From assembly GCA_021324655.1 (NCBI GenBank), contig JAJPIP010000007.1:1-35202 (forward strand): a DNA stretch of 35,202 nt. The letters are read 5' to 3'. A program made the translations under genes and the position numbers. Positions 1-35,202 of this stretch are shown piece after piece. Source of the stretch: Pseudomonadota bacterium (GTDB lineage Bacteria > Chloroflexota > UBA5177). The notes beneath the pieces are model-generated. The model made no database searches, was not told the DNA's origin, and saw only the letters and a list, made by a program, of their open reading frames with translations. Positions within the stretch are counted from its first letter, which is position 1, and every line of letters starts with the position of its first letter.

Positions 1-1
1 G

Positions 2-592
2 AGCCTCCGGCTGAAGAGCGCCAATGCCACCGTCGCCAACCTGAAGTGGACACGGCCCGCCTATGCAGCGCGGCTGCGCCAGACCATGGGAGCAGAGGTC
101 GACTACTCCCGGTACCCCGCCGAGGACTTTGCCCGGGGGACGCTGGTTCTGGAGGACAGCCGCGGCGAAGAGCTCATCATCGAGGCGTCGACCTCGTGGG
201 CCTATGTCGGTCCCGGTCTCCGTATCCAGATCGAGCTACTCGGGCCCGAATATGCAATGGAGATCAATACCCTGAACACCGATCTCAAGGTGTTCTTCTC
301 CCGGCAGATCCAGGGAAGCGCCGGAGAAGACCTGGTGGAGAAGCAGAACGCCGAACAGGGACTGATGCCGGTGCTGGAAGACGAGGCGGCGATCTACGGC
401 TACACGCTGGAGGACCGACACATGGTGGAGAGCTTCCTGCGTGGCGAGACGCCTCTGGAGACCTTTGAGGACGGTGTGGCCGTCGTGGAGATGCTGATGG
501 CGCTCTACCGCTCTGCTGAAGCCGGTCGCACGGTCACTCTCCCCGACGAGACGCTCGAGACGTATATCCCCGCCGTGGCTCGGCGGGGATAG
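2..592 (+). CDS. Gfo/Idh/MocA family oxidoreductase, C-terminal part
   Basis: This reading frame is open from base 2, so the gene starts upstream and only about the last 196 residues are present. The segment looks like the C-terminal substrate-binding domain of Gfo/Idh/MocA NAD(P)-dependent sugar dehydrogenases: alternating beta strands (GTLVLEDSRGEELIIEASTSW, then a glycine-containing turn and RIQIELLGPEYAMEIN) and the closing helix ending in VVEMLMALYRSAEAGRTVTLP, which is typical of the family end. The NAD-binding Rossmann half lies outside the window, so substrate and cofactor cannot be judged. Such enzymes oxidise sugars, inositols or sugar derivatives in the cytoplasm and often sit in carbohydrate loci like the one at 10.5-26 kb. 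An 8-bp GC hairpin overlaps the stop codon. Internal ATGs exist at 86 and elsewhere, but the upstream open frame argues against a real start there. Confidence 0.85.
   Translation, partial: SLRLKSANATVANLKWTRPAYAARLRQTMGAEVDYSRYPAEDFARGTLVLEDSRGEELIIEASTSWAYVGPGLRIQIELLGPEYAMEINTLNTDLKVFFSRQIQGSAGEDLVEKQNAEQGLMPVLEDEAAIYGYTLEDRHMVESFLRGETPLETFEDGVAVVEMLMALYRSAEAGRTVTLPDETLETYIPAVARRG
568..588 (+). terminator. GC hairpin at the end of the oxidoreductase gene
   Basis: CCCCGCCG (568-575) and CGGCGGGG (581-588) form a perfect 8-bp stem with a 5-nt loop, ending just before the TAG stop at 590. No T-tract follows, so it may be a weak or Rho-assisted terminator, or only a consequence of high GC. Confidence 0.3.
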
Positions 593-743
593 GGCTGGGG
601 GCATCGAGGCTGGATAGAATCGCGCGAGCCCATCATCGGTGTCGTGACTGCAGCCGGTATGATGCCCTCCGCGCAACGAGAGAGACGGAACTGGAGTCGC
701 TACCTGGCAGGTTGGTGATGACTGCGTCTCTGGTCTCCAAACA

Positions 744-772
744 TTGACTGACTGTATAGCGAGGCGTACACT
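744..772 (+). promoter_or_regulatory. Promoter of the cyclase/AAA/TPR gene (leaderless)
   Basis: TTGACT (744-749), a 17-bp spacer and TACACT (767-772) match the sigma-70-type consensus. The ATG follows only 6 nt after the -10 hexamer and no Shine-Dalgarno sequence is present, so transcription should begin at or next to the start codon. Confidence 0.7.
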
Positions 773-778
773 ACCGTT

Positions 779-3700
779 ATGTCTTTCCCCACCGATCACG
801 ATCCGTTCATGACGGAAGAGATCGCCGTTGGGCCGGATGTCGAGGGACGGGTCCGCACCTTCCTCTTCGCCGACGTACGCGGGTACACGCAGTTCACGGT
901 GGAGTACGGCGACGCGGCAGCCGCCCGACTCATCGAGCGCTTCGTGGATATCGTGCGCAACGTCGTCGCGCGACGTCGCGGGACCGTTCTCGAGGTGCGA
1001 GGAGATGAAATCCTGGCCTTCTTCGAGTCCTCCCGACAGGCGCTGCTGGCGGCCGCTGAAATTCAGGGCCGGCTCGCCGAGACTGGACAGGACAACCCGG
1101 CGCAGCGGATCAAGGTCGGCATCGGCCTCGATGCCGGCGAAGCCATCCCGGTTGAGGGAGGATATCGTGGCGCGGCCCTGAATCTGGCATCCCGCCTCTG
1201 TAGTCTGGCTGGGGCCGGCGAGGTTCTGGCATCGGAGACGGTAGCGCATCTCGCCCGCAAAGTGGATGGCCTCACCTACGAGGAGCGTGGACGCACTCAG
1301 CTCAAAGGATTCGCCGATCCGGTGATGGTGATGCAGGTCTTGCCGGAACTGGAGGAACAGACCGCCGACCCGGGCAGTCCGGCCGACGCGGACGAACCGG
1401 TTCAAGCCCCATTACCTATCGGTCGTTTCCTCGGTGCTCTCCCCGACGGCTCGCTGGTTGCGCGCGAAGACGAGATGCGGCGATTGCTTCGGATAGTAGA
1501 CGATGTCGTGGCGGGAAAGGGCCGCACGGTTTTTCTCTCCGGTGAGCCGGGTGCAGGCAAGACCCGCCTGGCGCAGGAAATCTCCCTGAACGTGCGCAAC
1601 CGGAACTTCTTCATCGCTGCCGGCCGCTGCTATGAACAGGAAAGCGCCGTCCCGTACTATCCCTTCCTCGACGCCATGGCAGCTGCCTATGCCCAGCTTC
1701 CGTCACCCATTCGGCGGGACGCAGGGCGCCGCTGGCCGTATCTGGGCGTGCTCTTGCCGGATGAAATCGACGTTCCGAGTGGGGCAGGAGACCGTGACGA
1801 GCAGCGCGTCCTGCGCACGGCAACCAGCTTCCTGGAAGCGATTGCACACCTCCGTCCGGTGGCTCTCCTCATCGACGACGTGCACTGGGCCGACGCCGCC
1901 AGCCTCAAGCTGCTGCAGCATCTCGCTCGACACACACGCAATCTGCCCGTACTCATCCTGGGTACCTATCGGGACACGGAGTTGGGCTCGCAGAACCTTC
2001 TGGAGAGTGCGCTGAGAGATCTCAATCGAGAAGGCCTGATGGAGCGGCTGGCGGTGCGGCGTCTTCCTCCGGAAGGAACGGTTGCCCTCGCCGCCGATGC
2101 CATCGGCCGCGAGAGCCTATCACCTGAATTCACGGAGCTCCTGCACGAGAGGACCGAAGGGAATCCGTACTTCATCCAGCAGGTGGTGCGCATGCTCATG
2201 GAGCGCGGGGACATTTACCGCCAGGATGGCGAGTGGACACGCCGCGCCATTGAGGAGATCGAGGTGCCGGAGAGCATCCGAAGCGTGGTGGACCAGCGCA
2301 TCGGCGGCTTGAGTACACCCGCGCAGGAGATCCTGCACGAGGCGAGTGTGCTGGGACAGAGCTTCCGGTTTGACGACCTCGAGGCGATGACGGAACGTCC
2401 AGAGGACGAACTGGATGGAGCTCTGGAGGAAGCCGATGAAGCCGGCCTCACGACGTCAAACGACGGAGAGCTCTACCGGTTCGACCACGCCCTGACGCGC
2501 CAGATTCTGTACGAATCGCTGTCACCGCGCCGGCGGCGGCGTCTCCATCTGGCTGCCGGGACAGCCCTGGAAAAAGCGCCGGAAAGGGAGAGGTCGCACC
2601 GCGTGCCGGAGCTTGCCTGGCACTTCCTCCACGCCGACGACGCGGAACGGGCGATTCGCTATGCCATCGAAGCCGGAGACCAGGCGGAGGCGGTGTTCGC
2701 GCACGGCGATGCGGAGCGGCAGTATCGCACTGCCCTGGAGCTCATCGTGGAGGAGGAGCAGACGGGGCAGCTTCACGCCGAGGTGTTGCTCAAGCTGGGA
2801 CGGGCGATTCGCCGCGGCGGCCGCTACGGCGAAGCGCTGCTGATCCTGGAGCGAGCCGCGGACGCGTTCGTCGCCCTGGCGGATCGCGAGGGCGAGGTGG
2901 ACGTGCTGGCGGAGATCGGCCGGGCCCATGCGGGACGCGGTACCGCCGACGAAGGAATCGACCGGGTGCGCCCGCTGCTGCGAGACCTCGAGCAATCCGG
3001 CCTCGAGACGGTACCAGCGCGCTGCACGGCCGCTCTGTACAGCGCGCTGGCGGCTCTCTACTTCGCCGGCGGACAGTGGCTGGATCTGGTCGCGGCGGCG
3101 GACGACGCGGCGCGTCTGGCAGCGGAGTCCGGCGACGATCGCCTGCTGGCCGAGGCGGAAAAGGAGCGCGGCCGCGCCCTCGCCCTGGTCGGCCGCGAGG
3201 CGGAAGCCGAGACAGCGGTCAGGACCGCGGCAGGGCTGGCCGAGAAACTCGGCTACCTCTCGGCACTGCAGGGAGCGTTCAACACCCTGGGTTACCTTCA
3301 GCGCCGGGCCGGCGAACTCCAGTCCGCCATTGCGTCATACCGCCGCGCGCTCGACGCCGCGGAACGACTCGGCGATCCCAGCATCATCGCCTTCGCCCGG
3401 TCCGTGCTGGGCCGTGCTCTCGTGGAGAGCGGCGAGTGGGAGGAGGCAGAGACACAATTCCGGGCCGGCCTCGCGGCTGCGGAGTCAGGCGGCGTCTCCT
3501 GGTACGCCACCTATCCCACGGGAGGGCTCGGCGTGCTGGATCTGCTTCGTGGGGAGCGTGAGCGCGGCATGCGCCTGCTACATGAAGCTCTGGAACTGGC
3601 CCAGCGCAATGAGGACGTCCAGGGACAGCTCTTTCACCACTACCTTGCCCAGCAAGAAGTGCTGGACGGCCGGCCGGAGGACGCGATCGCCCGTCTCCAG

Positions 3701-4129
3701 GGAATCGGGGAGAGGACGCGGAGCGCCGGTCGCGAGATCCACCACTGGGCGCTGGCCTGGGCCCACCTGGAGGCGGGAAATCTGCAGGAAGCAGCGGAAC
3801 TGGCGGGTGAGGCAGGTGAGCACGTCCTCTACGAAGGGCGCATCGAGATGCCGGACATGCGGCGCATCTCGGCGATGATCGCGGTCCGGCAAGGACATGA
3901 GCATGCCGCCGCCGGCCATCTGGAGGAAGGACTGGACCTGGCGCGCAGCATCGGCATGCCGTATCAGGAAGCGTTGCTCCTGCTCGAATACGGGCGGCTG
4001 CAGCGGGGATTCGGGAACCGCGAAGCCGCGCAGGAAGCGCTCAGCAATGCGGCAGCTATCTTCCAGCGCCTGAATGCCCGTCCTTACATTGAGCGATGCA
4101 ACGCGGAGTTGCAGACCGTCACGCGCTAG
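779..4129 (+). CDS. Class III nucleotide cyclase-AAA ATPase-TPR signalling protein
   Basis: A 1116-residue multidomain protein. Residues about 25-190 are a class III adenylate/guanylate cyclase domain: metal-binding Asp32 (FADVRGYT) and Asp76 (RGDEI), and the transition-state pair Asn135/Arg139 (NLASR). The residue that is Lys in adenylate cyclases, four before the second Asp, is Glu72, and the partner position before the N-R motif is Gly128. Nucleotide choice is therefore uncertain and could be GTP, or the domain may be inactive. Residues about 228-520 are an AAA_16-type ATPase with Walker A GEPGAGKT (near 255) and a Walker B-like LLIDDVHWAD (near 362). From about 610 to the end the protein is helical with TPR-like repeats (for example LGYLQRRAGELQSAIASYRRAL). 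The architecture resembles large cyclase/ATPase/TPR regulators of Actinobacteria and Chloroflexota, but no output HTH is present. The start is fixed by the leaderless promoter. Its stop overlaps the stop of the convergent NRPS gene. Confidence 0.9.
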   Translation: MSFPTDHDPFMTEEIAVGPDVEGRVRTFLFADVRGYTQFTVEYGDAAAARLIERFVDIVRNVVARRRGTVLEVRGDEILAFFESSRQALLAAAEIQGRLAETGQDNPAQRIKVGIGLDAGEAIPVEGGYRGAALNLASRLCSLAGAGEVLASETVAHLARKVDGLTYEERGRTQLKGFADPVMVMQVLPELEEQTADPGSPADADEPVQAPLPIGRFLGALPDGSLVAREDEMRRLLRIVDDVVAGKGRTVFLSGEPGAGKTRLAQEISLNVRNRNFFIAAGRCYEQESAVPYYPFLDAMAAAYAQLPSPIRRDAGRRWPYLGVLLPDEIDVPSGAGDRDEQRVLRTATSFLEAIAHLRPVALLIDDVHWADAASLKLLQHLARHTRNLPVLILGTYRDTELGSQNLLESALRDLNREGLMERLAVRRLPPEGTVALAADAIGRESLSPEFTELLHERTEGNPYFIQQVVRMLMERGDIYRQDGEWTRRAIEEIEVPESIRSVVDQRIGGLSTPAQEILHEASVLGQSFRFDDLEAMTERPEDELDGALEEADEAGLTTSNDGELYRFDHALTRQILYESLSPRRRRRLHLAAGTALEKAPERERSHRVPELAWHFLHADDAERAIRYAIEAGDQAEAVFAHGDAERQYRTALELIVEEEQTGQLHAEVLLKLGRAIRRGGRYGEALLILERAADAFVALADREGEVDVLAEIGRAHAGRGTADEGIDRVRPLLRDLEQSGLETVPARCTAALYSALAALYFAGGQWLDLVAAADDAARLAAESGDDRLLAEAEKERGRALALVGREAEAETAVRTAAGLAEKLGYLSALQGAFNTLGYLQRRAGELQSAIASYRRALDAAERLGDPSIIAFARSVLGRALVESGEWEEAETQFRAGLAAAESGGVSWYATYPTGGLGVLDLLRGERERGMRLLHEALELAQRNEDVQGQLFHHYLAQQEVLDGRPEDAIARLQGIGERTRSAGREIHHWALAWAHLEAGNLQEAAELAGEAGEHVLYEGRIEMPDMRRISAMIAVRQGHEHAAAGHLEEGLDLARSIGMPYQEALLLLEYGRLQRGFGNREAAQEALSNAAAIFQRLNARPYIERCNAELQTVTR

Positions 4130-7100
4130 CCGGCCACCTCTATCTGATCTCCGGTTTCCCTGCTCCGGATGCCATGCAGGATGGCCTCCAGAGCCAGGGC
4201 TGTGGAGATGACATGGGGATGGCGTAGCAGGGACATGTGATCGCCGGGAATCGGGTGCACGGTCACCGTATCAACGACGTTGTCCCATCCGCCGGTGGAA
4301 CGGTCGAGGCTATCCATCGTCAGGAGATAAGCGTGGCCCGCATATCTCTTCGGGCGGTAACGCAGGCCGGCAAGGAGACCCACGTACAGGGCGCGTATCA
4401 TCTGCCGCATGGTGGGAGGATGATGCAGAAGCAATCGGGAGCCGGTGGGAGCGAGGCTTTCGACTACGGTGCGACTCAGCCCCGAAGGGAGCGAGCCGGG
4501 CCGCACCCGAGTTTCCGGCGCTATACCCACGACCGCGCCACGGAGGCGGCTGTAGTCACGCGCATACGGGATCAACCCCGGAAGCGCGGAGCCCAGCAGG
4601 AAGTTCGCGGCCCGTATCGCGGCGTCGCGCCGACCGCGGCTCGGGGCCGGCGTATCGAGAACGATGAGAGCGCTCAGATCCTCACCATCGCTCTGGAGCT
4701 GCCGGGCCATCTCGTAGGCGGCCAATCCGCCGAATGACCAGCCGCCAAGGTAGTAGGGTCCGTGCGGCTGGACGCGGCGCACGGCCTGCAGGTAGTACGC
4801 GGCCAGAGATTCCACCGTTGGGTTCCGGCTGCTGAGCCATGCTCCCGGCTGCAAGCCATAAAGAGGCTGCGCCGGATCGAGGTGACGGGCCAGTTCGTAG
4901 TACGGGAAAACGGTGCCGAGGACGGGCGCGGCGCAGAAGAACGGCGGCCGTGAACCGAGGGGACGAATCGGCACCAGCGGACCATTGTGCAATGATGGCC
5001 CACTCCGCAACCGGCCGGCGAGCGCACGAAGGGTCGGGGCGTCGAAGACGTCGCACGGCTCGAGCTCAACGCCGAAGTGCACGGCGATTTGCTCCAGCAA
5101 TTCCACAGTCAGCAGTGAGTCACCGCCCAGAGCAAAGAAGTCGGCGGCGAGATGGCTCACGTCTTTGCCGAGCAGATCGGACCAGATGAGCGCCAGGATC
5201 TCCTCCACATCATCCGCAGGGCCGGGTAGTGACCCGGCCGGCGGAAGCTCCGCGAGGGCTACCCGATCGACCTTGCCGTTGGGCGTGAGCGGCAGAGCCG
5301 GCAGTTCGACATACTCGGTCGGGCACATCGCCGCCGGCAGCGTCCCGCTCACCTCCTCCTTCAGAGCTGCCAGGTCCAGGTCGTCTCCCTCGCGCACCAC
5401 CACGTACGCGGCGAGCGACGACCCCGCAGGCCGCTCAGGGGTAACGACGGCGGCTGCAGCGACAGCGGGATTGCGGCAGATAACCGCTTCGACTTCTCCC
5501 GGCTCGACCCGCACACCGCGGATCTGCACCTGATCGTCGGCGCGCCCGAGAAAGACGAGCCGGCCGTCGGGGAGACGGCGCGCGAGATCACCCGTGCGGT
5601 ACAGACGGTCCCCCGACCGCTCCGGGTGAGACACGAAGCGCTCACGTGTCAGGCCGGATTGATTCACGTAGCCAAGGGCAACGCCGGCACCGCCGATATA
5701 GATCTCACCGCGGGTACCGGTGGCGACAGGACGGCGGCCGGCGTCGAGGAGGTACACCTCGACGTTGTCGATGGGGCGGCCGATGGTGACGCCGGCGGCA
5801 TCCAGCGGCGAGACGAGACCCGACGTCGCCACCACCGCGCACTCGGCTGGACCGTAGTTATTGACGACGTCGAACGTGAGGCCCGACGGAGGAGGACAGT
5901 GGAGGACGTCGCCGCCGACGAGCATGGCACGCAGCCGGGTCTCGGGCCACGGCAGCACAAGCATCCGCTCGGCCAGCGGCGTCGGCAGGAAAGCCACGGT
6001 GATGCCCTCGGCGCGCAGCCATGCCTGCACCCGCCGAGGGTCCGCACGCATCCCATCGGGAACGACGTGGAGGGATGCGCCCGCCGCCAGATAGGGCCAG
6101 ATCTCCCAGACGGCGGCGTCAAAGGCCGGGGAGGCGAATTGACTCGCCCGGTCCGACGGCGAGACCGCGAAAGTGCGATTGTGCCAGGCGATCAGGTTGG
6201 TGACGGAGCGCTGCGCGATGGCTACACCTTTCGGTGCCCCGGTACTGCCCGAGGTGTAGACGATGTAGGCCGGCGAGTCAGGCCGCGTTCCGGCAGTGAC
6301 GTTCTCGTCGCTCCCCGCATCTCTTGCCTTCGTTATGTCGACGATGGGAAGCGCATCGGGAATGACGCTGCCTTGCCCGGCAGCAATCAGGGCAACGCGA
6401 GCATCGGAGTCGCGCAGCATGAATGCAATCCGCTCCGGTGGATGAACCGGATCGATCAGCAGCCAGGTCGCGCCGGCCTTGGCAATCGCCAGCACGCCGA
6501 TCACCATCTCCGGCGACCGCACGACCGCCAGCCCCACCACGGCGCCCGGTCCCGCGCCCGCGTCTCGGAGCTGCCGCGCCAGACCGTTTGCCCGGCGGTT
6601 GAGCTCGCCGTAGGTCATGTTGCCGACAGCAGGCGCCTGGGGCGCGCGGGCGGCCTGCGCCTCGAAGAGTTCGTGGGGGAGCCGATACGGCGGCAACCCC
6701 ATCGACGCTCGACTCTCGGAAACCGCCCTCGTATCATCCGCCTGGATGGACCCGGGCCGGCGGGAGCGCGACTCAGGACAGTGCGCCAGGGAGGACAACA
6801 CGGACTGTAGCTGCTGCGACAGGAAAAGCACATCACGCTCCGCGATGGCAGCACGGTGATAGATGAAACGAAGCGAGAGATCGGGGGCACGACGCACCGC
6901 CAGGTTGAGGGGGAAGTTGGAATCCTGCACGATGAGAGGACGCTCAACGTCAAGAACCCCCACTCGACCGGCGAGCCGATCGATGGCGGCGTTATCGAAG
7001 GACAACAGACTCTCGAAGAGGGGGATCTCGGGCGGGATGTTACCCCAGCGGCGGACGTCGGCGAGCGACGCATAGGCATACTGCCGGATATCGTGCAGCG

Positions 7101-8046
7101 AGGACTGCAGCTCAGCGGCGAGCGCCGCGGCGCTTAGTCCCAGGTGGCGACGCATGCGCACCGGCACCGAATTGACCGTTAGTCCAACCAGCGAGGGTGG
7201 AAGATGCGGCGCACCCACCGTCAGACCGAAGAGGATATCATCCGCACCGGTCACCCGGCCCAGCGCGATGCCCCAGGCGGCGGTGATGACGTTATTGAGG
7301 GTCGCCCCGGACCCGTGGGCAATCCGGCGAAGGGCAGGCACCACACCATCGGGAACCGTCGCCTCCAGCTCAACCGGCTCGCCCCACCCTCCTGGCGGGC
7401 CGGGAGTCTGGCTCGAGAGGGCGCCCGATCGCTCGATTCGTGCCAGGTACTGCCGCCAGAAGCATTCTGCCTGCACCGTGTTCTGGCCGCGGATTCGGTC
7501 GATGAACTCCCGAAAGGGTGCGGGCGGAGGAAGATTGGCGGGCGTTCCTTCGTGCATCTCCGTGTACAGGGCGTAGACCTCGCGGAGGACGATGGCCAGC
7601 GATCTCCCGTCGACGATGGCGTGGTGCGCGGTCCAGACGACGTGATGCTCGCCGGGACCCAGGCGAATGAGCGCGATCCGCATGAGCGGGGCATACTCCA
7701 GATCGAAGTTCCGGGCGCGGTTCTCATAGAGGAAGGATGCCAGCTGTTTTGGTGAGGACGGATGGGACGACCAGTCCTCGAACGCGACGTCGAGAGCGGC
7801 GTCGGGATGAACCACCTGGAGCGGCTCCTGTCCGCGCGGCCAGGCGAAGGAGGTGCGAAGGATCGGATGGCGCGCCACCACCCGCCGCCACGCCTCCGCG
7901 AAAGCGTTGACGTCGAGATTGCCGCGGATGCGCCAGTGGGCTTGTGCGCAATAGACATGCGGATCGGCGGCGTAGCGGGAGTGAAAGAGCATTCCCCGCT
8001 GCAGGGGAGACACGGAGTAGCTCTCAGCCACCGGCGGGTCGGTCAC
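4126..8046 (-). CDS. Single-module NRPS (C-A-T-TE), predicted to activate leucine
   Basis: From a GTG at 8046 this encodes 1306 residues. Condensation domain: residues about 8-430, with SPLQRGMLFH and the catalytic motif HHAIVDG (141-147). Adenylation domain: about 470-950, with TSGSTG (near 600), FDAAVWEIW, NNYGPAE (near 730), YRTGDL, GRADDQVQIRG and NGKVDR. Residues aligned by eye to the GrsA pocket give D-A-W-F-L-G-N-V-V-K, the published Leu code. Carrier domain: Ser in GGDSL (near 976). Thioesterase: GWSFGG (near 1104), Asp in VLDTPAP and His in GDHMSLL. The upstream open frame (to 8385) is antisense-free but low-quality and overlaps the patatin gene. GTG at 8046 gives a 4-bp GTGA overlap with the patatin stop, implying translational coupling. 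No second module or MbtH protein is visible, so the product may be an acyl- or aminoacyl-leucine or a leucine ester. The C-domain donor is unknown. Confidence 0.9.
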   Translation of the reverse strand: MTDPPVAESYSVSPLQRGMLFHSRYAADPHVYCAQAHWRIRGNLDVNAFAEAWRRVVARHPILRTSFAWPRGQEPLQVVHPDAALDVAFEDWSSHPSSPKQLASFLYENRARNFDLEYAPLMRIALIRLGPGEHHVVWTAHHAIVDGRSLAIVLREVYALYTEMHEGTPANLPPPAPFREFIDRIRGQNTVQAECFWRQYLARIERSGALSSQTPGPPGGWGEPVELEATVPDGVVPALRRIAHGSGATLNNVITAAWGIALGRVTGADDILFGLTVGAPHLPPSLVGLTVNSVPVRMRRHLGLSAAALAAELQSSLHDIRQYAYASLADVRRWGNIPPEIPLFESLLSFDNAAIDRLAGRVGVLDVERPLIVQDSNFPLNLAVRRAPDLSLRFIYHRAAIAERDVLFLSQQLQSVLSSLAHCPESRSRRPGSIQADDTRAVSESRASMGLPPYRLPHELFEAQAARAPQAPAVGNMTYGELNRRANGLARQLRDAGAGPGAVVGLAVVRSPEMVIGVLAIAKAGATWLLIDPVHPPERIAFMLRDSDARVALIAAGQGSVIPDALPIVDITKARDAGSDENVTAGTRPDSPAYIVYTSGSTGAPKGVAIAQRSVTNLIAWHNRTFAVSPSDRASQFASPAFDAAVWEIWPYLAAGASLHVVPDGMRADPRRVQAWLRAEGITVAFLPTPLAERMLVLPWPETRLRAMLVGGDVLHCPPPSGLTFDVVNNYGPAECAVVATSGLVSPLDAAGVTIGRPIDNVEVYLLDAGRRPVATGTRGEIYIGGAGVALGYVNQSGLTRERFVSHPERSGDRLYRTGDLARRLPDGRLVFLGRADDQVQIRGVRVEPGEVEAVICRNPAVAAAAVVTPERPAGSSLAAYVVVREGDDLDLAALKEEVSGTLPAAMCPTEYVELPALPLTPNGKVDRVALAELPPAGSLPGPADDVEEILALIWSDLLGKDVSHLAADFFALGGDSLLTVELLEQIAVHFGVELEPCDVFDAPTLRALAGRLRSGPSLHNGPLVPIRPLGSRPPFFCAAPVLGTVFPYYELARHLDPAQPLYGLQPGAWLSSRNPTVESLAAYYLQAVRRVQPHGPYYLGGWSFGGLAAYEMARQLQSDGEDLSALIVLDTPAPSRGRRDAAIRAANFLLGSALPGLIPYARDYSRLRGAVVGIAPETRVRPGSLPSGLSRTVVESLAPTGSRLLLHHPPTMRQMIRALYVGLLAGLRYRPKRYAGHAYLLTMDSLDRSTGGWDNVVDTVTVHPIPGDHMSLLRHPHVISTALALEAILHGIRSRETGDQIEVAG

Positions 8047-9116
8047 GCGGTGCCCGTTGCAACGCCGGAGGAGGACGGCAGCCACGACGATCGGTCGATC
8101 CAGTTCAGAGCCTTGCCGAGGTGGTACGTGTCTCCCTCCACGACGGCCTTGCCCTGAGCATCCGCCAGTGGGTTGCTGAGCTCCGCTGCCACTTGACGCT
8201 CCCACTGATGCATGCGGGACCCGTGTGAGAGGCCCGTCCTTCCAACCGGAATCGTGGTATTCGGGTTGAGACGGAAATACTGATCCTCCCCCAGCAGCAG
8301 ACGGCACTGCTCGCTGATCTCCTCGCCTGCGCTCTCCATGGCCAGCTCCAGGAGTGCGCCGGGGAGATGCGGGCGGAGGAGCCACTGCGACCAGCCCCAG
8401 GCGGCATTCTTGACCGGGAGATAATGCGGCGATTGACCTTCGCCCACGGAGAAGAGGGCGATGTCCTCCAGGAAACGGCGTGCGTGGCGTCCCCGCCGGC
8501 TTGCCTCGAGACGCGCGCGGAGCACGCGGCTGAGCACGAGCATGCTTGGATCGTTGGCGAAGAGGCCGCCGTCGACGTAGCCCTGATAGATAGGCCAGAC
8601 GATGGGTGCCGCGCCCGAGCGGAGGGCAATATCGACCGCTGGAGTGTCGAGGAACTCGTTCTTCGCGCGATCGGCCGGTTCGTTGCTGAGGGCCCGGGGC
8701 TGCCAGCGCCGTCCGCCCGGCGTCCCCTGGCCGCCGTCGAGCTGGACTGCAGCGACCATAACCTTCCGCGGCAGCTCACCCAGGCGCTTGTTTCCCAGCG
8801 CACGAATCAACGCGGCGCGCAGCTCTGCATGGGAGTACATTGAGCGCACACCCAGCAGTCCGCCGATCAGGTGCCGGGCGCGCGGGGAAAGGATGGGCGT
8901 CTCGAGCCAGAAATCAATTGCGCTCTCCAATCCCACCACAGGGTCGGGCTCCGACGCGATGATGATGGCGGAGAAGCCGCCGGCGGAGGTGCCGGCGAGG
9001 AGATCGGCGGCCGCCAGGAACCCCGGCCGCGCCTTCTCGATGCGGCGCAGCAGCAGGAGAGACATAAGGACGGCGATGCCGCCCCCGTCGATCGACAGGA
9101 TCCGATGCTCCGGCAT
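8043..9116 (-). CDS. Patatin-like phospholipase
   Basis: A 357-residue patatin/cPLA2-fold lipid acyl hydrolase. The N-terminal nucleotide-free beta strand carries DGGG (oxyanion hole, residues about 10-13), the nucleophile elbow is GTSAGG (Ser near 45), and the catalytic Asp is in YVDGGLFAND (near 180). The glycine-rich loop continues as IAVLMS rather than the usual GxRG form. No signal peptide or membrane segment is seen, so it is probably cytoplasmic or peripheral. The ATG at 9116 is chosen because AGGAGG lies 4-5 nt upstream and the conserved patatin N-terminus begins there; the longer open frame to 9818 is antisense to the aldolase-like gene. It is the first gene of a two-gene operon with the NRPS (GTGA overlap) and has its own promoter at 9149-9177. 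A role in supplying or trimming an acyl group for the NRPS product is an inference. Confidence 0.9.
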   Translation of the reverse strand: MPEHRILSIDGGGIAVLMSLLLLRRIEKARPGFLAAADLLAGTSAGGFSAIIIASEPDPVVGLESAIDFWLETPILSPRARHLIGGLLGVRSMYSHAELRAALIRALGNKRLGELPRKVMVAAVQLDGGQGTPGGRRWQPRALSNEPADRAKNEFLDTPAVDIALRSGAAPIVWPIYQGYVDGGLFANDPSMLVLSRVLRARLEASRRGRHARRFLEDIALFSVGEGQSPHYLPVKNAAWGWSQWLLRPHLPGALLELAMESAGEEISEQCRLLLGEDQYFRLNPNTTIPVGRTGLSHGSRMHQWERQVAAELSNPLADAQGKAVVEGDTYHLGKALNWIDRSSWLPSSSGVATGTA

Positions 9117-9148
9117 GCCTCCTCCTGTCCATCCGGCAGAATGCCACC

Positions 9149-9177
9149 AGCATACGGGGGAAGGTGACAAATGACAA
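9149..9177 (-). promoter_or_regulatory. Promoter of the patatin-NRPS operon
   Basis: On the minus strand TTGTCA (9177-9172), a 17-bp spacer and TATGCT (9154-9149) precede the ATG at 9116. The predicted transcript has a leader of about 25 nt that contains the AGGAGG ribosome-binding site. Confidence 0.55.
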
Positions 9178-9212
9178 GGAGGGAGACGGGCCGCATGATC
9201 TAATGGGAGGAC

Positions 9213-10487
9213 ATGCGCGACCTTTCTCCCATCCTCGACGAGGTCATTGACTACCGCTACAAAGGATTTCCCACCGACAGCGGCACCGTCACGATCGGGA
9301 ACGTCGGCGAGCAGGGATGGAACCTGCTCTCCGGCGATCTCCTGCCGCCGGTTATGGCCCTCAAAGAGAGTGCCGTCGCCCACAACATTGCCCTCATGGC
9401 CGGGTACTGCCGGGAGAATGGACTGTCGCTGGCTCCCCACGCCAAGACGCCCATGGCGCCGCAGATCGTCGATGCGCAGCTGGACGCGGGAGCCTGGGCC
9501 GTGACCGTTGCCACCGTGCAGCAGGCCGCCGTGATGCGGGCCTTCGGCGTGACGCGCCTCCTGATCGCCAATGAGGTCGTCGATCGTTCCACCATCCGTT
9601 GGGTGGCCGGCGAGATGGAGCGTTGCCCGGAGGTGGAGATCATTTCTCTGGTCGACTCCCTTGCGGGCGTGTGCATCCTCAGCGAAGAGCTCACCGCGCG
9701 GCACGGCGGGCGCCCGTTGCCGGTGCTGGTAGAGCTGGGAACACCAGGGGGACGGGCCGGCTGCCGGAGCGAGGACGAAGCTCTGGCCCTGGCACGGGCG
9801 GTTCACCAATCGCCCCACCTCGCACTGGCCGGGATGGAGCTATACGAAGGGGTGGCGCGCGGCACGACGATCGAGGAGCGCCTGGCCGCCGTGGACGGCA
9901 TGCTCTGCACGCTCCGGACGGTCACCGACCGAGCGAGGCACGAGGGCCTCTTCGATGACGCTGGTGAGATTATCGTCAGCGCCGGCGGCAGCCTGTATTT
10001 CGACCGCGTCGCCGCGCTTCTCGGCGGTGACTGGGATCCACGGATCCGGGTCGTGGTGCGATCCGGTAGCTACTTCGCGCACGATGTCGACTCGTATCAG
10101 GAGTTCTCCCCGCTCGCCGATCGCGGCGGGGCGTCCGACCAGCTGCAGCCGGCCATGGAGCTCTGGAGCACGGTGCTCTCCGTTCCGGAGCCCGGGCGCG
10201 CCATCGCCGGGTTTGGGAAGCGGGATTCGTCCCACGACCTGTCACTACCTTTCCCGTTCGCGGTTTACCGGGAAGGTGAGATCATGCCGCTGTCCGGCGA
10301 GGTGACCGTCGAGGCGCTGAACGACCAGCACGCGTTTCTGCGGGTCGATCCTTCTGTGCAACTTTGCGTGGGCGATCTGCTCGGGTCCGGCATCTCCCAC
10401 CCCTGCACGGCGTTCGACAAGTGGCGGCTGCTCCCGCTGGTCGACGACGACTACAACGTCGTCGGCGCCATCAAGACATACTTCTAG
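9213..10487 (+). CDS. D-threonine aldolase / D-serine dehydratase-like PLP enzyme
   Basis: A 424-residue fold-type III PLP enzyme (alanine racemase N-terminal barrel). The PLP-binding Lys78 is in PHAKTP, followed by the barrel strands MELYEGVA and VSAGGS. The C-terminal D-serine dehydratase-like domain ends with SHPCTAFDKW; His396 and Cys398 are the expected metal ligands, next to GDLLGSG. These enzymes cleave or deaminate D-hydroxy amino acids (D-Thr, D-Ser, 3-hydroxyaspartate). The exact substrate is not readable from sequence. GGGAGG lies 3-4 nt before the ATG. The gene is divergent from the patatin-NRPS operon across 96 bp and ends 21 bp from the convergent ABC permease gene. A link to D-amino acids in the NRPS pathway is possible but unproven. 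Confidence 0.85.
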   Translation: MRDLSPILDEVIDYRYKGFPTDSGTVTIGNVGEQGWNLLSGDLLPPVMALKESAVAHNIALMAGYCRENGLSLAPHAKTPMAPQIVDAQLDAGAWAVTVATVQQAAVMRAFGVTRLLIANEVVDRSTIRWVAGEMERCPEVEIISLVDSLAGVCILSEELTARHGGRPLPVLVELGTPGGRAGCRSEDEALALARAVHQSPHLALAGMELYEGVARGTTIEERLAAVDGMLCTLRTVTDRARHEGLFDDAGEIIVSAGGSLYFDRVAALLGGDWDPRIRVVVRSGSYFAHDVDSYQEFSPLADRGGASDQLQPAMELWSTVLSVPEPGRAIAGFGKRDSSHDLSLPFPFAVYREGEIMPLSGEVTVEALNDQHAFLRVDPSVQLCVGDLLGSGISHPCTAFDKWRLLPLVDDDYNVVGAIKTYF

Positions 10488-10508
10488 AACGCGCGTCTCG
10501 AGTCCGGC

Positions 10509-11366
10509 TTATTTGATGCTGCCGGCGGTCAGACCGGCGACGAAGCGCTTCTGCATGAAGATGAAGATCAGCAGGACCGGGATACTGGCCAGGACCGAGC
10601 CTGCCATGACGATCGCCGGCTGACCCACGTTGCCCTCGTGGGAAACGACCGCCAGCCAGAGCTGGACGGTGAACAGATCCTGATTGCGCAGGAAGACCAG
10701 AGGATTGAGAAAGTCATTCCACGTCGACAGGAAGACGAAGATGGCGAGCGACGCCAGCGCGGGCTGGATCAAGGGCACGACAACGCGCCAGTAGATCATG
10801 AACTCCCCGGCACCGTCGATCCGGGCGGCATCGAGTAGTTCGCTGGGGATCGACTGACAGTATTGACGCATCCAGAAGATGCCGAAGGCGTTGGCGATGC
10901 CGGGAATGATGAGCGGCCAGTACGTGTCGATCCAGCCCAGATGCGCCATGATGATGTAATTCGGAATGATCGTCACCATGTAGGGAATCATCATCGTGGC
11001 CAGCATGGCGGTAAAGAGAACGTCTTTGCCGCGGAAAGTCAATTTAGCGAAGGTGTAACCGGCCAGCGAGGAGAAGAAGACCTGCAAGACGACCGACACG
11101 AATGCCAGAAAGGCACTGTTGAGCAGGCCGCGCCCAAATTCCGATCGCTGAAACAGCAGGACAAAGTCCTGCAGGGTGAGATGGCTGGGAATGACGGGAA
11201 TCGGAATCTGGTAGAACTCCGACTGCGGCCGGAGCGCGGAGATGATCATCCAGTAGAACGGCGCGAGAAACGCGGCCGCGAAGACACACAACCCCAGGTA
11301 GAGAAGGAGCCGCGCCGGCCACGAACGTGCAGCAAGGCTGCGGTGGGCCGTGTTGACACCAATCAT
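10509..11366 (-). CDS. Sugar ABC transporter permease (MalG family)
   Basis: A 285-residue integral membrane protein with about six transmembrane helices. It has the EAA-type cytoplasmic loop (SELLDAARIDGAGEFMIYWRVVVPL) that docks the ATPase, and ends with a family-typical tail (FVAGLTAGSIK). It pairs with the upstream MalF-like permease and the binding protein to import a carbohydrate. The ATG at 11366 is preferred: AAGGAG lies 7 nt upstream and the longer open frame runs back into the preceding gene. The stop of the upstream permease is 13 bp before this start, so the two are one transcript. No ATPase gene is in the window, so a shared MsmX-like ATPase encoded elsewhere is expected. Confidence 0.92.
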   Translation of the reverse strand: MIGVNTAHRSLAARSWPARLLLYLGLCVFAAAFLAPFYWMIISALRPQSEFYQIPIPVIPSHLTLQDFVLLFQRSEFGRGLLNSAFLAFVSVVLQVFFSSLAGYTFAKLTFRGKDVLFTAMLATMMIPYMVTIIPNYIIMAHLGWIDTYWPLIIPGIANAFGIFWMRQYCQSIPSELLDAARIDGAGEFMIYWRVVVPLIQPALASLAIFVFLSTWNDFLNPLVFLRNQDLFTVQLWLAVVSHEGNVGQPAIVMAGSVLASIPVLLIFIFMQKRFVAGLTAGSIK

Positions 11367-11379
11367 TTCATCGCTCCTT

Positions 11380-12315
11380 CTAGTCCACCGGTTTATTGCC
11401 CAGCTTGAGCTGCAGCATGGACAGGACAAAAATGATGAAGGCGACCACCCAGGCGATAGCCGCACCATAGCCAAAATTGAAGAAGACGAACGAGTTCTGG
11501 TAGATCAACGTCCCGGTCACCAGCCCGGCGTTCTGAGTGCCACCGATATTCCCCGCGCTGCCGCCGAACAGCACGTACGGCTCCTCAAAGAGATTGAACG
11601 CCCCGATCGTCGAGATGATGAAGTCGAACAGGATGATCGGACGCATCAGGGGGACGGTGATTCGCCAGAACGCCTGTCTACCCGTCGCCCCATCCACCGT
11701 CGCCGCTTCGTAGATGTCGCCCGGGATGCTCTGCAGCCCGGCCAGCATGATCACCATGTCATTCCCGGTCCAGCGCCAGAGGAGCGCCATGATGAGGGTC
11801 GGCTTCATCCAATTCGGATCGGAGAGGAAGTTGATCGGGGCGATGCCGACGGCGTGCAAGGCATCGTTGACGAGGCCGATGGAGGGGTCGAAGAGCACGC
11901 TGAAGATCAGGCCGGTGACCACCAACGATGTCACCACGGGTAAGAAGTAGACGGTGCGGAAAAACCCGCGGAGCCGCAGACGCTGCGCGTTGAGCACGGC
12001 GGCGAAGGCGAGCGCCAGGAAAACCATGGGGACGGTGCTTCCCAGCCAGACGATCACGGTATTGCCGAGCGCGGTAAGGAAGTCCGGATCCGTCAGCAGG
12101 ACACCGTAATTGCTCAGGCCGGTGAACTGCGCCTGCGCGACACCCTGCCAGTTGAAGAGGCTCACGCCCAGGGAGAACAGGATCGGCAGCAACCCGAAGG
12201 CCAGGAAGAGGAGATAGAACGGCGAGATGAAGACGTAAGGGGCGACCTTCGCCCACCACCGCGCCGCGCCGCGAGGACTGCGGGTGATCGATCCTGCCCG
12301 GGCTACTAGGGCCAT
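11380..12315 (-). CDS. Sugar ABC transporter permease (MalF family)
   Basis: A 311-residue membrane protein with an N-terminal cytoplasmic tail and about six transmembrane helices (the first is FISPFYLLFLAFGLLPILF). It has the EAA loop (YEAATVDGATGRQAFWRITVPLMRP) typical of carbohydrate uptake permeases. GGGAGG lies 5 nt before the ATG. It sits between the binding-protein gene (27 bp upstream) and the MalG-type permease (13 bp downstream) in a single minus-strand operon. Confidence 0.92.
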   Translation of the reverse strand: MALVARAGSITRSPRGAARWWAKVAPYVFISPFYLLFLAFGLLPILFSLGVSLFNWQGVAQAQFTGLSNYGVLLTDPDFLTALGNTVIVWLGSTVPMVFLALAFAAVLNAQRLRLRGFFRTVYFLPVVTSLVVTGLIFSVLFDPSIGLVNDALHAVGIAPINFLSDPNWMKPTLIMALLWRWTGNDMVIMLAGLQSIPGDIYEAATVDGATGRQAFWRITVPLMRPIILFDFIISTIGAFNLFEEPYVLFGGSAGNIGGTQNAGLVTGTLIYQNSFVFFNFGYGAAIAWVVAFIIFVLSMLQLKLGNKPVD

Positions 12316-12342
12316 GGTGTCCTCCCTGGTCTCCCCTCTCCT

Positions 12343-13644
12343 TTATGAGAGGTGGAGCTTGGAGCGCAGCTCGGATGCCGCCGTCTTCATCCCGACTGCC
12401 GGCGTCACCTTGCCGGTGAGAATGTCGGTGAGGTGCGTGGAGACGATCGACTGTGCCTGCAAGAAGCCCTTGCCGAAGGCAATCGGCGGGCAATCGTGGG
12501 CGATGGCATTCCACACCTCGACAACCTTCTGACCGCCGAAGAAAGGATCCGGCTTTGCCTTGAGTTCATCGAAGAACGGCGCCCACGCGGGTAGAACGTG
12601 ATCGACCGCGTAGAGGTGCCGCGCGCCGACGCCGGTCAACCCCATCACTTCCAGCTCCCAGGCCAGCGACTTCATGTTGCTCTGATTGGGTACGACGAAC
12701 ACGGTGGGGTATTGATAGCCGGCCCGACGTCCGCCCCTGGTGACCGCGGGAACGCGGGTCAGGCGCCACTTACCGGCCTGCTCCGGCATGTTCTGGACGA
12801 GGGTCTGCGGGTACCACCCGGGAGACACGATGCAGGTTGCGATCGTTCCCTTCTTGAGCAGTGCCGTCATCGCGTTGCCCGAGTAGCCGCCACTCGGGTT
12901 CTGCAAGACTCCGGGCGCATCCCACAGCCGCTTGAGGGCCGTCACCGCGTCGATGATCGCCGGTTGGTCGACGATAACCTTGCGGTCCTGCGTGTCGAAG
13001 TAGAAACCGCCGAAGCCCTGCTCCACGGCCAGGATCTCGTATGCGGCGGTGTCGTTGTCGTTCAGGGCATACAGGTGAACCTTGCCGCCGCTCGCGCTCT
13101 GCATCTTCGCACTGGCGGCCGCCAGGTCGTCCCAGGTCTCGATCGTATCCGCGTTCAAGCCGTACTGATCCCAGAGATCCTTGCGATAGAGCATGCCCAT
13201 GGGCTCCGAGTCGGTCACGAGCCCGTAGAAGTTGCCGCGATACGAGGACAGGGAAATGGTCGGCGGGACGAACTGACTCTGATACTGACTCAGATGCGCG
13301 TTCATCGGCGCCAGACCCTCGACGTATGACGCCAGACGGGAGTCATCGATCGAGGCGAGGTCCGGGGCGCCCGTCCCGGAAAGGATCGCGCTCAGCAGAT
13401 TGGCGTGGATATCGTCGTAGCTGAAGAGGCGAAGCTTGACGTTGACCTTCGGATACTTCTTCTCGAAGGCTTTGATCTGATTCTGGACACCTTCAATGGC
13501 ACCGGTGAAGCCCCAGACGGTCAGCGTGCCGCTCGCCGAGCTGCTACCACCACCGCTGCTTCCGCAACCGGCGAGTGGCCCCAGGGCCACGCCCGCCGCC
13601 GCCGCGCCTGTCAGTTGCAAGAACTCGCGCCGGTTGATACGCAT
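12343..13644 (-). CDS. Sugar-binding lipoprotein of the ABC transporter
   Basis: A 433-residue family 1 extracellular solute-binding protein. The N-terminus has a twin-arginine-type signal (NRREFLQLTG) and a lipobox LAGC with Cys27 as the lipid-modified residue, followed by a Gly/Ser linker. The mature part begins TLTVWGFTGA and has the expected IKAFEKKYPKVNVKL strand-helix. It should be anchored outside the membrane and deliver a sugar or sugar derivative to the two permeases. GGAGG runs upstream of the ATG. It follows the enolase-superfamily gene in the same direction after 136 bp. That gap could hold its own promoter or an mRNA-processing site, but no convincing -35/-10 pair is visible. 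Confidence 0.93.
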   Translation of the reverse strand: MRINRREFLQLTGAAAAGVALGPLAGCGSSGGGSSSASGTLTVWGFTGAIEGVQNQIKAFEKKYPKVNVKLRLFSYDDIHANLLSAILSGTGAPDLASIDDSRLASYVEGLAPMNAHLSQYQSQFVPPTISLSSYRGNFYGLVTDSEPMGMLYRKDLWDQYGLNADTIETWDDLAAASAKMQSASGGKVHLYALNDNDTAAYEILAVEQGFGGFYFDTQDRKVIVDQPAIIDAVTALKRLWDAPGVLQNPSGGYSGNAMTALLKKGTIATCIVSPGWYPQTLVQNMPEQAGKWRLTRVPAVTRGGRRAGYQYPTVFVVPNQSNMKSLAWELEVMGLTGVGARHLYAVDHVLPAWAPFFDELKAKPDPFFGGQKVVEVWNAIAHDCPPIAFGKGFLQAQSIVSTHLTDILTGKVTPAVGMKTAASELRSKLHLS

Positions 13645-13780
13645 CGCTCTCCCTCCTCCGGTTACGTACGCTGCTCATACAGTCACGGTGAATAGGACTC
13701 TCTCTTCTGCCCATCTTTGGTGTCACATTCTGGACGCCCACGGATCGAAACGCAAGACAGGGCGCGTCCTACCGCTCCAC

Positions 13781-14983
13781 TCATGAGGCCACCCCGACAC
13801 TGACCGCGCGCGCGGCATCCGTGAAACGCCGCAAGGCGTCGTGATTCAGCTCGATGCCGAGACCTGGGGCCGTCGGCAGCCGGACGACGCCGTCGACCAT
13901 GGGCGGCGTATTCGCCACGAGATCCTTGCGGAGCGCCGACTCCGAGAGGTCGGCCGGCAGGTATTCGATGAACGGACAGTGCGGAGTGGCGGCGGCAAAG
14001 TGCACCGCGGCGGCGATGGAAATCCCGGTCTTCCAGAGGTGCGGCACAACGGTGAGCCCACGATCACGCGCTAGATCCGCCACGCGCCGCGCCTCGGTCA
14101 GCCCCCCGACGCGTCCGATGTCCGGTTGCGCGACGCGAACCCGGCCCTGATCCAGTAGCTGGAGAAACTCAAAGCGCGTCGTCAGCCACTCTCCGGACGC
14201 GATCGGAATCGGCTGCTCCGCGAGACGCGCGTATCCCGCCAGGTCATCCGGCCAGAGCGGCGTCTCCAGGAAGTAAATGTCGAAGTCGTGCCAGTCGGCA
14301 AGAGTGGCGAGGCACGTGTCGACATCGGGGAACGCGTACTGAACGTCAATCATCAGTGTGAAGTCGGGACCGACGGCATCCCGCAGGGCGGCCACTATTT
14401 CCGTGGTCCGTTCAAACGGCCTGTCTACCTTGATGCCCATGTGCGCATAGGGACCGGCCAGGGTGACCTCGGCCTTGGCGGCACGGAACCCGCGCGCCCT
14501 GGCATCGAGTGCCCAGGCGAGAAGGGACTCTCGATATGCCTCGTAGCTGGTGACTTCGGGCTGGAGCGAGGCGTACGGGATCACCGCCTCGCGCACCGGT
14601 CCACCGAGCAGTTCATAGCAGGGCTCGCCCAGAATCTTACCGCGGAGATCGTGGAGCGCGATGTCGATGGCGCCCATGGCATTGATCATCGCGCCACGCC
14701 GGCCGTTCATGGCTGATCCGACGTACAGATCGGTCCAGATCTCGTCGACCTCCAGAGGATGGCGCCCGATGAGCATCTCGGCGAGCCCGAGACCCATGGA
14801 GTGCGTGCTGGGAGCCGTGATGCAAGCGCGCGCGATCCAGGGGTTGACATCAACCTCGCCGATCCCCGTCACACCCTCGTCGGTGTGGATGACGACGACG
14901 ATGTCATCCTGCGCCGAACTGGTGGCGCTCACGTCGTAGTCGGGGTCTAGCAGTACGTGGCACTCGATCGACGTGATCTTCAT
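13781..14983 (-). CDS. Enolase-superfamily (mandelate racemase type) sugar-acid dehydratase or epimerase
   Basis: A 400-residue enolase-superfamily protein. The N-terminal capping domain starts MKITSIECHV. The barrel carries Lys170 (AAKAE, in place of the classic KxK), metal ligands Asp213 (MIDVQ), Glu240 (YFLETP) and Glu265 (IASGEW), then Asp288 (QPDIGRVGG) and His315 (VPHLW) as the His-Asp dyad of the mandelate racemase subgroup. Most such enzymes next to sugar transporters dehydrate sugar acids to 2-keto-3-deoxy acids, but a racemase or lactone isomerase is possible. Start: ATG 14983 fits the family N-terminus. An in-frame ATG at 15004 would add seven residues, and neither has a strong RBS. 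It is the first gene of the transporter operon and is divergent from the GntR regulator, sharing its operator region. Confidence 0.85.
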   Translation of the reverse strand: MKITSIECHVLLDPDYDVSATSSAQDDIVVVIHTDEGVTGIGEVDVNPWIARACITAPSTHSMGLGLAEMLIGRHPLEVDEIWTDLYVGSAMNGRRGAMINAMGAIDIALHDLRGKILGEPCYELLGGPVREAVIPYASLQPEVTSYEAYRESLLAWALDARARGFRAAKAEVTLAGPYAHMGIKVDRPFERTTEIVAALRDAVGPDFTLMIDVQYAFPDVDTCLATLADWHDFDIYFLETPLWPDDLAGYARLAEQPIPIASGEWLTTRFEFLQLLDQGRVRVAQPDIGRVGGLTEARRVADLARDRGLTVVPHLWKTGISIAAAVHFAAATPHCPFIEYLPADLSESALRKDLVANTPPMVDGVVRLPTAPGLGIELNHDALRRFTDAARAVSVGVAS

Positions 14984-15031
14984 GTCCGCGGCGGCCTCAC
15001 GCATCCGGGAGGTGGCCGGCCCCTGCTGTCC

Positions 15032-15060
15032 TTGACGGGTCCAGCCGATGTGCCTACAAT
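15032..15060 (+). promoter_or_regulatory. Promoter of the FCD-GntR operon
   Basis: TTGACG (15032-15037), a 17-bp spacer and TACAAT (15055-15060). The predicted start of transcription, near 15067, lies immediately before the palindrome at 15071-15087. Confidence 0.65.
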
Positions 15061-15070
15061 TCGAGTTACT

Positions 15071-15087
15071 TGGTCATCGAATGACTA
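15071..15087. promoter_or_regulatory. Palindromic operator, probably for the FCD-GntR regulator
   Basis: TGGTCAT-CGA-ATGACTA is an inverted repeat with 6 of 7 matching pairs, similar to FadR/FCD-type GntR sites (TNGTC...GACNA). It lies just downstream of the predicted gntR transcription start and overlaps the predicted start of the divergent enolase promoter, so one bound dimer could control both directions. Binding is inferred. Confidence 0.6.
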
Positions 15088-15088
15088 G

Positions 15089-15117
15089 ATCATACCGCAA
15101 GTGAGTCCGCTTGGCGA
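15089..15117 (-). promoter_or_regulatory. Promoter of the enolase/transporter operon
   Basis: On the minus strand TCGCCA (15117-15112), 17 bp and TATGAT (15094-15089). The predicted start falls inside the 15071-15087 palindrome. The -35 matches at four of six positions. Confidence 0.45.
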
Positions 15118-15818
15118 CCGTCACGACGCTGCAACGATCGAAGCTCAGCGAGCAGCTGGCGCTTTCACTCACGGACGCCATCCTCGACGGAACCTACGCG
15201 CCGGATAGGCCGCTCCCGACGGAACGTGAACTGGCGGCGCGCTACCTGGTCAGCGTCGGGGTGGTCAGGGAGGCAGTCCGCCGCCTGGCGGCAATCGGCC
15301 TGGTCGAGGTGCGCCACGGGGTGGGAATGTTCGTCACCCCGGTTGACCACTGGAACCCGTCGATACGCATCCTGTCACTGATGCGTCACGATCCGCGCGC
15401 TGTGCTGCGAGTCCACGCCGTGCGCTCTCCCCTGGAGGTGATGTCCGCGCAGGAGGCGGCGCTCCGGGCCGGTGAAGACGACATCGCCGCCCTGGAGCGT
15501 GCCGTCGTCAGGATGGAAACCACCGTGGAGCAGCGGGTGGCGACGATTGAGGCGGACCTTGACTTCCATGTTGCGCTGGCACGCTCCACCCACAACCCGG
15601 TCCTGCTCGTCGTTTTGCAACCGTTGATTGAACCCATCCACGAGTGCATGCTCCGATCGGCCGGGATCGCGGAGGCGGCCATCCACGCCGTCAACGAACA
15701 TCACACGATCCTCGCTGCCGTACGGGCTCATGATGCGGACGCGGCGCGCGTGGCGATGGTCCGGCATATGGAAACCAATCACGCCGAGCTGCTGATACAG
15801 CTGGCAGCAGATGAATAA
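15111..15818 (+). CDS. FCD-domain GntR-family transcriptional regulator
   Basis: A 235-residue regulator. The N-terminal winged HTH (about residues 8-75) has the GntR signature PLPTERELAARYLVSVGVVREAVRRL followed by LVEVRHGVGMFV. The C-terminal all-helical FCD ligand domain carries metal-ligand candidates in DLDFHVALA, NEHHTI and VRHMETNH. FCD regulators normally respond to organic or sugar acids. The start is TTG at 15111: an in-frame TGA at 15102 rules out anything further upstream and no ATG occurs near the HTH start. It is the first gene of the rightward operon (20 bp to the aminotransferase) and divergent from the enolase/transporter operon. Autorepression and control of both directions through the palindrome are likely. 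Confidence 0.92.
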   Translation: MATVTTLQRSKLSEQLALSLTDAILDGTYAPDRPLPTERELAARYLVSVGVVREAVRRLAAIGLVEVRHGVGMFVTPVDHWNPSIRILSLMRHDPRAVLRVHAVRSPLEVMSAQEAALRAGEDDIAALERAVVRMETTVEQRVATIEADLDFHVALARSTHNPVLLVVLQPLIEPIHECMLRSAGIAEAAIHAVNEHHTILAAVRAHDADAARVAMVRHMETNHAELLIQLAADE

Positions 15819-15838
15819 GGGAGAGAGGGAGTTCGGCC

Positions 15839-17137
15839 ATGTCCACATCATCCGACGTCGTCCAGGGGAAGCAGCTCGCCATCAACGGTGGAGAGCCGGC
15901 CATCCGGCATCCGGTTCCCGCCATGTATCCGGGCGGCATGCGCATCGGCGCGGAAGAGGAAGACGCCGTCCTGGACGTGCTACGCAGCAAGCGTCTCTTT
16001 CGCTATTACGGGCCACAACAGGGCCCGTCCCGCGTTGCCGAGCTGGAAGAGGCGTTCGCGCGCATGATCGGCACGAGCTTTGCGCAAGCCGTCGGGTCCG
16101 GCACCACAGCTTTGACTGCCGCCCTCGCCGCCCTGGAGGTCGGGCCGGGCGATGAGGTGATTGTTCCGGCCTACACCTGGATCTCGACGCCGGCCGCGGT
16201 GATGGCGATGGGCGGGGTGCCGATCCTTGCCGAGGTTGATGACAGCCTCACCCTCGATCCGGAGGACTTCGCCGCGAAGAGTACTTCCCGCACCAGGGCG
16301 GTTATCCCCGTGCACATGCGAGGCGCGCCGAGTAACATGGCTCCGATCATGGCGATCGCGCGCCGGCACGGCATAGCGGTCATCGAAGACACGGCGCAGG
16401 CCGACGGCGGGAGCTATCGGGGTCGCAGACTGGGCAGCATCGGTGATCTCGGTACGTTCAGCCTGCAGTTCAACAAGATTCTGACGGCCGGCGAGGGAGG
16501 CATGGTCACGACAAATGACCAGAGGCTCTTCCGGCGTGTCCTCATGTACCACGACGTGGCGGCGGGTGAGCGCAGCGAACTCCCGGCCGACGAGCGCTTT
16601 CTCGGCATCAACACGCGTCTCTCCGAGCTGCAGGCCGCTGTTCTTCTAGTCCAGTTGAAGCGCCTGGATAGCCTCCTCGAGGACATGCGGAGAAACAAGA
16701 CGGCGATCAAGAACGGCATTGCGGATCTTGCGGCGGGCAAGGGTGTCCGGTTCCGCACGCTCAACGACGCGGAGGGCGACACCGCCATCGCCCTGGTCTT
16801 CTATCTTCCGACGGTGGACGAAGCGCGCTCGGTCGTGCAGGCGCTCGAGGCGGAAGGGTTACCGGCCGATGTCCTGTTCTCGCCGGAGAACTCCGATTAC
16901 CACATCTATTACCACTGGAGCCCGGTGCTCAACCGACGATCCTGGAGCGCGACCACACCCTGGGATCTCCACCCGGGCGAGGTGACGTATAGCCAGGACA
17001 TGTGCCCCCGCACCCTCGATCTTCTGGCCCGCGCCGTGCACATCGACATCAGTCCCGACCTCACGAGCGAGAACGTCGCCGAGATGACGGAGGCCCTGAC
17101 CAAGGTACTGGGATCATTGCCGGACCGCGGGAGTTGA
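15839..17137 (+). CDS. DegT/DnrJ/EryC1/StrS aminotransferase
   Basis: A 432-residue fold-type I PLP enzyme of the sugar aminotransferase family. Markers: GSGTTALTAALAAL for phosphate binding, Asp184 (VIEDTAQ) pairing with the PLP nitrogen, and the Schiff-base Lys213 in FSLQFNKILTAGEGG. The C-terminal domain begins after LGINTRLSELQAA. It would transfer an amino group between glutamate and a keto-sugar or keto-cyclitol. In a GntR-controlled catabolic setting it might work in the deaminating direction (inference). AGGGAG lies about 9 nt before the ATG. It is 20 bp after the regulator and 3 bp before the deacetylase-like gene, so probably one transcript. Confidence 0.92.
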   Translation: MSTSSDVVQGKQLAINGGEPAIRHPVPAMYPGGMRIGAEEEDAVLDVLRSKRLFRYYGPQQGPSRVAELEEAFARMIGTSFAQAVGSGTTALTAALAALEVGPGDEVIVPAYTWISTPAAVMAMGGVPILAEVDDSLTLDPEDFAAKSTSRTRAVIPVHMRGAPSNMAPIMAIARRHGIAVIEDTAQADGGSYRGRRLGSIGDLGTFSLQFNKILTAGEGGMVTTNDQRLFRRVLMYHDVAAGERSELPADERFLGINTRLSELQAAVLLVQLKRLDSLLEDMRRNKTAIKNGIADLAAGKGVRFRTLNDAEGDTAIALVFYLPTVDEARSVVQALEAEGLPADVLFSPENSDYHIYYHWSPVLNRRSWSATTPWDLHPGEVTYSQDMCPRTLDLLARAVHIDISPDLTSENVAEMTEALTKVLGSLPDRGS

Positions 17138-17140
17138 TCC

Positions 17141-17977
17141 GTGAGCCGCACCATGCTCGTCGGCTACGACGTCGAGTGGTGGGGCGAGGAACCGATCACT
17201 CCGCGCTTCCTGCGGGAGGCAAGACGCCTTCATCACGCCCTGGGAATCCCGGCGACCCTCTTCATCGTGGGCCGCACCCTGGAACGCTGGGAGCCGGCGT
17301 TCTCCGAGGTGGCGTCCGATCCCCTCTTTGATCTGCAGCAGCACACCTACTCCCATCAACTCCTGAAGACGGTGTGCATCGACGACGGTGCTTCGGTGCG
17401 TGTCGTCCCGGGAATAGGGCTGGATGAGATCCGCCGCGAGGTGCGGCGCACCTCCGATCTGCTTCGGGACCGCCTCGGCGTCGAGTGCATCGGCTTGACC
17501 GGTCCGTGGTGCTACTACCGCGGTCTGCGCGATCGACCCGACATCTTGTCCGTTCTCCACGAGGAGGGCATTCGCTTCACCCGCACCGATGGCCGCAATG
17601 AGCATGACTGGCATCCCGTGCCCCTGGATCTACAGCCGTACTGGTACGACCTCGCCGGTTTTCCCGATATCCTCGAGATCCCTGTTCACGGCTGGCACGA
17701 CAGTACGATCCGTGCCGAGGTTCTGGGCTGGAATGATCTCGACGGATACGTCCGCTCCGTCACCCCGTACATCGATGAGGCGGCGGCTCAGGACAAGGTG
17801 TTCTCCTACCTTCAGCACGACTGGACGAGCATCCGCGACGATCCGGAGATGACTGCCACTGAGCATCTCTTGCGCTACGCTCAGGAGCGGGGACTGGCGT
17901 TCGCCACCTACGCCGACTACTATCGCGCGGCTCTATCGAGCCGGCCGCGGGAGAAGGCCACCGCGCGGCTCAGCTAG
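17141..17977 (+). CDS. Polysaccharide deacetylase-like (NodB/CE4-fold) hydrolase
   Basis: A 278-residue protein with the NodB homology fold. The first motif is GYDVEWW, giving one metal Asp in the D-V-D/E form seen in allantoinase-like members rather than TFDDG. Motif 2 is HTYSH (metal His pair), motif 3 is near TGPWCYYRG, and a late His lies in IPVHGWHD. No signal peptide is present, so it acts in the cytoplasm on a small soluble substrate, for example removing an N-acyl group from an amino sugar or opening a ring amide, rather than on cell-wall polymers. The GTG at 17141 is used, with GGGAG 8 nt upstream; ATG at 17153 is an alternative that would still keep the motif. It follows the aminotransferase by 3 bp and precedes the SDR by 34 bp. 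Confidence 0.82.
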   Translation: MSRTMLVGYDVEWWGEEPITPRFLREARRLHHALGIPATLFIVGRTLERWEPAFSEVASDPLFDLQQHTYSHQLLKTVCIDDGASVRVVPGIGLDEIRREVRRTSDLLRDRLGVECIGLTGPWCYYRGLRDRPDILSVLHEEGIRFTRTDGRNEHDWHPVPLDLQPYWYDLAGFPDILEIPVHGWHDSTIRAEVLGWNDLDGYVRSVTPYIDEAAAQDKVFSYLQHDWTSIRDDPEMTATEHLLRYAQERGLAFATYADYYRAALSSRPREKATARLS

Positions 17978-18011
17978 ACCGTTCTTTGTCATCCGTTGGG
18001 ATGGAGGCACC

Positions 18012-18791
18012 ATGCGCGATCGGGCAGTGATCGTGACCGGCGGCGGAGCCGGCATCGGCCGGGCTGCCTGCCATCTGCTGGCGGAGCGAGGCGCCCGCGT
18101 GGGCGTGCTGGATCTCGACGGCGAGCGGGCCGAGGCAGTGGCACGTGAGGCGCTCGAGAGAGGCGCGCCCCAGGCTGTCGGCATCGCGGTCGATGTGCGT
18201 GTTCCGCCGGACGTGGAACGCGCGATGGCGGCCATCGAGGAGGCGCTGGGGCCGGTCTGGGGGCTCTTCGCCAATGCCGGCATCGACAAAGGTGGCCGGA
18301 TCGACGAGCTCCCGGAGGAGACGTGGCACCAGGTGATAGACACCAATCTCAACGGTGTCTACTACAGTTGCAAATACGCCGTGCGCTCGATGCTCGTCTC
18401 CGGCCGCGGCGGTGCCATTGTCTGCACATCCTCGCCGGCAGCATCGGTAGCCTTCGGCGCCGGCGGAACGGCCGCCTACAGCGCGTCGAAGGGCGGCATT
18501 TCCGCTCTCGTCCGGTCGCTGGCCATCGATTACGCCCGATATGGCATTCGCGTCAATGCTCTCGTGCCAGGTGCCACGGAAACCGCCATGATGTGGGCGA
18601 ATGTGCCGGAGGAGGACCGCGCGCGTATGCGCGAGGTGGTGGATGCGGAGATCCCGCTGGGTCGGCTGGCCGACCCGACCGAGCCGGCACGGGCCGCCGT
18701 CTGGCTGCTGTCTGACGACGCCTCGTATGTGACCGGCTCCCACCTGATCTGCGACGGCGGCATTCTGGCCAAGGCGTCCATCAGCGTGTAG
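18012..18791 (+). CDS. Short-chain dehydrogenase/reductase
   Basis: A 259-residue classical SDR. It has the nucleotide-binding TGGGAGIG (residues 9-16), DLDG after strand 2 (Asp indicates NAD preference), NAG at 88-90, and the catalytic Ser of CTSSPAAS with Tyr156 and Lys160 (YSASK). It ends with the usual SYVTGSHLICDGG segment. It probably oxidises a hydroxyl of the sugar or cyclitol handled by the neighbouring aminotransferase and deacetylase-like proteins. GGAGG lies 5 nt before the ATG. It is the last gene of the GntR-led operon. Confidence 0.92.
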   Translation: MRDRAVIVTGGGAGIGRAACHLLAERGARVGVLDLDGERAEAVAREALERGAPQAVGIAVDVRVPPDVERAMAAIEEALGPVWGLFANAGIDKGGRIDELPEETWHQVIDTNLNGVYYSCKYAVRSMLVSGRGGAIVCTSSPAASVAFGAGGTAAYSASKGGISALVRSLAIDYARYGIRVNALVPGATETAMMWANVPEEDRARMREVVDAEIPLGRLADPTEPARAAVWLLSDDASYVTGSHLICDGGILAKASISV

Positions 18792-18825
18792 TGGCCGGCC
18801 CTCAATAGTGCCTCGTCGGCCCGCG

Positions 18826-18855
18826 TTTTGAGGTAGCGACCAGAGTTCTGAGGCA
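18826..18855 (+). repeat. Diverged direct repeat, copy A
   Basis: A 30-base segment beginning TTTTGAGGTA and ending TGAGGCA. It has a 28-base counterpart at 20068-20095 with the same first ten and last seven bases and a partly conserved middle. The two copies bracket the unrecognised gene at 18913-19668. Confidence 0.35.
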
Positions 18856-18912
18856 AGAGGTACCTGCTCCTGACCCTATCCTCCGCCCGACTGCTGACTT
18901 CCCGACTGCGCC

Positions 18913-19668
18913 TCAGGGACGTCTCTTATATGCACCGGAAAGGAAGTACTCCTCGAGGGTCGGGGGGAGATAGAGGCGCTCATCGAGCGGCTCGTTGAGC
19001 GTGACGTCGGTCAGGGTACGCCAGGCGATCAGCTGCTCGTCTCGGTAGCCCCAGACGCCCAGCAGGATGCCAAGCTCACGGTCAATCGCGATCTCGGCCC
19101 GGTTGGCGTCCGGCGTGGCGATCGAGGAGAGGAAGAGCGGGCGGCCGGGCGTTCGCTCGGCCAGGACGACGATGGCCGGCCTCCCCCCGACATCGCCCTC
19201 CCGACCGGAGAGTAGCCGGAAGTTCTGGTAGTACCCCGCGGGGCACACCAGGACCTGAGCACCAAGGGGATACGTCCGGCTTCGTCCGCGGTTCTCCCGA
19301 TCGTAGGGCTCGAGATCCATTCCCGAGACTGCCCACATTTCCTGCCCGATCTTCCCCACCCATGGGGGACCGATCCGCTCGAGATCGAGTTCCTCGCCAT
19401 CCCACGACCACTGCGTGCGGCCGCCGGTCACGAAGGTGGCGGGAAAGCTGGAGTCGGCATCATCCCCTTGCGCCTCCAGGTCCAGGCGGACCCGGATGGG
19501 ATGCCGAACGGCGTGGAGGCGAAACGAATACTCGTCGAAGTCACCGTCCAATCCCTGCAGGGTGACATCCAGGCGAACTGAGAGTGTCCACCAGCTCGCC
19601 GCCGATCGGGCCATCACCGCTTGCGCCTGTTCCAGTATGGCGCTGTGGTCTCCGTTATCGTTTTCCAT
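18913..19668 (-). CDS. Unrecognised protein, possibly LolA/RseB-like fold
   Basis: A 251-residue soluble protein of unknown function. It starts with a helix (ILEQAQAVMARSAASWWTLSVRLDVTLQG) and is then predicted to be mostly beta, including FRLHAVRHPIRVRLDLE, a Trp-rich segment (GGRTQWSWDGEELDLERI) and a C-terminal stretch AEIAIDRELGILLGVWGYRDEQLIAWRTLTDV followed by NEPLDERLYLPP. The last part resembles the end of LolA/MucB-type lipoprotein-carrier or sigma-regulator proteins, where a sheet strand with 'D.ELGILL' is followed by a 'F.EPLDE' loop. That is a weak impression. No signal peptide or lipobox is visible, which is unusual for that fold. ATG 19668 is chosen with GGAGG about 9 nt upstream; the frame is open to 19767. 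It stands alone on the minus strand between two rightward operons. Confidence 0.7.
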   Translation of the reverse strand: MENDNGDHSAILEQAQAVMARSAASWWTLSVRLDVTLQGLDGDFDEYSFRLHAVRHPIRVRLDLEAQGDDADSSFPATFVTGGRTQWSWDGEELDLERIGPPWVGKIGQEMWAVSGMDLEPYDRENRGRSRTYPLGAQVLVCPAGYYQNFRLLSGREGDVGGRPAIVVLAERTPGRPLFLSSIATPDANRAEIAIDRELGILLGVWGYRDEQLIAWRTLTDVTLNEPLDERLYLPPTLEEYFLSGAYKRRP

Positions 19669-19912
19669 CCGTACTAGCCTCCGTCGGTGGGGGTTGGGTT
19701 GTAACACGGGCACAGCCACGCTTATGCGCCGGGCGGTATACCCGCCTCGACCGTATTGTTGTCGCACCCACCCTTATTGCATGCTTGCGCGAAGGACATC
19801 CAATGCCCCAATTCCTCGAAGTCGTTGTAGAACTGGCTGCCACCGTCGAGCCGGCAGTGTGATGTCCCGCGACTTATTTGCTCGTGGCTACTGACGTCCC
19901 TACCGTCAAAAT

Positions 19913-19932
19913 TCCGGGCTCTTATGCCCGGA
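19913..19932 (-). terminator. Orphan intrinsic terminator on the minus strand
   Basis: Read on the minus strand, TCCGGGC-ATAAGA-GCCCGGA is a perfect 7-bp stem with a 6-nt loop followed by ATTTTG. It would stop minus-strand transcription coming from 19933-20130, where no protein gene is recognised. Confidence 0.5.
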
Positions 19933-20067
19933 CGAGTGCGTTGCTCAGCGGTGGACTCAGGCCAGGTCGCCAGTGCTGATCCGGCGGCAACGACCCACAC
20001 CCGCTCGCCGGGAGGAGGTTGCCACCGCTCGGGCTGCTCATCTTCCCTCCGAGGTGGCGTCGGGAGC

Positions 20068-20095
20068 TTTTGAGGTAACGTCGACTTGTGAGGCA
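20068..20095 (+). repeat. Diverged direct repeat, copy B
   Basis: Shares TTTTGAGGTA at the start and TGAGGCA at the end with the segment at 18826-18855, with two bases fewer in the middle. It lies 35 bp before the start of the APC transporter. Confidence 0.35.
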
Positions 20096-20129
20096 CGGCC
20101 GCGTCCAGTAATGGGATGAGGAGGATGGC

Positions 20130-21629
20130 ATGAGTGAGGAGCGATCGATCGACAGGCGCGTCTCCTTGCCGGATGTTTTTCCCCAGCCGCAGGAGCCCGA
20201 GCACCGGCCGCTGGCGGAGAACGCCGTCGGGGTGATCGACGGCATCGTGCTCGGCATCGCCAGTTCCGCGGTCGGCGCAAGCCTCGGGGGCGTACTGGCG
20301 CCCATCGCCGCCGCCTCCGGCTATGGAGCGGTGCTCGCCCTTCTCGTCGGGTTCATCCCGCTCCTCGGCATCGGCGTGGGCTTCTACTATTTGAACCGCT
20401 GGCGGCCCGATGTCGGTATCTCATACGCGTGGGTGGGCCGTCTCGTCAACCCCTACCTGGGCGCCTTCATCGGCTACCTGATCATCGCGGCGTTTGTGGT
20501 GTCGAACGCTTTTGCCATCATTCCCGCCGCCACCACGCTGCTCACCATCGTCAAGCCCAGTCTGGTCTCCAACAACTGGGCGATAACGATCGTGGGGACG
20601 CTCATTCTGATCATCATCAGCCTGATCGTTATCCTCGGCATCCGGATTGCCGCCCGCTTCCAGTGGATCCTGCTCGGTTTCGAGCTGGTCGTGCTCTTCG
20701 TGTTCGGGACGTGGTCACTGGTCAAGGCGCTCACCAGTCCTCACCTGCACGGCGTGGCCACGCCCAGCCTGAGTTGGTTCAGCCTCTCCGGGGCGGGAGG
20801 AACCAGCGGCCTGGTCGCCGGACTGTTGATCTCGATGTTCTGGTACTCGGGATGGGAAACATCGGTTGTCATCAACGAGGAGACGAAGCGGCGTTTCTCC
20901 AACCCCGGGGCGGCCGGTATCTGGGCGCTGGTGGTCATCGTCGTCCTCTCGATGTACTTTGCGATCTGCTTCCTCTCCCTCGTGCCGCCCAAGGCCATGA
21001 ATGCCAACGCCTCGAACTGGCTCCCCTTGCTGGGCGACCGGCTGGCCGGCCGCCCGTGGGGGAATCTCGTCGCGCTGGCCCTCATGTCGAGCTTCATCGG
21101 CGGCATCGAGACGACCATCATCACCTACGGGCGTGTGTCTTTCTCGATGGGGCGCGACCGTGTGTTCCCACCTGCCTTCGCCGGCGTGAACCCGCAGACG
21201 CGCACGCCGGTCTGGTCGATGGTGATCTGGACCATTCCCTCGTTCATCATCTTCATCCTCAATCTGTGGTCGGGTGCCATGAGCAATGTACTGGGGAATC
21301 TGTCGTCCAGCATCGGGTTGATGTTCGTGTTCTACTACGCGGTCACGGGCCTGACGGCAACCTGGCTGCTGCGGCGGATCATCTTCCGCAGTGTGAGGAA
21401 TTTCATCACGGGGCTCGTACTGCCTGCTGGCGGTGCACTCGTCATCCTCTGGGTCGGCGCGAAGTCCCTCCTCCAGCTCTCGCCGGCCACGGTGATCACG
21501 GCGGTGATTGTTGCAGTTGTCGGCATCGTCATCGTGTTGCTGTCGCGGTACGCGGGACAGTCGCCATTCTTCACTCATCCCGAAAGCATCCAGACAGAGA
21601 TGGCGAACCCGGAGACGTCAGCCCCTTGA
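20130..21629 (+). CDS. APC-superfamily amino acid/polyamine transporter
   Basis: A 499-residue membrane transporter. After a hydrophilic N-terminus of about 30 residues there are about 12 hydrophobic helices. The first (IVLGIASSAVGASLGGVLAPIAAAS) has the small-residue pattern of the APC substrate site, and a later one (ISMFWYSGWETSVVINEETK) contains the family's conserved 'GWE..S...EE' helix/loop. Such proteins import amino acids, amines or related compounds by cation coupling. GGAGG lies before the ATG. Its stop overlaps the TTG start of the PLP enzyme by four bases (TTGA), so uptake and catabolism appear coupled. The substrate could be the amino acid or amino sugar acid used by that enzyme. 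Confidence 0.92.
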   Translation: MSEERSIDRRVSLPDVFPQPQEPEHRPLAENAVGVIDGIVLGIASSAVGASLGGVLAPIAAASGYGAVLALLVGFIPLLGIGVGFYYLNRWRPDVGISYAWVGRLVNPYLGAFIGYLIIAAFVVSNAFAIIPAATTLLTIVKPSLVSNNWAITIVGTLILIIISLIVILGIRIAARFQWILLGFELVVLFVFGTWSLVKALTSPHLHGVATPSLSWFSLSGAGGTSGLVAGLLISMFWYSGWETSVVINEETKRRFSNPGAAGIWALVVIVVLSMYFAICFLSLVPPKAMNANASNWLPLLGDRLAGRPWGNLVALALMSSFIGGIETTIITYGRVSFSMGRDRVFPPAFAGVNPQTRTPVWSMVIWTIPSFIIFILNLWSGAMSNVLGNLSSSIGLMFVFYYAVTGLTATWLLRRIIFRSVRNFITGLVLPAGGALVILWVGAKSLLQLSPATVITAVIVAVVGIVIVLLSRYAGQSPFFTHPESIQTEMANPETSAP

Positions 21630-22801
21630 CGGCCGGACAGGCCCGCACTCGCGTCCTCGACGAAGCGCTCCGATTTCGCGTCATCAACGCTGCCGGGTTC
21701 ATCACGACGTTGGGTGGAGCGCCGCTGCCTGCCGACGTGCGAGAGGCAATGGCGAGTGCCGGCAGCGTAAACATGGAGATCCGGGCGTTGCAGGACTGGG
21801 CTGGGCAGAAAATCGCCGCCGCCACCGGAGCGGAAGCGGGGTGGGTGTGCGATGGAGCGGCCTCCGGTCTGACCCTGGGTGCCGCAGCGGCGATCGCGGG
21901 GCAGGATCCGGGGGTGGCGGACACTCTGCCGCACCCGCCCGGCGACCCGGAGATCGTCGTACAGCGCACCCTGCACAACTCCTACGATCGCGCCTTGCGA
22001 CTGGCCGGGGCGCGTCTCGTTCCGGCAGGCTATCCCTCGCGGACCGGGCTGGGACGCACCTACCGTTGGGAGATCGAGGCCGCCATCACATCCCGGACGG
22101 TCGCCCTTGCCTTCAGTGTGATCCCCGATGCAGGTGGTATCCCGTTGCAAGAGTACGCTGCTATCGCACACGCGCACGGACTCCCCGTCATCGTCGATGC
22201 GTCGGCGGAGCTTCCGCCCACCGCCAACTTGCACCGCTTTATTGATCTCGGTGCCGACCTTGTCGTCTTCAGCGGGGGCAAGGGACTGCGCGGGCCGCAG
22301 GCCTCGGGCATGGTAGCGGGGCGGCGTGATCTCATCGCCGCCATCCGTTTCCAGTCGCTCGACATGGATGTGGATCCGGGCATCTGGATGGCAGAAGAGG
22401 GTGTCGAGCCCTTCCAGCACGGCATCGGACGGTCGATGAAAGTGGGCAAGGAAGAGATCGTTGGGCTGGTCGCCGCTCTCGATCTATTCCTGCGCAGCGA
22501 CCATGAGTCGGCTGCCACCGAAATGGAGGTGTGGCTCCGTCAGGTTGCCTCCCAAATTGACCATGCTCACGTGTACCCACCCAAGACGCTCGGTTTCTAC
22601 CCGCGTCTGACCGTCGATCGGACGCCGGACCGGGCACGCCACATCTATCGCCGCCTGGCGGCCGGCGATCCGCCGGTTCGCATCTCCCAGGCCACCCTGG
22701 AGACGGGCCGGGTCATGCTCTGCGCCGAGGCGATCGAACCGGCCGATCGCCCGCTCGTGGCGCAGCGATTCATCGAGGCTATCTCGATCACGTACACGTA
22801 G
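21626..22801 (+). CDS. SelA/DgaE-like PLP-dependent ammonia-lyase
   Basis: A 391-residue fold-type I PLP protein of the SelA-like group, which includes D-glucosaminate-6-phosphate ammonia-lyase (DgaE). Visible markers: INAAGFITTLGGAPLP (the 'N..G..T.LG' opening of the group), CDGAASGLTLGAAAAI for phosphate binding, Asp in VIVDASAELPP, and the Schiff-base Lys in VVFSGGKGLRGPQASGMVAG. It would eliminate ammonia from a 2-amino-3-hydroxy acid, yielding a 2-keto-3-deoxy acid via an enamine. A real SelA is unlikely: there is no selB or tRNA-Sec and the N-terminal region is short. The TTG at 21626 is used because it overlaps the transporter stop (TTGA) and the family's N-terminus begins about 20 residues later. 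The much longer frame open to 20429 is a shadow of the transporter gene. Confidence 0.85.
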   Translation: MTAGQARTRVLDEALRFRVINAAGFITTLGGAPLPADVREAMASAGSVNMEIRALQDWAGQKIAAATGAEAGWVCDGAASGLTLGAAAAIAGQDPGVADTLPHPPGDPEIVVQRTLHNSYDRALRLAGARLVPAGYPSRTGLGRTYRWEIEAAITSRTVALAFSVIPDAGGIPLQEYAAIAHAHGLPVIVDASAELPPTANLHRFIDLGADLVVFSGGKGLRGPQASGMVAGRRDLIAAIRFQSLDMDVDPGIWMAEEGVEPFQHGIGRSMKVGKEEIVGLVAALDLFLRSDHESAATEMEVWLRQVASQIDHAHVYPPKTLGFYPRLTVDRTPDRARHIYRRLAAGDPPVRISQATLETGRVMLCAEAIEPADRPLVAQRFIEAISITYT

Positions 22802-22816
22802 CGTACCTCGTCAGAA

Positions 22817-22879
22817 CCGGACCATGGTGAACGACGCCTCGGTCCCGACCTACCGGTCAGATAGATCACCATGGGCCGG
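22817..22879. terminator. Bidirectional terminator-like inverted repeat between convergent genes
   Basis: CCGGaCCATGGTGA (22817-22830) and TCACCATGGgCCGG (22866-22879) pair at 13 of 14 positions. The 35-nt loop includes a smaller GACC/GGTC hairpin. It lies between the stops of two convergent genes. No strong T-tract is present on either strand. Confidence 0.55.
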
Positions 22880-22899
22880 CGCGCGCCGACAGCCTCCGA

Positions 22900-23928
22900 T
22901 TACAGGCTGTTGACGAGTGACTCGGCGACCGTTCGGGTGAGATCGGCCTCATCAACGACCGACCACGGCAAAGCGGCCTCCCGGACAAAATCGCGCAGAC
23001 CCAGCAGCGTCCTGACGAGGTCATCTCGGCCGATTCTCAGGTCCTCCGGGCGCCAACGCACGCCGGTTTCATGTATGGCAGCGCGGATACCGGATACGTC
23101 GTTCCTCTGTAGAGCGGACATGAGCATGACACCGAGCGCGATCACCTCGCCGTGGATGAACGAGCGCCCGGTCAGCCTCTCAAGCAGATAGGCGAAGTAG
23201 TGCTCGGAGCCCTCTTCCGGGGCACTCGAGCCGGCCAGCAGGCAGAGGGCATTGACCTCGGCGTAGGCGCGGACGACCGTTTCCAGTCCGGCGTCCGTGA
23301 CGTCGCGAATGCTGGCGGCGGCAGCCGTGACCTGTCGCAAAGTCCGACGCGCGCGGGCAGCGAACTCCGCGTCGAATGGAACCGATTCGCGGTCGCTGCC
23401 ATGCTCCCAATCCCACAGGGCCGTGTGGATGGAGAGCAGATCGCCGACGCCGGCCCGGTTGAGATGCGGCGGAGCCTGGTGGATGAGATCGAAATCCACC
23501 AGGACTTTGTTGGCGACCACGAACCCGTCGTAGTGCACCTGGCCCTCATCCCTCACCGCGATCGTATTGGTCACGAACGCATCGACGCTGATGATGCTGG
23601 GTGCGAGATATAGGGCGGTACCTCGTCGCCAGGCGACGTATTTGGCCGCGTCCATCGCCGAGCCGCCGCCGATGCCCACGACGGCTCGTGCCTCCGGTAA
23701 AGTCGCCTCCATGTCCTCCAGGGAACGCCGGGCAAGTGACGGCGGGATCCTCGCCGTGGCGGCGCGACCCCGTGCGTCAGCCGGCAGCAACTGGAGGGGC
23801 TCGGGTTGTGCCAGCAGAATAAAGGGGAGCGGGAGCGTGCGGAGCGTCTCGGCGATACACCCTGACTCAAAGACCAGCGCCGGCTGCATCGCGCGCTGCA
23901 TGAGGTCCGAACGAGATGTCATTGACAT
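22900..23928 (-). CDS. Glycerol-1-phosphate dehydrogenase-like (AraM/EgsA-type) protein
   Basis: A 342-residue protein of the iron/zinc alcohol-dehydrogenase/dehydroquinate-synthase fold. It has the NAD-binding VGIGGGSAMDAAKYVA, then APSIISVDAFVTNTIAVRD, the metal Asp in VGDLLSIHTALWDW, and metal-ligand His residues in GSEHYFAYLL and FIHGEVIALGV. This motif order matches sn-glycerol-1-phosphate dehydrogenases (archaeal EgsA, bacterial AraM), which reduce dihydroxyacetone phosphate. In sugar loci, relatives act on other phosphorylated or keto sugars, so the substrate is open. ATG 23928 is chosen as the start of family similarity although no good Shine-Dalgarno is seen. The frame is open to 24108 but then overlaps RidA. 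It is convergent with the PLP enzyme and divergent from RidA. Confidence 0.82.
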   Translation of the reverse strand: MSMTSRSDLMQRAMQPALVFESGCIAETLRTLPLPFILLAQPEPLQLLPADARGRAATARIPPSLARRSLEDMEATLPEARAVVGIGGGSAMDAAKYVAWRRGTALYLAPSIISVDAFVTNTIAVRDEGQVHYDGFVVANKVLVDFDLIHQAPPHLNRAGVGDLLSIHTALWDWEHGSDRESVPFDAEFAARARRTLRQVTAAAASIRDVTDAGLETVVRAYAEVNALCLLAGSSAPEEGSEHYFAYLLERLTGRSFIHGEVIALGVMLMSALQRNDVSGIRAAIHETGVRWRPEDLRIGRDDLVRTLLGLRDFVREAALPWSVVDEADLTRTVAESLVNSL

Positions 23929-24050
23929 GCCAGCATACTGGAGGAGCCGCCCACGGTCGCTCACCACACGGCGCGGGAGCCGAGCCTTTATGGCCGCTCC
24001 GGCTAGCCCGCCATAATATGTCCGGAGTTCTGAGATTCTGGGAGGGCACG

Positions 24051-24431
24051 ATGGCAAAAACGCCGCTACAGACCGATTCAGCGCCGCGGCCGGCCGGTCC
24101 ATACTCACAGGGAATCCGCGCTGAGAACCTCGTCTTCGTGTCGGGGCAGGTGGGACTGGACCCGAAGACCGGACAGCCCGTGTCAGGGGATGTGCAGGAA
24201 CAAACCCGCCAGGTGCTGCGCAATATCCAGGCGGTGTTGCAGGCTGCCGGATGCGATCTGTCGGATGTGGTCAAGACCACCTGCTTCCTGTCCGATATCG
24301 GCGACTTCGCTCCCTTTAATCAGGCCTATCGCGAGTTCTTTCCGAACGACCCGCCGGCGCGGAGTACCATCCAGGCGGGGCTCGTCTCACCCTGGGTCGT
24401 CGAGATCGAGGCGGTGGCACTCCGGCCGTGA
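24051..24431 (+). CDS. ridA: RidA-family enamine/imine deaminase
   Basis: A 126-residue RidA/YjgF/UK114 protein, the usual length of the family. It shows PRPAGPYSQGI, FVSGQVGLDP, a conserved QVLRNIQAVL helix, CFLSDIGDFAPFNQAY and the closing PPARSTIQAG with Arg that binds the carboxylate of the imine. RidA hydrolyses reactive 2-aminoacrylate-type enamines/imines released by PLP ammonia-lyases to keto acids, which suits the neighbouring SelA/DgaE-like enzyme. GGAGG lies 6-7 nt before the ATG. The stop overlaps the GTG of the aldolase gene (GTGA), a strong sign that the two are translated together. Confidence 0.93.
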   Translation: MAKTPLQTDSAPRPAGPYSQGIRAENLVFVSGQVGLDPKTGQPVSGDVQEQTRQVLRNIQAVLQAAGCDLSDVVKTTCFLSDIGDFAPFNQAYREFFPNDPPARSTIQAGLVSPWVVEIEAVALRP

Positions 24432-25075
24432 GCGGGGATCCCGTCCGTCTCATCGAGGAGATCGGCGTTCTGCCGGTGGTGCGGCTCGACGATCTGAGCC
24501 GTGCGCTCGATCTGGCGGATGCCCTGGCATCCGGCGGCATTCCCGTCCTGGAGTTCACGCTGACCAATCCGGATGCCGTGGACGTCATTCGGATGGTCGG
24601 CCGCGAGCGGCCCGACCTCACCGTCGGGGCCGGTACCGTCCTCGACGCCGCGTCAGCGCGTCTGGCCATCCTGGCCGGCGCCCGGTTTCTCGTCACTCCC
24701 GTCCTGCGACCCGAGGTGATCGTGCTTGGCCGGCGCTACGGCGTTCCTACCCTGTGCGGCGCGTTCACCCCGACCGAGATCCTGGCGGCCTGGGAGCAGG
24801 GATCGCCGTGCATCAAGGTCTTTCCGGCCAGCACAGCCGGCCCCTCGTACTTCCGCGCGGTCCGCGAGCCGCTGCCCCAGGTGCGTTTGATGCCGTCGGG
24901 TGGTGTCACCCTTGAGAACACGCCCGACTTCATCCGCGCTGGGGCCGCGGCGGTGTCAGCCGGGGGGCAGCTCGTGTCGCCTGACGACGTGAGAGATCTC
25001 AACTGGGCGGCGATTCGCGCGCGTGCCTGCGCCTTTGTGTCCGCCGTGCGAGACGCGCGCGATCACCGGCGGTGA
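24428..25075 (+). CDS. eda: 2-keto-3-deoxy-6-phosphogluconate (KDPG/KHG) aldolase
   Basis: A 215-residue class I aldolase of the KDPG/KHG family. Glu42 (EFTLTN), the phosphate loop VGAGTV and the Schiff-base Lys130 in PCIKVFPAS are all present, as is MPSGGVT for the second phosphate site. It cleaves 2-keto-3-deoxy-6-phosphogluconate or a relative to pyruvate and an aldehyde phosphate. The GTG start at 24428 overlaps the ridA stop by four bases. The 3' end overlaps the last 13 bp of the convergent kinase gene. Together with the kinase it forms the lower part of an Entner-Doudoroff-like sugar acid route; relatives such as DgaF act on D-glucosaminate breakdown products. Confidence 0.93.
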   Translation: MSGDPVRLIEEIGVLPVVRLDDLSRALDLADALASGGIPVLEFTLTNPDAVDVIRMVGRERPDLTVGAGTVLDAASARLAILAGARFLVTPVLRPEVIVLGRRYGVPTLCGAFTPTEILAAWEQGSPCIKVFPASTAGPSYFRAVREPLPQVRLMPSGGVTLENTPDFIRAGAAAVSAGGQLVSPDDVRDLNWAAIRARACAFVSAVRDARDHRR

Positions 25076-26010
25076 GTGGGAGCAATACCGTCGACCACGG
25101 CCAGTAGATCCTCGCGCGTGCTCCAGATGAAGTCGCCGGCGTACGTCTGGGCGAGGGCCGCCAGGGTGGTGCCGCAGGCGAGCCCGTAGTCGGTGTCACG
25201 CTCGTGCCGGCCGAAGAGAAAGCCGGCGCAGAAGGCGTCGCCGCGTCCAATCCGATCGATCTCCACACCGGCAATCGCGGGCCGGTGATGAATCTCCCCG
25301 TCCCAGGCCCAGGCGCCTTCGTCGCCCGCGGTCAGGACGATCGTCAGACGCGGGTATCGGTCGGCGAGAGATGTCAGCTGCTGTTCCGGGGTTCCGTCGA
25401 CACCCAGCACGGCCGATGCGTCGGCTGCCGGCACGAAGAAGAGATCAACCTGCGGGAGGATGTGCTCGGAGAATCGCCTGGCCTCGGCCGGGGTCCACAG
25501 CTTGGCCCGATAGTTGAGATCGTAGGAGATCGCGATCTGGCGCGTCGCCGCGGCACTTATGAGCTCCCGGACGGCGGACGCCGCGCCGGACGAGAGGGCG
25601 GGCGTGATTCCGGTGACATGCAGGAGGTCGGCTCCGTCCAGGACGGCCGGATCAATCTCGTCCGCCCGTATCTCTGCGAAGGCGGAGTTTGCGCGGTCGT
25701 AAATGACGTTGAGCGGCCGCGGCGGCACGCCCGACTCGACGAAATACAGGCCGACGCGTCCGTGGTCGGTCCAGATTATGTGAGAGGTATCGACCCCATG
25801 CGCGCGGACCCGGCCGGCGATGCGGCGGCCGAGCGCATTCGACGGCAGGCGTGATAGCCAGACCGACTCACAGCCGAGTCGAGCCAGGGCGACGGCGACG
25901 TTGGCCTCGGCCCCGGCTGTCTCGACGAGATACTCCTCGGCCTTCTCGAGAGATGAATCGCGTGGCGGCGAGAGCCGGAGCATCGCCTCGCCGAAGGTGA
26001 CTACTCGCAC
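25063..26010 (-). CDS. PfkB-family sugar kinase, 2-keto-3-deoxygluconate kinase-like
   Basis: A 315-residue ribokinase/PfkB-fold kinase. It begins VVTFGEAMLRLSPP, has the substrate loop GAEANVAVALARLG, the DLNYRAKLW segment characteristic of KDG kinases, and the catalytic GRGDAF with Asp258 in the anion hole. It would phosphorylate 2-keto-3-deoxygluconate or a related keto-deoxy acid to feed the adjacent KDPG aldolase. Start is GTG at 26010 with GGAGG upstream. The gene is convergent with the aldolase gene, with 13 bp of overlapping coding ends. A 15-base palindrome-like site 29 bp upstream may be its operator. Confidence 0.9.
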   Translation of the reverse strand: MRVVTFGEAMLRLSPPRDSSLEKAEEYLVETAGAEANVAVALARLGCESVWLSRLPSNALGRRIAGRVRAHGVDTSHIIWTDHGRVGLYFVESGVPPRPLNVIYDRANSAFAEIRADEIDPAVLDGADLLHVTGITPALSSGAASAVRELISAAATRQIAISYDLNYRAKLWTPAEARRFSEHILPQVDLFFVPAADASAVLGVDGTPEQQLTSLADRYPRLTIVLTAGDEGAWAWDGEIHHRPAIAGVEIDRIGRGDAFCAGFLFGRHERDTDYGLACGTTLAALAQTYAGDFIWSTREDLLAVVDGIAPTHRR

Positions 26011-26038
26011 GCCTCTGCCCTCCGACTTCGAGTTGTGT

Positions 26039-26053
26039 CAGATGAATTATCTG
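26039..26053. promoter_or_regulatory. Candidate operator upstream of the sugar-acid kinase
   Basis: CAGATgAaTtATCTG is an inverted repeat with six of seven matched pairs around a central base, in the 123-bp space between the kinase and the divergent phosphoesterase gene. It overlaps a GATAAT sequence on the minus strand that could be a -10 element. No -35 partner is clear. Confidence 0.4.
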
Positions 26054-26122
26054 GTCTGCATCGGGCTAGCCCCCATGCACAAGGTCTCCATGCGGGTGAG
26101 CCCGCCGCTTGCGGACTACGCG

Positions 26123-26128
26123 TAGAGT
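26123..26128 (+). promoter_or_regulatory. Possible -10 element of the phosphoesterase gene
   Basis: TAGAGT lies 5 nt before the ATG at 26134 and matches the leaderless layout at 767-772. It is partly inside the 10-bp palindrome CTACGCGTAG (26116-26125). No -35 is recognisable. Confidence 0.35.
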
Positions 26129-26133
26129 AGGGC

Positions 26134-27945
26134 ATGTCGGCATGGCCCGCGCGCGACACTCTCCCCGCCCATTACCTTTTCGCGGCCTTCGCCGTGGTGC
26201 TGGCCGTGGTGACCATCCTCTGTGCGTCGGTCATCTCCGCCGCCACGGCGGGGCGGGAACAAGCGCCGGCCGCTCGCTACCCCATCCGGCATATCGTGAT
26301 CATCGACAAAGAGAACCGCAGCTTCGACGAACTGTTTGCCTTCTTCCCACATGCCGACGGGGCACGGAGGGCGCGGCTGCGCGACGGGAAAATCGTGCGA
26401 CTCGGCCGGACTCCCGACCACACGCTCCTCGACATTGGTCACGCCGGCTCGGCGGCGGCGCTCGCCATCGATCACGGCAGGATGGATGGCTTCAATCTGC
26501 TGCCCGGTGCGATGCAGGACGGCCACGACATCGCCCTGACCGCACTCCATCCCTCCGAGATCCCCGCGTACTGGGCCTATGCGCGCCACTTCACGCTGGA
26601 CGATCACTTCTTCTCCACCATCGTCGGCCCAAGCTTTCCCAACCATCTGGTCACCATCGCCGCCTCCTCCGCCAACACCATCGACAACCCGCGGGGCCAA
26701 ACTTATCACTCGTGGGGCTGTGATTCCGGGCCAAACACGGTGATCCCCGCCATCAACCCGCACACCGGCCGCCCCTACCTGACGAAGCCCTGCTTCAATC
26801 TGAGGACGATGGCGGACACCTTCCAGGCCCACCACATCTCCTGGCGGTACTACGCGCCGGGAGTGTATCGCTCAGGGTACATCTGGGATTCGTTCGACGC
26901 GATTCGTCCCATCCGATACTCGCGCCTCTGGAAAACCAATGCCGACTATCCAAACACCAGGTTCGTGCCCGACGCCCTCGCGGGCCGACTGCCGGCAGTC
27001 AGCTGGCTGGTGACGTCGGCCCAGCAGAGCGAGCACCCACCGTACAGCATGTGCGTCGGCGAAAACTGGACGGTGCGGCAGATCAACGCCGTGATGCGTG
27101 GACCGGACTGGAACTCAACGCTGATCGTGTTGACCTGGGATGATTTTGGCGGCTTCTACGATAACCTGGCGCCGCCGCGGCAGGACTATATCAGCCTGGG
27201 GCCGCGGGTTCCGACGCTCATCATCTCACCGTACGCGCGGCCGCATCACGTCGATCACCACGAAATGGAATTCGACTCTATCCTCAAATTCATCGAGCAG
27301 GACTTCCATCTGCCGGCGCTCACCCATCGCGATCGGACGGCGCGCTCGCTCCTCACCTCCCTCAACTTCAAGGAGCGGCCGCTCCGTCCGTTCCTGCTCC
27401 GGACCCGGGTGTGCCCCAAAGCCGACTATCACATTCACACGGGGGTCGCCGGGACCATCGTCCGCATCGAACGACGGCAGGGGCTGCGTCAAGTCCTGGT
27501 ACGCGTCAGAGGCGGCAATATCGTGACGCTCATCGTCGGCCCGTCAACGCTGTTTGAGATGATGACCCGCCATCGGTATCAGGTGTCTCTCGGCGATTTC
27601 CGCGTGGGCGATCGCATCGTCAGTTCCTCCAGACCCGACCAGCAGCGCGCTCTCGTCTACGGCGCCGGCACCATCCGCGACCTCAATCTCCGGTGGTTCG
27701 GGCCCAGGGTCGGACGCATCACCGACATCGGTCAACTCGGGCACACCCTCATAGTGCGGATCGGCCACACCACATTGCTGGTCGACATCGGGAAACGGAC
27801 GCGCATCATGCGTCGGAATAGGCACCGCGGGTCAGTCGCCGATCTCGTTGCAGGGGACGTGGTAAGCGTGACAGGTATCGAGAACACCCGGCTGAAAGAG
27901 ATCACGATGACAACGGTGATCCGGCAGGTGGCTTCGCCGCGATAA
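26134..27945 (+). CDS. Secreted phosphoesterase (phospholipase C/acid phosphatase family)
   Basis: A 603-residue exported protein. Residues about 14-37 form a hydrophobic signal/anchor ([20 protein letters not shown]). The catalytic domain (about 48-420) has the PF04185-type motifs: [10 protein letters not shown] with the metal-binding Glu-Asn, the GPSFPNHL loop and [11 protein letters not shown] with the metal-binding Asp pair. After about 430 there are two tandem beta-rich modules of about 75 residues ([10 protein letters not shown]... and [10 protein letters not shown]...), similar to DUF5666-like repeats. These resemble each other and probably form OB-like barrels. The family includes phospholipases C and acid phosphatases acting outside the membrane, so it may release phosphate or glycerol from lipids. 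It is monocistronic and is followed by two hairpins. Confidence 0.85.
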
Positions 27946-27991
27946 GTGGGTTCCTCCGCCGAGCACGAGAACGAACCGGTCAAGCTCCATC

Positions 27992-28009
27992 CCGGCTCGG
28001 CGGAGCCGG
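27992..28009 (+). terminator. Hairpin after the phosphoesterase gene
   Basis: CCGGCTC (27992-27998) and GAGCCGG (28003-28009) form a perfect 7-bp stem with a 4-nt loop 46 bp after the stop. No T-tract follows. Confidence 0.4.
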
Positions 28010-28063
28010 CCGGGAAGGGCGGTGTCCGAGGATGTCCGGCACCGGGAACGGAAGAGGAAGTCT

Positions 28064-28095
28064 GGGGGAGCGCACCGCGTCATTGCCGCTCCCCC
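28064..28095. terminator. Strong 9-bp hairpin in the phosphoesterase-GH3 gap
   Basis: GGGGGAGCG (28064-28072) and CGCTCCCCC (28087-28095) pair perfectly across a 14-nt loop. A T-tract is missing. It may be a second terminator of the phosphoesterase transcript or part of the leader of the next gene. Confidence 0.4.
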
Positions 28096-28329
28096 GGATA
28101 TCGGAGGAAGAGATGCCCGGTCGGCAGACGGCCCATCCAGGCCACGTCCGTTGTCTTCATCATGCGCCTCCCGCATGGGAGGTCCATGGGAGTCGGTTGA
28201 GAAAACTCTCACGAACCATCTCCCGCGGTCGGGGGCGAGGCGGTGCGGCGCTCTGACCGGGACTGCTAAGCTGTCTCACATTGGGGCGACAGACGATGGG
28301 CACAAGCAGCCGGTATTGAGGGCCGGTCT

Positions 28330-29436
28330 ATGACAGTGAATCGGCGACGTTTTCTTCTCACCGGTACGGCGCTGGCGGCGTCGGCGGTTGTCCGGAATCC
28401 CTTTCGGGCGCTCGCCTCACCGCGGGCTCCCCAAACCCTGGAGGAAAAGGTCGGCCAGCTGTTTGTCGTCAGCCTGCAGGGGACGACGCCGCACAGCGCG
28501 TTCCTCTCATCCCTGCAGCGCCATCGCTTTGGCGGCGTCATTCTCTACGCCAACAATTATGCGTCGCCGGCGCAGTTGCGGACACTGCTGGGCACCGTGC
28601 AGCGTGCGTCGCCTTTCCCCCTGCTGATCTGCACCGATCAGGAGGGCGGCGCGGTTATCCGCTTCCGGAACGGCGTCCATACCTTCCCCTCCGAAGCCGA
28701 TTATGGCCGCATCGGCTCGACGGCCAGAGTGTACGCCGATGCCGCGACCACCGCGCACGACCTGCGCGCTCTCGGCCTTACCCTGAATCTGGCGCCGGTC
28801 GTCGACGTGCTCAGCAATGCGAAGAGTCCGATCGGGACGCGGTCCTACGGTCCAAACCCGCAGCTCGACGCGGCCCTCAGCGTCGCCGCCATCCAGGGCT
28901 ATCAACAGCATCGTCTCGCCGCGACCGCCAAGCACTTCATCGGGCTCGGACATACCTCAATCGACTCGCACCAAACCCTCCCCACGGTGAAGCGATCGCT
29001 GGCGCAGTTGGCGGCGGTCGATCTGGTGCCCTTTCGCGCCGCGATCGCCGCCGGAGTGTCGACCATTCTGGTCGCTCACGTGGCACTGCCGGCGATTGAT
29101 CCGATCTACCGCCCGGCCTCGCTCTCGCCGGTGATCATCAAGCACATCATCCGCAACTATCTCGGCTTCAGGGGTGTTGTGATGACGGATAGCCTGGCGA
29201 TGGGGGCAATCAACGGCATCGGAACCCCCGAGGCGGCGGTGCAGGCGCTGGCAGCCGGCGCCGATATCTTGCTCATCGCCTCGAACCAGGATATTCCGGG
29301 TGGCGTGATCGACGACGCGGTCAACCAGGTGGTCGCAGCGGTGCGGGCCGGCCGTATTTCAGAGAGTCGTGTCGACCGTTCGGTGGCCCGCATCCTCGCC
29401 CTCAAACGTGCCTACCCTCCGGCTGTTTTGGGCTAG
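28330..29436 (+). CDS. Tat-exported glycoside hydrolase family 3 protein, NagZ-like
   Basis: A 368-residue exported hydrolase. The N-terminus is a twin-arginine signal (NRRRFLLTG, hydrophobic stretch, ALA-type cleavage near residue 29). The GH3 barrel has TDQEGGAVIRF (substrate-binding Asp/Glu), the KHFIGLGHTSIDSH loop with the His of DSH as acid/base (residues 201-214), and the nucleophile Asp287 in VVMTDSLAMGAI. It lacks the second GH3 sandwich domain, as expected of beta-N-acetylhexosaminidase NagZ. The loop normally reads KHFPGHGDT; here the P, H and D are replaced, so the substrate may differ. It should cut GlcNAc or related residues from peptidoglycan outside the cell. The gene stands alone. 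Confidence 0.87.
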   Translation: MTVNRRRFLLTGTALAASAVVRNPFRALASPRAPQTLEEKVGQLFVVSLQGTTPHSAFLSSLQRHRFGGVILYANNYASPAQLRTLLGTVQRASPFPLLICTDQEGGAVIRFRNGVHTFPSEADYGRIGSTARVYADAATTAHDLRALGLTLNLAPVVDVLSNAKSPIGTRSYGPNPQLDAALSVAAIQGYQQHRLAATAKHFIGLGHTSIDSHQTLPTVKRSLAQLAAVDLVPFRAAIAAGVSTILVAHVALPAIDPIYRPASLSPVIIKHIIRNYLGFRGVVMTDSLAMGAINGIGTPEAAVQALAAGADILLIASNQDIPGGVIDDAVNQVVAAVRAGRISESRVDRSVARILALKRAYPPAVLG

Positions 29437-29569
29437 CGAGCACGGACCCGATCGAGCCGCGCCGCCAGTTTTGCCGGAAACGGGAAGCGCCGCTCGGCGG
29501 CAAGGAAGGTACCGAACAAGCGGTTGTCGGCTGGAGCCGAGGACGAGACGCCAGAGCGGCTTGCCGTTA

Positions 29570-29598
29570 TTGACGACAGATAGCTCCCGGTGTATGTT
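29570..29598 (+). promoter_or_regulatory. Promoter of the sulfite oxidase-like operon
   Basis: TTGACG (29570-29575), a 17-bp spacer and TATGTT (29593-29598). The -10 lies 12 nt before the ATG at 29611, so the transcript should have a very short leader. This rules out the upstream ATG at 29590, which would overlap the promoter. Confidence 0.6.
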
Positions 29599-29610
29599 GA
29601 GACCCCACCC

Positions 29611-30222
29611 ATGTGTGCCAGGATCATCAGCCGAGGATTTCGCGGTCGACGGCGCGAGCCGGAGGAGAGCGGGCGCCTACCGCCCGGGCAGTACCTGGTG
29701 CACGACTTTCCCGTGCTCTCCGCGGGACCAACTCCCCACACTCCTCTCGACCAGTGGGACTTCTCGCTGAGCGGCGAGATCGACGCGCCCAGGCAGTGGA
29801 GCTGGGAGGAGTTCCGGGCCTTGCCTGCCGAGACGATCACGCGTGACATTCACTGCGTGACGCGGTGGTCGAAGTTCGACACGGTCTGGGAAGGTGTCTC
29901 CATCGATACCCTGCTGGACGGGGTTGAGACCACGGCAGAGTATGTCATCGCTTTCTGCGACGGCGGGTAAACGGCCAATCTCCCGCTGGATGACGTCACG
30001 GGCGGGAAGGCGTGGATCGCGTTCGCCTACGGCGGCCAACTGCTCCCACCGGAACACGGCGGACCGGCCCGTCTGCTGGTCCCTCATCTCTATCTCTGGA
30101 AGAGCGCCAAATGGGTGCGAGGGTTGCGGTTGAGGGCGGCCGACGAACCGGGCTTCTGGGAGTCGGTCGGCTATCACAATCGAGGAGATCCGTGGCAGGA
30201 ACAGCGGTACTGGGGCGACTGA
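29611..30222 (+). pseudogene. Sulfite oxidase-like molybdopterin oxidoreductase, interrupted by an in-frame TAA
   Basis: The frame from ATG 29611 to TGA 30220-30222 would encode about 203 residues, the normal length of small actinobacterial-type sulfite oxidase-like proteins. The start MCARIISRGFRGRRRE, LPPGQYLVHDFPVLSAGPTP and the molybdenum-ligand Cys in DIHCVTRWSKFDT are intact. Codon 120 (29968-29970) is TAA in DGG-stop-TANLPL, where relatives have Tyr (GGYTTNLPL), so a single TAC/TAT-to-TAA change explains it. The frame resumes cleanly with GGKAWIAFAYGG, PEHGGPARLLVPHLY, WKSAKWVRGL and GYHNRGDPW. No start codon allows re-initiation. Either a real nonsense mutation or a base-call error. 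The downstream reductase starts at 30192, overlapping this frame by 31 bp, and shares its promoter. Confidence 0.85.
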
Positions 30223-30944
30223 CCTGGCAGGTCGGCGAGGTGACGGGGACACGGACGGAGACGCCCCGCACGCGAAGTCTGATCGTTGATCTGCCGCATT
30301 GGCCGGGACATCGTGCCGGGCAACATGTCGACATCCGTCTGACCGCGGAGGACGGATACCAGGCGGTGCGGAGCTATTCCATCGCCTCTCCTCCCGAGGA
30401 CAGCCAGGTCGAGGTCACGGTGGAACGCCTCGATGACGGCGAGGTGTCACCGTACCTCGTCGACGAGGCGCAGCCGGGCGATCAACTCGAGTTCCGTGGT
30501 CCCGTCGGCGGGTACTTCGTGTGGGATGTCTCGCGCGGTGGACCGTTGTTTCTGGTTGCCGGAGGCTCGGGTATCGTACCACTCATGTCGATGATCCGCC
30601 ACCGTCAGGCGCGGCACAGCGACATTCCCCTCACGCTGCTGTACTCGGTGCGTGCGCCGCAGGACGTCATCTACCGTGCCGAGCTGGACCGCCTGGCGCC
30701 CGACGGGGTGACGATCGCCTATACCTTCACGCGGGAACAGCCGGAGGACTGGACCGGCTTCGCACGGCGCATCGACCGCGATCTGCTGAGGGAGGCGGCA
30801 CCGCCCCTCAACACACGCCCCCTTGTGTATGTCTGCGGTCCCACTCCGTTCGTGGAAACGGCGGCCGGTCTTCTGGTGGAGCTCGGCTACGACGCGGGGA
30901 GGATCTATACGGAGCGCTTCGGCGCCACCGGGAGGGAGCGATGA
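30192..30944 (+). CDS. FAD/NAD(P)-binding ferredoxin reductase-type oxidoreductase
   Basis: A 250-residue flavoprotein reductase. It has the FAD-binding RSYSIASPP (FNR-type RxYS), the GDQLEFRGPVGGYF strand, the NAD(P) loop VAGGSGIVPLMSMIRH and the late YVCGPTPFVE, which mark the ferredoxin-NADP reductase family without a [2Fe-2S] domain. It would pass electrons from NAD(P)H to, or from, the sulfite oxidase-like partner in the same operon. Start is GTG 30192, with GAGGAG 4 nt upstream; the frame is open back to 30012, but that part is a shadow of the upstream gene. Its stop overlaps the ATG of the DUF6510 gene (ATGA). Confidence 0.88.
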   Translation: MAGTAVLGRLTWQVGEVTGTRTETPRTRSLIVDLPHWPGHRAGQHVDIRLTAEDGYQAVRSYSIASPPEDSQVEVTVERLDDGEVSPYLVDEAQPGDQLEFRGPVGGYFVWDVSRGGPLFLVAGGSGIVPLMSMIRHRQARHSDIPLTLLYSVRAPQDVIYRAELDRLAPDGVTIAYTFTREQPEDWTGFARRIDRDLLREAAPPLNTRPLVYVCGPTPFVETAAGLLVELGYDAGRIYTERFGATGRER

Positions 30945-31204
30945 ACGATCATTCGCTGGACGGAAATGCGATGGCAGGTCTCCTCGGGGAAATCTTCCCT
31001 TTCGAGATGACCTCCGTGCGTGCCCTCTGTGCCGGGTGTGGTGCCATGGAAGCCCTGGGCCGCGAGAGCGTCTATGCCGATGCCCCGGGCATGGTGATGC
31101 GCTGCCTCCACTGTGAGGCGATCCTCATTCGCGCTGTGGAGGGCGGCGGCCGCATCTGGATAGATATGCGCGGCGTGGCCTGCCTGCAGGTACACGGCGA
31201 GTAG
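30941..31204 (+). CDS. DUF6510-family small zinc-ribbon-like protein
   Basis: An 87-residue protein of unknown function. Two CxxC pairs (CAGC near 31-34 and CLHC near 55-58) suggest a zinc ribbon or metal site. It ends with the hydrophobic ILIRAVEGGGRIWIDMRGVACLQV. This matches the DUF6510 proteins that accompany small sulfite oxidase-like and FNR-like genes in Actinobacteria and related phyla. GGAGG lies before the ATG. The four-base ATGA overlap ties its translation to the reductase. Its role in the redox pair is unknown. Confidence 0.85.
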   Translation: MNDHSLDGNAMAGLLGEIFPFEMTSVRALCAGCGAMEALGRESVYADAPGMVMRCLHCEAILIRAVEGGGRIWIDMRGVACLQVHGE

Positions 31205-31223
31205 CCGCGCTGCTCGGCGGGCA

Positions 31224-31250
31224 GGCCGGGATCCCAGCGGAACCCCGGCC
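31224..31250. terminator. Hairpin between convergent DUF6510 and PadR genes
   Basis: GGCCGGG (31224-31230) and CCCGGCC (31244-31250) form a perfect 7-bp stem with a 13-nt loop, 20 bp after the DUF6510 stop and 16 bp before the PadR stop. No T-tract, so its strength is doubtful. Confidence 0.4.
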
Positions 31251-31265
31251 CGGGAGCATCGGCTC

Positions 31266-31913
31266 CTACACCATATCGTCACGCGAGGTCGGCTGGTCGC
31301 GCACAATCGCCTCGATCTCACCTCCGGCGCGGGCAATGACCTCACGCACGCGGCGCAGCTTCTCGGCATCGCGGAATCCCCCCGCCGCCGCTTCCGAGAA
31401 GAGTGTCTGGCCGATGTGCCGAACCTCTTCCGCCAATCCGCGCAGCTCGGGTGTCAAGGCCGGCCCCCACCACTCGGCCATGCGCGAACGCACGTCCTCC
31501 ATGGTATCCGCCCGCTCCCTGAGGAACGCGCGGCCCTCGTCGGTGATGGTATAGACACGCTTGCCGTCCTGCTCGCGGCTCGTGACAAAGCCCTGATCCT
31601 CGAGCAGCTGCAGCGTTGGGTAGACGGAACCGGCACTCGGACTGTAGAAGCCGTGGAACCGCTCCTCGAGGGCGCGGATGATGTCGTAGCCGTGGCGGGG
31701 TCCGTCCTGCAGGAGATCGAGGATGACGTACTTGAGGTCTCCGCGGCCGAAGCGGCGTCCGCCGCGGGGCGGACCAAACCCCCATGGACCTCGTCCACCG
31801 AAGGGGGGCCCTCCTCCGTGATGACGAGCAAAGGCGACGAGCGCGAGGGCGAGGGGAGCGAATTTCAGGCCCCGCCGGCGATGGTAGGGATGGTAGGGAT
31901 GAGCGGCAATCAT
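31266..31913 (-). CDS. PadR-family transcriptional regulator
   Basis: A 215-residue PadR regulator. Residues about 1-58 are an unusual extension rich in His and Gly (MIAAHPYHPYHRRRG, then GGGPPFGGRGPWGFGPPRGG). The winged HTH begins GRGDLKYVILDLLQDGPRHGYDIIRALEERF and continues through SPSAGSVYPTLQLLEDQGFVTSREQDGKRVYTITDEGR. A helical dimerisation region follows. AAGGAG lies 8 nt before the ATG. The gene follows the small membrane protein by 30 bp in a single operon, so it probably represses its own promoter (32350-32378), where a CGATATATCG palindrome lies at the start of transcription. Confidence 0.93.
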   Translation of the reverse strand: MIAAHPYHPYHRRRGLKFAPLALALVAFARHHGGGPPFGGRGPWGFGPPRGGRRFGRGDLKYVILDLLQDGPRHGYDIIRALEERFHGFYSPSAGSVYPTLQLLEDQGFVTSREQDGKRVYTITDEGRAFLRERADTMEDVRSRMAEWWGPALTPELRGLAEEVRHIGQTLFSEAAAGGFRDAEKLRRVREVIARAGGEIEAIVRDQPTSRDDMV

Positions 31914-31943
31914 GCTGGTACTCCTTGTGAGGCGATGAAGTGC

Positions 31944-32312
31944 TTACCGGTACAGGCGGCGCGGTCTCCAGACGAAGAACCGCAGCGCCAGGAACATGAG
32001 AACGACGAACAGGAAGACCGGCAGATGGGCAAACCCCGCGGCGAAGGCGAGGGCTCGGACCGCCATCATGAGGACCGCAACCACCAGCACGATGGAAACG
32101 ACTCCCCGAAGTGGAAATGGGAACCCGCCGCGAGGCGGAGACGAGATCGGAGCCGGCGATCTCCCCGCATTCCGCGGCACGAGCTGGTAACCGGACTCAA
32201 GCCGGTCGAGAAAAACGTCGGTCAGATGGTCACGCTCCTCCTCGGACAACTCGGGCGCGGCCGCGACCATCGCCCGCAGGTCATCGCGCAGATCCTCACG
32301 TGCCGCCGTCAT
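31944..32312 (-). CDS. Small membrane protein, partner of PadR
   Basis: A 122-residue protein. An acidic helical N-terminus (REDLRDDLRAMVAAAPELSEEERDHLTDVFLDRLESG) is followed by a Pro-rich linker and two closely spaced transmembrane segments (VVSIVLVVAVLMMAVRALAFAAGF and LPVFLFVVLMFLALRFFVW) ending in a basic RPRRLYR tail. It is not recognised. Membrane proteins with this helical N-terminus often pair with PadR regulators, whose targets are frequently membrane-stress or efflux genes. ATG 32312 is chosen for GAGGAGG 6 nt upstream; the longer frame runs through the promoter. Confidence 0.8.
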   Translation of the reverse strand: MTAAREDLRDDLRAMVAAAPELSEEERDHLTDVFLDRLESGYQLVPRNAGRSPAPISSPPRGGFPFPLRGVVSIVLVVAVLMMAVRALAFAAGFAHLPVFLFVVLMFLALRFFVWRPRRLYR

Positions 32313-32338
32313 GGAACACCTCCTCGTTCGACCTATCA

Positions 32339-32348
32339 CGATATATCG
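32339..32348. promoter_or_regulatory. Palindrome CGATATATCG, candidate PadR operator
   Basis: A perfect 10-bp palindrome lies directly downstream of the -10 hexamer of the minus-strand promoter and over the predicted transcription start. AT-rich palindromes at this position are typical of PadR autorepression sites. Confidence 0.5.
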
Positions 32349-32349
32349 C

Positions 32350-32378
32350 ATTATAGCGCCCATCCCGAGACGTGTCGA
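32350..32378 (-). promoter_or_regulatory. Promoter of the membrane protein/PadR operon
   Basis: TCGACA (32378-32373), a 17-bp spacer and the perfect -10 TATAAT (32355-32350) on the minus strand. The predicted leader is about 30 nt with a GAGGAGG site. Confidence 0.7.
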
Positions 32379-32401
32379 CCTAGACAATTGGCTAGGTGCG
32401 C

Positions 32402-32444
32402 GGGAGGATGCCGTGGGCCGTGGTCGGTCTCACGGCATCCTCCC
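32402..32444. terminator. 14-bp perfect hairpin
   Basis: GGGAGGATGCCGTG (32402-32415) and CACGGCATCCTCCC (32431-32444) pair without mismatch across a 15-nt loop. It lies between the terminator of the secreted-protein gene and the PadR promoter. There is no T-tract on either strand, so this may be a back-up terminator or a structured RNA. Confidence 0.5.
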
Positions 32445-32511
32445 CGTAAGGTGACCGCCCTCAGGTCCGGCCCGCCGAGGGACGGGACAGGACCGCTGCG
32501 CTACAGAAATG

Positions 32512-32559
32512 ACTCGCCCCTGCCGGGGCTCACGTGGAGCCCGCGCAACAGGGGCGAGT
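32512..32559 (-). terminator. Intrinsic terminator of the secreted-protein gene
   Basis: An 11-bp perfect stem (ACTCGCCCCTG 32512-32522; CAGGGGCGAGT 32549-32559) encloses a second stem, GGGCTC-ACGTG-GAGCCC (32526-32542). On the minus strand the stem is followed by CATTTCTG, and it lies 26 bp after the stop of the minus-strand gene at 32585. Confidence 0.7.
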
Positions 32560-32584
32560 GCTTAGTTCGATGTGAGAGGCGCGG

Positions 32585-33100
32585 CTACTTGACGTCCAGG
32601 CGCGTGCTCACGCTGAGGGGCTTCGAGCCATTAACGGAGAGGCTCGCCGTGATCGTTCGCAGACCGGTCGGTCCGAATGACATTGGGTCGTGGAACACCC
32701 ACCCTTGATTGGGCTTTGCACCCAGCGAGAAGTGGAAGGACTGATTGTAGGTCACAGTGGACCCCGCCTTGTTGACGATATGCATGGTGCCGACGGCACC
32801 GGCTTTCTCGCCGACGACCGCGTAGTAGACGCAGATCAGCACGCCCTTCTGCGAGGCAACGGAACTCAGGGCGGGATTGGTGGGGTTACAGCCATTGCTG
32901 CTGTAGGGCTCGACTCGCACCACCATATTGGTCACTCCCACGGTGACGCGGCCGCCACGGTTGGTGACACCCTTGATCGTCGCGTGGTGCGACGCACCGG
33001 CTTGATGTATCGGCTTATCGCGGCCGGCAGCGAGAGTGACGGATGGCAGGGCCAGCACGGCCGCCAATCCCAGGGATGCCCACAAAAGGCCTTTCGACAT
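32585..33100 (-). CDS. Small secreted protein of unknown function
   Basis: A 171-residue exported protein. Residues 1-24 form a clear signal peptide (KGLLWASLGLAAVLALPSVTLA). The mature part is predicted to be a beta-sandwich, with VTVGVTNMVVRVEPYSSNG, GVLICVYYAVVGEKAGAVGTMHIVNKAGSTVTYNQSF, then HFSLGAKPNQGWVFHD and a last strand ending in STRLDVK. Two Cys (in NGCNPTN and VLICVYY) could form a disulphide. It resembles cell-surface Ig-like or CARDB-like domains but no family can be named. GGAGG lies about 10 nt before the ATG. It has its own promoter and terminator. Confidence 0.75.
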   Translation of the reverse strand: MSKGLLWASLGLAAVLALPSVTLAAGRDKPIHQAGASHHATIKGVTNRGGRVTVGVTNMVVRVEPYSSNGCNPTNPALSSVASQKGVLICVYYAVVGEKAGAVGTMHIVNKAGSTVTYNQSFHFSLGAKPNQGWVFHDPMSFGPTGLRTITASLSVNGSKPLSVSTRLDVK

Positions 33101-33154
33101 TGTCAGTTTTCCTCCGCTCTAGTTGACGCGTGCACGCCATTCCGTGCGTGGAGC

Positions 33155-33183
33155 ACTTTATCAGCGGGACGCGACATTGTCAA
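33155..33183 (-). promoter_or_regulatory. Promoter of the secreted-protein gene
   Basis: The perfect -35 TTGACA (33183-33178), 17 bp and TAAAGT (33160-33155) on the minus strand, with the ATG at 33100. The predicted leader is about 48 nt and carries GGAGG. Confidence 0.7.
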
Positions 33184-33184
33184 T

Positions 33185-33194
33185 CGAAATTTCG
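33185..33194. promoter_or_regulatory. Palindrome CGAAATTTCG next to the -35 element
   Basis: A perfect 10-bp palindrome ends one base from the -35 hexamer of the secreted-protein promoter. This is a position where an activator or repressor could bind. Confidence 0.35.
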
Positions 33195-33220
33195 CGTCAG
33201 TCATGGTGCCTGCATACCCA

Positions 33221-33229
33221 CCCGGGTGC
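33221..33229 (+). repeat. Left copy of 9-bp target-site duplication
   Basis: CCCGGGTGC, identical to 33363-33371. Each copy is one base from an arm of the inverted repeat. Confidence 0.6.
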
Positions 33230-33362
33230 TAGGGCTCGTGCATTATCCCGTCGTGGTCGCGCCGCGTGGCGACCAGCCCGGTGTGGTCTACGCCGGCGTC
33301 AGGCTGGCCGGCACTCGGGCCGGCCACGACGACCAGGCGATGTCGTTAATGCACGAGCCCTG
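33230..33362. mobile_element. MITE-like non-autonomous element, 133 bp
   Basis: The ends are a perfect 15-bp inverted repeat, AGGGCTCGTGCATTA (33231-33245) and its complement (33347-33361), each followed outwards by one unpaired base. The direct repeat CCCGGGTGC then flanks both sides. The interior has no ORF but strong secondary structure: a 7-bp hairpin (33254-33275), a 10-bp palindrome ACGCCGGCGT (33290-33299) and an 8-bp hairpin (33305-33326). Together with the outer stem they would fold as a cloverleaf. A 9-bp target duplication fits several DDE transposase families. No other copy and no transposase occur in this window, so the parent IS family is unknown. An alternative is a structured RNA or terminator, but the symmetrical flanking repeat argues for insertion. 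Confidence 0.65.
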
Positions 33363-33371
33363 CCCGGGTGC
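33363..33371 (+). repeat. Right copy of 9-bp target-site duplication
   Basis: CCCGGGTGC, identical to 33221-33229. Confidence 0.6.
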
Positions 33372-33503
33372 CGCACGGCGTTGACATCCCGCGCCACATG
33401 TGCCACGGTAAAGAGCACCTCACAGGAGGCGCCGGCACCGGCAACCACGCCTTCTGGTGTCGGTACGCTTTCCGTGGATCAACCCGTCTTAGAAAGGATC
33501 ACG

Positions 33504-33932
33504 ATGACCGTTGAGCAGACGAAGTCCATCGCCCGGCAGGGCTTCGATGCCCTGGCGGCGGGCGATCTCGCCGCCCTCGAGCGCGTCCTGGCGCCGAACG
33601 CCGTTATTCACCAGTGCGGGTTCTTGCAACCGATCTCCGTCCATGCCCTGCTGGGCGGCAACGGCCGGCCAAGGCCCTGGGGCCATGTCACGGATCGTCA
33701 GGTGCAGCTCGAGCAATTGATCGCGGAAGGGGATATGGCGGCCCTCCGCTGGCGCACCACGGGCCGCTACTCCCACGACGATGCGGCGCTCGACGGCACG
33801 CCCGTCAGCTTCCCGTCCATGACATTTCTCCGCATCGAGGGCGGGAGAATCGTCGAAATCTGGAACATGCGCGACGCCGACACGCTCCAATCCGAGCTGC
33901 ACGAGGCGGCCGCGGGTGGCAGCGGCTCCTGA
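33504..33932 (+). CDS. SnoaL-like (NTF2-fold) protein
   Basis: A 142-residue protein of the SnoaL/ester-cyclase-like NTF2 superfamily. It starts with the helix ARQGFDALAAGDLAALERVLAPNAVIHQCG, has the middle QLEQLIAEGDMAALRWRTTGRYS and ends with the sheet strands VSFPSMTFLRIEGGRIVEIWNMRDADTLQSEL. This fold covers polyketide cyclases, isomerases and many proteins of unknown role, so no reaction is assigned. The ATG at 33504 is preceded by AAAGGA at 6 nt and starts the family domain; the open frame extending to 33123 crosses the MITE and is not coding. It stands alone downstream of the MITE, which may affect its promoter. Confidence 0.85.
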   Translation: MTVEQTKSIARQGFDALAAGDLAALERVLAPNAVIHQCGFLQPISVHALLGGNGRPRPWGHVTDRQVQLEQLIAEGDMAALRWRTTGRYSHDDAALDGTPVSFPSMTFLRIEGGRIVEIWNMRDADTLQSELHEAAAGGSGS

Positions 33933-33971
33933 CCGTCCCGATTTCCGTGATGCGGCCGATTTCGGGGTCCG

Positions 33972-33977
33972 CATAAT
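33972..33977 (+). promoter_or_regulatory. -10 element of the MBL-fold gene (leaderless)
   Basis: CATAAT ends 6 nt before the GTG start at 33984, the same layout as at 767-772 and 34787-34792. There is no Shine-Dalgarno sequence and no clear -35. Confidence 0.4.
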
Positions 33978-33983
33978 GCGGGT

Positions 33984-34763
33984 GTGAGTTCCGATTCCGC
34001 GCGCATCACCTTTGTCGGTCACTCCACCCTCCTGATCGACATGGACGGCACGCGCGTTCTGACCGATCCGCTCCTGCGGGATCGCCTGGCGCATCTGTAC
34101 CGCCATGCGCCGCCGCCGGCGCCGGAGGTCGTCACCTCGCTCGATGCCGTTCTCACCTCCCATCTGCACCTGGATCACCTCGACCTGTTCTCGCTGCGGC
34201 GGCTCGGCACGGACTGCCGGTTGATCGTTCCGGACGGCGCCGGCCCCTTCCTGCGCCGACGTGGCTTTACGCGGGTCGAGGAAGTGCGCCCGGGTGATTC
34301 GCTCACGGCCGGCTCTCTCCAAATCCGCGTGACGCCGGCGGAGCATTCCGGCTTCCGCCCTCCCATCGGACCTACCGGCGTGGCGCTCGGCTTTGTTATC
34401 GCCGGACGTCACCGCGTGTACTTCGCGGGTGATACCGATCTCTTTCCCCAGATGGCCGACCTTGCCGGCAAGGTTGATGTCGCGCTGCTTCCCGTTTGGG
34501 GGTGGGGGCGCGCGCTCGGACCCGGTCACCTCGATCCGAAGCGCGCCGCCGAGGCGCTGACGCGTCTCAAACCCTCGCTCGCCATCCCCATCCACTGGGG
34601 GACGTTCGCCGCCCGCGGCGTGCGCAAGCGTGATCCGGCGTTTTTGGTCGATCCACCGCTTCAGTTTGCTCGGTACGCCGCGCTCCTGGCGCCGGAGGTA
34701 ACGGTCAAGATCCTCCAGCCCGGCGATTCGACTCCCATCCTTGCGGACACGCCGTCCCCCTAG
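33984..34763 (+). CDS. MBL-fold metal-dependent hydrolase (UlaG/lactonase-like)
   Basis: A 259-residue metallo-beta-lactamase-fold hydrolase. It begins ITFVGHSTLLIDMDGTRVLTDP, has the metal motif HLHLDH (His60, His62, Asp64, His65), a third ligand region TPAEHSG, Asp in YFAGDTDLF and the late His in IPIHWGTF. The short HST/DP start and the compact length match the UlaG-like group, which includes L-ascorbate-6-phosphate lactonase and NAPE-PLD-type phosphodiesterases. The substrate is unknown. The GTG at 33984 sits 6 nt after a CATAAT -10 element. The gene is followed immediately by an inverted repeat and the purU promoter. Confidence 0.9.
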   Translation: MSSDSARITFVGHSTLLIDMDGTRVLTDPLLRDRLAHLYRHAPPPAPEVVTSLDAVLTSHLHLDHLDLFSLRRLGTDCRLIVPDGAGPFLRRRGFTRVEEVRPGDSLTAGSLQIRVTPAEHSGFRPPIGPTGVALGFVIAGRHRVYFAGDTDLFPQMADLAGKVDVALLPVWGWGRALGPGHLDPKRAAEALTRLKPSLAIPIHWGTFAARGVRKRDPAFLVDPPLQFARYAALLAPEVTVKILQPGDSTPILADTPSP

Positions 34764-34787
34764 ACACGCCGCCCCGTCATGGCGTGT
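34764..34787. terminator. Hairpin between the MBL-fold gene and purU
   Basis: ACACGCC (34764-34770) and GGCGTGT (34781-34787) form a 7-bp stem with a 10-nt loop directly after the MBL stop. Its right arm overlaps the first base of the purU -10 hexamer, so it could be a terminator or an operator. Confidence 0.4.
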
Positions 34788-34792
34788 ACAAT
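34787..34792 (+). promoter_or_regulatory. -10 element of purU (leaderless)
   Basis: TACAAT ends 6 nt before the ATG at 34799, with no Shine-Dalgarno sequence. The 9-bp sequence CCCGTCATG is repeated at 34773 and 34793, the second copy containing the start codon. Confidence 0.45.
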
Positions 34793-34798
34793 CCCGTC

Positions 34799-35202
34799 AT
34801 GCCTCGCCGGCCACGCGAGACAACGTGTCTCACCGATCGCGGTCGCTTACTCATTTCCTGTCCGGATCGCCCGGGCATTATCGCGGCGGTGTCGCGCTTC
34901 CTGTTCGAGAACGGCGCCAATATCGTGGATTCCAACCAGCACTCGACCGCTCCGGTGGGCGGACTCTTCTTCATGCGCATCGAGTTCGACCTCCCGGACC
35001 TGGCGGCGCACCGCGGCGAGCTGGAACGGGCCTTCGTGCCGATCGCCCGGCGCTTTGCCATGGACTGGCGCGTGCGGTACGCTGCCGAGCGGCACCGCCT
35101 GGCGGTCTTCGTCTCGCGTGATGAGCACTGTCTGCTGGAGCTTCTCTGGCAGGTCCGATCCGGTGATCTCCACGCCGACATCGCCCGCGTGGTCTCGAAT
35201 CA
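34799..35202 (+). CDS. purU: Formyltetrahydrofolate deformylase, N-terminal part
   Basis: The frame from ATG 34799 is open to the window end, giving 134 residues. Residues about 15-95 are the ACT regulatory domain (LLISCPDRPGIIAAVSRFLFENGANIVDSNQHS, then GGLFFMRIEFDLP). The formyl-transferase catalytic domain starts with RLAVFVSRDEHCLLELLWQVRSGDL, both characteristic of PurU. The enzyme hydrolyses 10-formyl-THF to formate and THF, balancing the one-carbon pool. The catalytic Asn-His-Asp motif lies beyond the window. Transcription is predicted to be leaderless. Confidence 0.93.
   Translation, partial: MPRRPRETTCLTDRGRLLISCPDRPGIIAAVSRFLFENGANIVDSNQHSTAPVGGLFFMRIEFDLPDLAAHRGELERAFVPIARRFAMDWRVRYAAERHRLAVFVSRDEHCLLELLWQVRSGDLHADIARVVSN

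What the first reader, a model, noticed from the sequence alone, without database searches (positions are those of the whole stretch)
4126..9116. Patatin lipase and NRPS translated as a coupled pair: possible lipo-amino acid system
The patatin stop and NRPS start share GTGA, and one promoter (TTGTCA-17-TATGCT) serves both. A cytoplasmic phospholipase fused by translation to a single-module Leu-NRPS is not an arrangement I know. The lipase may free an acyl chain from membrane lipid for condensation with leucine, or process the product.
Basis: inference. Interest (0 to 1): 0.65.

Follow-up and report, generated by a model that had tools for sequence, protein, structure and literature searches.

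The report
Patatin-like enzyme paired with Leu NRPS
A Chloroflexota bacterium makes, from two overlapping genes, a modified patatin-type (lipase-like) enzyme and a one-module peptide synthetase predicted to use leucine; the same pairing recurs in a sister genus and in myxobacteria, so the lipase-like protein is probably a working partner of such synthetases rather than an ordinary phospholipase.

Summary
A patatin-like protein (8043-9116, -) and a C-A-T-TE NRPS (4126-8046, -) overlap by GTGA behind one promoter-like site. The pair is not a one-off: a sister genus has patatin (53% identity) and a C domain joined by the same GTGA. In Myxococcota, relatives of this patatin sit beside NRPS/PKS genes more often than other patatins of the same genomes (8/16 against 2/48 within 15 kb of a C domain, p=1e-4, distance chosen afterwards), with near-zero-gap junctions in two genomes. 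The subfamily keeps the Ser/Asp dyad but has lost the [R/K]-G of GGGx[R/K]G, so 'phospholipase' is doubtful. The A domain carries the Leu code DAWFLGNVVK. The C domain belongs to the DCL lineage, not the starter type, and the only other carrier protein found in this 96%-complete genome looks like the fatty-acid ACP. An N-acyl-leucine-type product is plausible but unshown. Only an AcpS-type PPTase was found, which leaves NRPS activity in doubt. Best reading: a two-gene biosynthetic operon in which a divergent patatin-fold acyl hydrolase/transferase serves the NRPS. Patatin-like genes in NRPS clusters have been reported before; the recurrent divergent subfamily in two phyla appears to be new.

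The parts
8043..9116 (-). Patatin-like protein, 357 aa; nucleophile Ser44 (GTSAG), Asp182 (DGG), glycine loop DGGGIAV without the [R/K]G of patatins
4126..8046 (-). Single-module NRPS C-A-T-TE, 1306 aa, GTG start
8043..8046 (-). GTGA overlap: patatin stop / NRPS start; same GTGA in sister genus G003
6739..8028 (-). Condensation domain, HHAIVDG intact, DCL lineage
5272..6666 (-). Adenylation domain (with C-terminal subdomain), code DAWFLGNVVK (Leu)
5008..5196 (-). Thiolation (PCP) domain, LGGDS
4201..4944 (-). Thioesterase domain, GWSFGG and GDHMS
9149..9177 (-). Promoter-like site TTGTCA-17-TATGCT
   Evidence: consensus match only
9118..9126 (-). Shine-Dalgarno-like AGGAGGAGG before the patatin ATG

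Best explanation
This is a two-gene biosynthetic operon. The NRPS activates L-leucine on its own carrier domain, its C domain joins the Leu nitrogen to an acyl (or peptidyl) donor, most likely taken from the fatty-acid ACP or CoA because no other NRPS carrier was found, and its TE releases the product. The patatin-fold protein, made from the same mRNA in a coupled way, is a Ser-Asp acyl hydrolase/acyltransferase dedicated to that product: it handles an acyl ester or thioester (supply, transfer, trimming or editing) and is not a general phospholipase. Shown here: gene structure, domain content, conserved junction, recurrent NRPS/PKS association, catalytic dyad kept, R/K-G lost. Inferred: shared mRNA and coupling, donor identity, product, and the chemical step of the patatin.
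For: Overlapping junction conserved in another genus. Patatin relatives lie within 15 kb of C domains in 8 of 16 cases against 2 of 48 other patatins in the same genomes (p=3e-4 after collapsing tandem copies). Further direct junctions: G566 patatin then A-T-C NRPS with a 3-bp gap; G755 C-T-TE then patatin by ATGA. NRPS/PKS-linked copies all fall on the divergent side of the patatin tree (94/90). Ser and Asp conserved. One C domain and two carrier domains in the whole genome.
Against: Only an AcpS-type PPTase was found, so the T domain may stay unmodified. DCL-lineage C domains normally take D-aminoacyl donors, and no E domain or second module was found to make one. The pair is found in only 2 of 400 Chloroflexota genomes. 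In the myxobacterial PKS loci the patatin is often convergent rather than co-transcribed. At 5 and 10 kb the C-domain enrichment is not significant. No biochemistry exists.
Confidence: 0.45

Rival explanations
1. One reading: the patatin is a phospholipase that frees a fatty acid from membrane lipid, which is then activated and condensed with Leu to give a lipo-amino acid.
For: Patatin fold with Ser-Asp dyad and best fold match to CapV-type lipases; no NRPS donor carrier found in the genome; the authors of the puwainaphycin paper note that the patatin family can cleave acyl chains from membrane lipid, while leaving the role of their orf2 open (PMC4219810).
Against: Loss of the phosphate-contacting [R/K]-G; a free fatty acid would still need an acyl-CoA/ACP ligase, and none lies in the operon; the C domain is not starter type.
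Confidence: 0.2
2. The pair is an operon of convenience, or the NRPS is inactive for lack of a suitable PPTase; co-occurrence reflects shared mobility of accessory genes.
For: Only AcpS found; pair absent from three other genomes of the family; no shared flanking genes with G003 among those tested.
Against: All catalytic motifs intact in C, A, T, TE and patatin dyad; identical GTGA junction at 53% protein identity; recurrent association in a second phylum.
Confidence: 0.2
3. The patatin is a CBASS/Pycsar-like membrane-degrading effector, switched by a nucleotide signal or by the NRPS product, acting in defence or self-limitation.
For: Closest characterised relatives are CapV/CapE effectors; cyclase/AAA_16 signalling genes lie near it in the window and near several relatives.
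Against: Far below the CBASS lipase cut-off (85.9 against 200 bits); none of the window proteins scanned is a CD-NTase; lost [R/K]-G; the true CBASS patatin of the phylum (G251) falls in the other, canonical branch.
Confidence: 0.1

Closest known systems
CBASS phospholipase effectors CapV/CapE (NF041079, PDLC00757)
   Same: Patatin fold, Ser-Asp dyad, similar length; best PDB matches by sequence and fold
   Different: Below family cut-off, no CD-NTase beside it, lacks the [R/K]-G motif, paired with an NRPS
Puwainaphycin cluster orf2 (PMC4219810)
   Same: Patatin-like gene in a lipopeptide NRPS cluster; role left open by the authors
   Different: Large FAAL-PKS-NRPS assembly; sequence not compared here
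NRPS cassettes of Rhodoferax bin 43 and related Betaproteobacteria (PMC10681181)
   Same: Patatin-like gene associated with NRPS in several genera
   Different: Includes a SNARE-associated-domain gene; sequence and motif not compared here
EntF-type terminal module (C-A-T-TE)
   Same: Same domain order on one protein
   Different: EntF works with a separate aryl-carrier partner (general knowledge); none found here
oaa fatty-acid-amide system (PMC13142362)
   Same: A C domain using acyl-ACP donors, the donor class proposed here
   Different: Stand-alone starter-related C domain acting on free amines; here a DCL-lineage C in a full Leu module with TE

Membership tests
Patatin-like proteins (PF01734) | Profile match over gathering score | tested here: met
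   63.7 against 27.7 bits
Patatin-like proteins (PF01734) | Ser (GxSxG) and Asp (DGG/A) dyad | tested here: met
   GTSAG Ser44, DGG Asp182, invariant in the 14-row alignment
Patatin phospholipases | Oxyanion/phosphate motif GGGx[R/K]G | tested here: not met
   GGGIAV here, GGGVNV in G003, mostly GGPxxx or GMSAAx-type in myxobacterial kin
CBASS cGAMP-activated phospholipase (NF041079) | Curated score cut-off 200 bits | tested here: not met
   85.9 bits
CBASS | CD-NTase in the same operon | tested here: not met
   No CD-NTase among window proteins scanned; the operon holds two genes
Lipo-initiation (starter) C domain | Groups with starter C domains | tested here: not met
   Groups with C domains that follow E domains, 100/100. 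No verified starter domain was in the tree; the CDA peptide synthetase I chains score only 34 bits
NRPS module (C-A-T-TE) | All domains with core motifs | tested here: met
Functional NRPS | Sfp-type PPTase in genome | tested here: not met
   Only an AcpS-like match; genome 96% complete
N-acyl amino acid synthase | Product is an N-acyl amino acid | not testable with these tools
   needs expression and LC-MS

The most novel reading that the evidence does not exclude
The divergent patatins are trans-acting acyltransferases of NRPS/PKS assembly lines: a Ser-Asp acyl-enzyme, built on the fold class shared by patatins and malonyl-CoA:ACP transacylases, moves an acyl group onto (or off) the carrier-bound intermediate, replacing an acyl-CoA ligase or starter C domain.
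Probability: 0.15. Interest if true: 0.75.

Novelty: new variant of a known kind. Interest (0 to 1): 0.48.

Why it matters
If the divergent patatins are enzymes of NRPS/PKS pathways, they are a class of biosynthetic accessory protein now annotated as phospholipases or defence effectors. They would also be a handle for mining lipopeptide-like products in Chloroflexota and myxobacteria. The Chloroflexota pair is a minimal two-gene case in which the role of the patatin could be tested directly.

Tried and rejected
CBASS membership: score far below cut-off, no CD-NTase. Starter-C reading: rejected by the C-domain tree, with the limit that no verified starter domain was in it. FabD/trans-AT fold homology: Foldseek gives patatins/CapV first and AT domains only at E about 0.1, so only a distant fold relation. 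Plasmid records: best patatin matches are mostly annotated CBASS; the Burkholderia hit has no NRPS neighbour. Wider Chloroflexota scan with the 14-row profile: further hits of canonical or near-canonical motif without NRPS/PKS neighbours. Horizontal transfer by base composition: the pair has the GC and GC3 of its neighbours. Paper searches gave two precedents and no functional study of a patatin in an NRPS pathway.

Full report
WHAT IS THERE. On the minus strand a patatin-like gene (8043-9116, 357 aa) is followed by a 1306-aa C-A-T-TE NRPS gene (4126-8046). The patatin stop and NRPS start share GTGA. A promoter-like TTGTCA-17-TATGCT and a strong AGGAGG precede the patatin; no comparable ribosome site precedes the NRPS GTG. 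The operon ends there: the downstream gene (779-4129, +) is convergent and the upstream gene (9213-10487, +) is divergent.

NRPS. All core motifs are intact: C HHAIVDG, A3, A7 and A10, T LGGDS, TE GWSFGG and GDHMS. The A-domain code read by GrsA numbering is DAWFLGNVVK, a frequent Leu code (PMC12283262, PMC7524897). It is the only Condensation domain found in the 3.8-Mb, 96%-complete genome. The only other carrier domain found is in a 96-aa frame on contig C14, presumably the fatty-acid ACP. To type the C domain I built a tree with C domains whose neighbours define them: those that follow an E domain, and those that do not. The window C domain and the G003 C domain join the E-following (DCL) group at 100/100 and share its LSPxQxGMLFH motif. 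PDB matches agree: McyB, PvdL, TycB and SrfA-C score 147-232 bits and the CDA peptide synthetase I chains 34 bits. So the module has a DCL-lineage C domain but no upstream module or E domain was found. By exclusion the donor is an acyl-ACP/CoA or a soluble compound. This is inference.

PATATIN. Closest solved relatives by sequence and by fold are CapV-type CBASS lipases (AlphaFold model pLDDT 73.7, pTM 0.79). It is far below the CBASS-lipase cut-off. Ser44 and Asp182 are kept. The GGGx[R/K]G motif reads GGGIAV here and GGGVNV in G003; myxobacterial kin mostly read GGPxxx or GMSAAx. In cPLA2/iPLA2 an Arg or Lys stabilises the lipid phosphate (PMC9862071), so phospholipid is not an obvious substrate.

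CONSERVATION. In the sister genus G003 (contig JANWJD010000159.1, Chloroflexi MAG) a 53%-identical patatin is followed by a C domain (38% identity) with the identical GTGA junction; the contig ends in the A domain. No other flanking gene tested is shared. The other five genomes of the class lack the patatin. In 400 Chloroflexota genomes the remaining hits have canonical or near-canonical motifs and no NRPS/PKS neighbour was found; one is a real CBASS locus (G251).

SECOND PHYLUM. A profile of three patatins found relatives in 14 of 379 Myxococcota genomes. I listed all patatins and all C domains in those genomes. Among genomes with C domains, 8 of 16 profile hits and 2 of 48 other patatins lie within 15 kb of a C domain (p=1e-4); collapsing tandem copies gives 6/12 against 2/50 (p=3e-4). 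The distances were set after seeing the positions; at 5 and 10 kb the difference is not significant (p=0.15 and 0.26), so treat the p-value as descriptive. In five genomes (G455, G542, G543, G566, G648) a single C domain was found, and in three of them (G455, G542, G566) it lies near this patatin. Direct junctions: G566, patatin then A-T-C NRPS, 3-bp gap; G755, C-T-TE NRPS then patatin, ATGA overlap. In Byssovorax G400, G542, G492, G648 and G455 the neighbour is a related PKS ending in T-TE, so these count as one setting. All NRPS/PKS-linked copies fall on one side of a patatin tree, opposite the canonical and CBASS forms (94/90). Independent settings: the Chloroflexota pair, G566, G755 and the myxobacterial PKS family.

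HOW IT PROBABLY WORKS. NRPS loads Leu, the C domain attaches a donor to its nitrogen, the TE releases it; the patatin-fold enzyme handles an acyl ester or thioester in that process. Dependence of the product on the patatin is not shown. The main doubt is that only an AcpS-type PPTase was found.

KNOWN OR NEW. Patatin-like genes in NRPS clusters have been noted (puwainaphycin orf2, PMC4219810; Rhodoferax and related cassettes, PMC10681181) without a tested function. I found no description of this [R/K]G-less subfamily or its association across two phyla, but the library searched is open-access only.

Noticed in passing
window 779-4129 (+); L028, L067, L068, L078: A large AAA_16 signalling protein (with a cyclase domain in the window, L067 and L068; with a kinase domain in L028, L067 and L068) lies near the divergent patatin in 5 of about 17 loci; none was seen in about 24 control stretches by the same tblastn (the L093 hit is the L028 locus again). 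Since CapV-type patatins answer to cyclic nucleotides, regulation by a cyclase is a lead.
   Followed up: partly
window 9213-10487 (+): Divergent D-serine dehydratase/D-threonine aldolase-like gene starts 97 bp from the patatin; not conserved beside the G003 pair.
   Followed up: partly
L065 (G755) 10232-12970 (-): NRPS protein TubC_N-C-T-TE without A domain; its C domain has RDVALDG instead of HHxxxDG, so it is probably non-condensing, yet overlaps the patatin by ATGA.
   Followed up: partly
L066, L071: Two divergent patatin genes next to each other (back to back in L066, tandem in L071) beside the same kind of PKS.
   Followed up: partly
window 4126-4129: The convergent cyclase/AAA gene and the NRPS overlap tail to tail by 4 bp.
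   Followed up: no
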